A DNA stretch of 64,000 bases. It comes from a virus. This document shows positions 1 through 64,000 of the stretch, piece by piece. The stretch is from positions 52,602 through 116,601 of the IMG/VR virus record IMGVR_UViG_3300020198_000002; one strand, given 5' to 3'. The notes beneath the pieces are model-generated. The model was not told the DNA's origin. It ran no database searches and worked only from the letters and a program-made list of their open reading frames with translations. How positions within the stretch are numbered: the first letter of the stretch is position 1; each line of letters begins with the position of its first letter. A program made the translations under genes and the position numbers.

Positions 1-465
1 ACAGAATTTGATTCACATGATATCGATTTTTATAATGCAGAACTAAAATGTTTCTTTGAAAACTGCATAGATTTTGTCAATATGCATTATTCAAAATCTA
101 AGAAAGAAGGTAAATTCTGGGAGTGGGTACATCAAACTTATAAACCAACCGAAAAATTCTCATATCACATTGATGAGATGAAATCGAACACGATTGATAT
201 TGTTGACGAAGGGAAAGAAATGTTTTCTTTTAACAACTGGATGTGTTGGATGATTCAATTGGGTCATGAAATTTCGCCAAAAATTAGATCAAACTCAGTT
301 CAAAATTCTGAAGATCTGGTTAAAGATTTCTATTCTAATGAAAAAAATAAGTATGATTACTTACCTACAGCTTCGGTATACAATGACTACTTTAACGCAC
401 TAACTACACTCACAAAAGAAGTGATAAATCCGTATAAGAACAATGAAAAGACCAAACTTTATTAA
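1..465 (+). CDS. Flavin-dependent (tryptophan-type) halogenase, C-terminal part
   Basis: The frame is open from the first base, so this is the C-terminal 154 residues of a longer protein. The stretch DFVNMHY followed about ten residues later by FWEWV matches the C-terminal part of flavin-dependent tryptophan halogenases, where a D-F-hydrophobic-x-H-Y segment is followed by a conserved F/W pair, and FNNWMCWMIQLG corresponds to the family's later Trp-rich segment. The FAD-binding N-terminus lies outside the window, so activity cannot be judged. It overlaps the DUF6445-like gene that follows by 23 nt, implying co-translation. The family uses FADH2, O2 and halide to halogenate indoles or other aromatics. 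It is clearly different in sequence from the second halogenase at 24397. Confident on family, not on substrate. Confidence 0.72.
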   Translation, partial: TEFDSHDIDFYNAELKCFFENCIDFVNMHYSKSKKEGKFWEWVHQTYKPTEKFSYHIDEMKSNTIDIVDEGKEMFSFNNWMCWMIQLGHEISPKIRSNSVQNSEDLVKDFYSNEKNKYDYLPTASVYNDYFNALTTLTKEVINPYKNNEKTKLY

Positions 466-1168
466 TGAATCCGAAGTATTTGCAATAAACCCAGGACTTG
501 AAGCTTCTGTACATGTAATTGGACCAGAAGAAGTAAAAGTAGTCGTTATTGAAAATTTTTATTTAAATCCAGATTTGGTAAGAGAATTGGCGTTAACAAT
601 TCCGCCAACAGAAAATTCAAAAATTTTAGCAGGATCTCCTGGAACTAGGGTTTTTGGACATTATAATTTTGTTAGTATGTTCCCCATCTTTCAACATATT
701 TTTAGAAACGTATATCCTGAGGTGACAAAAGAAGTAACAGACGAAGAAATGAAGTCCAGTATCTGCAATACTCCATTCTGTGTAAATATCAGTCAGTCTG
801 ACAAGATGCCTCCTGTTGTTCCCCATATTGATGATGAAGATAGAATGTTATTTGCTGGAGCTTTATACCTCAATAAACCCGATGAGTGTTCTGGTGGAAC
901 ATCTTTTTACATGTTAGATGGAAAACAACAAGTAACAAATACATATGTTGGTGATTGGTTGAAAAAAAATAATCATACAAATTTTTATACTCATTACTTA
1001 ACTGACAGTGAAGATGATTGGGATCTTTTATCTGTTGCAGAAATGAAGTATAATAGATTAATAATTTATCCTGGAAACGTTCTGCATACTGCATACGTAA
1101 AACCAGAAATGTTTACAGATGACAAATATAGACTAGTCCAGATGTTTTTTATAGCACTTAAATCATAA
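443..1168 (+). CDS. DUF6445-like protein with 2OG-Fe(II) oxygenase-type motifs (copy 1)
   Basis: A 241-residue protein with the hallmarks of a jelly-roll Fe(II)/2-oxoglutarate oxygenase: an HxD pair (H128, D130), a YLNKPDECSGGTSF strand typical of DUF6445, a distal histidine in VLHTAY (H215) and a downstream arginine (R230) where 2-oxoglutarate would be held. DUF6445 proteins occur beside flavin-dependent halogenases in bacteria, and this gene overlaps the halogenase stop. It is a clear paralogue of the gene at 1881: both begin with an FINE-EVFA-N-GLEA pattern and share IPPT, GG-TSFY and MFTGD/MFTDD segments. Substrate is unknown; it may be hydroxylation or a non-catalytic partner of the halogenase. 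Confidence 0.7.
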   Translation: MKRPNFINESEVFAINPGLEASVHVIGPEEVKVVVIENFYLNPDLVRELALTIPPTENSKILAGSPGTRVFGHYNFVSMFPIFQHIFRNVYPEVTKEVTDEEMKSSICNTPFCVNISQSDKMPPVVPHIDDEDRMLFAGALYLNKPDECSGGTSFYMLDGKQQVTNTYVGDWLKKNNHTNFYTHYLTDSEDDWDLLSVAEMKYNRLIIYPGNVLHTAYVKPEMFTDDKYRLVQMFFIALKS

Positions 1169-1884
1169 TGAGTTTTACTTCTAGATTTCCATCAATTTGT
1201 ATTGATGGATTTTATTCCGAACCAGATGAAATCGTCAAATGGGCTTCATCTTTAGAATATAATAAAGACCCCAAGTCTGGATGGCCTGGTTGGAGAACTC
1301 CGCCACTATCCACTATTGATTATCAATTTGATGATCAATTTAGTAAAAAATTAATGGGAGTATTTTTTGATCTAGATCGAGATTGGGTTAGTTGGGAGAT
1401 ACAAACTCATTTCCAAATTATAAAACCATTTTCTGGTGATAAAAATGATCCAAGGAATTGGGGTTGGGTTCATCAGGATTCTGATGGTGTTTATGATTTG
1501 GTAAAAGGATTTGAACCAATGAAATGCGAGTACGCAGGAATTTTATATTTAACTCCAGAGGCAGATTTGGACACTGGTACATCTATTTTTAGATCAAAAG
1601 TAAAAGATCCAGACACAAAACAGCCTTTCAAAAAAGAACTATTTTCTGGAGAAGAAATTGAGTTTGAAAAATATAAAGAAGGTATGATTAATGCTAGATC
1701 TCAATTTGAAGAGACAATACGTTACTGCAATGTATACAATAGATTAATTGCATTTGAAGCGTCAAATTACCATGCAGCAATGAACTTCAAAATGGATTCC
1801 GATAAGATTAGATTGACTCAAGTATTTTTTATAAAAAATATTAAAACACAGGTCAATCCAATTCTAAGAGGATTTTTAAGATGA
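1168..1884 (+). CDS. DUF6445-like / 2OG-Fe(II) oxygenase-type protein (divergent member)
   Basis: A 238-residue protein starting with the ATG that overlaps the preceding stop. It has an HQD metal-binding triad start (H102, D104), a GILYLTP-TGTSIF strand like the GGTSF segment of its neighbours, a distal histidine in NYHAAMNF (H202) and R215 before a TQVFFI strand. The layout matches the two flanking DUF6445-like proteins but the sequence is much more divergent, and it carries a long insert (about residues 143-185) rich in charged residues. It is sandwiched between the two close paralogues, so the three were probably assembled as a functional set with the upstream halogenase. Substrate unknown. 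Confidence 0.62.
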   Translation: MSFTSRFPSICIDGFYSEPDEIVKWASSLEYNKDPKSGWPGWRTPPLSTIDYQFDDQFSKKLMGVFFDLDRDWVSWEIQTHFQIIKPFSGDKNDPRNWGWVHQDSDGVYDLVKGFEPMKCEYAGILYLTPEADLDTGTSIFRSKVKDPDTKQPFKKELFSGEEIEFEKYKEGMINARSQFEETIRYCNVYNRLIAFEASNYHAAMNFKMDSDKIRLTQVFFIKNIKTQVNPILRGFLR

Positions 1885-2672
1885 AAAAAAATTTTATTAA
1901 TGAGGATGAAGTTTTTGCCTTGAATGAAGGATTGGAAGCAAAAGTTTATACTATAGGTCCAGAAAAAGCCAAAATAACCTATGTTGATAATTTTTATAAA
2001 AATCCAGATTTGGTTAGGGACCTTGCGTTAACAATTCCACCAACAAGGAATCCAATTATTATGGCTGGAGCTCCTGGATCTAGAGTCGATGCGTATTATA
2101 ATTTTTCCCCCATGTCTCCATTTTTTCATTATATTTTTAGAAATGTTTACGGAGATATAGTTAAAGATATATCTGATGAAAAAATTTATGATTCCATGAA
2201 AGGAGTCACTTTTTGCGTAAATGTAACTCAATCAGACATTCTCAATCCAATTGTCCCACATGTAGATGATACTGGAGACCTACTTTTTGCAGCAACCGTA
2301 TATCTCAATAAACCAGAAGAATGTGCGGGAGGAACTTCCTTTTATACTTTAGAAGGAGAACAGCGAAGTAGTGCAGATAAAATTGATGCATGGTTAAAAA
2401 AAGTAGGCAAGTATCCATACTATGATAATTATATTACTGACAGTGAATCTGACTGGGAAATGATTCATTTGGCTGAAATGCAGTATAATAGGTTTGTAAT
2501 CTATCCAGCAAATATTTTACACACAGGATATATAAAACCAGAAATGTTTACTGGAGACACTCATCGTTTAGTCCAGATGTTCTTTGTTTTTCTTGGCGGA
2601 CCAGGATCATTCTTACCAGTGAATCATAATGAATATAAAAAATACTTAGAGAATAAAGATGCATCTAGTTAA
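1881..2672 (+). CDS. DUF6445-like protein with 2OG-Fe(II) oxygenase-type motifs (copy 2)
   Basis: A 263-residue paralogue of the protein encoded at 443. Conserved features are H127-V-D129, the YLNKPEECAGGTSFY segment, H214 in ILHTGY and R229 before LVQMFFVF. It adds a tail of about 20 residues (GGPGSFLPVNHNEYKK region) missing from copy 1. The ATG overlaps the previous stop by 4 nt and its own 3 prime end overlaps the next gene by 14 nt, so translation is coupled. Both copies retain every putative metal and co-substrate residue, arguing that the duplication is functional rather than decaying. Confidence 0.68.
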   Translation: MKKNFINEDEVFALNEGLEAKVYTIGPEKAKITYVDNFYKNPDLVRDLALTIPPTRNPIIMAGAPGSRVDAYYNFSPMSPFFHYIFRNVYGDIVKDISDEKIYDSMKGVTFCVNVTQSDILNPIVPHVDDTGDLLFAATVYLNKPEECAGGTSFYTLEGEQRSSADKIDAWLKKVGKYPYYDNYITDSESDWEMIHLAEMQYNRFVIYPANILHTGYIKPEMFTGDTHRLVQMFFVFLGGPGSFLPVNHNEYKKYLENKDASS

Positions 2673-3246
2673 GGCTTTTGAAAATTTTATTTCTATAGAA
2701 GAAAAAAATATTTTAAACAAATGGACTCTTGCGAATTATAATCAAGATTATTTTATTGACCCAAGAATGGATTCTCGGGGATTAAAAAGAACGAAGTTAA
2801 CAACTAGGTTTGCTACTCCATTAGTTACACCATCATTATTTGTAAGTTCAAACTCAAATTTTGAGTATCCGAGTTTAGTATACAACATACAAAGAAGAAT
2901 AATATATACCTTTGGATTTAATGAATATGGTTTGTCTCCAGTTGGCAAGAATGGTATAATTACAGAAATAGGTTTTAAGGGAGGAACTGTACATCCACAT
3001 ATTGATCCAGTTTGGATTGAAAATACGGATACTATTCATTGCAATATAATAACACAAAAACCAAAATCTGGTGGAATTACATATATTGAAAATGAACCGT
3101 GGGAGGTTAATGAAACTGATCTTCTGATGTATGTTGTATCTTCGGCAGAACATAAGGTAGATGAAATCATTGGGGACAAAAATAGAATATTATGGATTTT
3201 TAGTTTTATCTTATCAAAAAATGATGCGGAGAAAATTTTATCATGA
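2659..3246 (+). CDS. 2OG-Fe(II) oxygenase family protein
   Basis: A 195-residue protein with the minimal Fe(II)/2-oxoglutarate oxygenase signature: H114 and D116 in VHPHIDP, a distal histidine in SAEHKVDE (H165), and R176 in a following KNRILWIFSF strand. The lead-in CNIITQKPKSGGITYIEN looks like the double-stranded beta-helix core strands of small hydroxylases. It is not a DUF6445 copy but a separate subfamily. It overlaps its neighbours on both sides (14 and 4 nt). Position between the halogenase/DUF6445 set and sugar genes leaves its substrate open. Confidence 0.6.
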   Translation: MHLVKAFENFISIEEKNILNKWTLANYNQDYFIDPRMDSRGLKRTKLTTRFATPLVTPSLFVSSNSNFEYPSLVYNIQRRIIYTFGFNEYGLSPVGKNGIITEIGFKGGTVHPHIDPVWIENTDTIHCNIITQKPKSGGITYIENEPWEVNETDLLMYVVSSAEHKVDEIIGDKNRILWIFSFILSKNDAEKILS

Positions 3247-3644
3247 AAACAGTTTTTGTTAATGGTACTTTCGATATCCTGCACCCAGGACATATAGAAC
3301 TTTTCAAAGTTGCTAAATCTTTGGGAGATAGGGTCATTGTCGCAACGGATAGTGACGAAAAAATTCGTAGGGATAAAGGACCAAATAAACCCATTAATGA
3401 TCTATGTCACAGAGTTTCTATGCTCCAATCAATTAGATACATAGATATGGTTCTATATTTTAATACTAAAGAAGAGTTGGAATCAATTATAAAATTATAC
3501 CAACCAGACATTCTTCTTTTGGGAAATGATTGGGAGAATGGAGTAGTAATTGGAAAAGAATTTGCAAAATCCGTAAGATTTTTTCCTAGGGTTGGAAATT
3601 ATTCTACTAGTAATATTGTTAATAAGATCAAAAATCATGAGTAA
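3243..3644 (+). CDS. hldE-C-like: HldE/RfaE2-type heptose-1-phosphate adenylyltransferase (nucleotidyltransferase)
   Basis: A 133-residue single-domain cytidylyltransferase-fold enzyme. The N-terminal NGTFDILHPGH motif contains the HxGH nucleotide-binding signature (here HPGH), and LLLGNDW near residue 95 is the second substrate loop of the RfaE2/TagD group. In the known pathway the enzyme activates D-glycero-beta-D-manno-heptose 1-phosphate with ATP to ADP-heptose. The kinase that is fused to it in bacterial HldE follows as a separate overlapping gene, and an HldD-like epimerase lies 1.4 kb away, which supports heptose over glycerol-phosphate specificity. A CTP-using glycerol-3-phosphate enzyme is the alternative. 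Confidence 0.75.
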   Translation: MKTVFVNGTFDILHPGHIELFKVAKSLGDRVIVATDSDEKIRRDKGPNKPINDLCHRVSMLQSIRYIDMVLYFNTKEELESIIKLYQPDILLLGNDWENGVVIGKEFAKSVRFFPRVGNYSTSNIVNKIKNHE

Positions 3645-4410
3645 TTTTTCGGTATTAGTTATTGGCGATTCATGCGAAGATGAGTATGTTTATGGATCGG
3701 TCACTAGGATCAGTCCAGAAGCTCCCGTACCCGTATTAAAGTATGAATACTTAAAAAAGTCTTTAGGAATGGCTGCAAATGTCAATGAGAACTTAAAATC
3801 TTTTGGAATGCAAACAAATCTTGTCACACAAAAAGAAAAAATAGTAAAAAGAAGATTTATTGATAGACAAACAGGACAACAGTTGATGCGAATGGATGAA
3901 GAAAACGTATCTACATTTTGCAGTGCAGCTCAGATCCGAATTGCTTTCATTCATGGAAATTATGATGTCTTAGTGATTTCGGATTATGATAAGGGATTTT
4001 TGGGTTACAGTGAATTAGAAGATCTATGTCAAAGTTTTGATGGTCCTGTTTTTGTAGATACAAAGAAAAAAAGACTTATTAAAAAAGAAAATGTATTTTT
4101 CAAAATAAATTTAAAAGAGTATGAGAAATTAGACAAGGATTGTTTGCCGGATCCAACAAATTTAATTGTAACTCTTGGGGCAAATGGTGTAAAATGGAAT
4201 GGTATAGACTTTGCATCCGAGAAAGTACCAGTATATGATGTAGTTGGAGCGGGAGATACTTTTCTTGCGGCTTTAGTTTATCATTATATGATTACGTCAA
4301 CTATGAAAGAGTCTATTGAATTTGCAAATAAAGCTGCTGCACTTGCAGTTCAGCATCCTGGGACTTATAAACTTACTGAAAATGACATTAATTTACTGTG
4401 TGGATATTGA
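3637..4410 (+). CDS. hldE-N-like: RfaE1-type PfkB-family sugar kinase
   Basis: A PfkB/ribokinase-family kinase of 257 residues. I chose the ATG at 3637, which overlaps the previous stop by 8 nt, because the protein then begins with the family's FSVLVIGDSCEDEYVYG strand; an in-frame ATG at 3592 would add 15 hydrophobic residues lying inside the previous gene. PEAPVPVLKYE and the catalytic DVVGAGDTF motif (about residues 203-211) match heptose-7-phosphate 1-kinases such as the N-terminal half of HldE. It is shorter than a typical 310-330 residue domain. Together with the preceding gene it reproduces HldE as two split polypeptides in reversed order. Confidence 0.75.
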   Translation: MSNFSVLVIGDSCEDEYVYGSVTRISPEAPVPVLKYEYLKKSLGMAANVNENLKSFGMQTNLVTQKEKIVKRRFIDRQTGQQLMRMDEENVSTFCSAAQIRIAFIHGNYDVLVISDYDKGFLGYSELEDLCQSFDGPVFVDTKKKRLIKKENVFFKINLKEYEKLDKDCLPDPTNLIVTLGANGVKWNGIDFASEKVPVYDVVGAGDTFLAALVYHYMITSTMKESIEFANKAAALAVQHPGTYKLTENDINLLCGY

Positions 4411-4708
4411 TGGTACAATCTGTAATAATTCCAAAGATGGAAATTATATATCAGTTATTCCAAATCCCGATAGAATTGCAAAAATAAATAACCTGTATGA
4501 TGAAGGCCACTACATCATATACTTAACAGCAAGAGGAATGTCGAGATATAAAAATTCCAGAGTGGCTGCTCATAACGAATTTTATAATTTTACCTACAAT
4601 CAATTAAGATCTTGGGGTTGTAGATTTCATGAACTTCATATGGGTAAACCTGCTGCAGATATATATGTAGATGATAAAGGGGTGAACGACAATGACTTCT
4701 TCAATTAA
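4382..4708 (+). CDS. HAD-superfamily phosphatase, capsule/sugar-phosphate type
   Basis: A small 108-residue HAD phosphatase. VDIDGTICNN contains the catalytic DxDxT motif (D8, D10), YLTARG is motif II, and YVDDKGVND supplies the acidic motif IV. The start at 4382 (MTLIYCVDIDG) gives the proper first strand and overlaps the kinase by 29 nt. The size and the TARG-xxR-Y pattern are those of small HADs in capsule loci. It lacks the zinc-binding cysteines of GmhB, so calling it the heptose-1,7-bisphosphate phosphatase of the pathway is only an inference from its position between heptose kinase and epimerase genes. Confidence 0.7.
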   Translation: MTLIYCVDIDGTICNNSKDGNYISVIPNPDRIAKINNLYDEGHYIIYLTARGMSRYKNSRVAAHNEFYNFTYNQLRSWGCRFHELHMGKPAADIYVDDKGVNDNDFFN

Positions 4709-5051
4709 ATTTGTTTCTAAAGGATGGGGATTCGAAAAGTGGATTGTAAACTGCGATAAGTACTGCGGAAAACTTCTTTATTTTATAAAAGGAGGACAGT
4801 GCTCTTGGCATTATCATAAAGTAAAAGACGAAACATTTTATATTCAATCTGGAAAACTTATTTTGTTTTACGGGGAAGATGATGATATTAATTCAGCACA
4901 AAAGAAAGTTTTGAGAAAGGGCGATCATTTTCATGTTCCTGTAGGACTTAGACATAGGATGTATGCTCTAGAAGATACTGAATTATTTGAATTCTCTACA
5001 GAGCATTTTGAGGAGGATAGTATTAGGATAATTCTTGGAGATACTGTTTAA
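4692..5051 (+). CDS. Cupin-fold protein, sugar isomerase/epimerase-like
   Basis: A 119-residue single-domain cupin. The first cupin motif is visible as SWHYHKVKDETFYIQSG (two histidines, a glutamate), and the second as KGDHFHVPVGLRHRMYA (histidine pair). WGFEKWIVN near the start resembles mannose-6-phosphate isomerase and D-lyxose isomerase type cupins found in polysaccharide loci. All metal ligands seem present. It overlaps the HAD phosphatase by 17 nt and converges on hldD, whose 3 prime end overlaps this gene by 29 nt on the opposite strand. A role as a sugar-phosphate isomerase in the heptose/surface-sugar island is plausible but unproven. Confidence 0.62.
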   Translation: MTSSIKFVSKGWGFEKWIVNCDKYCGKLLYFIKGGQCSWHYHKVKDETFYIQSGKLILFYGEDDDINSAQKKVLRKGDHFHVPVGLRHRMYALEDTELFEFSTEHFEEDSIRIILGDTV

Positions 5052-5832
5052 CTGAAATATAATCATGATCATACCATGATGTATCTGCACATGTGTATGT
5101 CTGATATTGGCCACTCAAATGTTCTGGGAAGGGGACGAGTTCAATCTCACCCCCTTCTTTTTTTGCAACCAATTCCGCAACTTCTTTAAATGAAATTGGA
5201 TTCCCAGTCCCAATATCATAAATTCCACTATCGCAGTTATTGTTTAATACGACATCAACTATGTCACCAACATATACAAAGTCTCTGTAGAATTTTTCGG
5301 ATCCTTCAAATAGTTTTAACTTTCCAGTTTCACGAATTTGTTTTGTAAATTTTGATATGGGACTAGCCTGTTCTCCTTTATGATCTTCCCCCGAGCCATA
5401 CACATTAAAATATCTAAATCCTTGGATTGATTTAAAGTTTCTAATGTTATCAAGAACAAAATAATCAATTTGCAATTTTGATATTGCGTAATAGTTTAAT
5501 GGATTAATCAATTTTTGTTTTTTAGTTTGATTGCCATACACAGATGCAGAAGATGCATATTTTACTGGGATTTGATATTTGATCGCATAATCAAACAACA
5601 TTAAAGTGAAAGCGACATTGTGGTGATGTATTGTTCGTATATCTTTTTCCGTAGTTGAAGATATTGCTCCTTGATGGATAATCATTGTTACCTTATCCCA
5701 ATCTTGGAAACTACTTAAAAATTTCCAAGAATTTTCTCGTTCTATGCATTTTGTTGGCAATCTGATTTCTTCTTCTAAAACACGAAGAAAATTTGATCCG
5801 ATAAATCCGTTATATCCAGTTAGTAAGATCAT
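5023..5832 (-). CDS. hldD: ADP-L-glycero-D-manno-heptose 6-epimerase-like (SDR family)
   Basis: The only convincing minus-strand gene in the window. The 269-residue product is an extended short-chain dehydrogenase: a GYNGFIGS nucleotide-binding loop (residues 6-13), the YxxxK catalytic pair (Y115, K119) after an SSASVYG strand, and FRYFNVYG plus YRDFVYVGD segments typical of HldD. HldD epimerises ADP-heptose at C6 using bound NADP. It lies next to the heptose kinase and adenylyltransferase, so most of an ADP-heptose route is here; only GmhA and an unambiguous GmhB are missing. It is slightly shorter than bacterial HldD (about 310). It has an AGGAG ribosome site and its own promoter, overlapping that of gp13. 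Confidence 0.8.
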   Translation of the reverse strand: MILLTGYNGFIGSNFLRVLEEEIRLPTKCIERENSWKFLSSFQDWDKVTMIIHQGAISSTTEKDIRTIHHHNVAFTLMLFDYAIKYQIPVKYASSASVYGNQTKKQKLINPLNYYAISKLQIDYFVLDNIRNFKSIQGFRYFNVYGSGEDHKGEQASPISKFTKQIRETGKLKLFEGSEKFYRDFVYVGDIVDVVLNNNCDSGIYDIGTGNPISFKEVAELVAKKEGGEIELVPFPEHLSGQYQTYTCADTSWYDHDYISVKQYLQELS

Positions 5833-5852
5833 AAGTATTTTGCTCCTGATAA

Positions 5853-5861
5853 ATTATAACA
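5853..5861 (-). promoter_or_regulatory. Extended -10 promoter for hldD
   Basis: Read on the - strand this is TGTTATAAT, a TGN-TATAAT extended -10 element about 21 bp upstream of the hldD start, followed by AGGAG as ribosome site. No good -35 is visible at the usual distance. The same nonamer precedes mazG at 47386. It touches the late promoter of gp13 on the other strand. Confidence 0.6.
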
Positions 5862-5867
5862 TAAATA
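5860..5867 (+). promoter_or_regulatory. Late promoter (CATAAATA) for gp13
   Basis: CATAAATA matches the T4-type late -10 consensus TATAAATA recognised by gp55-containing RNA polymerase, 26 bp before the gp13 start, with no -35 needed. It shares two bases with the divergent hldD -10 element. Confidence 0.75.
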
Positions 5868-5892
5868 TCTCTAGAAATAGGAGAAAGTTGGA

Positions 5893-6711
5893 ATGGCCCG
5901 TCCTTCTAGTAGAGAAGAATTGAAGGAATATTGTCTTAGAAAGTTAGGCAAACCTGTGCTAGAAATTAACGTTGACGATGATCAAATTGAAGACGCTATA
6001 GATGAAGCCGTCCAATTTTATCAGGAAAGACATACTGACGGTATTGATAGAGTATTTTTAAAGCACAAATTAACCAATCAAGATATTACTACAATTGTAG
6101 GTATTGCGAGTACAACTATAGGCACTAGTACTAAGGGAGGAATTCCATCTGCACAGTGGCAAGAAGGTGCAAACTATTTACCACTCCCAGACCCAGTAAT
6201 TAGCGTAACAAAAATATTTAAACTAGACTCAAGTTCTATCTCAGACGGACTATTCAATATAAAGTATCAATTATTTCTTAATGACTTATATTATTACGGT
6301 GCAATTGATTTACTAAATTATTCAATGGTAAAAACATATCTAGAAGATTTGGATTTTTTGATAAATCCAACGGCACAAGTTAGATTTAATCAAAAAAATC
6401 GTAGACTATATTTGGATATTGATTTAAAAGATATTTCCGAGGGTAGATATTTACTTATAGATTGTTACAGAGTAATAGATCCAGAAGGAGAAAATGCTGT
6501 TTACAATGATTTTTGGTTAAAGAGATATACAACGTCTTTGATTAAGAAACAGTGGGGCCAAAATTTAATTAAATTTCAAGGAGTGAAACTTCCAGGCGGA
6601 GTCGAACTAAACGGTAGACAAATATATGATGATGCAGTTTCTGAACTAGAAGTTTTGGAAGAGAAGTTGATGACTGAATATTCTTACCCACCATTAGATA
6701 TGATAGGATAA
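5893..6711 (+). CDS. gp13: gp13 neck protein (head completion)
   Basis: A 272-residue T4 gp13 homologue (T4 protein about 309 residues). The N-terminal MARPSSREELKEYCLRKLG and the acidic VDDDQIEDAIDEAVQFYQERH helix are characteristic of gp13 in T4-like phages. gp13 and gp14 form the neck that closes the packaged head and docks the tail. Its stop overlaps the ATG of gp14 by one base, giving translational coupling, and the two are followed by gp15 in T4 order. A GGAG ribosome site lies before the ATG, and a late promoter is just upstream. Confidence 0.9.
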   Translation: MARPSSREELKEYCLRKLGKPVLEINVDDDQIEDAIDEAVQFYQERHTDGIDRVFLKHKLTNQDITTIVGIASTTIGTSTKGGIPSAQWQEGANYLPLPDPVISVTKIFKLDSSSISDGLFNIKYQLFLNDLYYYGAIDLLNYSMVKTYLEDLDFLINPTAQVRFNQKNRRLYLDIDLKDISEGRYLLIDCYRVIDPEGENAVYNDFWLKRYTTSLIKKQWGQNLIKFQGVKLPGGVELNGRQIYDDAVSELEVLEEKLMTEYSYPPLDMIG

Positions 6712-8990
6712 TGCCATTAAATCCTTTTTTCCTACAAGGTTCACAGAGCGAACAGAGATTAGTACAAGATCTCGTCAACGAACATTTAAAAATGTTTGGA
6801 CAGGATATTCTGTATTTGCCAAGAAAAATTATAAATGAAAAGACTATTATAAAAGAAATTGCTGATTCGAAATTTGATGATAGTTATAGAATAGAAGCAT
6901 ACCTAGAAAACTATGATGGTTACGGAGACTCTCCAGATTTTCTCACAAAGTTTGGTGTAAGAGTTGCAGAAGAAATTACCCTCATACTTTCTAAAGAAAG
7001 ATATGATGATTTCATTACTCCATTTTTAAGACTCTATCCAGAAGGAACTTTCAAATTAACAAATAGACCAGCAGAAGGAGATTTGATTTACTTCCCACTC
7101 GATAATGCCTTATTTGAAGTTAAGTTTGTTCAATATGCAGTTCCTTTTTATCAGTTGAACGATTTGTATATGTATCAACTCAAGTGTGAGTTGTTTGAGT
7201 TTGAAAACGAAGTCATTGATATTCCAGATTCTGAAACTGGGACGAATGGCGAATCAATTATTGAACCAATTGGTGGTGCTGGCACGGCAATGATTGTGAA
7301 CTTTGTTGGTTCTGGTGCAAGTTCAGCAACCGCTAACATTTCCTATGCATCTACAATTCAAGGAGTAAAATCTGTACAATACATTGATTTAATTAATGAT
7401 GGTGCAAATTATATTTCTGCTCCAATAATTACTATAAGTAGGCCAGAAATTGGTAGATCTGCTGTTGCAATAGCTGGAATTGATACTGGAAGCGTATCTT
7501 CAATTACACTCATGGACTCGGGGTATAATTATACCAATATTCCATCAATTACTTTTACTCCTCCCAATAGACCAATATCTGCTCAATTAAAATTTGGAAA
7601 TAATACATTACATCATAGTAATTTTTCAATGGTAGAAAATTCTACTTTTAATTTTCCTTCGAATATTGATGCTAGGAATGGAAGAGTAGTTATTAGTTTT
7701 TGGATTTATCCAACTATTTTAGACCCAGACCCATCATACGGTGGATCTATACTTTGGTCTAATACTTTAAAAGTATATCATCTCCCAGACGGCAAAATTA
7801 GATTCTCATCAGCACAAGCAACTGCGGGAACAAATAATACATTAAATTTAAATCAATGGAATTTTGTAAGAATAGTACAATATCAAAACCAAGCGAGTAT
7901 TTCTTTAAATGGAACTGTACATGGACCATTTTCAAATTACAATCCGATTCCATTCCCAGGACATAAACCTTTATACATTGGATCCGATGCACAAGGAAGT
8001 AGTGTTTCAGTTTATCCAACCAGAGGGTTTGTGGGATACTTTGATCATTTAACTATCAATGTAACTTCCGATAATAATTTTAGGTCTGTTGTTGCTTCAC
8101 AAATACCAACGTCAACAACTGAACAAGAGGTTGACTCATACACAGGAACTTCTGCTCAATATGTAAGGCCATTTAATAATTTACATCCAGTGGCTACAGC
8201 TACTTTAGGTTTAGATAACAAAGTATCAGGTATTACTTTAAATAGTCCAGGATATGGGTATCTAAATCCACCAAATATAATTCTAACTCCTCCAGTTTCT
8301 GGTAGACAAGCAACAGCAGTTGCAATAATGACCAGTAGAACTGGTGTTCCAAAGTTAGCAATTGATCGAATACTTTTGGTCGATCCAGGAGTTGGATATG
8401 ATAATCCTCCTACAGTAACCATAACTAGTGGAAACGGATCTGGAGCCATTGCAACAGCAGTTATTAACCGAGGTGTAATGGGCCCTGTTGCAATAACAAC
8501 TGGTGGAGTTGGATATTCTACGATTCCGAATGTTTATGTTGATCGTACTTTCATACCATCTGGAGTAGGCATTTCATCAAATATTAGGAATGTATCAGCC
8601 GAAGCAATTATTAATTCAGCTGGTACGGTAACTCAAGTTAGATATGTAAATGCGGGAACTGGATATAGTTCTATTCCAAATATTACTTTTGATCCCGTAC
8701 AAGATCCATCTTTTGGTAATTTTACTTTTAACGAAAAGGTAAAAGGATTGCAAAGCAACACAGAAGCATATGTTAAATCGTGGGACTTTAAAAACAGAAC
8801 TCTGTCACTATCTTCTCCAAATGGAAAATTTATTATTGGAGAAACTATCGTTGGGATCGGTGCAAGTTACACGATATCAGAAATAGATTTCCAAGATTCG
8901 AGTTTTGGTTATGGGGAAAATGATACTATTGAAGAGGAAGCAGATGATATTTTAGATTTCTCCGAGAGAAACCCATTCGGTGAGTTCTAA
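6711..8990 (+). CDS. gp14: gp14 neck protein with large LamG-containing insertion
   Basis: This 759-residue protein is about three times the T4 gp14 length (256). Residues 1-165 are a normal gp14 N-terminus (NPFFLQGSQSEQRLVQDLV, then an FDVKF-like FEVKFVQYAVPFYQ). The last 40 residues (EEEADDILDFSERNPFGEF) are the conserved gp14 C-terminus. Between them lie six copies of a roughly 24-residue glycine-tyrosine-proline repeat (pattern I-x-L-x-x-x-G-x-x-Y-x-x-x-P-x-I-T), interrupted at residues 292-450 by a concanavalin/LamG-like beta-sandwich with VISFWIYP, LNQWNFVRI and PLYIGSD signatures. The insertion probably decorates the virion neck and could bind glycans. A glycine/serine-rich, uninterrupted reading frame argues against a frameshift artefact. 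Confidence 0.85.
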   Translation: MPLNPFFLQGSQSEQRLVQDLVNEHLKMFGQDILYLPRKIINEKTIIKEIADSKFDDSYRIEAYLENYDGYGDSPDFLTKFGVRVAEEITLILSKERYDDFITPFLRLYPEGTFKLTNRPAEGDLIYFPLDNALFEVKFVQYAVPFYQLNDLYMYQLKCELFEFENEVIDIPDSETGTNGESIIEPIGGAGTAMIVNFVGSGASSATANISYASTIQGVKSVQYIDLINDGANYISAPIITISRPEIGRSAVAIAGIDTGSVSSITLMDSGYNYTNIPSITFTPPNRPISAQLKFGNNTLHHSNFSMVENSTFNFPSNIDARNGRVVISFWIYPTILDPDPSYGGSILWSNTLKVYHLPDGKIRFSSAQATAGTNNTLNLNQWNFVRIVQYQNQASISLNGTVHGPFSNYNPIPFPGHKPLYIGSDAQGSSVSVYPTRGFVGYFDHLTINVTSDNNFRSVVASQIPTSTTEQEVDSYTGTSAQYVRPFNNLHPVATATLGLDNKVSGITLNSPGYGYLNPPNIILTPPVSGRQATAVAIMTSRTGVPKLAIDRILLVDPGVGYDNPPTVTITSGNGSGAIATAVINRGVMGPVAITTGGVGYSTIPNVYVDRTFIPSGVGISSNIRNVSAEAIINSAGTVTQVRYVNAGTGYSSIPNITFDPVQDPSFGNFTFNEKVKGLQSNTEAYVKSWDFKNRTLSLSSPNGKFIIGETIVGIGASYTISEIDFQDSSFGYGENDTIEEEADDILDFSERNPFGEF

Positions 8991-8993
8991 ATA
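8987..8993 (+). promoter_or_regulatory. Late promoter variant (CTAAATA) for gp15
   Basis: CTAAATA, a one-base variant of ATAAATA, overlaps the gp14 stop codon and lies 20 bp before the gp15 start. Weaker match than the other late promoters here. Confidence 0.45.
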
Positions 8994-9012
8994 ACTAATA
9001 AACAGTCTCATT

Positions 9013-10074
9013 ATGTTATCAAATCAATATTACCACGAAATAATAAGAAAAACCATCATCGCTTTTGGTACATTATTCAATAATATTGAAATTGCATCGA
9101 AGAATGAACAGGGAGATATAATCAAACAACTGAGAGTTCCTATTGCATATGGACCTACTCAGAAATTTTTGGCTAGACTTGAAGCAAGAAATAATATAAA
9201 AGGACCTGGGCCCGCAAAAGTAGCAATTACATTACCAAGAATGTCATTCGAAATGACAGGCATTCAATATGATCCCTCAAGAAAGATAAGTACCCTACAA
9301 AGTTTTAATTCAATAACAAAAACTGGCAAACTAGTGAAAAATTTTATGCCAGTTCCATATAATATTTCAATGCAGTTGAATATCCTTACGAAGTTAAATG
9401 ATGATGCATTACAAATATTAGAACAAATACTTCCATACTTTCAGCCAAACTTTACACTAACTGTAGATTTGGTTAATACCTTAGGTGAAAAAAGAGATAT
9501 TCCAGTTACTATAGAAAACATAAGTTTTGATGATAACTACGAGGATGATTTCACAAGTAGAAGAAATTTGACTTATACTATAAACTTCCTATGTAAGACA
9601 TATCTATTTGGTCCTACAGTAAATAATTCAACTGGACTTATCAAAAAAGTTCAAATTGATTATCACGGAAATACACAAAATCTAAAAAATTCATCTAGAC
9701 AATTAAGATATACAGCTGTTCCTACTGCAGCTAAAGATTATGATTCTGATAATCAAGCTGTTCTTGCAGAACTTTTAAATGAGTCTGTTACCGAGTTTAA
9801 TGTAAGTATAACAGGAACTCTTCTTTACAATATGTTTATTCAAATTGATGATGAAGTAATGAAAATTAAAAATATAGAAGGTAATACTTTAACGGTACTT
9901 AGAGGTCAAAATGGCACAAGAATGGTTCCACATGATGTTGGAACAATAATTCATAGTCTAACGGAAGCCGATAATAATTTAATTGAGATCGATGATGATT
10001 TTGGATTCTCGGAAACTATAGAAGAATTTGGTGATGGAAGATTATATAGTACAACAAAAAGGACTGATGTATGA
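9013..10074 (+). CDS. gp15: gp15 tail sheath stabiliser and completion protein
   Basis: A 353-residue homologue of T4 gp15 (272 residues). Segments such as RVPIAYGPTQKFLARLE, ILTKLNDDALQILEQILPYFQPNF and FTSRRNLTYTINF follow T4 gp15 closely. gp15 caps the finished tail and attaches it to the neck. The C-terminal 100 residues are extra relative to T4 and contain a beta-rich module (IQIDDEVMKI, LTVLRGQNGT) ending in an acidic tail. The 3 prime end overlaps gp16 by 4 nt. Gene order gp14-gp15-gp16 agrees with T4. Confidence 0.9.
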   Translation: MLSNQYYHEIIRKTIIAFGTLFNNIEIASKNEQGDIIKQLRVPIAYGPTQKFLARLEARNNIKGPGPAKVAITLPRMSFEMTGIQYDPSRKISTLQSFNSITKTGKLVKNFMPVPYNISMQLNILTKLNDDALQILEQILPYFQPNFTLTVDLVNTLGEKRDIPVTIENISFDDNYEDDFTSRRNLTYTINFLCKTYLFGPTVNNSTGLIKKVQIDYHGNTQNLKNSSRQLRYTAVPTAAKDYDSDNQAVLAELLNESVTEFNVSITGTLLYNMFIQIDDEVMKIKNIEGNTLTVLRGQNGTRMVPHDVGTIIHSLTEADNNLIEIDDDFGFSETIEEFGDGRLYSTTKRTDV

Positions 10075-10493
10075 ATACTGATTTTGATGAGATAAACAAA
10101 TCTTTAGATATTGAATCTACTTCAGTGTCTAAAGATATTGTGAGATCTAAAAAATCACCCATTACAAAACAAGACAAATCAGAACCAGAAGCTGATTATG
10201 AATATACAAGGGCTCAACTTTACTCGTTAATCGAAAAGGGACAGGAAGCAATCGATGGAATTTTGGAAGTTTCTCAAGCAAGTGATTCTCCACGAGCATA
10301 TGAAGTTGCAGGTCAACTAATTAAAAGTGTTGCAGACACTGCAGATAAACTAATTGATCTACAACAAAAAATGAAAGATTTAAGTAAAGATGATTCTAAA
10401 GGACCAGCAAATATAACAAATAATGCTCTATTCATTGGATCTACTCACGATTTGCAAAAATTTTTAAAGGCTCAAAACAGTGAAAAGAAATAA
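10071..10493 (+). CDS. gp16: gp16 small terminase subunit
   Basis: A 140-residue homologue of T4 gp16 (164 residues). The conserved core is visible: DYEYTRAQLYSLIEKGQEAI, SPRAYEVAGQLIKSVAD, and the C-terminal NNALFIGSTHDLQKFLK. It forms a ring that regulates gp17 during packaging of concatemeric DNA. The N-terminal 45 residues are charged and low in complexity, with no recognisable helix-turn-helix. It overlaps gp15 by 4 nt and a small gene at its 3 prime end by 14 nt. Confidence 0.9.
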   Translation: MNTDFDEINKSLDIESTSVSKDIVRSKKSPITKQDKSEPEADYEYTRAQLYSLIEKGQEAIDGILEVSQASDSPRAYEVAGQLIKSVADTADKLIDLQQKMKDLSKDDSKGPANITNNALFIGSTHDLQKFLKAQNSEKK

Positions 10494-10647
10494 TGTGAAT
10501 CCCAAAAAAGAATGGGAAAAGACTTTGGGATCAATGTTAAATAATAAAAATACTTTTGTTCCCCAAAAGTTAACAGCAAAACAACTCCAAAAAGATAGTC
10601 CATTGCGTATGATAATGTATTATCTCAATAGTAAATTGAAAAAATAA
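10480..10647 (+). CDS. Small basic protein between gp16 and gp17
   Basis: A 55-codon gene that fills the 156 nt gap between gp16 and gp17. The GTG at 10480 overlaps the gp16 3 prime end and has an AAAGG ribosome site (10466-10470) at good spacing; a second in-frame GTG at 10495 is possible. The product is basic, with KKEWEKTLGSML and a C-terminal SPLRMIMYYLNSKLKK helix, and it ends 2 nt before the gp17 start. I do not recognise the family. Its tight packing between the two terminase genes suggests a packaging accessory role, but that is only context. Confidence 0.55.
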   Translation: MKRNNVNPKKEWEKTLGSMLNNKNTFVPQKLTAKQLQKDSPLRMIMYYLNSKLKK

Positions 10648-10649
10648 TT

Positions 10650-12302
10650 ATGGCTGATAAAAGTTTATATCTTGGTAATCCGAATCTAAAAAGAACTAAT
10701 GTTGCCATTCAATTTACCCAAGATCAGATTCAAGAATATTTGAAATGTAAAAGTGATCCAGTTTATTTTGCACAAAATTATGTAAAAATTATTAATCTCG
10801 ATCATGGATTGGTTTCATTTGACATGTATCCATTCCAAGAGAAGTTAGTAAAAAATTTCCATCATAGTAGATTTAATATATGTAAGATGCCTAGACAGTC
10901 GGGAAAATCCACGACAGTCGTTTCTTACTTATTACATTATGCTCTCTTTAATGACAGTGTAAATATTGGTATTCTTGCAAACAAGGCTCAAACTGCAAGA
11001 GAACTCTTACAGAGATTACAAACTGCATATGAGGCATTACCCGACTGGATGCAACAGGGGGTTGCTGTGTGGAATAGGGGTTCCGTAGAGTTAGAAAACA
11101 AATCCAAAATCATTGCTGCTTCCACATCAGCATCTGCTGTCCGAGGAATGTCATTCAATATCATTTTTCTAGATGAATTTGCGTTCATTCCAAATCACAT
11201 TGCTGATGATTTCTTTAGTTCAGTATACCCCACAATTTCATCTGGTACATCTACAAAAGTAATTATTGTTTCTACCCCCAAGGGTATGAATCATTTCTAT
11301 CGTTTATGGCATGATGCAGAACTTGGTAGAAATGAATATGTGACTACAGAAGTTCATTGGTCTGAGGTTCCTGGTAGAGATGAGGCGTGGAAGGAACAAA
11401 CTATTAAGAATACATCTGAGTCTCAATTTAGAGTAGAATTTGAATGCGAATTTCTAGGATCTGTTGATACTTTGATTGCGCCTTCTAAACTAAAGTCGAT
11501 GGTTTATGATGAGCCACTAGCAAAAAATAATGGAACGGAAATTTATTCTCATGCAGAAAAAAATCATAACTATGTAATCACAGTTGATGTTGCTAGAGGA
11601 GTAGAAAAAGATTACTCCGCATTTATAATATTTGATGTGACTTCATTTCCATACAAAGTTGTAGGAAAATATAAGAATAATCAGATCAAACCAATGTTAT
11701 TTCCAAGCGTAATTCATGAATTTGCTAGAGCTTACAATCAAGCTTACGTGTTATGCGAGGTTAATGATATTGGAGATCAGGTAGCTTCCATCTTACAGTT
11801 TGATTTGGAATACGAAAATCTTCTCATGTGTTCTATGAGAGGACGAGCTGGTCAAATTGTAGGAACGGGATTTTCTGGTAAGAAGACCCAATTGGGTGTA
11901 AAGATGTCCAAAACTGTCAAAAAAATTGGATCTATAAATCTAAAAACTTTAATTGAGTCTGACAAACTAATAATATGTGACTATGATATTATTGCAGAAC
12001 TTACGACCTTTGTTCAAAAAAATCAGTCTTTTGAAGCTGAGGAAGGATGTAATGATGATTTAGCAATGTGTCTAGTAATCTTTGCTTGGTTAGTTGCACA
12101 AGATTACTTCAAAGAAATGACGGAAGATGATATTCGCAAGAGGATATATGAAGAACAAAAAAATCAAATCGAACAGGATATTGCTCCATTTGGATTTTTA
12201 AGTGATGGATTGTCTGAAGAACAAAGTTTTGTTGATATTAATGGTGATCGATGGCATCTTGACGAATATGGAGACATGTCCTATATGTGGGAGTATCATT
12301 AG
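10650..12302 (+). CDS. gp17: gp17 large terminase subunit (packaging ATPase and nuclease)
   Basis: A 550-residue terminase (T4 gp17 610). The N-terminal ATPase has a Walker A-type PRQSGKST (residues 81-88) and a Walker B IIFLDEFAF around residue 173. The C-terminal RNaseH-fold nuclease starts near VITVDVARGVEKDYSAF (first catalytic aspartate about 313) and continues to CNDDLAMCLV. It powers DNA translocation into the prohead and makes the headful cut. It starts at ATG 10650 directly after the small gene. No intron or intein is visible, the frame being continuous. Confidence 0.95.
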   Translation: MADKSLYLGNPNLKRTNVAIQFTQDQIQEYLKCKSDPVYFAQNYVKIINLDHGLVSFDMYPFQEKLVKNFHHSRFNICKMPRQSGKSTTVVSYLLHYALFNDSVNIGILANKAQTARELLQRLQTAYEALPDWMQQGVAVWNRGSVELENKSKIIAASTSASAVRGMSFNIIFLDEFAFIPNHIADDFFSSVYPTISSGTSTKVIIVSTPKGMNHFYRLWHDAELGRNEYVTTEVHWSEVPGRDEAWKEQTIKNTSESQFRVEFECEFLGSVDTLIAPSKLKSMVYDEPLAKNNGTEIYSHAEKNHNYVITVDVARGVEKDYSAFIIFDVTSFPYKVVGKYKNNQIKPMLFPSVIHEFARAYNQAYVLCEVNDIGDQVASILQFDLEYENLLMCSMRGRAGQIVGTGFSGKKTQLGVKMSKTVKKIGSINLKTLIESDKLIICDYDIIAELTTFVQKNQSFEAEEGCNDDLAMCLVIFAWLVAQDYFKEMTEDDIRKRIYEEQKNQIEQDIAPFGFLSDGLSEEQSFVDINGDRWHLDEYGDMSYMWEYH

Positions 12303-12317
12303 TAAGAAGTAGCAATT

Positions 12318-12325
12318 TATAAATA
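12318..12325 (+). promoter_or_regulatory. Late promoter (TATAAATA) for gp18
   Basis: A perfect TATAAATA 39 bp upstream of the gp18 start, in the 61 bp gap after gp17. Confidence 0.8.
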
Positions 12326-12363
12326 AGTTTAGGGAAAAATGAACTTCTTTAAGGGGCACTCAC

Positions 12364-14775
12364 ATGGCGTTAAATTTAGTATCACCAGGCGTCAAAGTAC
12401 GAGAAGTTGACTTAACTATTGGTAGAATTGATGATATTAGTGATCAAGTAGGTGTTATTGCTGGTCCTTTTGCAAGAGGTCCAGTTAATGTACCAGTCCT
12501 GGTGGAGACTGAACAAGATTTACTCAATCGTTTCGGAAAACCATATTCAGCTGATGATCAATATGAGTATTGGTACACTGCTTCTTCCTACCTATCATAT
12601 GGCGGTGTTCTAAGAGTAATTAGATCAGATGGACCAACACTATCGAACGCTAACTCGCCCGTCGGTGTTGCAGTTACAACTTTGAAAATTGCCTCTAGTG
12701 AGGATTATATCAATAACCACACCACGGATTCTGATTGGTACTACGCAGCCAGAAATCCTGGGTCATGGGCAAATGACCTTAAAGTCTGTGTAATTGATGC
12801 CCTTGCTGACCAGAGACTTGCAATTGGAACTGATGGTCTTGTAGTTGGATGGGCAATAACTGCTGGATTTTCTACTAATTTTGCAAATTCCGATGGCACT
12901 GTTGGTGTTTCTACTGGTTTTGTTAAAGGAGTAATCACAAAAGTTAACGCTGATAGTGTAGACGTAAAGATTGTTTCTAAGTACATAAACAGGACTGCAG
13001 AGTGGGTAAGTATTAACTATGAGGAAGGCAGTGGAATTAATGCTTTCCAAGGTTATGATACTAAATTTACTATTGGTCTCGGAACAGATCTGGGAAATCA
13101 TCAAAATAGATATAGAATTTTCAATGCAAGTGGAGCAGAACAAAGAATAGAAAGATATAGATTTACTGCTACGGTTGGTGCTGGTTCAACTATAGTTGCC
13201 CTTGATAGTTTGGATGGCAGATATATTGGACCTGGTGATCAATTAAAATCACTAAATGGTACATATACTACTGAGGTCATTGGATTCTCCACAGGAACTA
13301 CGCCGGCTGTAATCGTAAATAGTGCAGCCCCAGTTGCATTTGCAAATACTAGTTTCATTGTAAAAACTGGAATTGGCTCTGGACTTCTACTTTCCAACGT
13401 AAATACAGCGGTCGATTGGTATAATCAACAAACATTGGGACTTACCAATACAACAGTATATTGGAAAAATATTGCACCAAAACCAGCGACATCTGCATAT
13501 GCATCAGAAAGAAATGGAAATCATGATGAATTCCATGTTGTAGTTGTGGATGATACTGGAAATGTAACTGGAACTTCTGGTAATATTGTCGAGAAGTGGA
13601 CTGGATTGTCCAAGGCTCGTGATGCAAAGATATCGCCATCTACTGCAGTTTACTATAAAGATTATGTTGCAAATGGCTCAAATTATATCTTTGCTGGACA
13701 CCCAGAAACTGGTGTTGGACTTAAGTTCACTAGTCTAGGTGGATATACTGTAGATTCCACTGGCGCGTGGGGTGGTCAAGCTCAAAATACAACTTTCAAT
13801 GCAATTGGTTCGAAGGTTTATACGTTAGGTAGTGGTAACGACTATACGGGGGTTAAGGAAACATTTAGTGTTGATCTTGGTGAACTTATCACTTCATACT
13901 CAGTTGTTGAGAATCCTGCAGAATATTCCATAAATTTCCTCATCCAAGGTCCATCTGGAGGGGCTTCTATATTTGAATCGCAGGCAAAGGCAATCAAGCT
14001 GATGCAAATTGCTCAGACAAGAAAAGATTGTATTGCTTGTATCTCGCCACATAAATCTGGTGTTGTTGGAGTTGTAAATTCCGATCAACAAACAAACGCA
14101 ATCATTACATTCTTTGATGCTCTGCCTTCTAATTCATACTCAGTATTTGATAGTGGATATAAGTACATGTATGATAGATTCAATAACACATTTAGATATG
14201 TTCCACTGAATGGAGATATAGCTGGATTGATGGCAAGAACGTCTATCAATGCATACCCTTGGTATTCCCCTGCAGGTTCTGGAAGGGGTGCTATTAACAA
14301 TGCAGTTAAACTTGCATATAATCCATCTCCAGCGCAGAGAGATCTCTTATATCCCAAGAGAATTAATCCAGTTATTTTCTCTCCTGGCGCAGGTGTTGTT
14401 CTATTTGGGGATAAGACCGCACTTAAAGAATCATCTGCATTCGATAGAATCAATGTTCGTCGTCTATTCCTGACTATTGAACAGACAATTGAAAGAGCAG
14501 CGAAAGCTCAACTCTTCGAATTTAATGATGTTCTTACAAGAACTAACTTCCTTAATATTGTTGAACCATATCTACGTGATGTAAAGGCTAAGAGAGGTAT
14601 TACCGATTTCATCGTTATATGCGATGAAACCAATAACACCCCAACGGTTATTGATGCTAACCAATTTAGAGCAGACATCTTCGTTAAGCCAGCAAGATCT
14701 ATTAACTTTATTGGTCTAACTTTTGTTGCTACCAGAACTGGTGTTAGCTTCGATGAAGTCATCGGTGCAGTCTAA
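12364..14775 (+). CDS. gp18: gp18 contractile tail sheath protein
   Basis: An 803-residue sheath subunit, longer than T4 gp18 (659). The N-terminus SPGVKVREVDLTIGRIDDIS is the typical sheath handshake strand start, and the C-terminal third carries the conserved sheath core (RINPVIFSPGAGVVLFGDKTAL, FDRINVRRLFLTIEQTIE, FEFNDVLTRTNFLNIVEPYLRDVK). The middle part is variable and glycine/threonine rich and probably forms exposed domains. It has a late promoter and an own transcript start upstream; gp19 follows after 35 nt. Confidence 0.95.
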   Translation: MALNLVSPGVKVREVDLTIGRIDDISDQVGVIAGPFARGPVNVPVLVETEQDLLNRFGKPYSADDQYEYWYTASSYLSYGGVLRVIRSDGPTLSNANSPVGVAVTTLKIASSEDYINNHTTDSDWYYAARNPGSWANDLKVCVIDALADQRLAIGTDGLVVGWAITAGFSTNFANSDGTVGVSTGFVKGVITKVNADSVDVKIVSKYINRTAEWVSINYEEGSGINAFQGYDTKFTIGLGTDLGNHQNRYRIFNASGAEQRIERYRFTATVGAGSTIVALDSLDGRYIGPGDQLKSLNGTYTTEVIGFSTGTTPAVIVNSAAPVAFANTSFIVKTGIGSGLLLSNVNTAVDWYNQQTLGLTNTTVYWKNIAPKPATSAYASERNGNHDEFHVVVVDDTGNVTGTSGNIVEKWTGLSKARDAKISPSTAVYYKDYVANGSNYIFAGHPETGVGLKFTSLGGYTVDSTGAWGGQAQNTTFNAIGSKVYTLGSGNDYTGVKETFSVDLGELITSYSVVENPAEYSINFLIQGPSGGASIFESQAKAIKLMQIAQTRKDCIACISPHKSGVVGVVNSDQQTNAIITFFDALPSNSYSVFDSGYKYMYDRFNNTFRYVPLNGDIAGLMARTSINAYPWYSPAGSGRGAINNAVKLAYNPSPAQRDLLYPKRINPVIFSPGAGVVLFGDKTALKESSAFDRINVRRLFLTIEQTIERAAKAQLFEFNDVLTRTNFLNIVEPYLRDVKAKRGITDFIVICDETNNTPTVIDANQFRADIFVKPARSINFIGLTFVATRTGVSFDEVIGAV

Positions 14776-14783
14776 TTTTACTA

Positions 14784-14791
14784 AATAAATA
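14784..14791 (+). promoter_or_regulatory. Late promoter (AATAAATA) for gp19
   Basis: AATAAATA about 20 bp before the gp19 ATG, directly after the gp18 stop; AGAGG at 14796 could serve as the ribosome site. Confidence 0.65.
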
Positions 14792-14810
14792 ACGAAGAGG
14801 TACAACCGCT

Positions 14811-15515
14811 ATGCCTATCTCACGACAATCATTCAATCCACCAAAAATAGCTGACAGAACCATTGATGATTTCAAGGCCAAATTGATTGGTGGTGCCGCA
14901 AGACCAAATTTATTTGAAGTTGAACTCAAGTTTCCATCATTTGTTCAAGGTGGAGCTGATGCAGCCATGTTGGACAAATCAAGATTTTTAATAAAATCTG
15001 CAAATTTACCAGCATCAAATATTAATGTTATTGAAGTTCCCTTCAGAGGAAGAAATTTAAAAATTGCTGGAGATAGAACATTTGATATTTGGACAATTAC
15101 TGTTATCAATGACACCGACTTTTCGATCAGAAATGCTTTTGAAAGATGGATGAATGGCATTAACAAACATGATAATGCAACTGGATTTATCAATCCAAGT
15201 CAATATCAATGTGATGCGGTAATTTACCAACTTGGCAGAAATACTAATGCCTCTGCTGCACAGGCTCAACCTGCGGCTGCAGCTCCAATTGCATCCGCTA
15301 GTAACTATCCAGTTCTCAAAAAATATCTTTTCCATGGTGTTTTTCCAACTAATGTTGGAGCAATCGAAATGTCATACGATTCAAGTGATACAATTGAAGA
15401 ATTTACGGTAGATCTTCAAGTTCAGTGGTGGGATGCCCTAGACGAAACAAATAATACCATTCTTTACTCTGAAGAAGAACCCGTAGGAAGAACAGACTCA
15501 CAGCCTTCCTCCTAA
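14811..15515 (+). CDS. gp19: gp19 tail tube protein
   Basis: A 234-residue tube protein, larger than T4 gp19 (163). Recognisable parts are RPNLFEVELKFPSF, the FLIKSANLPASNINVIEVPFRGRNLKIAGDR beta-strand region (split here only for description) and the C-terminal TIEEFTVDLQVQWWD. An alanine/proline-rich insert near residues 145-163 (NTNASAAQAQPAAAAP) precedes a YPVLKKYLFHGVFPTNVG strand and probably loops out from the tube. It builds the inner tube under the gp18 sheath. Own late promoter; next gene gp20 has its own too. Confidence 0.92.
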   Translation: MPISRQSFNPPKIADRTIDDFKAKLIGGAARPNLFEVELKFPSFVQGGADAAMLDKSRFLIKSANLPASNINVIEVPFRGRNLKIAGDRTFDIWTITVINDTDFSIRNAFERWMNGINKHDNATGFINPSQYQCDAVIYQLGRNTNASAAQAQPAAAAPIASASNYPVLKKYLFHGVFPTNVGAIEMSYDSSDTIEEFTVDLQVQWWDALDETNNTILYSEEEPVGRTDSQPSS

Positions 15516-15535
15516 AAGAACTTGATTCAAATTGG

Positions 15536-15543
15536 AATAAATA
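15536..15543 (+). promoter_or_regulatory. Late promoter (AATAAATA) for gp20
   Basis: AATAAATA 28 bp upstream of the gp20 start in the 55 bp gap after gp19. Confidence 0.7.
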
Positions 15544-15570
15544 GTCAAGTATAAGTTAATAACTTGAATA

Positions 15571-17247
15571 ATGGCTTCTAAATTATTTGGTTTCAAAATA
15601 TCAGGAGAATCTGAAGATAAAAAAGGTATTGTCTCTCCAGTACCACAGAACGATGAAGATTCTTCTGATTATTTTGTTTCTAGTGGGTTCTACGGTCAGT
15701 ATGTAGACATTGATGGTGTATATAAATCAGAGGCTGATTTAATAAGAAGATATCGAGAAATGGCACTTCATCCTGAAGTAGATAGTGCTATTGAAGATAT
15801 TATAAACGAAGCAATTGTTTCGGATCAGAACGACTCTCCTGTCCAAGTTGATTTGGAAAACGTTCCTGCATCTGAGAAATTAAAAGATCTGATAAGAGAA
15901 GAGTTTAAAACAATTAAAGAACTTTTAGACTTTGACAAAAAATGTCATGAAATTTTGAGAAATTGGTACGTTGATGGTAGATTATTCTACCATAAAGTTA
16001 TTGACATAAAAAATCCTTCAGATGGAATAAAAGAAGTTAGATATATTGACCCACTTAAAATTAAATATATTAGACAAATTAAAAATCCACCTAACGCAAT
16101 TACGGTAGGATCAAAAGATACATTGCTCACTAATAATCCAGACATAGAAGAGTATTACTTATACGATCCACAGGCAAACTCAGTTAAAGATACATTGGGA
16201 ACTTTAGGTGCATCGTCATTTAAAGATCAACTACAGAAAGTAAAAATAGCTCCCGACTCAATTACATTTTGTCATTCTGGATTAGTAGATAGAAATAAAC
16301 AGACCATTCTTTCATATCTACACAAAGCAATTAAATCACTCAACCAACTTCGCATGATTGAAGATGCGTTGGTTATCTATCGCTTGTCACGAGCACCAGA
16401 AAGAAGAATTTTCTACATCGATGTAGGCAATCTCCCTAAAGTAAAAGCAGAACAATATCTGCGTGACGTAATGACCAGGTATAGAAATAAACTTGTATAC
16501 AATGCTAACACTGGTGAAATTCGTGATGACAAAAAATACATGTCAATGCTTGAAGACTTCTGGCTTCCAAGACGTGAGGGAGGCCGAGGTACAGAAATTA
16601 CAACACTTCCTGGTGGTCAGAATCTAGGCGAACTTTCAGATATTGAATATTTCCAAAAGAAACTTTATAGATCTTTGGGAATTCCAGAATCACGTATTGC
16701 TGGTTCAGGAGAAGGATTTAATCTTGGAAGATCATCGGAAATCCTTAGGGATGAATTGAAGTTCACTAAGTTTGTTGGTCGTCTCAGAAAAAGATTCTCA
16801 AACATATTTAATGATATGTTAAGAACTCAATTAATTTTAAAAAACATTGTAACTCCTGAAGATTGGGACACTCTTAGTGATCACATTCAATACGATTTCA
16901 TTTATGACAATCATTTTGCAGAATTAAAAGATACTGAACTAATGACCGAAAGACTCAATATTGTCGCAGCAATTGAACCATATTTGGGTAAATATTTTTC
17001 TGTTGATTATGTTAAGAGACGTGTTCTAAAACAGAAAGATTCGGAAATTGTTGAGTTAAAGAAACAAATGGATAAGGAAATAAAAGATGGTGTCATTATG
17101 GATCCCGCTCAGGTTCAACAAATGCAAATGGGAATTCCACCTGAAGGATCAGGAGCTGCTGAAATGGACATGGGACAACCAATTGTTGAACCAGATGTTA
17201 CGAAAAATTCTCAAGTAACTCAACTCCCCAACGGTGGGGAAATATAA
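15571..17247 (+). CDS. gp20: gp20 portal vertex protein
   Basis: A 558-residue portal protein (T4 gp20 524). The segments YGQYVDIDGVYKSEADLIRRYREMA, HPEVDSAIEDIINEAIV, the VIYRLSRAPERRIFYIDVGNLPK strand-helix and LPGGQNLGELSDIEYF are hallmark gp20 sequences used for cyanophage typing. It forms the dodecameric portal through which DNA enters and leaves and which nucleates head assembly. The last 60 residues are rich in Met, Gln and Glu and look disordered. The stop codon lies within the late promoter of the next gene. Confidence 0.96.
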   Translation: MASKLFGFKISGESEDKKGIVSPVPQNDEDSSDYFVSSGFYGQYVDIDGVYKSEADLIRRYREMALHPEVDSAIEDIINEAIVSDQNDSPVQVDLENVPASEKLKDLIREEFKTIKELLDFDKKCHEILRNWYVDGRLFYHKVIDIKNPSDGIKEVRYIDPLKIKYIRQIKNPPNAITVGSKDTLLTNNPDIEEYYLYDPQANSVKDTLGTLGASSFKDQLQKVKIAPDSITFCHSGLVDRNKQTILSYLHKAIKSLNQLRMIEDALVIYRLSRAPERRIFYIDVGNLPKVKAEQYLRDVMTRYRNKLVYNANTGEIRDDKKYMSMLEDFWLPRREGGRGTEITTLPGGQNLGELSDIEYFQKKLYRSLGIPESRIAGSGEGFNLGRSSEILRDELKFTKFVGRLRKRFSNIFNDMLRTQLILKNIVTPEDWDTLSDHIQYDFIYDNHFAELKDTELMTERLNIVAAIEPYLGKYFSVDYVKRRVLKQKDSEIVELKKQMDKEIKDGVIMDPAQVQQMQMGIPPEGSGAAEMDMGQPIVEPDVTKNSQVTQLPNGGEI

Positions 17248-17250
17248 ATA
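17243..17250 (+). promoter_or_regulatory. Late promoter (TATAAATA) for the gp67-like gene and gp21
   Basis: Perfect TATAAATA overlapping the gp20 stop codon, 25 bp before the next start. gp21 has no promoter of its own, so this probably serves both genes. Confidence 0.78.
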
Positions 17251-17274
17251 TCTTTAGTTGAATAAAATAAATTT

Positions 17275-17556
17275 ATGGAAGACACTGATTTGATTGACAT
17301 GATCGTAAGTGATGGTTCACCATCCGAGATTCATGCAAAAATTAAAGAATTAATTAATCAAAAAGTCGTACAGAACGTTGATGATGTAACTCCATATGTT
17401 GCAGCATCTATGTTTGGAGCAGAAGCTCCAGTGGATTCCGAGGAAGAATCCGAGGAAGAATCCGAGGAAGAATCTGAAGAAGGATCCGAACAAGAATATG
17501 ATAATGAAGAGAGTGAAGAAGATTCTGAGGAAAATTCTGAAGAAGAATCCGAATAA
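17275..17556 (+). CDS. gp67: Acidic prohead core protein, gp67-like
   Basis: A 93-residue protein lying between portal and protease genes, the place of T4 gene 67. Residues 1-50 form a helical N-terminus (MEDTDLIDMIVSD, IKELINQKVVQNVDD), and the last 40 residues are almost only Glu and Ser. T4 gp67 is likewise short, with a strongly acidic tail, and is a core protein degraded by gp21. Identification rests on position and composition, as such sequences cannot be aligned reliably. The tail is encoded by a 12 bp tandem repeat. It ends 22 nt before gp21. Confidence 0.7.
   Translation: MEDTDLIDMIVSDGSPSEIHAKIKELINQKVVQNVDDVTPYVAASMFGAEAPVDSEEESEEESEEESEEGSEQEYDNEESEEDSEENSEEESE
17437..17472 (+). 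repeat. Tandem 12 bp repeat in the gp67-like gene
   Basis: Three perfect in-tandem copies of TCCGAGGAAGAA, each encoding Ser-Glu-Glu-Glu, followed by degenerate copies. Being a multiple of three, copy changes would lengthen or shorten the acidic tail without a frameshift. Confidence 0.85.
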
Positions 17557-17578
17557 ACTTAACCCCCCTGCATGTAAA

Positions 17579-18289
17579 ATGAAACTCATTACCGAAGAAA
17601 TAGAATCAGCCAAATTTATTATTGAAGAAAATGAAGGAAAAAAATCGATGTTTATCGAAGGCATTTTTCTTCAGGGAAATATGAAAAATCGTAATAATCG
17701 TATGTATCCAGTAGAAGTTCTTGAAAAAGAAGTCATACGTTACTGCGAATCTTTTGTTGCAAAAGGCAGGGCACTAGGAGAACTTGGTCATCCAGATGGT
17801 CCAACAGTAAATCTGGATCGTGTTTCCCATAAAATTGTTTCCCTTCACAAAGAAGGTTGCAATTTTATTGGTAAAGCAAAACTTCTTGATACTCCAATGG
17901 GCAACATTGCAAAAAATTTAATTGATGAGGGGGTAACTCTTGGTGTTTCTTCTAGGGGTATTGGTAGTTTAAGAGAAACAAGCGAAGGATATAAAGTAGT
18001 GGGCGAAGATTTTATGCTGGCCACTGCTGCTGATATTGTCGCTGATCCTTCGGCACCTGATGCATTTGTTAACGGAATTATGGAGGGGGTTGAATGGATT
18101 TGGGAAAGCGGGGTCCTAAAAGCCAAACAACCAGAGATCCAAATCCCCGTTGCAGTTATAGAAAAAACTGAATTAAAAGTTGAAGAAAAGATTGAAAAAA
18201 CTAAAAAAACTATAAATAAGTTAGTCGAACAAAAGAGACTTGATGAAATGAAACTGGAGTTATTCCAGAACTTTTTATCAAATCTCTAA
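17579..18289 (+). CDS. gp21: gp21 prohead maturation protease
   Basis: A 236-residue serine protease (T4 gp21 212). GRALGELGHPD holds the catalytic histidine and LGVSSRGIG the nucleophilic serine of the herpesvirus-protease-like fold used by T4-type prohead proteases. I take the ATG at 17579 (MKLITEEIESAKFII); the frame is open farther upstream but that part would read through the gp67-like gene. It cleaves scaffold, core and capsid proteins at (L/I)xE sites, then itself. The charged C-terminal helix (EEKIEKTKKTINKLVEQKRLD) would tie it to the core. Confidence 0.92.
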   Translation: MKLITEEIESAKFIIEENEGKKSMFIEGIFLQGNMKNRNNRMYPVEVLEKEVIRYCESFVAKGRALGELGHPDGPTVNLDRVSHKIVSLHKEGCNFIGKAKLLDTPMGNIAKNLIDEGVTLGVSSRGIGSLRETSEGYKVVGEDFMLATAADIVADPSAPDAFVNGIMEGVEWIWESGVLKAKQPEIQIPVAVIEKTELKVEEKIEKTKKTINKLVEQKRLDEMKLELFQNFLSNL

Positions 18290-18293
18290 TTTT

Positions 18294-18305
18294 GATAAAT
18301 AAATA
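18294..18305 (+). promoter_or_regulatory. Tandem late promoter motifs for gp22/gp23
   Basis: GATAAATA (18294) and AATAAATA (18298) overlap each other about 45 bp upstream of gp22. No such motif lies between gp22 and gp23, so this start probably drives the major capsid gene as well. Confidence 0.7.
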
Positions 18306-18346
18306 CAGAATACGATATCAACATCGATAGTAGACGGAGAGTTCAA

Positions 18347-19429
18347 ATGTCTCGTGGAGATTTACAAGAAATGGAAGTAGGCACAAAGCAATCCAAAACC
18401 GCTGTAAACAGTGGTGCCGCAGGTGGAGATCCCATGCCAAAGGCTCCAAATTATGTCCCCGATGCAGGGGCTATTGAAGATTTGGGAGGACCTTCACCAG
18501 AAAATTCCAAGCCCGATGATGATTCTAACAAGCTTAAGACCCCTGAGAAAACCATTCAACATGTAAAGAATGTGGTAAACAAGGGTGCTAAGCCTGCAGA
18601 ACCAATGCCAGTTGCAAACAAAGGTGCCATGTCCTACGAAGAAAACGAATCTGAGGTTGAAGAAACAATTTCAGAAGATGAGACAACAGAACTAGATATC
18701 GATTCTGCAATCAACGAAGATGTTGACGCTCTACTAAGCGGCGAAGAGCTTTCCGAAGACTTCAGAAACAAAGCAAAAATTGTTTTCGAAGCAGCTCTTA
18801 ACGCAAAAGTAAATCAAGTTGAAAAAGAACTTGAAGAACAGTATGCCGTTGCTCTTTCAGAAGAAATCGATTCGATCAAAATCGAATTGACTGAAAGAAC
18901 AGATTCATACTTAGAGTACGTCGCTCAGGAATGGTTAGAAGAGAATGCACTTGCTGTTGAGCATGGCATTAAAACTCAGATGACCGAATCGTTCCTAGTG
19001 GGACTAAAAGAGCTTTTTGAAGCACATTATGTATCACTCCCTGAAGATAGATATGATGTACTTGAGAGTATGGTAGACAAACTTGATGAGATGGAAACAA
19101 AACTCAACGAGCAAATCGAAAGAAACATTGCTCTAAATAACAGACTGTCAGAGACGGTTGCTGAAACCATCATGAATAATGTTGCGGAAGGATTAGCTGT
19201 TTCTCAGAAAGAGAAACTCTTCTCCTTGGCAGAGAGTGTTGAGTTTGAAAGTGAAGAAGGCTATCGTGAGAAACTGGAAACTTTAAAGGAAGCATATTTT
19301 CCAACTAAGTTTAGTTCTCCGAAGGAGACGGTTGCACAAGAACTAAGAGAAGAATCTGACTACACTGAAGTTACATCTTCAATGTCAGCTTATCTCCAAG
19401 CTCTTTCAATCCAAGCTCCAAGGCAGTGA
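18347..19429 (+). CDS. gp22: gp22 prohead scaffold (core) protein
   Basis: A 360-residue scaffold protein located as in T4 between gp21 and gp23. The first 100 residues are low-complexity (Gly, Pro, Asn, Lys), followed by an acidic stretch and a long predicted alpha-helical coiled-coil region (about residues 135-300: NKAKIVFEAALNAKVNQVEKELEEQ, split; YDVLESMVDKLDEMETKLNEQIE). T4 gp22 is 269 residues, helical and acidic. It fills the prohead and is destroyed by gp21 on maturation. The start is the ATG after a GGAGAG ribosome site. Confidence 0.88.
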   Translation: MSRGDLQEMEVGTKQSKTAVNSGAAGGDPMPKAPNYVPDAGAIEDLGGPSPENSKPDDDSNKLKTPEKTIQHVKNVVNKGAKPAEPMPVANKGAMSYEENESEVEETISEDETTELDIDSAINEDVDALLSGEELSEDFRNKAKIVFEAALNAKVNQVEKELEEQYAVALSEEIDSIKIELTERTDSYLEYVAQEWLEENALAVEHGIKTQMTESFLVGLKELFEAHYVSLPEDRYDVLESMVDKLDEMETKLNEQIERNIALNNRLSETVAETIMNNVAEGLAVSQKEKLFSLAESVEFESEEGYREKLETLKEAYFPTKFSSPKETVAQELREESDYTEVTSSMSAYLQALSIQAPRQ

Positions 19430-19468
19430 TTAAAAACAAACACACCAACACCCTAAGGTAATCCAACA

Positions 19469-20860
19469 ATGCAACAACAGTTTAACTATAACCAACTCAC
19501 CGAAAAGTGGGCACCTCTTCTAGACTATAATGGTCTAGATCCAATCAAAGATTTACACCGCCGTAATGTTACTGCAGCGCTTCTTGAGAATCAGGAGCAA
19601 ATGCTCCGTGAGAACGCTGAGTTCCTCGGCGAAGCATCACCAACCGTTTCCGCTGGTACTGGTGGATTCAGTGGTAGCTCCACAGCATCAGGACCTGTTG
19701 CTGGTTTCGATCCCGTTCTGATCTCACTGATCAGACGTGCAATGCCTAACCTGGTTGCTTATGACCTGGCAGGTGTTCAACCAATGAATGGTCCTACTGG
19801 ACTCATCTTCGCAATGCGTTCACGCTACACCAACCAAAGCGGAACAGAAGCACTCTTCAACGAGCCAGATTCGGCATTCGCTGGTCAGAACTCTGGAAGA
19901 AACCTCACCGCAGGATTCGTTGACGGTGCTGCTGGTTTTGGTACGACTGCACAGTCAGGCACCAACCCATCAGTCCTCAACCCAGTTGGTTCCGCAACAA
20001 CCTCTGCCTACAACGTTGGCGAAGGTATGACCACTGGTAACGCTGAGGCACTCGGAGATGGTGCGGGTAACCACTTTGCAGAAATGGCATTCTCAATCGA
20101 GAAAGTCACTGTTACTGCAAAGTCACGCGCACTGAAAGCTGAGTATTCACTTGAGCTCGCTCAAGACCTCAAGGCAATCCATGGTCTGAATGCTGAGGCT
20201 GAACTCGCAAATATCCTCTCAACTGAGATTCTTGCCGAGATCAACCGCGAAGTCATCAGAACCATCTACAAGATTGCTGAGCAAGGTGCAACCCTCAACA
20301 CCGCAACCGCTGGTGTATTTGACCTCGACGTTGACTCCAACGGTCGTTGGTCGGTTGAGAAGTTCAAAGGTCTGCTCTTCCAGATGGAAAGAGATGCAAA
20401 CCAGATTGCACAAAGAACTCGTAGAGGGAAGGGCAACGTTATTCTCTGCTCTGCAGACGTTGCTTCCGCTCTAACCATGGCTGGTCTCCTCGACTACACC
20501 CCTGCACTCAACGCTAACCTCAACGTTGATGACACTGGCAACACCTTTGCTGGTACTCTTGCTGGTAAGTTCAAAGTTTACATCGATCCATTCGCTGCAA
20601 ACAATGACGCCAACCAGTACTACGTTGTTGGTTATAAGGGTTCTAATCCTTATGATGCAGGTCTATTCTACTGCCCATACGTTCCTCTCCAGATGGTTCG
20701 TGCAGTTGGTCAGGACACCTTCCAGCCAAAAATTGGATTCAAGACTCGTTATGGAATTGTTGCCAACCCATTTGCAGAAGGCACCGATCAAGGTCTTGGT
20801 AGACTCCTCGCTAACGCAAACCGTTACTACAGAAGAGTCAAAGTTACCAACCTCATGTGA
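19469..20860 (+). CDS. gp23: gp23 major capsid protein
   Basis: A 463-residue major capsid protein (T4 gp23 521), recognised from FDPVLISLIRRAMPNLVAYDLAGVQPMNGPTGLIFAMRSRY-type sequence (given here only in outline) and the C-terminal NANRYYRRVKVTNLM. The N-terminal delta region ends in EFLGE-ASP, a fitting gp21 site that would cut after Glu55, like Glu65 in T4. Codon use differs visibly from the rest of the window, with many C-ending codons, as expected for the most highly expressed gene. A strong terminator follows 20 nt after the stop. Confidence 0.97.
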   Translation: MQQQFNYNQLTEKWAPLLDYNGLDPIKDLHRRNVTAALLENQEQMLRENAEFLGEASPTVSAGTGGFSGSSTASGPVAGFDPVLISLIRRAMPNLVAYDLAGVQPMNGPTGLIFAMRSRYTNQSGTEALFNEPDSAFAGQNSGRNLTAGFVDGAAGFGTTAQSGTNPSVLNPVGSATTSAYNVGEGMTTGNAEALGDGAGNHFAEMAFSIEKVTVTAKSRALKAEYSLELAQDLKAIHGLNAEAELANILSTEILAEINREVIRTIYKIAEQGATLNTATAGVFDLDVDSNGRWSVEKFKGLLFQMERDANQIAQRTRRGKGNVILCSADVASALTMAGLLDYTPALNANLNVDDTGNTFAGTLAGKFKVYIDPFAANNDANQYYVVGYKGSNPYDAGLFYCPYVPLQMVRAVGQDTFQPKIGFKTRYGIVANPFAEGTDQGLGRLLANANRYYRRVKVTNLM

Positions 20861-20880
20861 TTCATTCACGACAGTTTTTG

Positions 20881-20905
20881 GGGGTCCAAACGGACCCCTT
20901 TTTTT
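20881..20905 (+). terminator. Rho-independent terminator after gp23
   Basis: A perfect 7 bp stem GGGGTCC/GGACCCC with loop AAAC, followed by seven T. It closes the head gene block. Confidence 0.92.
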
Positions 20906-20908
20906 ATG

Positions 20909-20916
20909 AATAAATA
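20909..20916 (+). promoter_or_regulatory. Late promoter (AATAAATA) for gp3
   Basis: AATAAATA directly behind the gp23 terminator and 12 bp before the gp3 start, so the transcript would have a very short leader. Confidence 0.6.
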
Positions 20917-20927
20917 AAAATAAAAAC

Positions 20928-21485
20928 ATGGCTAGAACTGGATCTGGAACTTTGAGTGCTTGGGATAGGCAAATCCAAAATAGAAATTTTTTGTCTCCAG
21001 TTGGATTTAAATTTAATTTATCAAAAGCACCAAAAGTAGATTTTTTTTCAACCTCAGCTAATATTCCATCCATTGATTTGGGTGTAGCTATTCAACCAAC
21101 GTATCTAAAAGATATTCCCATCCCAGGGGATAAGTTGGTATATAATGATTTTAGTATAAATTTTTTGGTAGACGAAAATTTAGAAAATTATTTACAGATC
21201 CATAACTGGATGCGAGGTCTGGGTTATCCAGAATCCGTGCAAGAATATTCTGATCTTGTAAGCGAAGATCCCTACTTACCAGATAATCCAGAAGCAATTT
21301 ACTCAGATGGCACTCTACTAATCTTTAATAGTTCTCTCAATCCAATTGTAAAAGTTACCTTCAAACACTTATTTCCAGTATCATTGACTCAAGTTGAATT
21401 TGATTCCCAAGGCAGTGATATAACATATGTTACTGCCACAACAGTTTTTAAATACACAATTTACGATATTAAAAGTTTGATATGA
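20928..21485 (+). CDS. gp3: gp3 tail completion / tube terminator protein
   Basis: A 185-residue protein in the cyanophage gp3 position between gp23 and uvsY. Segments RNFLSPVGFKFNL, FSTSANIPSIDLG, PGDKLVYNDFSINFLVDENLENY and IHNWMRGLGYP are typical of the tube-fold family that includes gp3 and gp19. T4 gp3 is 176 residues and caps the tail tube. A second tube protein paralogue is the alternative. It carries a late promoter, as expected for a virion gene, and overlaps uvsY by 4 nt, coupling a late gene to recombination genes. Confidence 0.78.
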   Translation: MARTGSGTLSAWDRQIQNRNFLSPVGFKFNLSKAPKVDFFSTSANIPSIDLGVAIQPTYLKDIPIPGDKLVYNDFSINFLVDENLENYLQIHNWMRGLGYPESVQEYSDLVSEDPYLPDNPEAIYSDGTLLIFNSSLNPIVKVTFKHLFPVSLTQVEFDSQGSDITYVTATTVFKYTIYDIKSLI

Positions 21486-21910
21486 ATCTTGATGAAATCC
21501 AGACTATGTGGGAATTAGATTCCCAAATTGATAATGACGATCTGCATTTAGAGTCAACAAAAATTCCATCTCTACATGCAAAATATTTTAAATTATTCAA
21601 TTCCGTGTTGACTTTAAAAAAGTCTCAGGAGAATAAGTTTAAAATTTTAAAAAAAGAAAAGTGGGAATACTACACAGGAAAATCAGATCCAGAAGTGTAT
21701 GTAGAAAACCCCTTTGATTATAAGGTACTAAAAACAGATTTAGACAAATACTTAGATGCAGATCAAGACTTGATTCGATGCATAACCAAAATAGAATATT
21801 ATCAGATGATGATAAATTACCTAGAAAGTATTATCAAAGTAATTTTAAATAGAAGTTTTCAAATAAAAAATGCTATTGAATGGCAAAAATTTATAAGAGG
21901 ATATGACTGA
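21482..21910 (+). CDS. uvsY: UvsY recombination mediator
   Basis: A 142-residue UvsY homologue (T4 137). The helical pattern with LKKEKWEYYTGKSDPEVY (T4: LDYYSGRGD) and LDKYLDADQDLIRCITKIEYYQMMI aligned to the T4 LSADKDVLKVDTSLQYW region supports it. UvsY loads UvsX recombinase on gp32-covered ssDNA. It overlaps gp3 and uvsW (8 nt), the latter being its functional neighbour in T4 recombination-dependent replication. Confidence 0.88.
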   Translation: MNLDEIQTMWELDSQIDNDDLHLESTKIPSLHAKYFKLFNSVLTLKKSQENKFKILKKEKWEYYTGKSDPEVYVENPFDYKVLKTDLDKYLDADQDLIRCITKIEYYQMMINYLESIIKVILNRSFQIKNAIEWQKFIRGYD

Positions 21911-23369
21911 TTTAATTATTTCTAAAAAGAACGAAGTATATCTACAAGTAAAAGCGGAACCACATATTAATCAAGAATTGTCCGAATATTTTACTTTTGA
22001 TGTTCCTGGTGCAAAATTTATGCCTCAATATAGAAGTAAATATTGGGATGGAAAAATTCGTTTATTTTCTACGGCAACAGGAGAAATATACGTTGGTCTT
22101 TTAGATAAAATAGTTGCATGGTCAAAAAAATCTGGATATACTGTTAGTTTCGAAAACAATAAATTTTATGGAACTCCGTTTGAACATAATGAAATAATTT
22201 CGTTAGAGGGAGTTAGCAATTATATGAGGTCGATCTCAAAACATCCTCCTAGAGATTATCAAATTGATGGTGTTTATGATGCCTTAAAATACAATAGAAG
22301 GCTGTTGATATCTCCAACTGCTTCTGGGAAATCGTTGATGATTTATTCTATAGTAAGATATTTTGTAGAATCTGGTAAAAAAGCTTTATTGATAGTACCA
22401 ACGACATCTCTTGTAGAACAAATGTATAAAGATTTTGAAGAGTATGGGTGGGACTCAGATAAGTATTGCCATAAAATTTATTCTGGTAAAGAAAGGACGA
22501 ATGAATATCCAGTGACAATTACAACTTGGCAATCAATATACAAATTAGATAAAAAATTCTTTGATGGATTTGATGTTGTAGTTGGAGATGAAGCACACCA
22601 ATTTAAATCCAAATCTCTAATTGGAATTATGACAAAACTAAGAGATACGAAATATAGATATGGATTTACTGGAACACTTGATGGATCTCAGACGCACAAA
22701 TGGGTCTTAGAAGGTTTGTTTGGTCCTAGTTATAGGATTACACAAACCAAGGATTTAATTGAGAAAGGACATCTATCCAAATTAAATATTAGAATTTTAC
22801 TACTTAAACATCCACCACATAAATTTGAAACCTATGAAGATGAAATTCAATATTTAATCTCACATGAACAAAGAAATAAGTTTATCAAAAATTTATCCCT
22901 GTCATTAAAAGGCAATACACTAATTCTTTATAGTAGGGTAGATACCCATGGAAAACTTTTATATGATTTGATAAATAATTCTGTTGATAAGAAACGTAAA
23001 GTATTCTTTGTTCATGGTGGAGTAGGAGCTGGAGAACGAGAGTCGGTAAGAGAGATTACCGAAAAAGAAGATAATGCAATCATAGTTGCTTCTTATGGAA
23101 CGTTCTCTACAGGAATTAACATTAAAAATCTACACAATGTTGTTTTTGCATCTCCATCAAAATCAAGAATTAGAAATCTCCAATCAATTGGGAGAGTTCT
23201 AAGGAAAGGAAATAATAAAACACAAGCAATATTGTATGATGTCTCTGATGATATAACGTATAAGTCTAAAAAAAATTATACGCTGAATCACTTAATAGAA
23301 AGAATCAAAATTTATAACGAAGAAGATTTTAACTATGAATTCACTCAAATAAAATTAAAAGAAAACTAA
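21903..23369 (+). CDS. uvsW: UvsW DNA/RNA helicase
   Basis: A 488-residue SF2 helicase (T4 UvsW 503). Motif I SPTASGKS lies around residue 137, the DEAH box as VVGDEAHQF near 228, SAT-like FTGTLDG follows, and motif VI is QSIGRVLRKG. The N-terminal 90 residues correspond to the small domain of UvsW that binds nucleic acid. UvsW unwinds R-loops and branched DNA and shuts off origin replication late. Immediately upstream lies uvsY, downstream an Sm-like gene overlapping by one base. Confidence 0.93.
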   Translation: MTDLIISKKNEVYLQVKAEPHINQELSEYFTFDVPGAKFMPQYRSKYWDGKIRLFSTATGEIYVGLLDKIVAWSKKSGYTVSFENNKFYGTPFEHNEIISLEGVSNYMRSISKHPPRDYQIDGVYDALKYNRRLLISPTASGKSLMIYSIVRYFVESGKKALLIVPTTSLVEQMYKDFEEYGWDSDKYCHKIYSGKERTNEYPVTITTWQSIYKLDKKFFDGFDVVVGDEAHQFKSKSLIGIMTKLRDTKYRYGFTGTLDGSQTHKWVLEGLFGPSYRITQTKDLIEKGHLSKLNIRILLLKHPPHKFETYEDEIQYLISHEQRNKFIKNLSLSLKGNTLILYSRVDTHGKLLYDLINNSVDKKRKVFFVHGGVGAGERESVREITEKEDNAIIVASYGTFSTGINIKNLHNVVFASPSKSRIRNLQSIGRVLRKGNNKTQAILYDVSDDITYKSKKNYTLNHLIERIKIYNEEDFNYEFTQIKLKEN

Positions 23370-23785
23370 TGGAAGAAGAATTTTACGGAACTATAAAATT
23401 AATATCTGGAGAAGAAATATTTGCTGAGATTCTCCCAGTAAAAGAAGAAGGAAGAACTTTACTACTTCTTTCCGATCCCGTTGAGGTGCAAACTATTTCA
23501 ATAGGATCAAATGGTGTAGAGGGAGTTAAGATTGATCCATGGATTAAAAGTCAATCCGATAGTGTTATTGTCATCGATATGGACAAAGTAATTACAATAC
23601 TTGAAGCAGATGATGACTGTGATATGATTCGTGCTTACAAAAAATTTCTAAGAACCAGATCACAAAGAACAAATAAATCCAGACTTAGTAAGAAGATGGG
23701 TTATCTAAATACGGTAGCAAATGCGAGGATCACTCTAGAAAAGATATACAAAATGAAAGCAGCTAATACTGATTCTGAACTCTGA
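23369..23785 (+). CDS. Sm-like (LSm fold) phage protein, copy 1
   Basis: A 138-residue protein whose first 75 residues have the strand pattern of an Sm fold: YGTIKLISGEEIFAEI, LLLLSDPVEV, IDPWI and SVIVIDMDKVITILE. The same pattern recurs in the proteins at 39861 and 40165, so the three are paralogues. Sm-like proteins of cyanophage origin are known and form rings. The C-terminal 60 residues (YKKFLRTRSQRTNKSRLSKK) are basic and could contact nucleic acid. Lying between uvsW and late sigma gene gp55, a role in RNA binding or late transcription is conceivable but not shown. Confidence 0.62.
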   Translation: MEEEFYGTIKLISGEEIFAEILPVKEEGRTLLLLSDPVEVQTISIGSNGVEGVKIDPWIKSQSDSVIVIDMDKVITILEADDDCDMIRAYKKFLRTRSQRTNKSRLSKKMGYLNTVANARITLEKIYKMKAANTDSEL

Positions 23786-23814
23786 CAGAGTTATTATACT
23801 AATTTTTAAAGGTC

Positions 23815-23843
23815 TTGTCAATAAGTTTGGATTATGTTAAAAT
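23815..23843 (+). promoter_or_regulatory. Sigma70-type promoter for gp55
   Basis: TTGTCA and TAAAAT separated by exactly 17 bp, in the 93 bp gap before gp55. Start would be near 23850. It lets the host polymerase make the late sigma factor. Confidence 0.72.
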
Positions 23844-23878
23844 TGGTACATGTTGATTGAATCTAAGGTCAATGGGAT

Positions 23879-24400
23879 ATGCAAATCAAAACGAAAAAAA
23901 GATCAGAGCATTATGTTAATAATAGAGAACTATTAGATGCATTAGTTGTTTATCGAAATAAAGTTGAAGAACATTTTTATAGTAAAAATGGTAGAAAACC
24001 AACTAAAGAAGATCGATCAAACCATTGGGAAGGCAAACCCACAATTCCAAATTATTTGGGTGAGTGTTTTCTAAAGATTGCCACACACCTTTCATACAAA
24101 CCTAACTTTGTTAACTACATGTTTAGGGAAGATATGATCTGTGATGGCATTGAAAATTGTGTTCAATATATTCACAACTTTGATCCAAGTAAATCGACAA
24201 ATCCATTTGCATACTTTACCCAAATTATTCATTATGCTTTTCTCCGTCGTATTCAGAAAGAGAAAAAACAAATGGAAATTAGATCTAAAATTTTAGAAAG
24301 ATCTGGATATGATGAAGTATTTTTCGTAGATGATGATTACGGGAATCCTTCTGATTTCAATTCTATAAAAGACGCCGTTCAATCGAAACTGAATCAATGA
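23879..24400 (+). CDS. gp55: gp55 late-transcription sigma factor
   Basis: A 173-residue homologue of T4 gp55 (185). The conserved core with FNYMFREDMICDGIENC-like helix (here NYMFREDMICDGIENCVQYI) and FDPSKSTNPFAYFTQIIHYAFLRRIQKEKK is a region-2 type sigma domain that recognises the -10 only. It directs RNA polymerase to TATAAATA promoters, many of which are seen in this window. Note the overlapping ATG at 23872 in another frame; 23879 gives the family-like basic N-terminus. Its 3 prime end overlaps the halogenase by 4 nt. Confidence 0.92.
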   Translation: MQIKTKKRSEHYVNNRELLDALVVYRNKVEEHFYSKNGRKPTKEDRSNHWEGKPTIPNYLGECFLKIATHLSYKPNFVNYMFREDMICDGIENCVQYIHNFDPSKSTNPFAYFTQIIHYAFLRRIQKEKKQMEIRSKILERSGYDEVFFVDDDYGNPSDFNSIKDAVQSKLNQ

Positions 24401-25683
24401 AAATAGCTATTATTGGCAAAGGAACTAGTGCTTTAGTTACTGCAATGATTGTTCTTCGTAGAGGACACCTTGTGGAAATGTTTTACGATCCTAATCGAGA
24501 ACATTTACGAGTTGGTGAATCTACAACTCCACACATTTCCTGTCTCATTAGAGATGTTCTTGGATTGTGCATCGGAAATCTAATCGATGATAAGATTGCT
24601 TCATACAAGAACGGAGTCCATTTTATTGACTGGGGTAAAGGTGGCGAATTTACTCACCCTTTTAATAGTAATCATACCGCATTCCATTTGGATAGTGGTA
24701 GATTTAATCCATATATTCTTGATCTTCTTCAAAAGAAGAGGGGTGTCAAACTACATGCAGAAGAGTATACTGGATACATTGAACTACCAAATGATAGAAT
24801 TAGTATCAATGAAAAGGAATTTGATTTTGTAATCAACTGTAGTGGTTGGCAAGATGATAGCGAGTATTCCGAACCATTGCTGGAAACAGTGAATTCTGCA
24901 TTACTGTTTACTATTCCAGAGATGAATCAATATCACCATACAATTCACCTCGCTCATCCACACGGTTGGCAATTCCAACTCCCATTCCCAGAACTGAATG
25001 GTGGTGAAAGTCACTGTGGATTTATGTATAATAGTAAGTTCACGACTTTAGAGGAAGCAAAAGCAAGAGTTAAAGAACAACACGGTGATGTTGTTACTAA
25101 AGAAATTTCTTGGAAACCTAGGTATGCTAGGAGAATGATCAAAAATAATTTTGAAGCATTCAACGGTAATCGATTGTTCTTCCTGGAACCTCTTCAAGCT
25201 CTGTCTCTTGATTATTACAAACTCCTTACAGAATCAATTGTTGATTTTCTAGAACAGAGATCCTATCCAAAGTTTTGCGAAATTAATAAGTATTATCGCA
25301 AAGAGATGATAGACTACCAGTATGCACTGGCTCTTCATTACCAATTTGGATCAATTTACGACACTCCTTTCTGGAATCACGTAACGACTCAAGCAAAAAA
25401 TAATCTGAAGTATCACCCAGTTGCGTGTGATGATGGTCTGTTCTATGAGTACATGATGTGTGATACAATAACTTCTGATGATCTAAGGACGCCATATCAG
25501 TGGAAAGAACAAGTCAGACCTGAACATTTTACTGCTCAAGGTAGACCTAATATTGGTAATACTGTAACGGCACATTTACAGATTGGTGGATTTAATTATT
25601 TTGATACCAAGACTCTCTACTGTGGATTTAATCAGATTAGATTTTTAGACTTTGATGAAAAGTATGATGGTTTGCCTAGATGA
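24397..25683 (+). CDS. Flavin-dependent (tryptophan-type) halogenase
   Basis: A complete 428-residue halogenase-family flavoprotein. IAIIGKGTSALVTA (loop at residues 7-12) is the FAD-binding GxGxxA motif; VGESTTPHI matches the family's GEATIP segment; SYKNGVHFIDW aligns to the tryptophan halogenase active-site lysine, placing it at K71. The WxWxIP motif is altered to GWQFQLP (190-196), and the FxxPxxSxG element reads FLEPLQALS (262-270), so this is a divergent subgroup. A cyanophage halogenase (VirX1 of Syn10) has been shown to be active, so activity is possible. It is inserted between gp55 and gp47, overlapping both by 4 nt. Confidence 0.85.
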   Translation: MKIAIIGKGTSALVTAMIVLRRGHLVEMFYDPNREHLRVGESTTPHISCLIRDVLGLCIGNLIDDKIASYKNGVHFIDWGKGGEFTHPFNSNHTAFHLDSGRFNPYILDLLQKKRGVKLHAEEYTGYIELPNDRISINEKEFDFVINCSGWQDDSEYSEPLLETVNSALLFTIPEMNQYHHTIHLAHPHGWQFQLPFPELNGGESHCGFMYNSKFTTLEEAKARVKEQHGDVVTKEISWKPRYARRMIKNNFEAFNGNRLFFLEPLQALSLDYYKLLTESIVDFLEQRSYPKFCEINKYYRKEMIDYQYALALHYQFGSIYDTPFWNHVTTQAKNNLKYHPVACDDGLFYEYMMCDTITSDDLRTPYQWKEQVRPEHFTAQGRPNIGNTVTAHLQIGGFNYFDTKTLYCGFNQIRFLDFDEKYDGLPR

Positions 25684-26723
25684 AAATAGCAATTATTACT
25701 GATACTCATTACGGTGGTCGTAGATGCAGTAAAACTTTTCATGATTATTTTCAGAAATTTTATGAAAATATATTTTTCCCCTTTTTAGAAGAAAATAAAA
25801 TTTCCGTTTGCATTCACATGGGAGATGCCTTTGATAATCGTAAAAGTATTGACTTTTGGGCTTTGAACTGGGCGAAGAAAAATGTTTATGACAAGTTTAA
25901 AGAACTTGGTATTCAGGTTTATCAATTGGTTGGTAATCATGACTGTTATTATAAAAACACAAATGAAGTAAACTCTATTACTTCTTTATTGGATTATTAT
26001 AATAATATTGTTCCAATCTCATCTCCTGGTGAATATAATATCAACGGATTCAAAGCATTTATGGTTCCTTGGATTTGTGCTGAAAATTTAGAAGAAACAA
26101 AAACAAAAATTTTAAAAACAAAAACAAAGATATCTTTTGGTCACTTAGAACTGAATGGATTCAATACTTATCCTGGACATGTTCAACAACATGGTATGGA
26201 TAAATCTATATTTCAAAAATTCAAATATGTATTTTCGGGACATTATCATACTAAGAGTAATGATGGCCATATTTTTTATTTGGGAAATCCATATCAACTG
26301 TATTGGAATGATGTAAATGATAAGAGAGGGTTCCATATCTTTGATACTAATACATATGAATTAGAGTTTATCGAAAATCCATACACAATCTTTGAAAAAA
26401 TTTATTATGAAGATACCAATCCAAGTTTGTTTAATGTTGAACCTTATGTAGATAAAATTATAAAAGTTATTATTCGCACAAAAACAAATCAAGTTCTGTT
26501 TGAAAAATTTATTGATAAAATTATCAAAGCTGGAATTATTGATTTGAAGATTGTTGAGAACGTTCAAATCTATGATGAAGATGTTGATTTTGATACGGAA
26601 AAAATAGAGGACACTATTACTCTCTTGGATAAATATGTTGATGACTCCGATTTTTCTTTAGACAAGGAACGAGTTAAACAACTTCTGAAAGAAGTTTACA
26701 TAGAAGCCTGCGAATTAGAGTAG
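25680..26723 (+). CDS. gp47: gp47 recombination endonuclease subunit (Mre11/SbcD type)
   Basis: A 347-residue metallophosphoesterase (T4 gp47 339). Metal motifs are visible in order: TDTHYGG, MGDAFDNR, VGNHDCYYKN and, further on, FSGHYHTKS. With gp46 it resects double-strand ends for recombination-dependent replication and degrades host DNA. It starts within the halogenase stop (ATGA). In most T4-like cyanophages gp47 follows gp55 directly, so the interruption by the halogenase is an insertion event here. Confidence 0.94.
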   Translation: MKIAIITDTHYGGRRCSKTFHDYFQKFYENIFFPFLEENKISVCIHMGDAFDNRKSIDFWALNWAKKNVYDKFKELGIQVYQLVGNHDCYYKNTNEVNSITSLLDYYNNIVPISSPGEYNINGFKAFMVPWICAENLEETKTKILKTKTKISFGHLELNGFNTYPGHVQQHGMDKSIFQKFKYVFSGHYHTKSNDGHIFYLGNPYQLYWNDVNDKRGFHIFDTNTYELEFIENPYTIFEKIYYEDTNPSLFNVEPYVDKIIKVIIRTKTNQVLFEKFIDKIIKAGIIDLKIVENVQIYDEDVDFDTEKIEDTITLLDKYVDDSDFSLDKERVKQLLKEVYIEACELE

Positions 26724-26724
26724 A

Positions 26725-26988
26725 ATGTACATTTTATCTCTTATTGGACAAGAAGGAGAGGGTGCTTATGCTGTTGAGGATGAAGATGGCGAAAAAGCCC
26801 TTTACATATTTGAAGAGGAAGATGATGCAGAAAGATTCGTCGGACTATTAGAAGCGGATGATTATCCAGAATTGACAGTTGTGGAAATAGATCCAGAAGT
26901 TGCAATAAAGACATGTGAAGTGTATAATTATAGATACGTAGTAATATCTCCAGATGATTTTGTAATCCCACCATATGATTCTATTTAA
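26725..26988 (+). CDS. DUF3110 protein
   Basis: An 87-residue acidic protein with the YILSLIGQEGEGAYAVEDEDGEKALYIFEEEDDAERFVGLLE pattern (shown in outline) of DUF3110, a small domain of cyanobacteria and plastids. Function unknown. It sits between the two subunits of the gp46/47 nuclease, 1 nt after gp47 and overlapping gp46 by 14 nt, so it is produced together with them. Presence of this cyanobacterium-typical domain supports a cyanobacterial host. Confidence 0.75.
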   Translation: MYILSLIGQEGEGAYAVEDEDGEKALYIFEEEDDAERFVGLLEADDYPELTVVEIDPEVAIKTCEVYNYRYVVISPDDFVIPPYDSI

Positions 26989-28696
26989 AAAAATTAGATG
27001 GCGTAACTTTTTATCAACAGGAAACAAGTTCACCGAAATTGAATTAACCAAAGCAAATACGAATCTTATTGTTGGAACAAACGGTGCAGGCAAGAGTACG
27101 ATTCTTGATGCACTTACTTTTGTTTTGTACAACAAACCTTTTCGTAAAATTAATAAACCACAATTAATCAATAGTGTAAATGATAAAGATTGTGTGGTTG
27201 AAATTGAATTCTCGATTGGTGTTCGGGAATATAAAGTTGTACGCGGAATTAAACCAAATATTTTTGAGATATGGATAGATAATCAACTACAGAATCAAGA
27301 TGCTGCAAATTCTGATCAACAAAAATACTTAGAAGAAAATATCTTAAGGTTAAATTATAAGTCTTTCACTCAGACGGTAATTTTGGGATCAGCTACTTTT
27401 GTGCCATTTATGCAACTTTCTGCTTCCAATAGAAGAGATATTGTTGAGGATCTCCTGGACATCAAAATCTTTTCTAGCATGAATTCCATTATAAAAGAAA
27501 AGATTAGATCTGCAAATGATGTAGTCAGAGAGTCTTCGATCAAAAAAGATTTGGTTGAAGATAAAATTGAGATGCAAAAAAATTTTATTGCTGATTTGGA
27601 TAAACGCGGTAAAAACAGAATCCAAGATAAGAAGAAAAAAATTAAAGAGCTTGAAGACTCTATAGAAGTTTTTTTTGATATGAATAATGGGTCTAATTTT
27701 ATTTTAGAATCCAAACATGAAAAACTAAAAGAGCTTTCAAAGTCCAATAAAAATCTAGAAAAACTTAAATCTATCAAATTAAAACTGAATCATAAAATAC
27801 AACAGTTATCTGAAGATCATAAATTTTTCGGTAGTAATACGGTTTGTCCCACCTGCACTCAAGAAATTGAAAATGATTTTAGGTTAAATAAAGTTGGAGA
27901 GATTGAAAGTAAAGCTTATGAGCTTAAACAAGCATATGATGAACTTCATGTAAGTATACTTGAAGAGGAAAAACGAGATAATGAATTCATTGAAATCTCC
28001 AAAGAAGTTTCTAGAATCAACAATGACATTTCTACCACAAATACAAAAATTTCTGAATATCAAAGACAACTACGAGAACTCGAACAAGAAATTCAAGAAA
28101 TTGTCGAACAAATTGCAAACAGAAATTCTGAAAGAAACGCTCTTAACGATTTAGAAAATGAACTAGAAAAAATTTTAATTCAAAAATCAAATACTACAGA
28201 ACAGATTGCGTATCTAGAATTCTCTCATTCTCTTATGAGGGATGGTGGGGTAAAATCTAAAATAATCAAAAGATACCTACCAATAATGAATCAGCAGATT
28301 AATAAGTATCTGCAAAAAATGGAATTTTATATTAACTTTACTTTAGATGATGAATTTAAAGAAAGCATAAAGTCTCCCATTCATGAAGATTTTACTTATG
28401 ACTCTTTTAGTGAAGGCGAAAAAATGAGAATCGATCTGGCTCTTCTCTTCACCTGGAGAGATATTGCTAAGATGAGAAACTCTGCATCTACTAATTTACT
28501 AATTCTTGATGAAATTTTCGATTCATCCTTAGATGGAGCGGGTACAGATTTCTTCACTAATATTATTAGATATATGATTCAAGATACAAATGTTTTTATT
28601 ATTTCGCATAAAACTGAAGAATTGACTGATAAGTTTGAAAATCTAATAACCTTTGCCAAAGTGAGTGGATTCAGTAAATTGGTGGGGACACTTTAA
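26975..28696 (+). CDS. gp46: gp46 recombination endonuclease subunit (Rad50/SbcC type)
   Basis: A 573-residue ABC-type ATPase (T4 gp46 560). Walker A GTNGAGKST lies at about 35-43, a long coiled coil is interrupted by a zinc-hook CPTC (about 290-293), then the signature FSEGEKMR (about 478) and Walker B LLILDEIFD (about 508) follow. It pairs with gp47. The ATG at 26975 overlaps the DUF3110 gene. A clear terminator follows 11 nt after the stop. Confidence 0.95.
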   Translation: MILFKKIRWRNFLSTGNKFTEIELTKANTNLIVGTNGAGKSTILDALTFVLYNKPFRKINKPQLINSVNDKDCVVEIEFSIGVREYKVVRGIKPNIFEIWIDNQLQNQDAANSDQQKYLEENILRLNYKSFTQTVILGSATFVPFMQLSASNRRDIVEDLLDIKIFSSMNSIIKEKIRSANDVVRESSIKKDLVEDKIEMQKNFIADLDKRGKNRIQDKKKKIKELEDSIEVFFDMNNGSNFILESKHEKLKELSKSNKNLEKLKSIKLKLNHKIQQLSEDHKFFGSNTVCPTCTQEIENDFRLNKVGEIESKAYELKQAYDELHVSILEEEKRDNEFIEISKEVSRINNDISTTNTKISEYQRQLRELEQEIQEIVEQIANRNSERNALNDLENELEKILIQKSNTTEQIAYLEFSHSLMRDGGVKSKIIKRYLPIMNQQINKYLQKMEFYINFTLDDEFKESIKSPIHEDFTYDSFSEGEKMRIDLALLFTWRDIAKMRNSASTNLLILDEIFDSSLDGAGTDFFTNIIRYMIQDTNVFIISHKTEELTDKFENLITFAKVSGFSKLVGTL

Positions 28697-28707
28697 CAAG
28701 TAGCACA

Positions 28708-28734
28708 TTCCCCCTTTCCAGGGGGAAATTTTTT
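28708..28734 (+). terminator. Rho-independent terminator after gp46
   Basis: Stem TTCCCCC/GGGGGAA with a six-base loop, followed by ATTTTTT. Ends the uvsY-gp46 operon. Confidence 0.9.
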
Positions 28735-28743
28735 CTGTATACT
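28715..28743 (+). promoter_or_regulatory. Possible sigma70 promoter for the vWA gene
   Basis: TTTCCA and TATACT are separated by 17 bp, and start would be near 28750. The -35 lies inside the terminator loop, so the assignment is tentative, but the downstream operon needs a promoter after the terminator. Confidence 0.42.
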
Positions 28744-28766
28744 TAGTTCAAGTAAAACAGTTTTCC

Positions 28767-30950
28767 ATGTCAGTCAACTACGAAGTCAAAGGCCAACTTG
28801 CTAAACTCCTCGCCACCGAAGATCTTATTGTCGAAAATAGGCAGGTGTCTACGGCTTCTTTTGATGTTCACCGTCGTGTTCTAACTCTCCCTCTTTGGGA
28901 AAAAGCTAGTGGGACTGTATATGATCTTTTGGTTGGACACGAAGTGGGACATGCTCTTTATACTCCAGACAGGATTTGGATTGAAGAATATCCAGATGTA
29001 CCCCCCTCCTTCGTAAACGTTATTGAGGATGTTCGAGTTGAACGTTTAATAAAAGCCAAGTTTCCTGGTTTGGCCAAAACTTTTTATTCTGGTTATTTGG
29101 AACTTTCTAATGAAGATTTTTTTGGAATCGAGTCAGAGGATATTTCTACATATTCTTTGATTGATCGTATCAATCTTCAGAGTAAAATTGGTAATTTCAT
29201 CAAGGTTCCTTTTTCAGATGAAGAAAAAATTTATCTTAAAAGGTCCCTAAAAGTTCAAAGCTTTGATGAGGTCCTTGTGCTAGCTAATGATATTGTTAAA
29301 TTCATAAATCAAAGCAAAGAAGAAATCGACCTCAAATCTCTGCCAGACCCCTCTGGCTCGTCTTCTGAGGCGTTCAATGCTCCTGGTGGTGGATTAGATG
29401 TAGATTCTTCTTTTGGAGATGATTTCGAGGAATCTAGTGACTCAACAGAAGAAGGAGAATCTGTCGATAGTAACACAGAATCCAAACCTCAAAATTTTTC
29501 TGGGGGGACGACTAACAATAATATGGAATCTTTAACAGATAAAATTCTCAAGGAAAATCTGGAAGAGTTGTGTAACAAACTTGAAATGGGAGAACATGTT
29601 TATGTTGAATTCCCCGATGTAGATATGGATACGGTTGTAATTAAAAATGAAAAAGTTCACAAGTTTCTCCAAAACTTTTACGATGAAACTGAAGAAAGAT
29701 TATACTGCCCTACCGTTCCAAATATTTTTGAGGAACCAGATCAGGAGTATTCTAAGTTTAGACTTTCCGCACAAAAGGAAGTCAATTATTTGGTGAAAGA
29801 GTTTGAATGTCATAAGGCAGCTGATTCTTATTCTCGTTCTTCACTTTCTAGGACTGGAGTTTTAGATATGAATTCTCTTCATACCTACAAATGGAATGAA
29901 GATATTTTCAAAAAAATCACTACTGTTGCTGATGGCCAGAACCATGGTCTGGTGTTTGTCTTGGACTGGTCTGGGTCAATGTCGGAAGTTCTTGGAGATA
30001 CTTACAGACAACTTCTTAATCTTATGTGGTTCTGTAGGAAATGCTCTATTCCTTTTGTAGTCTATGCATTTACTACTGAGTGGGCTAAAGTTTCTTACGA
30101 GTTTGATGAGAAAACTGGTAAAAGGTATCCTAAATATCCACCTCAACATCATAAAAAGGAAACTGGGAATATTCTAATTCCCGAAGAGTTTTCTTTGTTG
30201 GAACTTTTTGACAGCAAAGTTAGATCCTCCGTATTTGAAAATCAAGTTCGTAATATTTGGAGGTTGGTTTATTCTTTGGATAGTCATCGATATTATTGTC
30301 GATATCAGTACCCGCTTCAACTTTCTTTGTCGGGCACTCCTCTGAATGAAGCTTTGATTTGTATGACGAAAGCCATTCCAAAATTCAAAAAAGAACATAA
30401 CTTACAGAAAGTTCAATGTATTGTATTGACTGATGGGGAAGCGCCTCCGATTCGATATCTCACTGAGCATCCAATTAAAAACGCAGAAACTGGTGAGACT
30501 GAGTGGAATATCAGAATTCGGAGTTTAACTTCTCTTGGAAAGTTTTATATTAGGGATCGTAAATCTGGGATCACTAAGTTAGTTCCTTTCGGCACGAAAG
30601 ATCTTACTAAAGCCATTCTTGAGTGTCTTCAACATAGATTCTTGGATGTCAATTTTATTGGCATTCGCATTCTCCTTTCTCGTGAGGCTTCTTCTTTTAT
30701 TCGTGGTTATGATCAACATAATTTTGAAAAAAATATAGAATTTTGGAGAAAAAATAAAACTATTGTCCTCAAAAATACTGGATACAATGCTTACTTTGGA
30801 TTATCTTCTTCTGCACTGAATGTTGATTCTGAGTTTGAAGTTTCTGAGGATGCTTCTAAATCTCAGATTCGCTCAGCGTTTAAGAAGTCTTTGGGTGCTA
30901 AAAAAACAAATAAAAAAATTCTTAATGAGTTTGTTAAACTTATTGCCTGA
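28767..30950 (+). CDS. vWA-domain protein with HExxH metallopeptidase-like motif (CobT-like partner of CobS)
   Basis: A 727-residue protein. An HEVGH motif (58-62) in an LLVGHEVGHALYTP helix looks like a zincin active site, and ED-VRVERLIK follows 30 residues later. A Ser/Glu/Gly-rich linker covers about 195-255. The C-terminal part is a von Willebrand A domain with MIDAS DWSGSMS (from residue 400), a threonine in SGTPLNEA and TDGEAPP. The next gene is a CobS-type AAA+ ATPase. MoxR-like ATPase plus vWA protein pairs work as chaperone or metal-insertion machines; the cobaltochelatase CobS-CobT is one such pair. The peptidase motif is not part of classical CobT. Start follows the terminator of gp46. 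Confidence 0.72.
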   Translation: MSVNYEVKGQLAKLLATEDLIVENRQVSTASFDVHRRVLTLPLWEKASGTVYDLLVGHEVGHALYTPDRIWIEEYPDVPPSFVNVIEDVRVERLIKAKFPGLAKTFYSGYLELSNEDFFGIESEDISTYSLIDRINLQSKIGNFIKVPFSDEEKIYLKRSLKVQSFDEVLVLANDIVKFINQSKEEIDLKSLPDPSGSSSEAFNAPGGGLDVDSSFGDDFEESSDSTEEGESVDSNTESKPQNFSGGTTNNNMESLTDKILKENLEELCNKLEMGEHVYVEFPDVDMDTVVIKNEKVHKFLQNFYDETEERLYCPTVPNIFEEPDQEYSKFRLSAQKEVNYLVKEFECHKAADSYSRSSLSRTGVLDMNSLHTYKWNEDIFKKITTVADGQNHGLVFVLDWSGSMSEVLGDTYRQLLNLMWFCRKCSIPFVVYAFTTEWAKVSYEFDEKTGKRYPKYPPQHHKKETGNILIPEEFSLLELFDSKVRSSVFENQVRNIWRLVYSLDSHRYYCRYQYPLQLSLSGTPLNEALICMTKAIPKFKKEHNLQKVQCIVLTDGEAPPIRYLTEHPIKNAETGETEWNIRIRSLTSLGKFYIRDRKSGITKLVPFGTKDLTKAILECLQHRFLDVNFIGIRILLSREASSFIRGYDQHNFEKNIEFWRKNKTIVLKNTGYNAYFGLSSSALNVDSEFEVSEDASKSQIRSAFKKSLGAKKTNKKILNEFVKLIA

Positions 30951-31031
30951 CCAGTTTTGAAACTGTCATATGCACCACAGACAAACCACATATAGTGGAG
31001 TATCATTACTACATACTTCAAAGGACTTCAA

Positions 31032-32162
31032 ATGACCGCCCGCGTGAACTCTATTAATTTGATTGACTCGATGCGAGATCTTTACGGCGATATTATCACC
31101 GCCGCTGATGTACGGGCTTATTGCGCTATGAATAGAATTTCTTATCCTACGGTTACCTCTAAACTAGAAAACTATAAAACCAGTCGGGGAAATTGGAATC
31201 TTAATGTCACTAGGGAACGAGTTGAAGAAATTGAACGTACATTTCAATCTCCCTCTGTTGTTCCCCCTATTGAACAAAATCTTATCCCTGAAAAAGATGA
31301 TACCTTCGTCCAGTTTGGTAGTTTTTCTGACATTAAAAAAATTATTCAGTCCTCTCTTTTTTATCCTACGTTCATTACGGGTCTTTCGGGTAACGGTAAA
31401 ACGTTCTCTGTGGAGCAAGCGTGTGCTCAACTCAAGCGTGAACTTATTCGTGTAAACATTACTATTGAAACTGATGAAGATGACCTTATTGGCGGTTTCC
31501 GCCTTGTTGATGGTGCCACTGTTTGGCACAATGGTCCAGTTATTGAAGCCCTCGAACGAGGAGCGATCTTGCTACTTGACGAGGTTGACCTCGCCTCCAA
31601 CAAAATCCTTTGTCTACAATCCGTGCTAGAAGGTAAAGGTGTTTTCCTCAAAAAAACTGGTCGCTATGTAAAACCCACTGCTGGTTTCAACGTGATTGCT
31701 ACTGCTAACACCAAAGGTAAGGGCAGCGATGACGGTCGTTTCATCGGCACCAATGTACTTAACGAAGCGTTTCTAGAACGTTTCTGTGTAACATTTGAAC
31801 AGGATTATCCTACTTCTAAAACTGAAGTTAAGATTCTAGATTCTGTTTCTCGGAAACTGAATTGTTATGATGCTATCTTTAACCAACGACTATGTGATTG
31901 GGCAGACATCATCCGCAAGACCTTCTATGATGGTGGTATTGAGGAAGTAATTTCTACCCGTCGATTGGTTCATATTATTCGTGCATATGCAATCTGGAAT
32001 AATAAAGCGAAAGCAATCGAAGTGTGTACAAATCGTTTTGATTCTGAAACAAAACAAGCATTTCTTGATTTGTATGATAAAGTAGACGCAGACGTGGAAT
32101 TTTCCAAGGACACGATTGCAACGTCACTATCAGACGAAAATGAATCACAACAAACCTTTTGA
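31032..32162 (+). CDS. cobS: CobS-type AAA+ ATPase (MoxR family)
   Basis: A 376-residue MoxR-type AAA+ ATPase. Walker A GLSGNGKT is at about 117-124, Walker B LLLDEVDLAS about 181-190, and the sensor region VIATANTKGKGSDDGRF is characteristic of CobS. The N-terminal 100 residues are a small DNA-binding-like or adaptor region (YPTVTSKLENYKTSRGNWNL). Many marine T4-like cyanophages carry cobS. Whether it acts in cobalamin synthesis or with the upstream vWA protein in remodelling is open, since the third chelatase subunit CobN is not seen here. Confidence 0.85.
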   Translation: MTARVNSINLIDSMRDLYGDIITAADVRAYCAMNRISYPTVTSKLENYKTSRGNWNLNVTRERVEEIERTFQSPSVVPPIEQNLIPEKDDTFVQFGSFSDIKKIIQSSLFYPTFITGLSGNGKTFSVEQACAQLKRELIRVNITIETDEDDLIGGFRLVDGATVWHNGPVIEALERGAILLLDEVDLASNKILCLQSVLEGKGVFLKKTGRYVKPTAGFNVIATANTKGKGSDDGRFIGTNVLNEAFLERFCVTFEQDYPTSKTEVKILDSVSRKLNCYDAIFNQRLCDWADIIRKTFYDGGIEEVISTRRLVHIIRAYAIWNNKAKAIEVCTNRFDSETKQAFLDLYDKVDADVEFSKDTIATSLSDENESQQTF

Positions 32163-32187
32163 CTGTGTAGGAAAAACATGGTAGAAT
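32159..32187 (+). promoter_or_regulatory. Sigma70-type promoter at start of replication operon
   Basis: TTGACT and TAGAAT at exactly 17 bp spacing, with start near 32194, upstream of the gene at 32206 and hence of gp45-gp44. Confidence 0.72.
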
Positions 32188-32205
32188 AAGCCTTTCTGTT
32201 TTTGT

Positions 32206-32877
32206 ATGGTTAATGCTTGGAGCTTACTACATGATGAACTTTATGGAGATGATGAAATGACCGAAGAAAAACATTCAAAACATTATTACGATTATAATCG
32301 TAATGATATTAATAGACCAAACCCTTTTTATAATGCAGATCACCCAAGTCAAGAATTTTGGCGGGAAGATGGCTTTAGTTTGACTGGTAATCCTGCTCCT
32401 AGTTCCGAGGATATTTTTACTCTTGATCTAAGCACTGCTGATCGTAATATTGTCTATGAATCACCAGATAAAGGAAAGACTGTTTATGCTCGTAAACCTG
32501 GACAATCTCCATCTGAGAGAACGTTGATTAAGAGTTCGCCGGATTCTCTGAGAGTGAATAATACAAATACAAATGCAAATGGATTCTGGAAGTATGAAGA
32601 AGACAAGACACTGAAAGATGTGGAACAGTATCTTGCCAGTACTTATCATTCCCACTATACTTCTGAAACTTCTAAAACCCAAACTCTTGATTTGGTTGAA
32701 AGTATTGGAGATGCAGAAGCATTCACTCGTTCAAATGCTATCAAGTATCTTTCCCGTTTTGGTAAAAAGAATGGTAAATCTAAACGAGATATCCTGAAAG
32801 CGATTCATTATTGCATTCTTCTCTATCATTTTGCCGGACTTCATAAAAAAAATTCCGACAGTGACTATCCTTATTGA
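32206..32877 (+). CDS. Conserved phage protein with C-terminal DUF3310-like domain
   Basis: A 223-residue protein. The first 135 residues are polar and probably flexible (HSKHYYDYNRNDINRPNPFY). The C-terminal 70 residues, with YHSHYT, SNAIKYLSRFGKKNGKSKRD and ILKAIHYCILL, match DUF3310, a helical domain frequent in phage nucleotide-metabolism genes. It comes first in the replication operon, just before the clamp gene gp45 (2 nt gap), behind a good promoter. Function unknown. Confidence 0.6.
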   Translation: MVNAWSLLHDELYGDDEMTEEKHSKHYYDYNRNDINRPNPFYNADHPSQEFWREDGFSLTGNPAPSSEDIFTLDLSTADRNIVYESPDKGKTVYARKPGQSPSERTLIKSSPDSLRVNNTNTNANGFWKYEEDKTLKDVEQYLASTYHSHYTSETSKTQTLDLVESIGDAEAFTRSNAIKYLSRFGKKNGKSKRDILKAIHYCILLYHFAGLHKKNSDSDYPY

Positions 32878-32879
32878 TC

Positions 32880-33566
32880 ATGAAACTTAAACCCGCTATG
32901 AAATTGTCTGATCGGACTATCCAACTTCTTCGTAATTTTTCATCTATTAATCAATCTCTTCTGTTTAGGAAGGGGAAACAACTCCGTACAATTTCTGTGA
33001 TGAAAAATATTCTCGCAGAAGCAAATGTAGAAGAAGAATTTACGAGGGATTTTGCAATCTATGATCTTGGTGAATTTCTCAATTGTTTGAGTCTTTTTAA
33101 AGATCCTGAACTTGATTTTTCTAATGATAGTTTTGTTGCTCTTAAAGAAGGAAAAACTAAATCAAAGTATTTCTTTGCAGATCCGAGTGTAATTGTAGTT
33201 CCTCCCGATAAATCTTTAGTGCTTCCTAGTTCAGATATTACTTTCAATCTAAAAAGTAATCAACTTGATACTTTGAAAAAAGCTGCATCTGTTTATCATC
33301 TCGATGATCTTTCTGTAGTCGGAGAAGAAGGACAGATTCAACTGATGGTTCATGATCGCAAGAATGATACTTCTAATGATTATTCTATTGTGGTTGGTGA
33401 AACTACTACTAACTTTGCCCTGCACTTTAAAGTTGAGAATATCAAGATTATCCCTGGATCATATGATGTATCCATTTCACGTAAACTTCTATCTCAATTT
33501 AAATCAACAGAGTATGATCTTACCTACTATATTGCTTTGGAACCTGATCTTACTTGGGAAGAATGA
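32880..33566 (+). CDS. gp45: gp45 sliding clamp
   Basis: A 228-residue clamp, the same length as T4 gp45. FAIYDLGEFLNCLSLFKDPELDF matches the T4 VAIYDLNGFLGILSL region, and TTNFALHFKVENIKIIPGSYDV the T4 FNFIINMANMKMQPGNY region. It tethers gp43 and, in late transcription, activates gp55 polymerase. I chose ATG 32880; a TTG six bases upstream is less likely. The stop overlaps the next ATG (ATGA), and the clamp loader gp44 is one gene further. Confidence 0.93.
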   Translation: MKLKPAMKLSDRTIQLLRNFSSINQSLLFRKGKQLRTISVMKNILAEANVEEEFTRDFAIYDLGEFLNCLSLFKDPELDFSNDSFVALKEGKTKSKYFFADPSVIVVPPDKSLVLPSSDITFNLKSNQLDTLKKAASVYHLDDLSVVGEEGQIQLMVHDRKNDTSNDYSIVVGETTTNFALHFKVENIKIIPGSYDVSISRKLLSQFKSTEYDLTYYIALEPDLTWEE

Positions 33567-34078
33567 ATATCTTTGCAACATCTCCTTGGCCTGCTGAAAG
33601 TGCTGTCTGTCTTCCAGATAAACACATTGTCAAAATGCCACTGGAGTGCTGCCAGATGCTTTCCATCGTGGCATCTGAAAAGTGGGGCCATAACTACGGC
33701 ACTCTGCCTAAAACTGACGGCACTCCCTACAAAACTGAAAAAGGTGCGTTTCGTAATCACCCCTGCACCAAATGGGCAATGGATAGTATCCACAATGCCT
33801 ATTGGTTGATCAAGTGGGGCATGAATCTGTGCGACGAATATTCTATTCGTTATGATAATAAAACGCATTCATGTTATAATACTCTTTTACAAGCGTATTA
33901 TCTTTTTCCACAAGGTAAAATAGACAAAGTAACACCATTTGCCCGTGCTATGCCAAATGAATTTAAACTTGACACAAGCATTGACACTTTTACTGCTTAC
34001 AAGATGTATATCGCATCCAAACCTTGGGTTGCATCTAATTATCTTCGTATGCCGCAACGAAAACCTGAGTGGGTATAA
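33563..34078 (+). CDS. Conserved phage protein of the CDKHVVKM type
   Basis: A 171-residue protein starting MNIFATSPWPAESAVCLPDK. The segment LPDKHIVKMPLECCQMLS, then NHPCTKWAMDSIHNAYWL and LCDEYSIRY are shared with a family of small proteins found in many tailed phages (typical form DKHVVKM-xxE-xxQ-L). Function unknown; conserved His, Cys and Glu suggest metal binding or an enzyme. It lies between clamp and clamp-loader genes and its ATG overlaps the gp45 stop, so it is part of the replisome operon. Confidence 0.6.
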   Translation: MNIFATSPWPAESAVCLPDKHIVKMPLECCQMLSIVASEKWGHNYGTLPKTDGTPYKTEKGAFRNHPCTKWAMDSIHNAYWLIKWGMNLCDEYSIRYDNKTHSCYNTLLQAYYLFPQGKIDKVTPFARAMPNEFKLDTSIDTFTAYKMYIASKPWVASNYLRMPQRKPEWV

Positions 34079-34083
34079 ACATT

Positions 34084-35034
34084 ATGAGTCGTAATGAATT
34101 TTTGTGGGTCGAAAAATATCGACCTAAAAATATTGAAGATTGTATTCTTCCTGAAAATATTAAAAAAACCTTTAGGGATTTTTTAGATCGTGGTGAATTA
34201 CCAAACATGCTTTTGGCTGGTCCCCCAGGAATTGGAAAAACTACAGTGGCAAAAGCCCTTTGTAATGAATTAGGAGTAGATTATTATGTCATTAACGGAT
34301 CTGACGAGGGACGATTTCTCGATACGGTACGGAACCAAGCCAAAAATTTTGCTTCGACCGTCTCACTTTCGGTATCTGATGCTAAGCACAAAGTCATCAT
34401 TATTGACGAAGCTGATAACACAACCCATGATGTACAGCTCCTCTTACGGGCAAATATTGAGACATTTCATAACAACTGCAGATTCATCTTCACCTGCAAT
34501 TACAGGAACAGGATTGTTGAACCAATCCAATCCCGATGTACGGTCATTGAATTTGGAGTCAACGGAAAAGACAAACCAGCAATTGCTGCCGCGTTCTTCA
34601 AAAGACTCACCGACATCTTGGAAAACGAGGGGATTACATTTGATAAGAAAGTTCTTCTAGAACTTGTAAATAAACATTTTCCAGATTGGCGTCGAGTGTT
34701 GAACGAATGTCAACGTCATTCGGTCGGTGGTGAAATCGATTCTTCCATTCTCGCTAGTTTTTCGGATGTAAATATCAATGATCTTATTAGAAATCTTAAA
34801 GAAAAAAAGTTTCCTGAAGTACGTAAATGGGTCGTCAATAATCTGGATAATGATCCTGGGGTACTTCTGCGTCGTGTTTACGATGCTCTTTTTGAAACCG
34901 TTGATGGTCCTAGCATTGCTGCTGCTGTGCTTATTATTGCTAAGTATCAGTATCAAATTGCCTTCGTAGCTGATCAAGAGATTAATCTCCTTGCTTGTCT
35001 AACCGAAATCATGTGTGAGTGTGAATTCAAATGA
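34084..35034 (+). CDS. gp44: gp44 clamp loader large subunit
   Basis: A 316-residue AAA+ ATPase (T4 gp44 319). WVEKYRPKNIEDCILP is the common clamp-loader start, Walker A GPPGIGKT is at 46-53, Walker B IIIDEAD near 110, and an SRC motif is in IQSRCTVIEF. With gp62 it opens and loads gp45. ATG 34084 gives the canonical N-terminus; an upstream in-frame alternative at 34069 adds only five residues. It overlaps the next gene by 4 nt. Confidence 0.95.
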   Translation: MSRNEFLWVEKYRPKNIEDCILPENIKKTFRDFLDRGELPNMLLAGPPGIGKTTVAKALCNELGVDYYVINGSDEGRFLDTVRNQAKNFASTVSLSVSDAKHKVIIIDEADNTTHDVQLLLRANIETFHNNCRFIFTCNYRNRIVEPIQSRCTVIEFGVNGKDKPAIAAAFFKRLTDILENEGITFDKKVLLELVNKHFPDWRRVLNECQRHSVGGEIDSSILASFSDVNINDLIRNLKEKKFPEVRKWVVNNLDNDPGVLLRRVYDALFETVDGPSIAAAVLIIAKYQYQIAFVADQEINLLACLTEIMCECEFK

Positions 35035-35591
35035 ATAGGAATCCTATTTCTGATCGTGAGTGGATTGGAAGTGCAGACATCAGTAAGTTTGGATCTTACA
35101 CAGATCGCAAAACTTCGTTTGATGATGATAAGGACATTGAATCATTTATTCTTTTTTTAAAACTTGTATATAATACAACGTCTTCTGTAGAAGACTACGT
35201 ATTCAAACCGAAACCATATGGACCATATGGTGTTGATCTGGGTATATTTAAAAACAATAAACTTGTTCTTGCTATAGACATTGAGAGATGGAGTAAGTGG
35301 AATGAAGAGTGGCCAAAAAATTATAAGTATGTTAGTTTTTTAAGTAGAAAATTGAAGTTTGTCCATAAACATAATAAATTCACCATGGTCTTTTTTAACT
35401 ATGATAGATCAAAATTTATTTGTGTAGATGGGGAAAATATAACAAAATATCCTTCTGGGGCTAGATATACGCAAGGCAAAATGGATTCCGTCATCAAAAT
35501 CCCATTTGATGATGCTCGTTTATATGGCAATAACTTGACAGAAAAAGAAAAATATTTATTTAAGAATCATACTATCCGTAAAATCAAATGA
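35031..35591 (+). CDS. Conserved hypothetical protein, possible PD-(D/E)xK-like fold
   Basis: A 186-residue basic protein that I do not recognise with certainty. YGPYGVDLGIFKNNKLVLAIDIERW has an aspartate followed by strand, then DIE, which resembles the D-(x)n-ExK core of restriction-endonuclease-like proteins, but the final lysine is not in place (DIER). YPSGARYTQGKM and IPFDDARLYG follow. It is coupled by overlaps to gp44 and to the next small membrane gene. A nuclease role is a weak inference only. Confidence 0.45.
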   Translation: MNRNPISDREWIGSADISKFGSYTDRKTSFDDDKDIESFILFLKLVYNTTSSVEDYVFKPKPYGPYGVDLGIFKNNKLVLAIDIERWSKWNEEWPKNYKYVSFLSRKLKFVHKHNKFTMVFFNYDRSKFICVDGENITKYPSGARYTQGKMDSVIKIPFDDARLYGNNLTEKEKYLFKNHTIRKIK

Positions 35592-35791
35592 GACATCAAG
35601 TTAAATCTAAATGGTATTACATCTTCTGGGGTGCCTGTGCCGTAGCGGTTGTCGGTGGTCAATTCTACGTTGGATCTGGTTATCGTGAGATGGCAGAAGC
35701 AACCAAGAATAATATCATTACAGTTCGGTGTGTGCCACCCTATCAGATCCCTGTTCAACCATACAGAAATAAAACAGGAGAGTTTGAGTAG
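35588..35791 (+). CDS. Small membrane protein
   Basis: A 67-residue protein with one hydrophobic segment (about residues 9-26, YYIFWGACAVAVVGGQFYVG) after a short basic start, predicting a single membrane helix with the N-terminus inside. The rest (REMAEATKNN, VPPYQIPVQP) is polar and would face the other side. Such a small protein is common in the gp44 neighbourhood of T4-like cyanophages. It overlaps the preceding gene by 4 nt. No function known. Confidence 0.55.
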   Translation: MRHQVKSKWYYIFWGACAVAVVGGQFYVGSGYREMAEATKNNIITVRCVPPYQIPVQPYRNKTGEFE

Positions 35792-35826
35792 ATTGCGTAA
35801 CCGATTAATTATAACAATCAGATTTA

Positions 35827-36369
35827 ATGAATAACGAATATACCCTACTTAATTGGAATTATATTAATGACAATAAACAAAATTTTATTGATCATCTGAC
35901 TCATTCTCATGAGTCCCTAGTAAATTATGGTATTCGGGATTCTACCTTCAAGTATACGGATTATAATATATTTGCTATAAGTTCTCCCTCTATTCACATG
36001 TATAAACTTTATTATGTGATACGGGAATTGGTTAGAAATAAACTACAAGATGAAAACCATTTGTGGATTCAATCCTGGTTAAATTTCCATACCCATGAAC
36101 AGGTATTGGGATGGCATAATCACGATGCCAGTTGGCATGGATATGTCTCCATTGAACCACAGGACACCTTTACGGAATTTGAAAACTGGAAAATAGATAA
36201 CAAATGTGGTAATATATACTTTGGTCCTGGACATAATAGACATAGAGTAGTCAATAATTCAAAATATACTGGACTCAGAATCACTATAGCATTTGATATA
36301 ATGACTGAACGTGATTGTGATTTATACGGAGACCCTACTCATAACTTTGGTTGTATGCCTTTTTTATAA
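35827..36369 (+). CDS. 2OG-Fe(II) oxygenase-like protein
   Basis: A 180-residue protein with features of a small jelly-roll oxygenase: SWLNFHTHEQVLGWHNHDASWHG with H97, H99 and D100, a GNIYFGPGHNRHRV strand with distal histidines (136, 139), and R151 in GLRITIAFDI. The family is abundant in marine cyanophages, substrates unknown. It lies 35 nt after the membrane protein and 1 nt before the DruA-like gene. One of nine such genes in this window. Confidence 0.62.
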   Translation: MNNEYTLLNWNYINDNKQNFIDHLTHSHESLVNYGIRDSTFKYTDYNIFAISSPSIHMYKLYYVIRELVRNKLQDENHLWIQSWLNFHTHEQVLGWHNHDASWHGYVSIEPQDTFTEFENWKIDNKCGNIYFGPGHNRHRVVNNSKYTGLRITIAFDIMTERDCDLYGDPTHNFGCMPFL

Positions 36370-36370
36370 T

Positions 36371-37489
36371 ATGATACTTGAAGTAGATGACGCTGTTTAT
36401 GCGGCAAACAAATTTATTGATTATTTTTCGAATAAGGGACGAATTGATGAATATCTTCGTACTGTAAAACTTGATAGGATGGCTCAGAAAACTCCAAGCC
36501 TTCCAGGGTTTGGGCCAGAAGATGATATGTTTTCTGATTTTGATATTCATCCAAATGATATGGACTTTAAAGTATATGCTGCCGGCGAATCTGGTAGTTA
36601 TACTAATCAGTTTTTTAATGATCGTTTGCAGATTACTACGTCACATGCAATTGAGGATTGTGTTCCTGGGAAATCATTGAAGTGGATTGTCCAAGAAACA
36701 AATACTAAAAAAATTGTAGGTTTCATAAGATTTGGTTCTCCCACAATTAATTCCAAACCTAGAAATCTTTGGCTCAATCAAGTTCCCGATTTGACTAGGT
36801 TTAATCGACATGCAATTATGGGGTTCATTATTGTTCCAACTCAACCCTTCGGATTTAATTATCTTGGGGGAAAATTACTCGCTCTTATGTGTTGTTCTCA
36901 TATGGCTAGAGAAACGTTAAATAATAAGTATGATGCAGATATTTGTTTGTTCGAGACCACTTCTTTGTATGGTTCTAGTAAAACATCATCTCAATATGAT
37001 GGACTGAAACCAATGATGAAGTATCGAGGACTCACTGAGAGTGATTTTACTCCTCTTCTGCATGATGATATTTTCCACGATCTAAACAAATGGTTTATAA
37101 TCAGGAACAACGACAAGACTTTAGTAAAGGAAGACGCATCGAGTCGCAAGCTGAAAACACAACAGAAGATGATATCAATTATCAAGAAAAGTTTACCTTC
37201 TCAAAAGGGTGTGGAGTTTCAGGATGCGATTGTAAATGCAAAAAATCTAACTGAAAAGAAAAGATTTTACACGTCTGACTATGGGTTTAGGAATTCTAGA
37301 GAAGTTATCTTGGGAATAGAAGATAAACTTATTCCCGCAGATAACCATGACAGGTATGATTTTTATAACTTAGTTTCTTGGTGGAAAAGAAAAGCTTCTA
37401 ACCGATATGAAACTTTGAAATCAGAGGGTAGATTAAGAACGGAACTAGAAACATGGAATATTAATTCAAATATTGATATTATACGATAA
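36371..37489 (+). CDS. DruA-like protein (DUF4338)
   Basis: A 372-residue protein. The central part, KIVGFIRFGSP, RNLWLNQ, FGFNYLGGKLLALMCCSH, then an ETTSLYGSSKTSSQYDGLK segment and FTPLLHDD, follows the conserved core of DUF4338, the family of DruA of the Druantia antiphage system (G-x-I-G-x-GSP, GGKLLALLALS, TT-LYG-SS-Y). The N-terminus is acidic and the C-terminal 100 residues are basic. I start at ATG 36371, which follows the 2OG gene directly; the frame is open 60 nt upstream but overlaps it. Here it is a stand-alone gene in a replication operon, without DruB-E, so a defence role is doubtful; a DNA-related enzyme is likelier. Confidence 0.65.
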   Translation: MILEVDDAVYAANKFIDYFSNKGRIDEYLRTVKLDRMAQKTPSLPGFGPEDDMFSDFDIHPNDMDFKVYAAGESGSYTNQFFNDRLQITTSHAIEDCVPGKSLKWIVQETNTKKIVGFIRFGSPTINSKPRNLWLNQVPDLTRFNRHAIMGFIIVPTQPFGFNYLGGKLLALMCCSHMARETLNNKYDADICLFETTSLYGSSKTSSQYDGLKPMMKYRGLTESDFTPLLHDDIFHDLNKWFIIRNNDKTLVKEDASSRKLKTQQKMISIIKKSLPSQKGVEFQDAIVNAKNLTEKKRFYTSDYGFRNSREVILGIEDKLIPADNHDRYDFYNLVSWWKRKASNRYETLKSEGRLRTELETWNINSNIDIIR

Positions 37490-37821
37490 TGCTTGGTAAA
37501 CATTGTTTTTTAAGTCTCTATGATTGCGATAGGACTGTATTAGATAGTAAAGATATTCTAATAGAAATAATAGAAAAAGCCGCAGAAATTTCTGGAGCAA
37601 CAGTAGTTCAAACCATTTACAAAAAATTTGAACCTCAGGGAGTTACTATCATTACTCTGCTTGAAGAAAGTCATATTAGTATCCACACTTGGCCAGAGAC
37701 TGGAGAAGCTGCTGTTGATATTTTTACCTGCGGTCAGAAATGCAAACCCACCAGGGGTGCGGATTATATCGTAGAAAAACTTGGACCCAGTAGTTACAAT
37801 ATGGATGTTGTTGACCGATGA
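37489..37821 (+). CDS. speD: S-adenosylmethionine decarboxylase
   Basis: A 110-residue prokaryotic class 1 AdoMet decarboxylase proenzyme. EESHISIHTWPE holds the self-cleavage site (E60-S61, the serine becoming pyruvoyl), H66 and the catalytic cysteine C81 in DIFTCGQK. The product decarboxylated AdoMet feeds spermidine synthesis. speD is a recurrent auxiliary metabolic gene of marine cyanophages. Its length is typical and all key residues are present, so it should be active. It overlaps gp62 by 4 nt, tying polyamine supply to replication genes. Confidence 0.93.
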   Translation: MLGKHCFLSLYDCDRTVLDSKDILIEIIEKAAEISGATVVQTIYKKFEPQGVTIITLLEESHISIHTWPETGEAAVDIFTCGQKCKPTRGADYIVEKLGPSSYNMDVVDR

Positions 37822-38207
37822 ACTATGATCTTAAGGATTATTTGAATTCAATTAATCACACAAAAGAAAATTTGATGGGATCTGATGATGTAATGTGGGA
37901 GAAAAAATATCCTGCATTTATTATCAATAAATGTCTATCTGGATTTGTAGATACAATTATGTTTGCAAATGAAATGAATATGAAACACGTTCTTCCATCA
38001 AAGTTGCAATATGACTTTTATCTAAATAGTATCAGGAAGAAAAAAAGATTTTCTCCTTGGCTAAGAAAAGAAAAAATTCAAAACCTTGATGCAGTAAAAT
38101 CGTACTATGGTTATAGTAATGATAAAGCAATGCAGGCTTTGAGAATCTTAAATAGAGAACAAATCGATTACATTAAAAAGCGACTTGATGTTGGAGGTAG
38201 AAAATGA
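37818..38207 (+). CDS. gp62: gp62 clamp loader small subunit
   Basis: A 129-residue gp62 homologue, shorter than T4 gp62 (187). DLKDYLNSINHTKENL and IINKCLSGFVDTIMFANEMN are the best conserved parts (cysteine-containing helix INK-LS also in T4), followed by LPSKLQYDFYLNSIRKKKRFSPW. It completes the gp44/62 loader. Between speD and regA, overlapping both by 4 nt; in T4 the order 44-62-regA-43 is the same apart from the inserted genes. Confidence 0.88.
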   Translation: MNYDLKDYLNSINHTKENLMGSDDVMWEKKYPAFIINKCLSGFVDTIMFANEMNMKHVLPSKLQYDFYLNSIRKKKRFSPWLRKEKIQNLDAVKSYYGYSNDKAMQALRILNREQIDYIKKRLDVGGRK

Positions 38208-38635
38208 CTGCATTTGCAGAACCCGAAATTAAATGGTCTCCCGACCAGATGGTTGAGGTGACTCTTAATGAACCCGATGATTTCCTGAAAGTTCGTGAAA
38301 CTTTGACTCGCATTGGAGTCGCTTCTAGAAAAGAAAAGAAAATATATCAGTCATGTCACATCTTACATAAACAAGGTAGATACTACATTGTTCACTTTAA
38401 GGAACTGTTTGCTCTGGATGGTAAACACGCCAACTTGACCGTGAATGATGTTCAACGTAGAAATAGGATTATAAATCTACTTTCTGACTGGGGACTAGTC
38501 TCTGTAGTAGATGATACTTCTACTAGTGACGTGGCTCCTCTCAATCAAATAAAAGTTCTTTCCTATAAGGATAAGGGTGATTGGACCTTAGAAAGTAAGT
38601 ATAATATTGGTAAGAAAAAGAAAGTAGAAAATTGA
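38204..38635 (+). CDS. regA: RegA translational repressor
   Basis: A 143-residue RegA (T4 122). VEVTLNEPDDFLKVRETLTRIG and the KQGRYYIVHFKELFALDGKHANLT region follow T4 RegA, including the lysine/arginine-rich RNA-binding face and the aromatic pair. RegA binds ribosome sites of early mRNAs and represses their translation. C-terminal 25 residues (YNIGKKKKVEN) are an added basic tail. It precedes a 2OG oxygenase gene by 9 nt. Confidence 0.93.
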   Translation: MTAFAEPEIKWSPDQMVEVTLNEPDDFLKVRETLTRIGVASRKEKKIYQSCHILHKQGRYYIVHFKELFALDGKHANLTVNDVQRRNRIINLLSDWGLVSVVDDTSTSDVAPLNQIKVLSYKDKGDWTLESKYNIGKKKKVEN

Positions 38636-38644
38636 GGATGTTGA

Positions 38645-39214
38645 ATGATTTTGGTGCCTCCCTGCTCTCCCCCAGAGGGAGCAACGTGCCCTTTTGTATA
38701 TGCAGATGGGGTCTTTACGGAACAGGAACTTGATAAAATAGATTGCATAGTTGGTGGACTGGAGTTAACTGATGCTGGAACTCAGATATACAATGAAAAT
38801 TATAGAAATTCTTTAGTATCTTTCTTTGATTCTAATGATGAAACTAACTGGATTTTTAACAAACTTGTCCATGTAGTCCATCAATTAAACTCAAAATATT
38901 ACAGATTCAATCTATCCGTGATGGATAGTATTCAATATGCTTTTTATGATTCTGAGTTTGGTGGAAAATATGATTGGCACCATGATTACAATGAGGGACT
39001 TTTTCCATCTAGAAAATTGACAGTAGTCGTTCAGTTATCCGAACCAGAAGAATATGATGGTGGGATTTTGGAAATATTCCCAGATTCTCAGGTAGAAAAG
39101 AAACGAGGATTGGTTTGTATGTTTCCCTCATATGCATATCATAGAGTTACTCCTATTGTTTCTGGTAAAAGAAAAGTTCTAGTCGCTTGGATATGGGGCC
39201 CGCCATTCAGTTAA
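38645..39214 (+). CDS. 2OG-Fe(II) oxygenase, PKHD-type hydroxylase-like
   Basis: A 189-residue oxygenase with an H112-H-D114 metal motif in YDWHHDYNEG, a KLTVVVQLSEPEEYDGGILEIFP strand characteristic of PKHD hydroxylases, distal H166 in YAYHRVTP and R176 in SGKRKVLVAWIWGP. All catalytic residues are present. Such proteins hydroxylate proline or other residues or nucleobases; the substrate is unknown. The gene lies after regA and before a terminator, ending this operon segment. Confidence 0.75.
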   Translation: MILVPPCSPPEGATCPFVYADGVFTEQELDKIDCIVGGLELTDAGTQIYNENYRNSLVSFFDSNDETNWIFNKLVHVVHQLNSKYYRFNLSVMDSIQYAFYDSEFGGKYDWHHDYNEGLFPSRKLTVVVQLSEPEEYDGGILEIFPDSQVEKKRGLVCMFPSYAYHRVTPIVSGKRKVLVAWIWGPPFS

Positions 39215-39228
39215 CCGAATAAAAATAT

Positions 39229-39252
39229 ACGGGATTTATCACCCGTTTTTTT
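39229..39252 (+). terminator. Rho-independent terminator after the PKHD-type gene
   Basis: Stem ACGGG/CCCGT with an eight-base loop, followed by seven T. Confidence 0.8.
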
Positions 39253-39263
39253 GTACGATGTCT

Positions 39264-39293
39264 TATAATTACTATTGAACGCCTTCGGGGTTC
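39264..39293 (+). promoter_or_regulatory. hsp20 promoter -10 and 5 prime leader hairpin
   Basis: TATAAT at 39264-39269, without a clear -35, would start transcription near 39276. Exactly there a hairpin begins (39277-39293): GAAC, one bulged G, CC, loop TTCG, GGGTTC, that is a C(UUCG)G tetraloop. It would sit at the very 5 prime end of the hsp20 mRNA and could protect it. Confidence 0.5.
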
Positions 39294-39329
39294 ACAAAAC
39301 ATAAACTCGCTTTTAAAGGAGCTACTATA

Positions 39330-39764
39330 ATGACTAACCTTACAAGGTATGCTGCTGCGGATCTTCCTGCACTGATGGACAGAATCACTCGCAATAGTAT
39401 TGGTATGGATGAATACTTTGATCGAATTTTTAATCTTCATGAAACTACATCAAATTATCCTCCCTATAATCTTATTCAAGTAAATAATGTTGAGTCGTAT
39501 TTGGAAATTGCGCTCGCGGGGTTTAGAAGGGAAGAAGTCAATGTATTCACAGAGTATGGAAAACTTTTTGTTGAGGGACAAAAAAAAGAAGTCGATGAGG
39601 ATAGGACGTTTGTCCACAAGGGAGTGGCTAGCAGAAGTTTTAAACGAGCGTGGACTCTATCCGATGACACCGAAGTTGGGGAGGTCACATTTGAGGACGG
39701 ACTTCTACGGATCGTACTTAGGAAAATAGTTCCAGAACATCATGCTCGCAAAGATTATCTCTAA
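39330..39764 (+). CDS. hsp20: Small heat-shock protein Hsp20
   Basis: A 144-residue alpha-crystallin-type chaperone. The domain runs from YPPYNLIQVNNVESYLEIALAGF to EDGLLRIVLRK, with the conserved A-x-x-x-G-L-like LSDDTEVGEVTFEDGLL and a short C-terminal tail in place of a clear IxI motif. The N-terminus is short. Hsp20 is a common gene of T4-like cyanophages and probably protects proteins or assembly intermediates. AAAGGAG is the ribosome site. It forms its own unit between two terminators. Confidence 0.92.
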   Translation: MTNLTRYAAADLPALMDRITRNSIGMDEYFDRIFNLHETTSNYPPYNLIQVNNVESYLEIALAGFRREEVNVFTEYGKLFVEGQKKEVDEDRTFVHKGVASRSFKRAWTLSDDTEVGEVTFEDGLLRIVLRKIVPEHHARKDYL

Positions 39765-39787
39765 ATATATTTGAATATCGTCGGCGC

Positions 39788-39830
39788 GAGGAGGACCTGG
39801 CAAAATCCAGGTTGACTCCTCCTTTTTTTT
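39788..39830 (+). terminator. Rho-independent terminator after hsp20
   Basis: Long two-part stem: GAGGAG/CTCCTC outside and ACCTGG/CCAGGT inside, loop CAAAAT, followed by a run of eight T. Confidence 0.92.
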
Positions 39831-39860
39831 GTGGTAGAGTGGAGTGTATTCGGTAATAGT

Positions 39861-40178
39861 ATGACGATAAAATTACTTTTGCTTAAGTCTGGAGAAGAAG
39901 TAATTGCTAATGTGCAAGAACTTGTAGATGAAGATGAGAAACCATTGTTCATCGTGCTCACAGATCCGTTTATGGTAAAACTTGTAGAGAATCCAGAACT
40001 ATTGGTAGAGGGAGTATCTTCCGATCAGAAGAATAGGTATAGTGTAAAGTTTTATCAGTGGATGCCTTTGTCTGCAGAAAATAGAATTGCAGTGGATCCA
40101 ACCTGGATTGTAACCGCAGTTGAACCATTAGAACTAGTAAAAAAATCCTATATGGAGAAAACCAATGGATGTGAATGA
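39861..40178 (+). CDS. Sm-like phage protein, copy 2
   Basis: A 105-residue protein with the same strand pattern as the gene at 23369: TIKLLLLKSGEEVIANV, FIVLTDPFMVKL, FYQWMP and IAVDPTWIVTAVEP. The SGEE(V/I) and DP(F/V) positions are shared. I start at ATG 39861, not farther upstream. It begins the transcription unit of DNA polymerase after the hsp20 terminator, though no clear promoter was found. It overlaps copy 3 by 14 nt, so the two could form hetero-oligomeric rings. Confidence 0.6.
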   Translation: MTIKLLLLKSGEEVIANVQELVDEDEKPLFIVLTDPFMVKLVENPELLVEGVSSDQKNRYSVKFYQWMPLSAENRIAVDPTWIVTAVEPLELVKKSYMEKTNGCE

Positions 40179-40476
40179 CGTAAATATTCAAATCATATTA
40201 TTGTCCAATGACGAAGTATTAATTACTCAAATAGAGGAAATTGTTGCTGATCTTGGTGAACCAAATTGTAGATTAATTTCTCCCTATAAGATCGTTTGTA
40301 GTCCAAGTGATAGATCTTATGATACAGTTAGTACATTTGATGCCGATAAACTAGTTCCTTGGCTAAGTAATTTCACCGACGATTCGGAAATTCTTATTTC
40401 TTCGGATAAGATACTCACAATAGTTGAACCACATAAACATATTATTGATCTTTACTTGAAATTGGCCACAACATGA
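40165..40476 (+). CDS. Sm-like phage protein, copy 3
   Basis: A 103-residue protein following the same pattern: NIQIILLSNDEVLITQIEE, RLISPYKIVC, LVPWLSNF and ILISSDKILTIVEPHKHII. The GEE of the other copies is replaced by NDE, and the W in the PW position is retained. It overlaps copy 2 and gp43 (4 nt). Three Sm-like genes in 17 kb, two of them adjacent, is notable. Binding partner unknown; regulation of polymerase mRNA is a speculation from position. Confidence 0.58.
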   Translation: MDVNDVNIQIILLSNDEVLITQIEEIVADLGEPNCRLISPYKIVCSPSDRSYDTVSTFDADKLVPWLSNFTDDSEILISSDKILTIVEPHKHIIDLYLKLATT

Positions 40477-42974
40477 GATTTTACACTAACGTTTTTCAAT
40501 TTGGAAATAATATTTTAGTTCGTGGTTATGAAGATGGAAAACATTTTAGTGATAAAGTAGAATTTTGCCCAACGTTCTTTGTTCCCACTAAGAAAAAATC
40601 TAAGTGGAAAACTTTAGAGGGCATTGCGGTTGAATCTGTCAATCCAGGTACTATCAAAGATTGTAAGGATTTTATTGAAAAGTATTCTGGTATTAGTGGA
40701 TTTGATGTGTATGGAAATGAAAGGTATGTGCATCAATATATTTCCGAAAAATATCCAGAAGACGAAATAAAATTTGATATTAATAAAATTAAACTTGTAA
40801 CGATTGACATTGAGGTTGCTGCTGAAAGCGGATTCCCCGATGTTTTTAACTGTGCTGAGGAAATCCTTCTCATAACAATTCGTGATTATTCTACCAAGAA
40901 AATTATTACTTTTGGTTCTAGACCTTACGAAAATAATAGTAGAGAAAATTATAATTATATCCTTTGTGACTCTGAATATGACTTAATCCATTCGTTTTTG
41001 AATTGGTGGGAAGAAAATTCTCCAGAAGTTATCACTGGATGGAACTGTGAACTATATGATATTCCCTATCTTATTGGTAGGGTAGATCGTATTATGGGAG
41101 AGAAGATTGCAAAAAAATTTTCTCCATGGGGTATAGTAAGAAAGAACGAACTAGTAATCTCTGGTCGTAAACAAATTTCATATGAAATTGCTGGTATTTC
41201 TATCATCGATTATTTGGATTTGTATAAAAAATCTCCTGCAACTCCTAACCAAGAAAGCTATCGACTGGATCATATTGCTTTTGTGGAGCTTGGATCTCGC
41301 AAGTTAGACCACAGTGAATTTGATACATTCAAGGAGTTCTATTCAAAAGACTGGAATAAATTTGTAGATTACAACATTATTGACGTAGAACTTGTAGATA
41401 AATTAGAGGACAAATTGAAACTGATTGATCTATGTTTTACTAGGGCATATGACGCAAAAGTTTCTTTTACTGATATTGCCTACCAGGTTCGTACATGGGA
41501 TGCAATTATCTACAATTATTTGAAGAAAAAGAATATTGTAATTCCTCAAAAAGAAAGGAACTCCAAGGATGAAAAATATGCTGGTGCCTATGTGAAAGAA
41601 CCAATTCCAGGGAAGTATGATTGGGTTGTCTCTTTTGATCTTAACTCTCTATATCCACACCTCATTATGCAATACAATATTTCTCCAGAAACTTTAATGG
41701 AAGAAAGACACTCATCTGCAACCGTAGATAAGGTTTTGAATCAAGAACTTACTTTTGAATTGTATAAAGATTATGCGGTTTGCGCTAATGGTGCAATGTA
41801 CCGTAAGGATGTTCGCGGATTTCTTCCAGAACTCATGGAAAAAATGTATAATGAAAGAGTCATCTTTAAGAAGAAGATGATCGATGCTAAAAAAGAGTAT
41901 GAAAAAACTAAAGATAAAAATCTCATAAAAGAAATTGCAAGATGTAATAATATTCAGATGGCGAAAAAAATTGCACTTAACTCCGCTTATGGTGCTATCG
42001 GCAATCAGTATTTTCGTTATTATAAACTAGCAAACGCAGAGGCAATTACTCTATCTGGTCAGGTTTCCATTCGCTGGATTGAGAACAAGATGAATGCCTA
42101 TCTCAACAAACTTCTAAAAACTAGTGAGGTTGACTATGTTATCGCTTCTGATACCGATTCCATTTATCTTAATATGGGTCCTCTGGTCGAAACTGTATAC
42201 AAAGGAAGAGAGAAAACTACTCAAGGCGTTGTTTCGTTCCTTGATAAAATCTGTCAAATGGAACTTGAAAAATATATTGAAAGTTGTTACCAAGAATTGG
42301 CCGACTATGTGAACGCATACGATCAGAAGATGCAGATGAAACGTGAGAACATTGCCGAACGTGGAATCTGGACCGCAAAGAAAAGATACATTTTAAATGT
42401 TTGGGATAGTGAAGGTGTTCGTTATTCTGAACCAAAACTTAAAATCATGGGTATTGAAGCAATTAAAACTTCAACCCCTGCTCCTGTAAGGAACATGATT
42501 AAGGATGGTCTTAAACTTATGATGAGTGGCACCGAAGACACCATGATCGAATTCATCAAATCTTGTCGTAAAGAATTTAAAGAACTTCCACCTGAACAAA
42601 TTGCTTTCCCCAGAAGTGTGACCGAAATAAACAAATGGAAGTCTTCTTCTTCAATGTATGAAAAGGGATGTCCCATCCATGTAAGAGGAGTTATTTTGTA
42701 TAACTTTCATACTAAGAAAAATAATCTTGATAAAAAGTATGCACCTATTCAAAGTGGAGAGAAGATTAAGTTCGTCTATTTGACGATACCAAATCCAATT
42801 CAAGAAAATGTTTTATCTTTCATTCAAGATTTTCCTGCAGAACTAAATCTAACAAAATATGTTGATTATGATTTGCAGTTTAATAAGTCTTTTATTGAAC
42901 CGATTAAAATTATTTTGGATTGTATTGGGTGGAGTATTGAGAAAACTAATACTTTGGAAAGTTTCTTCGTATGA
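40473..42974 (+). CDS. gp43: gp43 family B DNA polymerase
   Basis: An 833-residue family B polymerase (T4 898). The 3 prime-5 prime exonuclease has VTIDIEVA (D112, E114), later EVITGWNCELYDIPYL and YNIIDVELVDKL; the polymerase part has DLNSLYP (from residue 389), the KKIALNSAYGAIGN fingers motif and DTDS (from about 560). All catalytic aspartates are present, so both activities should be intact. The gene is uninterrupted, without intron or intein. It overlaps the following oxygenase by 4 nt. Confidence 0.97.
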   Translation: MRFYTNVFQFGNNILVRGYEDGKHFSDKVEFCPTFFVPTKKKSKWKTLEGIAVESVNPGTIKDCKDFIEKYSGISGFDVYGNERYVHQYISEKYPEDEIKFDINKIKLVTIDIEVAAESGFPDVFNCAEEILLITIRDYSTKKIITFGSRPYENNSRENYNYILCDSEYDLIHSFLNWWEENSPEVITGWNCELYDIPYLIGRVDRIMGEKIAKKFSPWGIVRKNELVISGRKQISYEIAGISIIDYLDLYKKSPATPNQESYRLDHIAFVELGSRKLDHSEFDTFKEFYSKDWNKFVDYNIIDVELVDKLEDKLKLIDLCFTRAYDAKVSFTDIAYQVRTWDAIIYNYLKKKNIVIPQKERNSKDEKYAGAYVKEPIPGKYDWVVSFDLNSLYPHLIMQYNISPETLMEERHSSATVDKVLNQELTFELYKDYAVCANGAMYRKDVRGFLPELMEKMYNERVIFKKKMIDAKKEYEKTKDKNLIKEIARCNNIQMAKKIALNSAYGAIGNQYFRYYKLANAEAITLSGQVSIRWIENKMNAYLNKLLKTSEVDYVIASDTDSIYLNMGPLVETVYKGREKTTQGVVSFLDKICQMELEKYIESCYQELADYVNAYDQKMQMKRENIAERGIWTAKKRYILNVWDSEGVRYSEPKLKIMGIEAIKTSTPAPVRNMIKDGLKLMMSGTEDTMIEFIKSCRKEFKELPPEQIAFPRSVTEINKWKSSSSMYEKGCPIHVRGVILYNFHTKKNNLDKKYAPIQSGEKIKFVYLTIPNPIQENVLSFIQDFPAELNLTKYVDYDLQFNKSFIEPIKIILDCIGWSIEKTNTLESFFV

Positions 42975-43582
42975 TTAGTATGTTTGCCAGGCACCCATTT
43001 GGTCCTGTCGTATTGGAAGCTGAATGCCCTGAATCTATAATTGATGGTCTCAACGATCTTATCGATAATATGTCAGAAGATAAATTGAAAATTTGTTCTT
43101 CTAGACATAATGATTCGAGTATCCCTAATTTACTTAATAGGGGATTTGAAATTGTTTATCTACTTAAAGATGATGTTGAGGAGTTATCATATGATGATTA
43201 TCTTTTGGCAATATCGGCCGAATATCTTAGATATTTGAATAGACCTGTTGATGGACTTTACTTGCCCGATCCAATTTTTTCTGATAAATTCTACGACGTT
43301 TGGATTAATAGATACTTCAAGGGCGATATTACTCCCCCACATGGACATGCTCATTATCTTTCTGGAGTAACAATTTTAAAATTACCTACTGATGTTTCTC
43401 CCGAAATGCCAATTGACCAAGATCCTTCTAGGTCTTTGGAGTTTATGTACAATGATGAAGTTTATCTACCAGAACAAAAAGTAGGAATGACTTATATTTT
43501 TCCGAGTTATCTTCGTCATTGGGTGCATTTTCATGTTTGTGAAACCGAAAGAAGGACTGTAAGTTTTAATATAGCAATATGA
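42971..43582 (+). CDS. 2OG-Fe(II) oxygenase (PF13759-like)
   Basis: A 203-residue protein of the HxHxxxxLSGV type: PPHGHAHYLSGVTILKLP (H124, H126) and GMTYIFPSYLRHWVHFHVCETERRTVSFNI (H183, R195) reproduce the pattern of this phage and marine-bacteria oxygenase family. In place of the usual HxD the first motif is HxH. The N-terminal 90 residues are helical and charged. It follows gp43 with a 4 nt overlap and overlaps a 53-codon gene. Substrate unknown. Confidence 0.68.
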   Translation: MISMFARHPFGPVVLEAECPESIIDGLNDLIDNMSEDKLKICSSRHNDSSIPNLLNRGFEIVYLLKDDVEELSYDDYLLAISAEYLRYLNRPVDGLYLPDPIFSDKFYDVWINRYFKGDITPPHGHAHYLSGVTILKLPTDVSPEMPIDQDPSRSLEFMYNDEVYLPEQKVGMTYIFPSYLRHWVHFHVCETERRTVSFNIAI

Positions 43583-43740
43583 AAAATTACGTAGTTTCTT
43601 GGAGTGAAGATGGATTTTGGATTGAATCCAATACTAGGGTTTTCGATAGTTACGATACTGCTTCTTGGTTTGCAAAAATGATGAAAAACGAGTATAATCA
43701 TGTCAGAGTGTATGAGTCTAATGATGGATCTTCCTATTGA
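43579..43740 (+). CDS. Small hypothetical protein (53 aa)
   Basis: A short reading frame whose ATG overlaps the preceding stop (ATGA) and which encodes MKNYVVSWSEDGFWIES and ends in VRVYESNDGSSY. The predicted beta-alpha-beta profile (YVVSW, ASWFAKMMKNEY, VRVYE) is like a tiny ferredoxin-like fold. It overlaps the next gene by 41 nt in another frame. No known family recognised. The coupling at both ends supports it as real. Confidence 0.55.
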   Translation: MKNYVVSWSEDGFWIESNTRVFDSYDTASWFAKMMKNEYNHVRVYESNDGSSY

Positions 43741-43888
43741 TGATCGAGAGTTGAGTACAATCGTTTCCGCTTTGTCTTTTGGCGGTGATGCTGCATTGTA
43801 TAAAAAACTAAAATTGGTAAGAGAATTAAAGGAACAAGGATTGCCTTATAAAAAAATATTACGTGAACAATACGGGATGGTGTCTTGA
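43700..43888 (+). CDS. Small conserved protein upstream of uvsX
   Basis: A protein of up to 62 residues; the ATG at 43700 is given, but 43721 or 43724 (MDLPIDDRELSTIVSALS) would reduce the overlap with the preceding small gene and may be the true start. The sequence LSTIVSALSFGGDAALYKKLKLVRELKEQGLPYKKILREQY, in outline, is helical and charged. Its stop overlaps the uvsX ATG by one base. Unknown function, possibly UvsX related given the coupling. Confidence 0.5.
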   Translation: MSECMSLMMDLPIDDRELSTIVSALSFGGDAALYKKLKLVRELKEQGLPYKKILREQYGMVS

Positions 43889-44889
43889 TGGATTTTCTAA
43901 AGGATATTGTAAAGGAGATTGGCGATGAGTACACCTCATTGGCATCAGATATTTCAGAGACTGAAACATTCGTGGACACTGGTTCATACATCTTTAATGC
44001 TCTTGTCTCGGGTTCTATTTTTGGTGGGATTTCTGATCGAAGGATCACTGCTATCGCTGGCGAATCTAGTACGGGTAAAACCTTCTTTAGTTTATCGGTT
44101 GTTAATTACTATCTTCATAATAATCCAAACGGGTACGTTCTGTATTTTGACACTGAAGCCGCAATTAATCGTAAGATGTTAGAGGAACGTGGAATTCCTC
44201 TTGATAGAATTGTCGTAATTAATGTTGTGACAATTGAAGAGTTTCGCCAGAAAGCACTTAAAGCTGTAGATATATACTTAAAGAAACCAGCAGAAGAACG
44301 CAAACCTTGTATGTTTGTGTTAGATTCTCTGGGTATGCTTTCGACTGAGAAAGAGATAACTGATGCACTGAATGACAAACAAGTTCGTGATATGACCAAA
44401 TCTCAACTGGTCAAAGGTGCTTTCCGTATGCTTACTCTCAAGTTAGGCAAAGCAAAAATTCCCATGATAGTAACAAACCATACCTACGATGTTATCGGAG
44501 CTTACGTACCAACTAAGGAAATGGGTGGAGGCAGCGGACTTAAATACGCAGCGTCTACAATCATTTATCTCAGCAAAAAGAAAGAAAAGGATGGAACGGA
44601 AGTGGTCGGCAATATTATCAAAGCTAAGACTGCTAAGTCGCGTCTGAGTAAGGAGAATAAAGATGTTGAAATCCGTTTGTACTATGATGATCGCGGTCTT
44701 GATCGTTACTACGGTCTTTTGGAACTTGGTGAGATTGGTGGACTCTGGAAAAATGTAGCCGGACGTTATGAGATAGATGGTAAGAAGATTTATGCAAAAC
44801 AAATCCTTGCAAATCCCCAAGAGTATTTTAACACCGAAGTTATGGAAAAACTTGATGAAATTGCAAAAGAACAGTTTACATACGGTTGA
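43888..44889 (+). CDS. uvsX: UvsX recombinase (RecA-like)
   Basis: A 333-residue RecA-family recombinase (T4 391). Walker A GESSTGKT is at 58-65, Walker B CMFVLDSLG near 150, and GGGSGLKYAASTIIYL is the following L2/core strand. ATG 43888 is preferred over a TTG three bases earlier. It catalyses strand exchange with UvsY, which lies 22 kb away here. The 3 prime end overlaps a 2OG oxygenase gene by 35 nt. Confidence 0.94.
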   Translation: MDFLKDIVKEIGDEYTSLASDISETETFVDTGSYIFNALVSGSIFGGISDRRITAIAGESSTGKTFFSLSVVNYYLHNNPNGYVLYFDTEAAINRKMLEERGIPLDRIVVINVVTIEEFRQKALKAVDIYLKKPAEERKPCMFVLDSLGMLSTEKEITDALNDKQVRDMTKSQLVKGAFRMLTLKLGKAKIPMIVTNHTYDVIGAYVPTKEMGGGSGLKYAASTIIYLSKKKEKDGTEVVGNIIKAKTAKSRLSKENKDVEIRLYYDDRGLDRYYGLLELGEIGGLWKNVAGRYEIDGKKIYAKQILANPQEYFNTEVMEKLDEIAKEQFTYG

Positions 44890-45427
44890 TTTTATTAAAA
44901 TTTATTCGGATGTCTTAGATTATCAAACTTGTCAAACGATAATCGATGTGTTCGAATCTTCAAATGATAAAGAACGTATTGAGAATGATGGTAGGCCAAA
45001 CTTCACTCAAGTCAATTTGAATAATATTTCTGAGATAGATAAGTTTGTCCAACTGTTATCATATCGTTTTTGCGATGTAATGCGGAATTACAAGGAGGAA
45101 TATTGCAATTTTACCGATTGGTGGCCTAATAAATTGTTTTTTGAGCAACTGAGAGTAAAAAAATACGAACCCGACTCGGAAGATTTTTTCAATCTTCACG
45201 TTGATGTTGATGATCATGATACTGCAAAAAGATATCTCGCTTTTCTTTGTTATTTGAATGATGGATTCGGTGGTGGAGAAACTAAATTTCCATATCATAA
45301 TCTTTCTATTAACCCAGAACTTGGTAAGGTATTAGTATTTCCCCCAACATGGCAGTATCCCCATATGGGATTTCCAGTTACAGGTAAACCAAAGTATATT
45401 TTAAGTACATATCTACATTATTATTGA
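44855..45427 (+). CDS. 2OG-Fe(II) oxygenase, prolyl-4-hydroxylase-like
   Basis: A 190-residue oxygenase with a P4H-type layout: FFNLHVDVDDHDTAKRYLAFLCYLND contains H115 and D117, then GFGGGETKFPYHNLSINPELGKVLVFP, distal H170 in YPHMGFPV and K180 in GKPKYILSTYLHYY, lysine being usual for P4H. The ATG at 44855 overlaps uvsX by 35 nt; the frame is open farther up but a longer overlap is unlikely. It overlaps gp41 by one base. Substrate unknown. Confidence 0.72.
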   Translation: MKLQKNSLHTVDFIKIYSDVLDYQTCQTIIDVFESSNDKERIENDGRPNFTQVNLNNISEIDKFVQLLSYRFCDVMRNYKEEYCNFTDWWPNKLFFEQLRVKKYEPDSEDFFNLHVDVDDHDTAKRYLAFLCYLNDGFGGGETKFPYHNLSINPELGKVLVFPPTWQYPHMGFPVTGKPKYILSTYLHYY

Positions 45428-46809
45428 TGGAAACAGTTGAAAGTACGATTATTAATAGCCTTATTTTCAATGAGGACTATACTAGAAAGGTTTTGCCTTT
45501 TATCAAACCAGAATACTTTCAAAACACACATGAAAGAATTCTGTTTGAGGAATGCTGTAAGTTTGTAGTTACTTACAATAAGTTAATTACGAAAGAAATT
45601 CTTCACATTGAATGTGAAAAACGTAAAGACGTTAATCAAGATACATATAAAAATATTATAGATTATCTAAATGTTATTTCAGAAACTAATATAGAACAAC
45701 AGTGGTTACTTAATACCACGGAAAAGTGGTGTAGGGACAGAGCAATCTACCTCGCTTTGGTTGAAAGTATTTCTATTGCTGATGGGAATGATGATAAAAA
45801 AAATGTCGATTCAATTCCTTCTATTCTTTCTGATGCTCTTGCCGTAAGTTTTGATAATCACGTTGGACATGACTACCTTGGAGACTATGAAGAACGATAT
45901 GATTTCTACCACAGGAAAGAGGACAAGATTCCCTTTGATCTTGAGTTTTTTAACAAGATTACGAAAGGTGGTCTTCCTAACAAGACTCTTAACATCGCTC
46001 TTGCTGGGACAGGTGTTGGTAAGTCTCTTTTCATGTGTCATATGGCTAGCTCCTGTTTGTTTGACGGACGTAATGTATTATACATTACACTGGAAATGGC
46101 AGAGGAGAAAATTGCTGAACGTATTGATGCAAACCTTTTGAACGTTCCCATCCAACAATTGATGGATCTCCCAAAGTCTATGTTTGAAAACAAAGTAACT
46201 AGTCTTTCCAAAAAAACTCAAGGCACTCTTATAATTAAAGAATATCCAACTGCATCAGCACATAGTGGACATTTTAAATCACTTCTTAATGAACTTGCAC
46301 TTAAGAAGTCATTTAGTCCTGATATTATTTTCATTGATTACCTTAATATTTGTGCTTCCTCTAGGTATCGGGGAAACCTTTCTGTTAATTCTTATTCTTA
46401 TATCAAGGCAATTGCCGAAGAACTTAGGGGTCTTGCGGTGGAATTCAACGTCCCAATTGTGTCTGCCACTCAAACTACTCGCTCAGGTTATAGTAGTTCT
46501 GATGTTGAACTTACTGATACTTCTGAATCCTTTGGTTTGCCTGCTACTGCCGATCTTATGTTTGCTCTTATTAGCACAGAGGAGTTGGAAAATCTCGGAC
46601 AGATTATGGTAAAACAATTAAAGAACAGATATAATGATCCTACAGTAAACAAAAGATTTGTTGTTGGTATTGATAGGGCTAAAATGAAATTATATGATTG
46701 TGAACAATCTGCTCAGAATGATATACTTGACTCTGGGCAAAATGACACTTACAATGAATCTGAGTACAATACTGCGCCAAAAAGTAAGTTTTCAAAGTTA
46801 AATTTTTAA
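45427..46809 (+). CDS. gp41: gp41 replicative helicase (DnaB-like)
   Basis: A 460-residue helicase (T4 gp41 475). The N-terminal helical domain (about 1-140) is followed by the RecA-like core with Walker A AGTGVGKS (about 191-198), LYITLEMAEEKIAERID, Walker B DIIFIDYLN and SATQTTRSGYSSSD. It unwinds at the fork together with primase gp61, located 11 kb away. ATG 45427 (METVESTIINSLIF) follows the preceding stop by overlap. The last 30 residues are polar and likely bind gp59 or gp61. Confidence 0.95.
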   Translation: METVESTIINSLIFNEDYTRKVLPFIKPEYFQNTHERILFEECCKFVVTYNKLITKEILHIECEKRKDVNQDTYKNIIDYLNVISETNIEQQWLLNTTEKWCRDRAIYLALVESISIADGNDDKKNVDSIPSILSDALAVSFDNHVGHDYLGDYEERYDFYHRKEDKIPFDLEFFNKITKGGLPNKTLNIALAGTGVGKSLFMCHMASSCLFDGRNVLYITLEMAEEKIAERIDANLLNVPIQQLMDLPKSMFENKVTSLSKKTQGTLIIKEYPTASAHSGHFKSLLNELALKKSFSPDIIFIDYLNICASSRYRGNLSVNSYSYIKAIAEELRGLAVEFNVPIVSATQTTRSGYSSSDVELTDTSESFGLPATADLMFALISTEELENLGQIMVKQLKNRYNDPTVNKRFVVGIDRAKMKLYDCEQSAQNDILDSGQNDTYNESEYNTAPKSKFSKLNF

Positions 46810-47393
46810 TGGAACCTTCATTTATAGAAGAGTATCGAGTTTCTGATTTCGTATCGAAAGGACTAATGACGATTGCTCAAAAGGCAAAAGATCATAGACT
46901 TCTTAGACCAGGTAGAGTTGGTAATTCTGGAAAAATAGTTTCGAAAATCAAGTCATGTCTGGAATGTAATATTAGCGATATCCCTCCTGTACTTTTTGAC
47001 TCTGAGGATGATTCAGTCTTGGAAAAATATATACAGCATGTCTTCGATTGCATTAGAAGATACGCTGAGTTGTATATGGATCGTGCAGATCTTTGTCCAA
47101 CTGGACCACCAAAAATTCAATGGTATGGTCCAGGTGAAGCATACTTTGCGGAACACTTTGATAATGGATACGAATATAATGACAGAGAAGTCGCATTCAT
47201 TACCTATCTAAATACTCCAGTTGATGGTGGAGGAACTAGATTCATTCATCAGAAAACTACGATTAAACCAGAAAAAGGAAAGACCATTTTATTTCCGGCT
47301 GGATATACTCACAAACATTGTGGAGTTGTCTCCGAAACATCTGATAAAATAATTTTGACAGGGTGGTTTAAATTTTTAAAAAATGTGTTATAA
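46809..47393 (+). CDS. 2OG-Fe(II) oxygenase, prolyl-4-hydroxylase-like
   Basis: A 194-residue P4H-type protein: YFAEHFDNGYEYNDREVAFITYLN (H116, D118), DGGGTRFIHQ, KGKTILFPAGYTHKHCGV (H168/H170) and K180 in SDKIILTGWF. The core is complete. The N-terminal half is helical. It overlaps gp41 by one base, and a promoter for mazG overlaps its very end. It differs clearly from the protein at 44855, so the two are not a recent duplication. Substrate unknown. Confidence 0.72.
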   Translation: MEPSFIEEYRVSDFVSKGLMTIAQKAKDHRLLRPGRVGNSGKIVSKIKSCLECNISDIPPVLFDSEDDSVLEKYIQHVFDCIRRYAELYMDRADLCPTGPPKIQWYGPGEAYFAEHFDNGYEYNDREVAFITYLNTPVDGGGTRFIHQKTTIKPEKGKTILFPAGYTHKHCGVVSETSDKIILTGWFKFLKNVL

Positions 47394-47394
47394 T
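47386..47394 (+). promoter_or_regulatory. Extended -10 promoter for mazG
   Basis: TGTTATAAT, identical to the extended -10 element of hldD, 22 bp before mazG and followed by an AAAGGA ribosome site. Start near 47401. Confidence 0.68.
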
Positions 47395-47415
47395 TAACCT
47401 AAAGGATTTTTAATT

Positions 47416-47820
47416 ATGAGTTTTAATTTTTCAAACTATGAAAAGTTTGTAGACGCTGTTACTTCAGACGCATCAAAAGATTTTGTTGCTCTTGCTGATA
47501 GATTAGTCGAACTTGATCGGAAAGGTGCTAATATCGAACGACTCCTAACTGCAGGGGTGGGAATTAATGCAGAAGGAGGAGAGTTCCTTGAAATTGTTAA
47601 AAAAATGATCTTTCAAGGTAAGCCTTGGAATGAAGACAATCGTGAGCATCTTATTATTGAACTGGGGGATTTGCTTTGGTATGTAGCTCAAGCAACTCAA
47701 GCTCTTGGAATTTCTTTTGAAGAGGTTGTTTCTCGTAATGTTAAAAAATTAGAAAGAAGATATCCCTCGGGCACATTTGATGTTTATTTTTCTGAGAATA
47801 GAACGGAGGATGATCTGTGA
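47416..47820 (+). CDS. mazG: MazG nucleotide pyrophosphohydrolase
   Basis: A 134-residue all-alpha NTP pyrophosphatase. The metal-binding ExxE and ExxD motifs are visible in INAEGGEFLEIVKKM and HLIIELGDLLWYVAQ, and LGISFEEVVSRNVKKLERRY closes the domain. MazG is a common cyanophage auxiliary gene; the phage enzymes hydrolyse dNTPs such as dGTP and dCTP rather than ppGpp in published tests of related proteins. It has its own promoter and overlaps the next gene by 4 nt. Confidence 0.9.
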   Translation: MSFNFSNYEKFVDAVTSDASKDFVALADRLVELDRKGANIERLLTAGVGINAEGGEFLEIVKKMIFQGKPWNEDNREHLIIELGDLLWYVAQATQALGISFEEVVSRNVKKLERRYPSGTFDVYFSENRTEDDL

Positions 47821-48005
47821 GCAATAAAGAAAAAAAAGTAACCGTTAAAATGGACGTTCGCTGTGCTGCAGCAGTTCGCCAAGTACTGTTTGATTCTCAA
47901 AAGGAATATACCAATGGGCCTTCAGCACCAGAAAGAATTCTAAATTTGCGTCAAGTAATTAGTGATCTTGATGATGAAATTCATAATGCATTACCAAGTA
48001 GTTAA
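47817..48005 (+). CDS. Small conserved hypothetical protein
   Basis: A 62-residue protein from a GTG start overlapping mazG (GTGA). KVTVKMDVRCAAAVRQVLFDSQKEYTNG and APERILNLRQVISDLDDEI predict a strand followed by two helices, like a small ribbon-helix-helix regulator, but no family is recognised with confidence. It is the last gene before a late promoter, so the early unit ends here. Conserved small proteins at this place follow mazG in related phages as far as I can recall. Confidence 0.5.
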   Translation: MSNKEKKVTVKMDVRCAAAVRQVLFDSQKEYTNGPSAPERILNLRQVISDLDDEIHNALPSS

Positions 48006-48022
48006 TTAATTACTTATCTTTC

Positions 48023-48030
48023 CATAAATA
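48023..48030 (+). promoter_or_regulatory. Late promoter (CATAAATA)
   Basis: CATAAATA 26 bp before the gene at 48057, the same spacing as at gp13. Confidence 0.75.
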
Positions 48031-48056
48031 TTTTTCGGACAGATATTTTTACTTAC

Positions 48057-49541
48057 ATGGCTAATATAGGATCTGCAGCCGAAGGTGCATTTGCAATTGC
48101 CCTAACACTGAATATCATTGAAAATGATCGACTTCCTTCTACTAGTAGGTTGAAGTGTAATCTGCCTAATATTAACTACTGGATGAAACAAATTCCATTA
48201 TCTAGTTTTGAGAATGGTGGAACTTGGGTGCAAACCTTATATAATGGTAAAGCGACTATGAGAAAAGCAGGTTATACTTCAGTAGATGAAGTTAATGTAG
48301 TGCAGGCCCCAAAAAATAGTAATCAGATACCAGTTGATTTTTTAAAGGTAACTCTTGAGGTTGGACTAAAACCAGAAGAAGTTCGAGGCTTTTATGGGCG
48401 CGATCCAATTGATTTATATAAACTTAATGATATTATAAGTCAGATGATTGCAGATTCTGGTAGATATAAGACCTATATAAATGCTTTTAAAACCAAGTAT
48501 CTTACAAATGATAGGAAGGAATTAATTAGCGTTTATGTGAAAACTATTGGTAAAGAGGGGGAACAGTCTGGTGGTGCAATCAAAGGCGATGTTCAACTTG
48601 AAGTAACTGTTCAAGCTTATGATCCAATTACTCTTAAACCGAAGAGTACTCCCAAGAAAAATAGATTCCCGACAATGTATTTTTCCTTAAAGGCTTCAGC
48701 TACTCCTCCAAAAACTATTAGTAATGAAAGTCCAATTAAGGCCCTAAAAACCTTATCTACAGCCTTTGGAGTCGATCCTTTTACATCACCACAATATAAT
48801 GTACCTATAAAAAGCCTTGGGGCATTTCAACAGTTCGTTACTACTTCAAATAAAAAGAGACAGACTTGGATGACGGATCTTTATGGGTCTGGTCTTTTGG
48901 TGAAACAGGGCAGAAAAAATTTCTTAAGAACAAGTTCCAGTGAAGTTAATATCTCAAAGCTTAAGATTTTTGATTTACTCGATGATCAGACCTATCCAGA
49001 ATTGTGGAGAGTTAAGTCGGTTGAAGATAGATTTTGGAAAAGTTTTGTTGTAAAAAGATATGTGGAATCTGTTTTTGGTTTAATTCCTTCTGGTGAGCTG
49101 AGTCCAGAAATGTCAAACAATGTTTGGTCCGCACTATTTAAAGCTGGATTTGGTATAGATCCTTATGCAAGTAGAACATTTTTACTTGCCTATGGTAATA
49201 GGACATTTCAAAGTTCTAGTTTAGAATATCTTAGAGCAGTGAAAGATTCTACAAATTCTCAGATCTATGCTACAAATAGTGGAAGTGCTGTAGAGTTTTA
49301 TATTGGAAATAAAAAAATATCTAAAGCAAAATTATATCATATTCGATATAAGAATAGGAGTGTATATGATGGTGACATTAGCGAAAACGCAACTTTTGAT
49401 TTGCAGAATCTTTTAAAATTAGAATTAAAAATCATGCCAGAGTGTGGTGATGCATTTAAAGAAAAGCCAAGTTGGAGGCCTGGAGATAAACTAGATTTTA
49501 ATCCAGTTACTGGAACCCTTTCTATATCAAAAGAAACATAA
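48057..49541 (+). CDS. Probable virion structural protein
   Basis: A 494-residue protein of unknown family. MANIGSAAEGAFAIALTLNII starts with a small-residue-rich helix; the rest mixes strands and helices (FPTMYFSLKASATPP, WRVKSVEDRFWKSFVVKRYVESVFG, PSWRPGDKLDFNPVTGTLSISKE). It has a late promoter, which points to a virion or lysis function, and stands in front of a block of internal-head candidates. No enzyme motif, transmembrane segment or coiled coil could be seen. It is conserved in T4-like cyanophages as far as I recognise the sequence. Confidence 0.6.
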   Translation: MANIGSAAEGAFAIALTLNIIENDRLPSTSRLKCNLPNINYWMKQIPLSSFENGGTWVQTLYNGKATMRKAGYTSVDEVNVVQAPKNSNQIPVDFLKVTLEVGLKPEEVRGFYGRDPIDLYKLNDIISQMIADSGRYKTYINAFKTKYLTNDRKELISVYVKTIGKEGEQSGGAIKGDVQLEVTVQAYDPITLKPKSTPKKNRFPTMYFSLKASATPPKTISNESPIKALKTLSTAFGVDPFTSPQYNVPIKSLGAFQQFVTTSNKKRQTWMTDLYGSGLLVKQGRKNFLRTSSSEVNISKLKIFDLLDDQTYPELWRVKSVEDRFWKSFVVKRYVESVFGLIPSGELSPEMSNNVWSALFKAGFGIDPYASRTFLLAYGNRTFQSSSLEYLRAVKDSTNSQIYATNSGSAVEFYIGNKKISKAKLYHIRYKNRSVYDGDISENATFDLQNLLKLELKIMPECGDAFKEKPSWRPGDKLDFNPVTGTLSISKET

Positions 49542-49544
49542 ATA
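49537..49544 (+). promoter_or_regulatory. Late promoter (CATAAATA)
   Basis: CATAAATA overlapping the stop of the previous gene and 19 bp before the GTG start at 49564. Confidence 0.72.
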
Positions 49545-49563
49545 TTTAAAAAAGTAGACCATA

Positions 49564-50862
49564 GTGAAAACTTTTTCCCAATTTATATTTGAAGCGATAG
49601 AGAGTCCTGCAGCTAAACAGGCTCATAGATTGGGACTGGTAAGTTCTAAGGGTGCTTGGTATGACCGTTCTGGCAAATATGTTGCAAAAACAGTAAATGG
49701 AGAATTGAAATTTTCTTCTAGTCCTTCAAAAAAAGAAGATGAGAAGAAGACTCCTTCTCAAAACAAATTACAAGAACCTGCAAAGAAGTTAAGAAAGAAA
49801 ACGGCAGATATATCCGCACCACCAAAACCAAATAAACCACAAGAACAAGAAATAAAAAAAGAGACGGAAAAGGATACTGTAAAAAAATCCACGTCTTCTA
49901 CAAATACAGAACTCCAAAAATCAGAAACATCGGAACAATCTACCCTTTCTGGGATAGTCATTACATTTGGCAGATTTAATCCACCAACAGTTGGCCACGA
50001 AAAACTTTTAAAATCGGCATCTACAGAGGCTTCTAGAAGAAAATATGATTTGAAAATTTATCCCTCTAGATCTAAGGATCAAAAGAAGAATCCTTTAGAA
50101 CCTGCAACTAAAATTAAATACATGAAGATGATGTTTCCTGATTACGCCGATCAGATTATAGATGATCCTGAATCAAAAACAATTTTCACCGTGTTGATTT
50201 CGGCTTCTGAACTGGGATACAGAAACGTTGTAATTGTGGTTGGGCAAGATAGACTTTCTGAATTTCAAAGTCTCGCTCATAAGTATGATGGTGATTTATA
50301 TGAGTTTGATACTATCGAAGTTATTTCTGCTGGAGCTCGAGATGCAGATGCCGAGGGTGTAGAAGGGATGTCTGCATCTAAAATGAGAATTGCCGCAATG
50401 GAAAATGATTTCCAAACTTTCTCAAAAGGAATACCTACACTTGGTAATATGGAAAAGAAAAATCTTTTCAATGTTCTTCGCAAGTCTATGGGAGCAAAAG
50501 AAATTAAAGAAGCCAATGTTTGGGAAATTGCACCAAAACTAGATTTAAATGGGTTGAGACTTGCATATTTGAAAGAACAAGTCTTTAATGTCGGCGAGTT
50601 GGTAGAAAATATTAACACTGGAGAAATTGGTAGAATTACTCGTAGAGGCACAAACTATGTTATTTGTATGACTTCTGAAGGTGCGATGTTTAAAGCTTGG
50701 TTAAAAGATTTGGTTGAAGCTTATGAGATTGGTACAGATGAGTATAGAAAGTATGTTCAAGCACAATCTGCAGGACAACCAGTAAAAAAGTTCGGACCCA
50801 AAATTAGTATTTTGCCTACTATTAAGCCACTTAAAGCTAATGATCCTGTAAAGTATAAATAA
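49564..50862 (+). CDS. Nucleotidyltransferase with capsid-targeting N-terminus
   Basis: A 432-residue protein from a GTG start. MKTFSQFIFEA closely resembles the T4 capsid-targeting sequence of internal proteins (MKTYQEFIAEA), with a gp21-type site after E10. A short conserved element (LGLVSSKGAWYDRSGKYVAKT) and a charged linker to about residue 130 precede a cytidylyltransferase-fold domain: GRFNPPTVGH (HxGH at 142-145), VVGQDR and GMSASKMR (268-275) equal to the ISSTxxR motif of NMN/pantetheine adenylyltransferases. A small C-terminal beta domain (VGELVENINTGEIGRI) follows. It probably enters the head and could be injected to modify host metabolites or proteins, as T4 Alt does. Confidence 0.72.
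   Translation: MKTFSQFIFEAIESPAAKQAHRLGLVSSKGAWYDRSGKYVAKTVNGELKFSSSPSKKEDEKKTPSQNKLQEPAKKLRKKTADISAPPKPNKPQEQEIKKETEKDTVKKSTSSTNTELQKSETSEQSTLSGIVITFGRFNPPTVGHEKLLKSASTEASRRKYDLKIYPSRSKDQKKNPLEPATKIKYMKMMFPDYADQIIDDPESKTIFTVLISASELGYRNVVIVVGQDRLSEFQSLAHKYDGDLYEFDTIEVISAGARDADAEGVEGMSASKMRIAAMENDFQTFSKGIPTLGNMEKKNLFNVLRKSMGAKEIKEANVWEIAPKLDLNGLRLAYLKEQVFNVGELVENINTGEIGRITRRGTNYVICMTSEGAMFKAWLKDLVEAYEIGTDEYRKYVQAQSAGQPVKKFGPKISILPTIKPLKANDPVKYK
50854..50861 (+). promoter_or_regulatory. Late promoter (TATAAATA)
   Basis: Perfect TATAAATA ending at the stop codon of the nucleotidyltransferase, 29 bp before ATG 50891. Confidence 0.78.
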
Positions 50863-50890
50863 TATACGAGAAGTTTTGGATTTGTCTACT

Positions 50891-51895
50891 ATGTCGGATA
50901 ATTTTAATTTATCTAAAATTTATGAGTCAATTTATTCTTCGCATAAATCTGAACATTTATCTGAAGAATCAGTAGAACAACCGTCAGTTGATCTTACTTT
51001 GGATGAAGATGAGTGGGAACTCTTGGGCGAACTCTATGACTCCTTAATGTCAAGTAGAAAATTTTCCGAGCCAGAAGTAATTTCTATTTGCGAAAAAACA
51101 AAGTGTGGTATGGAACGCAATAAGAAAAAGAAAAAGCCAGCCCGTTGGTGGGATGATGACGGTGATGGAATCGGTTATGAGAAAGGAGAGGTTTCTAAGG
51201 AAGAAACTGAACTTGGTGAAAATAGAGCTGCAATGCGTAACCCTGAGGAATATGAAAGAAGCCCAGAAGCAAGAGCAGGTCGTGCAGCAAGAGGTGGAAT
51301 AAATAATCCACGCACTGGTATCAATTCACCTGCTTTTGCTGAGTTTATGAGGCAGCAAATGGGTGGTAGTAAACCAAAACCAAAACCAAAATCAGATCTC
51401 AAAAACTCTTACGAACCAGAAGTTGAGTCGGTTGATGAAGGTAAAAAGACTTTCCCATTTAAGAAAGTTGAAAGTCAAATGAAAAAAGCAAGAAAGAGTT
51501 CTGTGTATGGACAGGACACTGGAAATGAACCTGCTCCTAACGTGAGTGATGCTACAAAGAAAGCGACTACACGTTTCACTAAGATGCATAACGCTCTTTC
51601 AAAAGCAACGAGAGAAAAGCAGGAAACAGATAAAGCAAAAAGACCTCCAACTTTTTACAAGGACACTCATCCAGCGAGTGCTCCCAAGATGAAGAAGTCA
51701 AGTCTTAATGCTGGATATACTCCAGAGGAACTTGAAATTATTAGTGAAGTTGCACCAATGATTGCATCTGCTTTGGGTGGTGTTGCTAGAACAGTTGCAA
51801 CAAACGCAGTAAAGAGTGCCGCAACAAATGCTGCTGGAAAGGGGGTTAATAAAATCAAATCACTTTTAGGTGGTAATCAACAACAGGAAGTTTAA
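50891..51895 (+). CDS. Probable internal head protein with DxDxDG motif
   Basis: A 334-residue protein. I take ATG 50891 (MSDNFNLSKIYESIYSS) and not the TTG farther upstream. I-Y-E at 10-12 is a possible gp21 cleavage site, similar in position to those of both neighbours. Domains seen: an acidic helix, then PARWWDDDGDGIGYEKGEV with a calcium-loop-like DxDxDG, a Gly/Arg/Pro-rich basic part, and an Ala-rich C-terminal helix (VAPMIASALGGVARTVATNAVKSAATNAAGKG, in outline) that could insert in or contact membranes. Late promoter. Function unknown. Confidence 0.58.
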   Translation: MSDNFNLSKIYESIYSSHKSEHLSEESVEQPSVDLTLDEDEWELLGELYDSLMSSRKFSEPEVISICEKTKCGMERNKKKKKPARWWDDDGDGIGYEKGEVSKEETELGENRAAMRNPEEYERSPEARAGRAARGGINNPRTGINSPAFAEFMRQQMGGSKPKPKPKSDLKNSYEPEVESVDEGKKTFPFKKVESQMKKARKSSVYGQDTGNEPAPNVSDATKKATTRFTKMHNALSKATREKQETDKAKRPPTFYKDTHPASAPKMKKSSLNAGYTPEELEIISEVAPMIASALGGVARTVATNAVKSAATNAAGKGVNKIKSLLGGNQQQEV

Positions 51896-51896
51896 A

Positions 51897-53429
51897 ATGA
51901 AAAACTTCCAAGATTTGTTTGAGGTTTCCAATTCTGCGAGATTAATGGCGGCTGCTGCAACTAGATCAGCAGCTGCAGCTAAACAATCTAAAAGAATGCA
52001 GGTTGCTAAATCTAGCGTAGCTGGAAGTCAACAACTTAAAAAAATTCAAAACATTAATAATCAATCTGCAACTGATGCGAACACCACTCCTATATCTAAG
52101 GGTGGCGCATTGGCTCTTCGTACTCCTGCCAACAAACAGAGAGATCCAAAAGTTGCAGCTGCATTGAAAAATGTTCCTGTAAATAAAAATGCTCCTGGAA
52201 CAGTTGCACAAAAACAATTCCAACAAAATAAAGATTTTGGCAGCACTACTCAAACTTCTGCAGCTGCAGCTGCAAAAAATGATACGTTGGCTGCAAAAGC
52301 CGATAGAAAAGCTTCCTTACAAAGACAAGCATCTCAACTAGAAAGAAAAAAACAAGAAGGCGAAGAACGGAAAAATAGAATACAGCAAGGTATTGATATG
52401 ATGGCCCCCAAAAAACGAGTTGGGGAAAGAGAGAGTGATGCTGCAGCTCTAGGAAAGATGATGAGTAACATTGGTTCTGGATTGAGAGGAGCAGCTAAAG
52501 CTGTTGGTGCTGTTACTGGATTAGATAAAAAAATAGAAACTGGTAGACAGAAATTCCTAAACAAATTATCTGGATCAAAGAGACCTGGACTTGCTACTGG
52601 GGCTCAGTCTTTTGGAGTTAAGACTCAATCCAAAAAACCAGCAGATCCATGGGCAGCTTCTAAAAAACCAGCAGATCCATGGAAAAATTCTTTAAGTAAT
52701 CCAAAACCAGGCGCTCCTGGAAATCCTGGAATCCGATCTTCCAATGCAAGTTTTGTTGCAAAAAATTCTGCAAGCAAATCAGTTGGATTTGGTGGAGTCC
52801 CTGGTAGATCTGGAGCCTCTAGACCTGCATTGAGGTTAAAAAAACCAAACTCTACTTTCAAAGCAACTGGGGGGTCTGCTTCTGTTAGCCCCAGTAGATT
52901 AGGTGCGGCCGCCCGAAAAGATCCAGCACTAAAAAGTAAATTAATTCAACAAAGAATGGGCGGTATGAAAGAAGAATTTTCACATTGGAGAGAGGAATTT
53001 ATTTTTGAAGTTGGCAAATCAATCCCAACAGAAAAGAAAAAAATTATAGAACCAATGTCTGGAGAAAATAAAATAATTATAAATCCAACTCCAGAGGAAG
53101 TGAAAGAATCTATTGTATCAATAGAAGACGCATATGGTAGAGTCTTTGCTGAAGTTGAAGATTTAATTACTTCTAATTCTGTTTATGAGTCTCCCGCTTG
53201 GACAAAAAAGTCGGGTAAGAATCCAAAAGGTGGACTCAACGAGAAGGGAAGGAAATCTTATGAGCGTGAGAATCCTGGAAGCGACCTTAAAGCACCTTCA
53301 AAGAAAGTTGGAAATCCTCGTCGTAAGTCCTTCTGTGCAAGGATGAGGGGTATGCGTAAGAGACAAAAACCATCTAACAATACTGGTGAAGATCGTCTCT
53401 CAAAATCACTTAGAGCGTGGAACTGCTGA
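51897..53429 (+). CDS. Basic, Ala/Lys-rich probable internal head protein with DUF6321-like C-terminus
   Basis: A 510-residue, strongly basic protein. MKNFQDLFEVSNSARL is again capsid-targeting-like with an LFE site after E9; HWREEFIFEVGK (363-374) holds a second possible gp21 site (E371). Residues 10-360 are low-complexity (Ala, Lys, Gln, Ser), including a direct repeat KKPADPW. The C-terminal 80 residues (AWTKKSGKNPKGGLNEKGRKSYE, NPRRKSFCARMRGM, EDRLSKSLRAWNC) match the DUF6321 type domain spread among tailed phages. Probably packaged with DNA. It starts 1 nt after the previous gene. Confidence 0.62.
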   Translation: MKNFQDLFEVSNSARLMAAAATRSAAAAKQSKRMQVAKSSVAGSQQLKKIQNINNQSATDANTTPISKGGALALRTPANKQRDPKVAAALKNVPVNKNAPGTVAQKQFQQNKDFGSTTQTSAAAAAKNDTLAAKADRKASLQRQASQLERKKQEGEERKNRIQQGIDMMAPKKRVGERESDAAALGKMMSNIGSGLRGAAKAVGAVTGLDKKIETGRQKFLNKLSGSKRPGLATGAQSFGVKTQSKKPADPWAASKKPADPWKNSLSNPKPGAPGNPGIRSSNASFVAKNSASKSVGFGGVPGRSGASRPALRLKKPNSTFKATGGSASVSPSRLGAAARKDPALKSKLIQQRMGGMKEEFSHWREEFIFEVGKSIPTEKKKIIEPMSGENKIIINPTPEEVKESIVSIEDAYGRVFAEVEDLITSNSVYESPAWTKKSGKNPKGGLNEKGRKSYERENPGSDLKAPSKKVGNPRRKSFCARMRGMRKRQKPSNNTGEDRLSKSLRAWNC

Positions 53430-53465
53430 TATAAAAATTATTAGGAAGTGAACATATTTCTAAAA

Positions 53466-53525
53466 TTGATACAAAAATTTACAAATATATTGTCTAAATA
53501 GATTATAATTGTATCAAGTTGATAC
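53466..53525 (+). promoter_or_regulatory. TATAAT promoter with operator-like inverted repeat
   Basis: TATAAT at 53504-53509 upstream of the membrane gene, with the inverted repeat GTATCA-AGT-TGATAC at 53511-53525 covering the expected start, and a third half-site TTGATAC at 53466. No standard -35 at 17 bp. Could be an operator or a short leader hairpin. Confidence 0.48.
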
Positions 53526-53531
53526 TTGCTT

Positions 53532-53762
53532 ATGTATACTGTATACGTATTAGCCATTTTTCTAGCAATATTAATTGCTTATGCGGGTATTGATGAGACG
53601 ATGAAATTACTTGCATATCTAGATTTGCAATTACGTTATGCATATGTAAAAATTCAGATGAAGTGGATGGGTTGGAATCTTAAGAGACAACTAGTAAAAG
53701 AAACAACCGAATTCCAAAAGTTCTACGAAAAATTCAATAATGAACACAAAAACTTGTTCTAA
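53532..53762 (+). CDS. Small membrane protein
   Basis: A 76-residue protein with one N-terminal hydrophobic helix (YTVYVLAIFLAILIAYAGI, residues 2-20) and a basic, amphipathic cytoplasmic rest (RYAYVKIQMKWMGWNLKRQLVK). ATG 53532 is preferred over the upstream TTG. Orientation would be N-out or anchored with the basic part inside. It overlaps the next gene by 23 nt. No family function known; a sigma70-type -10 rather than a late motif lies upstream, so it may be early. Confidence 0.58.
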   Translation: MYTVYVLAIFLAILIAYAGIDETMKLLAYLDLQLRYAYVKIQMKWMGWNLKRQLVKETTEFQKFYEKFNNEHKNLF

Positions 53763-53955
53763 GTGTGGCGCTACATGGATTGGAGGCCAACACTACTGGA
53801 CGGGGACAAATAAACCTGGTAACGAGTTAGATCTTGCTGGTTTGGTTTGCAATAAACTTGGTGACGATTCATGTATAAATCCCCATCGTGGTTCCGAAGG
53901 AGGCGTTACTTGGGAGAGTAGACTAAAAGAGTTGGGGGGGACCAACCATAAATAA
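53740..53955 (+). CDS. Small zinc-ribbon-like protein
   Basis: A 71-residue protein starting MNTKTCSKCGATWIGGQHYW. The CxxC pair, followed by a cysteine in GLVCNK and another in DDSCINPH, suggests a four-cysteine zinc site. The pattern of WIGGQHYWTGT-K-G-DLAGLVCN recurs in cyanophages. It overlaps the membrane protein gene and ends at the late promoter of the next gene. Possible binding to nucleic acid or protein; unproven. Confidence 0.58.
   Translation: MNTKTCSKCGATWIGGQHYWTGTNKPGNELDLAGLVCNKLGDDSCINPHRGSEGGVTWESRLKELGGTNHK
53947..53954 (+). promoter_or_regulatory. Late promoter (CATAAATA)
   Basis: CATAAATA overlapping the stop of the zinc-ribbon gene, 18 bp before ATG 53973; AAGGT in between is the ribosome site. 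Confidence 0.72.
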
Positions 53956-53972
53956 TCAAAAAGGTAAATAAA

Positions 53973-54242
53973 ATGAGAATAAAAATTCTTGGTGCTGAAC
54001 AGGCACTCACAACTGTAACTGGAACGGCTACAAGTTTTACTTCAGCAACAGTCGTGCGTCTTTTTAATTCTTCGACATCTGCAGATCACTTAGTTACTGT
54101 GGTCGAAACTCAGGGGGGAACTGTTGTTGGTTCTTTTACTCTTGCAAGAGGTCAATCTGAATTTTTAGAAAAGTTACCAGCACATTGTGTGTTTGCAGCA
54201 AATGCTGCTGTTTTGGGAGCAAAAGTAGCATTTACTGATTAG
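53973..54242 (+). CDS. Small beta-rich probable structural protein
   Basis: An 89-residue protein: MRIKILGAEQALTTVTGTATSFTSATVVRLFNSSTSADHLVTVV in outline, followed by GTVVGSFTLARGQSEFLEKLPAHCVFA. The pattern is a small beta sandwich rich in Thr, Val and Ala, without charged clusters, and it resembles capsid-decorating or tail-associated small proteins of cyanophages. It has its own late promoter, in agreement with a virion role. No domain name recognised. Confidence 0.55.
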   Translation: MRIKILGAEQALTTVTGTATSFTSATVVRLFNSSTSADHLVTVVETQGGTVVGSFTLARGQSEFLEKLPAHCVFAANAAVLGAKVAFTD

Positions 54243-54245
54243 TAG

Positions 54246-54253
54246 AATAAATA
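54246..54253 (+). promoter_or_regulatory. Late promoter (AATAAATA)
   Basis: AATAAATA 22 bp upstream of the 38-codon basic gene at 54276, just after the previous stop. Confidence 0.65.
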
Positions 54254-54275
54254 CTTTGTTACTCACTGCACTATA

Positions 54276-54392
54276 ATGGCCAAGTCCCCTAATAAAGGTA
54301 AAAAAGGTTCTTCTGGAGGTCAAAAGAACTCCAAACAAAACCAAGGAAATGCCACTGCTAACAAAGCAAAGAATGGCGGCAAGAAAAAGTGA
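54276..54392 (+). CDS. Very small lysine-rich late protein (38 aa)
   Basis: A 38-residue gene with its own late promoter. The product has 11 lysines, 7 glycines and no acidic residue (starts MAKSPNKGKKGSSGG, ends NGGKKK), so it is fully disordered and polycationic. It could bind DNA in the head or nucleic acid in the cell. It overlaps the next gene by 4 nt (GTGA). The presence of promoter, start and coupling argue for it being real despite its size. Confidence 0.55.
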   Translation: MAKSPNKGKKGSSGGQKNSKQNQGNATANKAKNGGKKK

Positions 54393-54601
54393 TCCCTCTA
54401 ATCTTGGCATCAGTTTTTACAGCTACCCCCATGGGTCCAGGACAAGTTCCTCACTTCATGAGAACGTGTGACAGAATACGTATTCATGATCCTAAGACAG
54501 AAACTAATTGGATTCTTTGTATCAATGGGGTTTATCAATTTCCTAAAAATGGCCGACCACAAGATAGAAGTCTACCACAGCACAAACAACAATTGATTTA
54601 A
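54389..54601 (+). CDS. Small hypothetical protein, possible exported
   Basis: A 70-residue protein with a GTG start overlapping the preceding stop. The first 20 residues (IPLILASVFTATPMGPG) are hydrophobic and may act as a signal or anchor. RTCDRIRIHDPKTETNWILCINGVYQFP has a cysteine pair that could form a disulfide outside the cytoplasm. It ends in polar residues. No family recognised; it is one of a series of very small genes between two late promoters. Confidence 0.48.
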   Translation: MIPLILASVFTATPMGPGQVPHFMRTCDRIRIHDPKTETNWILCINGVYQFPKNGRPQDRSLPQHKQQLI

Positions 54602-54604
54602 TTT

Positions 54605-54760
54605 ATGGATTACATTGCATTCTTGATCATTGGATTGGTGGAAATCGGTCCTAATGTATGTAAAATTGATTACATGCGTCATGTTGATGTGCAATCTTTT
54701 ACGATGCCGTGTGATCATATTCAAAAAATTACAAAAATTCCAGTAGATAAATCGATATGA
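54605..54760 (+). CDS. Small hypothetical protein (51 aa)
   Basis: A 51-residue reading frame, 3 nt after the previous gene and overlapping the nuclease ATG by 4 nt (ATGA). It starts with a hydrophobic MDYIAFLIIGLVEIG segment, followed by cysteines at PNVCKIDY and MPCDHIQK. The architecture (hydrophobic start, two cysteines) resembles the gene before it, suggesting a related pair. No known family. Confidence 0.48.
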   Translation: MDYIAFLIIGLVEIGPNVCKIDYMRHVDVQSFTMPCDHIQKITKIPVDKSI

Positions 54761-55185
54761 AAGACCCATATATTTACAGAATTCGTTCAATCGCAAAGGT
54801 AGTAGATGGCGACACTATTGATGCTAACATTGATCTTGGTTTTGATATCTCTCTCAGTAAGCGAATTCGCCTTGCGGGCATTGACACGCCTGAGAGTAGA
54901 ACAAAAGATGAATATGAAAAGAAACTCGGACTCGAATCGAAAGAGTGGTTGAAGAAGCATCTAGAGGGTGCTAAAGATATTATCGTCAAGACTGAACTTC
55001 CAGATAGCACAGAGAAGTATGGTCGCATCATCGGGCACTTATATATTGGAGACGCAGAAGTATCAGCGGTCAATAGAAAGAAGTCTATTAATAACCAGAT
55101 GATTGACGAAGGATACGCCTGGGAATATGATGGCGGCACAAAGCAAAAAGATTTTGCAAAACTTCTAAGTAAAAGAAAAGGATAA
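54757..55185 (+). CDS. Staphylococcal-nuclease-like thermonuclease
   Basis: A 142-residue SNase domain. KVVDGDTIDANIDLGF, KRIRLAGIDTPESR with the catalytic Arg and Glu, and EKYGRIIGHLY with the second catalytic Arg are all present, so it should be active and Ca-dependent. No signal peptide; thus it may act inside the cell, for instance on host DNA or RNA, or be a virion-associated nuclease. The stop overlaps a late promoter for the following gene. Other cyanophages carry related genes. Confidence 0.82.
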   Translation: MKDPYIYRIRSIAKVVDGDTIDANIDLGFDISLSKRIRLAGIDTPESRTKDEYEKKLGLESKEWLKKHLEGAKDIIVKTELPDSTEKYGRIIGHLYIGDAEVSAVNRKKSINNQMIDEGYAWEYDGGTKQKDFAKLLSKRKG

Positions 55186-55188
55186 ATA
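55181..55188 (+). promoter_or_regulatory. Late promoter (GATAAATA)
   Basis: GATAAATA overlapping the nuclease stop codon, 25 bp before ATG 55214, with AGAGGT as ribosome site. Confidence 0.7.
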
Positions 55189-55213
55189 CGGCTGCCTATA
55201 CATAGAGGTTACC

Positions 55214-55387
55214 ATGGGAGCAGTTGTCGCTGTAGTAAAACCACTTCTTATGCAACTTGCTACAAGTCCTGCAGTTAAGAATCTAGTTATTTCTCTTCTT
55301 GAGAAGTATGTAAAGTCTACTGATAATAGTGTTGATGATGTACTTTTTGCAACTGTTAAAGATGCACTCTTTAAAGCACAAGCATGA
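55214..55387 (+). CDS. Small hydrophobic/helical late protein (57 aa)
   Basis: A 57-residue protein beginning MGAVVAVVKPLLMQLATSP and ending in an acidic-basic helix (DDVLFATVKDALFKAQA). The N-terminal half is hydrophobic and amphipathic, without a clear transmembrane length. It is driven by a late promoter and coupled by a 4 nt overlap to a membrane protein gene. Together these could be a lysis or membrane pair, but there is no direct sequence proof. Confidence 0.52.
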   Translation: MGAVVAVVKPLLMQLATSPAVKNLVISLLEKYVKSTDNSVDDVLFATVKDALFKAQA

Positions 55388-55548
55388 TTACTTGTTTAGT
55401 GACCAATTGGGGAGTAACCATCGTTCTTGGTTTTCTCCTTTCTCTTTCGGAGTGGTTAGCAAAAACAAAAAGAACGAAGGCGAATGGTATTATAGACTTT
55501 ATAACATTATTTTTAAGAACAGTGCTTCGCAAAGACTCTAACAAATAG
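55384..55548 (+). CDS. Small late membrane protein (54 aa)
   Basis: A 54-residue protein with a hydrophobic segment (VTIVLGFLLSLSEWLA, about 11-26) followed by a basic region (KTKRTKANG) and a second weakly hydrophobic helix (IIDFITLFLRTVL). It lies in a late transcript ending at the terminator that overlaps its stop. Size and topology are holin-like, but many phage small membrane proteins look alike, so no name is given. Confidence 0.5.
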   Translation: MITCLVTNWGVTIVLGFLLSLSEWLAKTKRTKANGIIDFITLFLRTVLRKDSNK

Positions 55549-55562
55549 GGTCTTATTTTTTT
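55532..55562 (+). terminator. Rho-independent terminator
   Basis: Stem AAGACTC/GGGTCTT (one G-T pair) with a nine-base loop, then A and seven T. It overlaps the end of the small membrane gene and abuts the next late promoter. Confidence 0.8.
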
Positions 55563-55569
55563 ATAAATA
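55562..55569 (+). promoter_or_regulatory. Late promoter (TATAAATA)
   Basis: Perfect TATAAATA immediately downstream of the terminator, 34 bp before the gene at 55604. Confidence 0.8.
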
Positions 55570-55603
55570 AAATTTAGATAAGAACATAATTTGGAGAAAA
55601 CCG

Positions 55604-56155
55604 ATGCCTCTCTGGGGAAAAAGCACAACTGACGAATCCAGACCTAAGTGGTTGAGAGAAAACGACAAACCAGCCAACGATCTTAATACATGTTTTGCTG
55701 ATGAGCGTGGATGGGTGATTAAACATGCAAATGGTCTTGAAGAAGTTCTTGTTGCCATTGGTGGACTTGGTGGAGCTGGTGCAACTGACCTTCTTGGTAA
55801 TGCTACAATTGCTGGTGTATACTTTAAGACAGCTACCCTTGCTCAGGGTGCTACTGGAACGGTAGTTGTTAATTACAACGAAGAAGTTACAGTCACAAAT
55901 GGTGCAACTCTTGTAGTTACTGGCTCAGTAGGTGGTAATATTACTGCAACGGCTGCTGGTCAAACAGGAGTTCAACAAGCAGAATTCACCTTTACTGTTC
56001 CAGCCACCACTCAGACTCTTTCTATTGGTGCTCAGACAATTTCTGGTACTATTGTTGATGTTGGTACGGCAACTGCATCCGACAAGGTATTTGTTGCTGG
56101 AGATGTTCAAGGTGTTACTGGCGAAGGATCAGTTAAGACAATCGCTGTTGCATGA
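55604..56155 (+). CDS. Probable virion structural protein
   Basis: A 183-residue protein. The N-terminus MPLWGKSTTDESRPKWL and CFADERGWVIKH are recognisable from a conserved family in T4-like cyanophages. The remainder is a glycine/threonine/valine-rich beta structure (TNGATLVVTGSVGGNITATAAG, in outline). A late promoter and own terminator upstream indicate a separately expressed abundant late product. No enzymatic motif. Role in head or tail is unknown. Confidence 0.62.
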   Translation: MPLWGKSTTDESRPKWLRENDKPANDLNTCFADERGWVIKHANGLEEVLVAIGGLGGAGATDLLGNATIAGVYFKTATLAQGATGTVVVNYNEEVTVTNGATLVVTGSVGGNITATAAGQTGVQQAEFTFTVPATTQTLSIGAQTISGTIVDVGTATASDKVFVAGDVQGVTGEGSVKTIAVA

Positions 56156-56170
56156 TAAGTTAATTAAATT

Positions 56171-56542
56171 ATGAGATTTAATGAATTAAATGAAAGCAAT
56201 TATATAATTTTTGCAATAAAAAATTATGAGAATCCTCATGCGGTAACAAAAGAGGACTTTGAAGAAGACTTGAAAAGATTTAAGTGGATAAAAAGACTTT
56301 TAAAACGTTATAAAACAACAGGCATTTTAAAAGCTCATCTCCTCATAAATCATTTTATTATTCTATATAATGTTTTTGGAGAAGCCGCAACACCTCTTTT
56401 GTTTTATAAAATAGATGAGGATTTGTGGCCCGTTGTAAAAACATTCATAGTATATCTTGGTAGATTGCCTGAGCATCCTATAACGGATTTGCATCTCATA
56501 TCAATGGATCCTGTTTGTTTTAAAACATTAAACTCCCTATAA
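56171..56542 (+). CDS. Conserved small phage protein
   Basis: A 123-residue helical protein. KRFKWIKRLLKRYKTTGILKAHLLINHFIILYNVFG with ATPLLFYKID and WPVVKTFIVYLGRLP is a sequence type found in many T4-like phages of marine bacteria, function unknown. LKRFKWIKRLLKRY is strongly basic and could bind nucleic acid. It lies 15 nt after the structural gene and overlaps the next start by one base. Not a membrane protein, despite several hydrophobic helices, as these are amphipathic. Confidence 0.6.
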   Translation: MRFNELNESNYIIFAIKNYENPHAVTKEDFEEDLKRFKWIKRLLKRYKTTGILKAHLLINHFIILYNVFGEAATPLLFYKIDEDLWPVVKTFIVYLGRLPEHPITDLHLISMDPVCFKTLNSL

Positions 56543-56760
56543 TGTCTGATCGAATATTAAATCACGTAATCTCTGTTATCAAAACTTTGAAAGAAAATAC
56601 AGATCATTTGTATTTGGAATCAAATGTGAACGAAGAGGCGGCCGCCAACTCTGTTGGCGATGGTTCTAAGGTTGGATTGCCTCCTACTCATGAACCTCCA
56701 GGAAGACCCCGCAATCGATTCATTTTTCAAAAAAATACACGTAGAAACTGGAAAAAGTAA
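56542..56760 (+). CDS. Small conserved hypothetical protein
   Basis: A 72-residue protein: MSDRILNHVISVIKTLKENT forms a helix, followed by a disordered stretch EEAAANSVGDGSKVGLPPTHEPPGRP and a basic end (RNRFIFQKNTRRNWKK). The AANS-G-G and P-P-R pattern recurs in short proteins of T4-like cyanophages. ATG overlaps the previous stop and the next gene begins directly after its stop. Function unknown; a linker or scaffold-like peptide is conceivable. Confidence 0.52.
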   Translation: MSDRILNHVISVIKTLKENTDHLYLESNVNEEAAANSVGDGSKVGLPPTHEPPGRPRNRFIFQKNTRRNWKK

Positions 56761-57189
56761 ATGTTTTCTCAAGGTCCAAAAATAGCGGTGCTCGAATCTA
56801 AACTCAGCATCTATGAGGATTTGTCTCGTGAAATGTTGGCTAAATTGGAAACGGCAGTCGATAAGATTTCCGAAGGCAATTCTCGCATTGCCACAATTCT
56901 TGCAAAACATGACGAAAGAATTGAACAAAGTATTAAGACAGATGAACTGATCGTCAAAATGATTGATGAGATGAAAGAAAATAATGATAAAGAACATTTA
57001 GAAATATCAAAAAAGTTTGAAAAAATAGACGCTAAAATAGACGACTTAGCAAAGTTTAGATGGCAAGCGGGCGGGGTAATTGCAGTTTCTTTAGTATTAA
57101 TAGGTTCTATGAATATCTTCCTTCCAAAATCAATTGACAGTAATAGTGTAAACGGGTATAATAGATCTACTGAGATTAAACAACCTTAA
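56761..57189 (+). CDS. Coiled-coil protein with C-terminal membrane segment
   Basis: A 142-residue protein. Residues 20-100 form a long coiled coil (DLSREMLAKLETAVDKISEGN; ISKKFEKIDAKIDDLAKF), then RWQAGGVIAVSLVLIGSMNIFLP (about 101-123) is a single membrane helix, and the tail is short and polar. The arrangement coiled coil, RW, membrane helix near the C-terminus is like XhlA-type phage lysis-associated proteins. It comes directly before primase. A role in lysis or membrane anchoring is suggested by architecture only. Confidence 0.58.
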   Translation: MFSQGPKIAVLESKLSIYEDLSREMLAKLETAVDKISEGNSRIATILAKHDERIEQSIKTDELIVKMIDEMKENNDKEHLEISKKFEKIDAKIDDLAKFRWQAGGVIAVSLVLIGSMNIFLPKSIDSNSVNGYNRSTEIKQP

Positions 57190-57191
57190 CG

Positions 57192-58196
57192 ATGAATTTT
57201 ATTGATGACAAATACGTTAGTTTAATTTCATCTAAGTTTCAAAAATTTTCAAAAAAGAAATCTGGACTCTACAATTTCAGGTGTCCATATTGTGGAGATT
57301 CGCAAAAATATAAGAATAAAGCTAGAGGTTATCTTTACTTAGTAAAGAACGATCTTAATTTTAAGTGTCATAATTGTGGAGTAACAAAAACATTTGCTAA
57401 TTTTTTGAAGGATCAGGATGTTCTTGCGTATGATCAATACGTGATGGAAAGATATAAGAATGGATTAACTGGAAGAAGAACTAATACCCCAAAACCAAAA
57501 TTTAATTTTGAGAAACCAGTTTTTTTGGAGAAGAAAAAAGTATTCGATCTACCAAAAATATCAGAACTAAATAAAGAACATCCCGCTCGAATATACTTAG
57601 AACAGAATAGACAACTTCCTCTGAAAATACTGGAAGAATTGTATTACTGTCAAAATTTTAAGGAGTGGACTAATGCTCAAAAATACACCTTTGAAAACAC
57701 TTATAATGATGAACCACGTATTATTATTCCATTCAAAGACAAACAAGGTAACCTCTTCGGATATCAAGGCAGATCGCTCGTCCCTACGGCAAAACTAAGA
57801 TACATCACGATCATGCTAGATGAGGAACAACCTAAAATTTTTGGACTTGATAAAGTCAAAGAAAATGAACCAATTTATATTGTAGAAGGACCATTCGATG
57901 CTACGTTCTTGGAAAACTCTGTTGCTATGGCTGGGTCCGACGCTGATGTTAGGACGTTTGGTTGGAGCAATTATATTTGGGTTTTTGATAATGAACCACG
58001 TAACAGAGAAATCATCAACAGGATCTCCAAAGTCATCGACCGAGGAGATCAGATAGTTATTTGGCCTGAAACAATTAGAGAAAAAGATATCAATGATATG
58101 GTCCTTACTGGACTTGATATTATGGACATATTGAAAACCAATGTCTATAAAGGATTAACGGCAAAGTTAAAATTACAAACCTGGAAAAGAATATGA
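57192..58196 (+). CDS. gp61: gp61 DNA primase
   Basis: A 334-residue primase (T4 gp61 342). The zinc-binding domain is visible with CPYCGDSQ (C31, C34) and CHNCGVTK (C59, C62). The TOPRIM core includes IYIVEGPFDATFLEN and WVFDNEPRNREI. It makes primers for lagging-strand synthesis together with helicase gp41. 2 nt after the coiled-coil gene and overlapping nrdA by 4 nt, so primer and dNTP supply are coupled. Confidence 0.94.
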   Translation: MNFIDDKYVSLISSKFQKFSKKKSGLYNFRCPYCGDSQKYKNKARGYLYLVKNDLNFKCHNCGVTKTFANFLKDQDVLAYDQYVMERYKNGLTGRRTNTPKPKFNFEKPVFLEKKKVFDLPKISELNKEHPARIYLEQNRQLPLKILEELYYCQNFKEWTNAQKYTFENTYNDEPRIIIPFKDKQGNLFGYQGRSLVPTAKLRYITIMLDEEQPKIFGLDKVKENEPIYIVEGPFDATFLENSVAMAGSDADVRTFGWSNYIWVFDNEPRNREIINRISKVIDRGDQIVIWPETIREKDINDMVLTGLDIMDILKTNVYKGLTAKLKLQTWKRI

Positions 58197-60493
58197 GTAA
58201 CGGAATTAAAGTTGTCAAGAGAAATAATAGTGTAGAATCCCTTGATCTCGATAAGTTGCATTTGATGGTTGATGCTGCTTGTGATGGCCTTGCGGGAGTT
58301 TCCGCATCGCAAGTTGAAATTAATTCTGGAATTCAGTTTTATGATGGGATCACTACGGCAGAAATTCAAGAAATTTTGATTCGATCCGCATCCGATCTAA
58401 TTGATTTGGATCATCCTAATTATCAGTATGTGGCTGCTAGACTTCTTTTGTTTGCCCTGAGGAAAAGTTTGTTCGGTAGAATGAGAGAAGTTCAGGATTT
58501 ATCTACTTTGATTAAACTTGGTGTTGAAAAGAATATCTATGATAAAGATATTCTTAAGAAATACACGGAAGAAGAAATTGAAAGAGTAAATAGTTTTGTA
58601 GACCATGATCGTGATTTTTTGTTTACGTATGCTGGATTGAGACAAATCGTAGATAAGTATTTGGTTCAAGACCGAAGTAGTGGCAAAGTTTACGAAACAC
58701 CACAGTTAATGTATATTTTGATTGCGATGACAATCTTTGCCGAGTATCCTACAGAAATAAGACTTTCATATGTAAAAAGATACTATGACGCAATCTCAAA
58801 ACACAAAATCAACATTCCCACGCCCATCATGGCAGGAGTGCGAACGCCACTTAGACAATTCGCTAGCTGTGTTCTTGTTGATGTTGATGACACCCTCGAT
58901 AGTATCTTTAGTAGCGATATGGCTATTGGCAGGTATGTTGCACAAAGGGCGGGCATCGGTATCAACGCAGGTCGCATCAGGGGCATCAACTCTAAAATAC
59001 GAGGTGGTGAAGTCCAGCACACTGGCGTTATACCGTTTCTCAAAAAGTTTGAAGCAACTGTCCGTTGCTGTACGCAAAATGGCATACGAGGCGGAAGCGC
59101 AACAGTACACTTCCCAATCTGGCACAAAGAAATCGAAGATATCTTAGTCCTAAAAAATAATAAAGGAACTGAAGATAACCGAGTTCGTAAGTTAGACTAC
59201 AGTATTCAAATTAGTAAACTGTTCTATGAACGTTTCATTCAGGACACAGAAATCACACTCTTCTCACCACATGATGTTCCTGGTCTGTATGATGCTTTTG
59301 GTACTCCTGGATTTGATGAGTTATATGTGGGTTATGAACAAGATGCATCTGTTCCAAGAAAGACTATCCGAGCTCAAGAACTTATCCTTGACCTCCTAAA
59401 AGAGAGAGCAGAGACTGGGCGCATCTATATCATGAACCTTGACCACTGTAACTCACACTCGTCATTCTTAGACAAGGTAAATATGAGTAACCTGTGTCAA
59501 GAGATTACACTCCCCACAGATCCAATCCAACATATTGATGGTGAAGGTGAAATTGCTTTGTGTATTCTATCTGCTATCAACGTTGGCAGGATCAAACACT
59601 TAGATGAACTAGAAGAACTCTGCGACCTTTCTGTTCGTGGACTAGAAGAATTGATTGACTATCAGAAATATCCTGTCAAAGCTGCTAGGTTGTCAACTCT
59701 CAATCGTCGTTCTCTTGGTGTTGGTTATATTGGTTTAGCACATTACTTAGCACGTCAAGGAGAACACTACGATGACCCCAACGCATGGCAACTCGTCCAT
59801 GACCTTACTGAAGCTTTCCAGTACTATCTTCTCAAGTCCTCCAATCAAATCGCAAAAGAAAAAGGTGCCTGTGGATATTTCAATCGCACAAAATACTCTC
59901 AAGGTATCCTCCCAATCGACACTTACAAGCGTGATGTCGATGAAATCTGTGATCCAACTTTGAAGTATGATTGGGAAACTTTACGTGCCAACATTCAGGC
60001 ACATGGTTTACGACATTCAACACTGTCCGCACAGATGCCATCGGAAAGCAGTTCCGTGGTGTCAAATGCGACAAACGGAATTGAACCACCCCGTGATTAC
60101 TTGTCCGTTAAGAAGTCGAAGAAAGGTCCTCTCAAGCAGGTTGTCCCACAGTATTCAAGTCTTAAAAACAACTATACGTTGCTGTGGGATATGCCTGGGA
60201 ATACTGGTTATATTAATGTTGTTGCTGTTATGCAAAAGTTCTTTGATCAAGCGATTTCTGGAAACTGGTCCTATAATCCAGAACATTACCCAGATAATGA
60301 AGTTCCTACTTCGGTAATGGCACAAGACTTTCTGAATACTTACAAGTATGGATGGAAGACTTCTTATTATCAAAATACATACGACATCAAAAATGATGAA
60401 CCAGTAACAGAAGAACAAAAAAAATCAATCCAAGATTTATTAGACGACATTTTCAACACCCAGGAGGAAGACTGTGACAGCTGTAAGATTTAG
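58193..60493 (+). CDS. nrdA: Ribonucleotide reductase class I alpha subunit
   Basis: A 766-residue NrdA. The active-site SNLCQE (432-437, catalytic C435) and ASCVLVDVDD (redox cysteine) are present, and the C-terminal DCDSCK supplies the CxxC shuttle pair. The N-terminal 90 residues (KVVKRNNSVESLDLDKLHLMV) resemble an ATP-cone. It reduces NDPs to dNDPs for phage DNA synthesis. Codon usage in the 3 prime half is somewhat richer in C. The 3 prime end overlaps nrdB by 20 nt. Confidence 0.96.
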   Translation: MSNGIKVVKRNNSVESLDLDKLHLMVDAACDGLAGVSASQVEINSGIQFYDGITTAEIQEILIRSASDLIDLDHPNYQYVAARLLLFALRKSLFGRMREVQDLSTLIKLGVEKNIYDKDILKKYTEEEIERVNSFVDHDRDFLFTYAGLRQIVDKYLVQDRSSGKVYETPQLMYILIAMTIFAEYPTEIRLSYVKRYYDAISKHKINIPTPIMAGVRTPLRQFASCVLVDVDDTLDSIFSSDMAIGRYVAQRAGIGINAGRIRGINSKIRGGEVQHTGVIPFLKKFEATVRCCTQNGIRGGSATVHFPIWHKEIEDILVLKNNKGTEDNRVRKLDYSIQISKLFYERFIQDTEITLFSPHDVPGLYDAFGTPGFDELYVGYEQDASVPRKTIRAQELILDLLKERAETGRIYIMNLDHCNSHSSFLDKVNMSNLCQEITLPTDPIQHIDGEGEIALCILSAINVGRIKHLDELEELCDLSVRGLEELIDYQKYPVKAARLSTLNRRSLGVGYIGLAHYLARQGEHYDDPNAWQLVHDLTEAFQYYLLKSSNQIAKEKGACGYFNRTKYSQGILPIDTYKRDVDEICDPTLKYDWETLRANIQAHGLRHSTLSAQMPSESSSVVSNATNGIEPPRDYLSVKKSKKGPLKQVVPQYSSLKNNYTLLWDMPGNTGYINVVAVMQKFFDQAISGNWSYNPEHYPDNEVPTSVMAQDFLNTYKYGWKTSYYQNTYDIKNDEPVTEEQKKSIQDLLDDIFNTQEEDCDSCKI

Positions 60494-61655
60494 AACTACG
60501 GATAATCATATGCACGTTGAAGGAATGACGGTATTCAATACCGCAAAGGTAGACAATACAAAACAGAAGATGTTCTTTGGACCTCCTCTTGGGGTCCAAC
60601 GTTATGATAAGTTCAAGTATCCTGTGTTTGACAAACTAACACAGCAACAACTTGGATACTTCTGGAGACCTGAAGAAGTCTCACTTCAAAAGGATCGTGC
60701 TGACTATCATACGCTCAACGCAGCACAAAAACATATCTTTACTTCTAATCTGAAGTATCAGATCTTACTTGACAGTGTTCAGGGTCGTGGTCCTGGCATG
60801 GCATTTATGCCCTACTGCTCGCTTCCAGAGCTAGAAGGTGCCATGAACATCTGGCAGACGATGGAGATGGTTCACAGTCGCTCCTATACGCATATCATCA
60901 AGAATGTATATGCTGATCCGTCTGAAGTGTTTGATACAATTTTGGATGATGACAAGATCCTTCAACGTGCTCAATCTGTAACTCGCTCATACGATGAATT
61001 CCTTCAAGCAGCAATAGAGTGGGGAGCAGGGAACCAGTGGCAACATGAATTGGAAGGAACACCAGCAGCAAAAGAAACATTATATGACCTCAAAAGAAAA
61101 CTATATCGAGCAGTTGCTAACGTATATATCCTCGAAGGAATTCGGTTCTACGTATCGTTTGCCTGCTCTTTCGCTTTTGGAGAACTTAAACTCCTGGAAG
61201 GAAGTGCAAAGATCATCGGACTGATTGCTAGAGATGAAAGTCAACACATGACAATCACTCAAAACATTCTCAACAAATGGAAAGAAGGTGACGATCCTGA
61301 CATGGTAACGATTGCCAAGGAAGAACAAGAAAGTGTTTATCAAATGTTTAGAGAGTGTGTCGAAGAAGAAAAGCTATGGGCAGAATATCTGTTCAAAGAT
61401 GGTAGCATTATTGGTTTGAATGATAAACTACTTGCCAAGTACGTTGAATGGACTGCCAATCGTCGTCTCAAATCAATCGGTCTCAAGGCAATCTTTGATA
61501 CTCCTATCATCAATAACCCACTACCTTGGACTGAACACTGGTTGTCATCCAAAGGTATGCAGGTTGCTCCGCAAGAAACAGAAGTAGAATCATACCTTAT
61601 TGGGAGTATAAAGCAAGATGTTAAGAAAGATACTTTCGCTGGTTTCAAACTATGA
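60474..61655 (+). CDS. nrdB: Ribonucleotide reductase class I beta subunit
   Basis: A 393-residue NrdB from a GTG start within the nrdA end, with AGGAGGA as strong ribosome site 6 nt before. The diiron/tyrosyl motif EMVHSRSY gives E131, H134 and Y138, the expected radical tyrosine position; RDESQH later provides the other ligands. All residues for a class Ia radical are present. It forms the holoenzyme with NrdA. A 40-codon gene overlaps its stop by 4 nt. Confidence 0.95.
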   Translation: MTAVRFRTTDNHMHVEGMTVFNTAKVDNTKQKMFFGPPLGVQRYDKFKYPVFDKLTQQQLGYFWRPEEVSLQKDRADYHTLNAAQKHIFTSNLKYQILLDSVQGRGPGMAFMPYCSLPELEGAMNIWQTMEMVHSRSYTHIIKNVYADPSEVFDTILDDDKILQRAQSVTRSYDEFLQAAIEWGAGNQWQHELEGTPAAKETLYDLKRKLYRAVANVYILEGIRFYVSFACSFAFGELKLLEGSAKIIGLIARDESQHMTITQNILNKWKEGDDPDMVTIAKEEQESVYQMFRECVEEEKLWAEYLFKDGSIIGLNDKLLAKYVEWTANRRLKSIGLKAIFDTPIINNPLPWTEHWLSSKGMQVAPQETEVESYLIGSIKQDVKKDTFAGFKL

Positions 61656-61774
61656 GAAAAAGAGAAATAGAAAAACTACAGAAACTCCTAAAGGAGGGTC
61701 CGAAAAGTCTATCTCAAGCGTGGATACTAGCGGCACTCAAAAGAAAATTCCAGACCCCTGGTTCAACTGAATAG
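61652..61774 (+). CDS. Small hypothetical basic protein (40 aa)
   Basis: A 40-residue reading frame starting ATGA over the nrdB stop: MRKREIEKLQKLLKEGPKS followed by LSQAWILAALKRKFQTP. It predicts two short basic helices. The internal AAAGGAGG is not used as a start. Its stop overlaps the next late promoter. No family recognised, but overlap coupling supports translation. Confidence 0.48.
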   Translation: MRKREIEKLQKLLKEGPKSLSQAWILAALKRKFQTPGSTE

Positions 61775-61781
61775 ATAAATA
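61774..61781 (+). promoter_or_regulatory. Late promoter (GATAAATA)
   Basis: GATAAATA ending the nrdB unit and located 31 bp upstream of the fibre-like gene at 61813. Confidence 0.7.
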
Positions 61782-61812
61782 CCAATAGTGTGTATTGATG
61801 TATTAAAATAAA

Positions 61813-64000
61813 ATGTCTAAACAGGTCATCAATACTGGTTCGGTCCCCAATGATAATACTGGTGATACTTTAAGACAAGGTGCCACAAAGGTAAATGCAA
61901 ACTTTACTGAAATTTATAGTACCTTTGGTGATGGCACTACTTTAAATGCATTTCCCAGCAACTCTGGTTACGCTAATACTGCGGGAGTATCTTCATACTC
62001 TTCTAGATCTGGTGTTGCGACTTACTCCTCGGTTTCTGGGGTTTCTACAAACTCAGTATATTTTAATAATCAACTTCCAGCATACTACTTAAATTATCAA
62101 AATCACACGAATACGCCTCAATTTTTATCGCAATTTGCCAATAACGTAGGATTTATTACTTCCACTGTTGGTCAAAATGGTTTTGTTTGCGGTGGAATCT
62201 TAACTGCAACTACTTATAGAGGCGATGGATCTCAATTAACTGGTATTGCAACTGCTACGTCAACTGGGGTCCTTCAAGCTCAAATTAATGCTCTCGGTAC
62301 AAATCTAAACATCGTTGGTTTTTATGATGCCACTTTAGGTATTGTTACGGGATTAACAATTGTTGGACAGGGTAGAACATATATTGGTCTCGGCCAAACT
62401 CTTGCATCAGTTGGTATTGTAACTGGTGATTATTTTATTGTATCTATTGGTGGAACAGAAGTTGGAATTTCAACGTACTCTAATCCAGGAATTTCCAGTG
62501 TGTATTCTGGAGACTGGATTGTTGGTATAAGTAGTACAAAGTGGTCTATTCTTTCTTATTCGCAACAAGTTGTAGCTCCCAGGGCAACAAGATCCGACTA
62601 CGCAAAGACATTAGATTCGGATTCGAGTGTCAATACTTCTGGGATTATTACTGCATCTGAATTTTGGGGAAACGGTGGAGCGTTAACCAATCTTACTTCC
62701 GCTTCTTCGGGTACGTATGGTAATTCATATACCGTACCTCAAATTCAAGTTAATAATCAAGGAAAGATTACTAATATTTCTAACGTTGCAATTGCTCTTA
62801 CGGATATTGGAGCTGGTATTGGAACTGTATATTGGAATAAAGGTTTTACTGGAATATCAACTACTTCCAATGTTGGTATTGGCACAGAAATTGTAACAGA
62901 AGCGTTGGAAGTATATGGCAGTATTAAAATTACTCCGTTTTCATCTGGTGCTATAAAACTTTCCAATTCTACACAGATTCAATTTGGATCTAGTAATAAT
63001 GCAGATATTTTCTTTGATGGTTCTGATTTTAAATTTCTGTCCGATAGTAGATTTACATTTACCAGTTCATCTGATACTTTAGCAAATTTTAATCCCAATG
63101 GATCCATTGAATTGTATTATGATAATAACAAAAAACTTGAAACAATAGGCGCTGGAGTCACAGTCATTGGTTCTCTATATGCAAATCAATTTTTTGGTAA
63201 TGGATCTGCGTTAACGGGTGTTGTTACTAGTATCAATTCTGGAGCAAATATATCAATCGTTCGTTCGGGTGGTATAGTAGAAATAAGTGCTTCTGGCAGC
63301 AGTGGTGGTGGAACAGCATCATGGGGATTTAGCACATCAACGGGAATTGGTACTACTTCCAATGTCGGCATTGGCACAACCATTCCAACATCTACTCTTA
63401 CGGTTAGGGGCAATTCCAATATTACTGGTACTTTAATAGTTGGCGGATTGTCAGTAACTGGAGTAACCACACTATCTTCTGGTAGAATACAAATACCAGG
63501 AACTTCTAATATAAAAATTGGTAATAGTGCTTTAGGTTCATCAACAGCGTCTGTACGAAATATTGGTATTGGTGATCTAAGTTTAAATTCTGTTACGGGT
63601 GGATTAGGACATAACATTGGTTTTGGTGAATTTAGTTTATATGGAGTTCTTAATGGATCATATAATTTGGCACTTGGAGACCGTTCTGGTCAAGAGTTGG
63701 TTGACGGATCTTACAATGTAATTCTTGGTTCTTTTAGTGGAAAGTCACCCACTCTGGATATTAGTCAATCCAATAGCAATATTGTTATTTCTGATGGTCA
63801 AGGAAATGTTCGCCAGTATATCAATTCAAGTGGCAATGTTGGTATTAAGACCACAATAGTTAAAGAAGCACTTACAGTTGCTGGTGTTGTATCTGCTACA
63901 AGTTTTTACGGAACACTCAATGCATCACAATTAACTGGATCACTTCCTGCAATTGATGGATCTGCATTAACAGGAGTTACCGCCGTTGGATCTGGTGTAG
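61813..64000 (+). CDS. Tail-fibre-like structural protein, N-terminal part
   Basis: An open frame of 729 codons that runs off the window, so the C-terminus is missing. The start MSKQVINTGSVPNDNTGDTL and KVNANFTEIYSTFGDGTTLN are typical of large cyanophage structural proteins. The rest is a Gly/Ser/Thr-rich repeat protein: G-N/D-G-S-x-L-T-G units (at about 62230, 62675, 63200, 63950) and TTSNVGIGT units (62862, 63352, a variant at 63835), like phage fibres and adhesins. Late promoter. No chaperone or receptor-binding tip is in view. Minus-strand open frames inside are shadows. Confidence 0.75.
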   Translation, partial: MSKQVINTGSVPNDNTGDTLRQGATKVNANFTEIYSTFGDGTTLNAFPSNSGYANTAGVSSYSSRSGVATYSSVSGVSTNSVYFNNQLPAYYLNYQNHTNTPQFLSQFANNVGFITSTVGQNGFVCGGILTATTYRGDGSQLTGIATATSTGVLQAQINALGTNLNIVGFYDATLGIVTGLTIVGQGRTYIGLGQTLASVGIVTGDYFIVSIGGTEVGISTYSNPGISSVYSGDWIVGISSTKWSILSYSQQVVAPRATRSDYAKTLDSDSSVNTSGIITASEFWGNGGALTNLTSASSGTYGNSYTVPQIQVNNQGKITNISNVAIALTDIGAGIGTVYWNKGFTGISTTSNVGIGTEIVTEALEVYGSIKITPFSSGAIKLSNSTQIQFGSSNNADIFFDGSDFKFLSDSRFTFTSSSDTLANFNPNGSIELYYDNNKKLETIGAGVTVIGSLYANQFFGNGSALTGVVTSINSGANISIVRSGGIVEISASGSSGGGTASWGFSTSTGIGTTSNVGIGTTIPTSTLTVRGNSNITGTLIVGGLSVTGVTTLSSGRIQIPGTSNIKIGNSALGSSTASVRNIGIGDLSLNSVTGGLGHNIGFGEFSLYGVLNGSYNLALGDRSGQELVDGSYNVILGSFSGKSPTLDISQSNSNIVISDGQGNVRQYINSSGNVGIKTTIVKEALTVAGVVSATSFYGTLNASQLTGSLPAIDGSALTGVTAVGSGV

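Follow-up and report, generated by a model that had tools for sequence, protein, structure and literature searches.

The open reading frame at 49,564-50,862 of the window (the whole 64,000-nucleotide stretch analysed here, part of a 116.6 kb virus record of 116,601 bases) encodes a 432-residue nucleotidyltransferase that opens with a close counterpart of the capsid targeting sequence of the T4 internal proteins. It is very likely that this tag packages the protein into the phage head and, by analogy with T4, the packaged protein is probably clipped after E10 and injected. In the mechanism we propose, the gene would be expressed late from its own NATAAATA promoter; the first ten residues would act as a T4-type capsid targeting sequence, with F4 and F7 docking the protein into the scaffold core of the prohead; the gp21 protease would cut after I8-x-E10, leaving an enzyme that starts at A11 inside the DNA-filled head; this enzyme would enter the next host with the DNA and hence be present before any phage gene is expressed; and, as an adenylyltransferase of the NMN/NaMN type, it may maintain or restore NAD at the onset of infection. 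As a whole, we favor this account of a late, tag-packaged, clipped and injected NMN/NaMN-type adenylyltransferase with reasonable confidence. A tag known from T4 and an enzyme already known from cyanophage virions are thereby linked in a mechanism that can be tested: several groups have found the enzyme in cyanophage particles and could not tell cargo from contamination, a question that the tag makes open to experiment.

The closest DNA and protein relatives of the window are Synechococcus and Prochlorococcus myoviruses, and its source is a T4-like cyanophage encoding a portal, a prohead protease, a scaffold protein and a major capsid protein. The reading frame, which an earlier note made from the bare sequence had singled out as a nucleotidyltransferase gene, is real, and AlphaFold2 run on an alignment of 67 sequences divides its product as follows:

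49564-50862, + strand: whole open reading frame, GTG start, 432 aa, in the order tag, small domain, disordered linker, nucleotidyltransferase, SH3/KOW-like module
49564-49596, + strand: capsid-targeting-like tag MKTFSQFIFE|A, codons 1-11, with a predicted gp21 cut after E10 and a predicted helix at residues 4-12
49606-49716, + strand: small folded module, residues 15-51, consensus AKxLGLxGDGHGGWYDxxGxFVAKTxxGKLKF, AF2 pLDDT about 93
49717-49950, + strand: low-complexity linker, residues 52-129, predicted disordered
49951-50499, + strand: HxGH-superfamily nucleotidyltransferase domain, residues 130-312, with NPPTVGH and GMSASKMR motifs
50575-50721, + strand: SH3/KOW-like beta module, residues 338-386, encoded by its own gene in the S-PM2 group

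Homology to the T4-GC190 family covers the tag, the enzyme domain and the C-terminal module. The homologue in Sf-FS3 is 59.6% identical over 99% of the protein (also given as 62%), and 253 phage records match our protein with at least 80% coverage.

The tag lies at the extreme N-terminus (residues 1-11), where a targeting sequence of about 10 residues is expected. The protein begins MKTFSQFIFEA, whereas ipII and ipIII in the T4 record begin MKTYQEFIAEA; 7 of 11 residues are identical and Y4 is replaced by F, as in T4 ipI, which begins MKTFKEF. The targeting sequence of IPII and IPIII goes back to Mullaney and Black 1996, as cited in PMC9026906, which also gives the genetic mapping in T4: residues 4 and 7 serve targeting, and residues 8 and 10 serve processing. 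F4 and F7 are aromatic/hydrophobic, and I8 and E10 form the (I/L)8-x-E10 pattern of a gp21 site. The likeness to T4 and the predicted gp21 site after E10 that the earlier note had proposed both stand. The similarity to IPII/IPIII extends to position, length, the residues M1 K2 (F/Y)4 F7 (I/L)8 E10 A11, the presence of gp21 in the genome and late expression; the difference is that the tag here sits on a 432-residue enzyme, and theirs on small internal proteins. In the whole 116,601-base record the DNA pattern for the tag has a single forward match, the tag itself, with 0 for a reversed-pattern control, and shuffled versions of the window gave 0 matches.

The head genes required by such a tag are present in the same record:

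17579-18289, + strand: gp21-type prohead protease (PHROG 207, E=1e-82)
18347-19429, + strand: gp22-type scaffold protein (PHROG 237, E=1e-106)
19469-20860, + strand: gp23-type major capsid protein (PHROG 138)

The gp21 start was set by comparison with gp21 of S-SCSM1 (MKLIREEIE), the listed frame at 17396-18289 being over-extended. The phage thus has both the protease and the gp22 scaffold, which forms the core that receives tagged proteins in T4. A candidate propeptide site in gp23, EFLGE55|ASPT, resembles the predicted tag cut FIFE|A: candidate gp23 sites read FLGE|A in the window and LLTE|A, ILTE|A or FLAE|A in related phages.

Late expression is indicated by a promoter, also noticed in the earlier note, immediately before the gene:

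49537-49544, + strand: late promoter CATAAATA (cyanophage form NATAAATA), 27 nt upstream of the start codon

The cyanophage form is a published late promoter (PMC2984593). The + strand of the window has 21 copies of it and the - strand has one; 12 of the 21 lie 10-90 nt before a start, against 1.7 expected. Capsid and tail genes carry it, as does a late island at 48-56 kb that lies between replication genes. This island (48023-55600) has promoters at 48023, 49537, 50854, 53947 and 55562 and holds probable virion genes; the syntenic genes 89-93, 95 and 97 of S-SCSM1 encode virion proteins. Directly upstream of the enzyme gene lies a 494-aa late frame (48057-49541) with no Pfam or PHROG family; its identification as DUF6267, based solely on a weak 66-residue BLAST match to Syn9 gp183, was rejected.

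The enzyme is an HxGH-superfamily nucleotidyltransferase. PF01467 scores barely over its cut-off (21.6 vs 21 bits), the match to PHROG 395 ‘cytidyltransferase’ has E=3e-95, and residues 130-312 are modeled at an AF2 pLDDT of about 95. The earlier note had read a complete HxGH/ISSTxxR-type domain: the domain holds up, while its motifs are actually TxGH (NPPTVGH) and SASKMR, with HxGH in place of TxGH only in some relatives. In a Foldseek comparison with PDB the top matches (E about 1e-4, probability 1.0) are NaMN and NMN adenylyltransferases; FAD synthetase and phosphopantetheine adenylyltransferase match as well. NCBIfam profiles for NadR NMNAT, NadD and PPAT match 32/67, 23/67 and 4/67 family members, respectively, all far below their cut-offs: enzyme profile matches lie at 20-31 bits against cut-offs above 100 (TIGR00482, 20.8 vs 112; the best NadR match, in a relative, 31 vs 341). 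A profile search of PDB gave nothing significant, with NMN adenylyltransferases among its five matches. A likeness to polynucleotide phosphorylase in a single-sequence PDB search (E 0.1 or worse) was judged to be chance. The suggestion of adenylyl or cytidylyl transfer, or a NAD-related reaction, is therefore right as far as it goes, in that the nearest profiles and folds, though the profile matches are all far below cut-offs, are those of NMN/NaMN adenylyltransferases; this sequence and fold evidence is weak.

The protein shares with NadD/NadR/NadM the HxGH-superfamily fold, an NPPTxGH-type motif 1 and an SxSxxR-type motif 2 (TxGH/HxGH and SxSxxR). Some tagged relatives additionally have the order tag, nucleotidyltransferase, P-loop kinase, which is that of NadR, with a kinase part resembling AAA_33/zeta kinases. 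Its sequence scores fall far under the curated family cut-offs and, because of this, we do not file it as a member of those families. We regard NMN or NaMN as its substrate only tentatively, as an assignment slightly likelier to be wrong than right. With T4 Alt it would share arrival with the DNA and activity at time zero; it differs in having an unrelated nucleotidyltransferase fold, rather than that of an ADP-ribosyltransferase, and in adenylyl or cytidylyl transfer as its chemistry in place of ADP-ribosylation. Cyanomyoviruses lack alt, modA and modB (PMC2984593).

The main rival to NMN/NaMN adenylylation is that the enzyme is packaged and injected by the tag, and acts in RNA or nucleotide end-processing, such as repair of host or phage RNA broken by defence nucleases or RNA-end modification, and not in NAD synthesis. 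We consider this rather unlikely. In its favor, a protein with ligase-like motifs, DUF6267 (PF19782, T4-GC71), is encoded directly upstream of the enzyme in many phages (e.g., L112:2761-3999, L056:4695-5942, Syn9 gp183 and S-SM1 gene 189) and begins with a tag or tag-like leader in other T4-like phages. Its invariant KWDG, EG and K-x-V motifs resemble those of covalent nucleotidyltransferases/ligases. Moreover, the enzyme domain is fused to a P-loop kinase, PAP2 or Pol-beta-type nucleotidyltransferase in other phages, and no NAPRTase (NadV) turned up in the 116.6 kb record, itself partial. The profile and fold matches discussed above, however, favor NMN/NaMN adenylyltransferases; DUF6267, though modeled at an AF2 pLDDT of 90, has no significant fold match in PDB (best ligase E above 1), and a search of the 116.6 kb record did not find it, which does not prove its absence, since the control genomes of that search lacked the family too.

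The fusions just mentioned place the enzyme domain within multidomain proteins of 737-1181 aa in six relatives, carrying P-loop kinase (AAA_33/zeta), PAP2 or Pol-beta nucleotidyltransferase domains, like polyvalent head-packaged effectors. With such effectors and the NAD/ADP-ribose network of myoviruses (PMC9503650), our enzyme would share packaging, NAD/ADP-ribose chemistry at the start of infection and multidomain relatives; the available portion of that survey reports packaged ARTs, Macro, NADAR and Nudix proteins, and does not state packaging of NAD-synthesis enzymes.

Across 67 diverse members of the family, M1, F4 and E10 of the tag are invariant, K2, F7 and A11 are conserved in at least 97% (F7 in 97%), position 8 is mostly L or I, and positions 3, 5, 6 and 9 vary. 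Thus, the conserved positions are those which T4 genetics ties to targeting (4, 7) and gp21 processing (8, 10), and the tag carries 3.25 bits of information per site against 2.94 for the enzyme domain (67 relatives). The tag also survives the loss of its neighbor: S-CREM2 (MKNFSSFLTEA) and S-SZBM1 (MRFRQFIIEA) retain it although they have lost about the next 100 residues, which comprise the small module and most of the linker. The tag is present in 141/148 retrieved members, a biased figure in that the retrieval relied either on ranking by likeness to the query or on the tag. In a tag-blind retrieval by catalytic motif, 105 members with complete starts comprised 31 with a strict tag, 47 with a loose one and 27 with none (5 more were truncated); as only 31/105 are strict, the strict tag is typical of a cyanophage-like branch and not of every relative. 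Stand-alone enzymes without the tag occur in S-H9-2, S-CAM3 and ACG-2014e and in the jumbo phages 121Q, CBB and Callisto. In S-PM2 the homologue is untagged because the C-terminal half of a DUF6267 protein forms its N-terminus.

It is improbable that the protein is a packaged structural or scaffold component whose nucleotidyltransferase fold is a non-catalytic relic. Such a reading would fit the modular build with two small beta modules, the late-cluster neighbors, which are virion proteins of unknown role, and three contigs that encode the tag, the GWYD module and the KOW module and lack the enzyme domain. These contigs make the enzyme look as if it had been inserted into a modular carrier. 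Against a relic, G144, H145, S270, S272 and R275 are invariant over the deeply diverged members (67 in the alignment), and the jumbo phages have the enzyme standing alone. In S-PM2, S-CAM3, ACG-2014e and S-H9-2 the enzyme and the SH3/KOW module are on separate genes. The module gene of this group begins MKxFxxL/I, tag-like at positions 4 and 7 and without the usual cut site; it is often annotated, apparently wrongly, as a ribonucleotide reductase alpha subunit or NrdB.

Homologues of the enzyme have been detected in purified virions of four cyanophages. Mass spectrometry found the cyanophage core gene product T4-GC190 in S-SM1 (Sullivan et al. 2010; PMC3037559) and ORF91 in S-SCSM1 (PMC9602691), and virions contained ORF154 of S-CREM2 with 3 unique peptides (PMC10665884) and S-SZBM1_140 with 2 peptides (PMC9146016). 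These proteins are 37-50% identical to ours and all four carry the tag; the untagged S-PM2 homologue is stated to have gone undetected in S-PM2 virions (PMC3037559). This contrast fits a role of the tag weakly, because the S-PM2 proteome was shallow and also missed gp21 and others. Together with the T4-mapped residues and the persistence of the tag when its neighbor is lost, the four tagged virion homologues give good support to the proposal of the earlier note that the enzyme is packed in the head.

The enzyme might instead be an abundant late protein that contaminates CsCl virion preparations, its N-terminal helix serving another purpose. The S-SCSM1 (PMC9602691) and S-CREM2 (PMC10665884) papers raise such contamination as possible, and the case against packaging further includes that the published detections rest on few peptides where counted, that the proteomics come from other phages, and that the tagged small proteins S-SCSM1 ORF30 and S-SZBM1_191, as well as S-SZBM1_192, are not among the virion proteins reported. 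Independent detection in four phages, a tag whose residues fall on the positions mapped in T4 for targeting and cleavage, and the occurrence of this tag on unrelated proteins together make contamination a quite remote explanation. In scans set against the virion lists, 2/2 tagged genes were detected in S-CREM2 (one tag being loose), 1/2 in S-SCSM1 (both whole genomes) and 1/3 in S-SZBM1 (68-130 kb), numbers too small for statistics. ORF13 of S-CREM2 (10310-10546; 78 aa, start MKDLHSFLTEQ) was seen in virions by one peptide and sits between the genes of a Cas9-like nuclease (ORF12) and a kinase (ORF14) detected in virions. S-SCSM1 ORF30, S-SZBM1_191 and Sf-FS3 169 form a conserved, tagged family of 105-106 aa that starts M(K/R)(T/S)FK(Q/S)F(M/L)SESVNISGDFNG.

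Virion association of homologues was known before, and two of the virion proteomics papers propose that the enzyme is carried into the cell and affects NAD; a packaging signal as the explanation was not found in the literature searched. The cyanophage virion ‘NMNAT’/‘cytidylyltransferase’ (T4-GC190) of these papers is of the same family, with the same motifs and tag and a similar genomic neighborhood. In the portions available the papers do not mention the tag on it or give any packaging signal, and treat its virion presence as possibly incidental. On capsid targeting sequences we found papers for T4, P1 and SPN3US and none for cyanophages, in a search that had most subscription journals outside its reach.

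We also searched IMG/VR with a DNA pattern for M K x F x x F h x E A, independently of gene family. Among the matches listed, 118/124 lie at the start of a frame of at least 60 aa and are preceded by only a short open stretch, against 5/42 start-like stretches for a scrambled tag with the same specified bases, which matched 42 stretches in the whole collection (Fisher p=3e-25). A chance origin of the likeness to the T4 tag, conceivable in that an 11-residue match with seven identities is short, is refuted by this comparison, with the family conservation and the empty shuffled windows also against it, and can be set aside as having next to no probability. Within 120 nt upstream, NATAAATA precedes 50/117 tagged genes among the matches listed and 218/870 other frames of the same contigs; before the tagged genes listed it mostly lies 23-32 nt upstream.

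Only 58/118 of the tagged frames among the matches listed belong to the enzyme family, a few of them without the enzyme domain. The other frames code for unrelated proteins, among them DUF6267, DUF5661, a GNAT acetyltransferase, a DPBB lytic transglycosylase and one that matches a 5'-3' deoxyribonucleotidase family. These findings suggest that marine T4-like phages use the tag on enzymes more widely. It is conceivable, though we lean somewhat against it, that in these phages the capsid targeting sequence serves as a general cargo label that can be moved from protein to protein, by which unrelated proteins (this nucleotidyltransferase, the ligase-like DUF6267, P-loop kinase fusions, GNAT, lytic transglycosylase and nucleotidase-like proteins) would be loaded, cut by gp21 and injected as a set that starts the infection, replacing what T4 delivers with Alt and its small internal proteins. 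With such a tag, injected proteins could be predicted from sequence in abundant ocean viruses that lack Alt and whose first actions on the host are little understood.

Two further loci have tagged or tag-like frames. On one IMG/VR contig (L071:3736-4529) two adjoining tagged genes encode a GNAT acetyltransferase and a 138-aa protein, which has no Pfam match, starts YYHGTP and has, by eye, the look of an ADP-ribosyltransferase. In the window, a 511-aa frame at 51894-53429 starts MMKNFQDLFEV, which is tag-like and one residue short; it has an internal EEFIFEV that resembles the tag core and a C-terminal DUF6321 domain at 76.8 bits.
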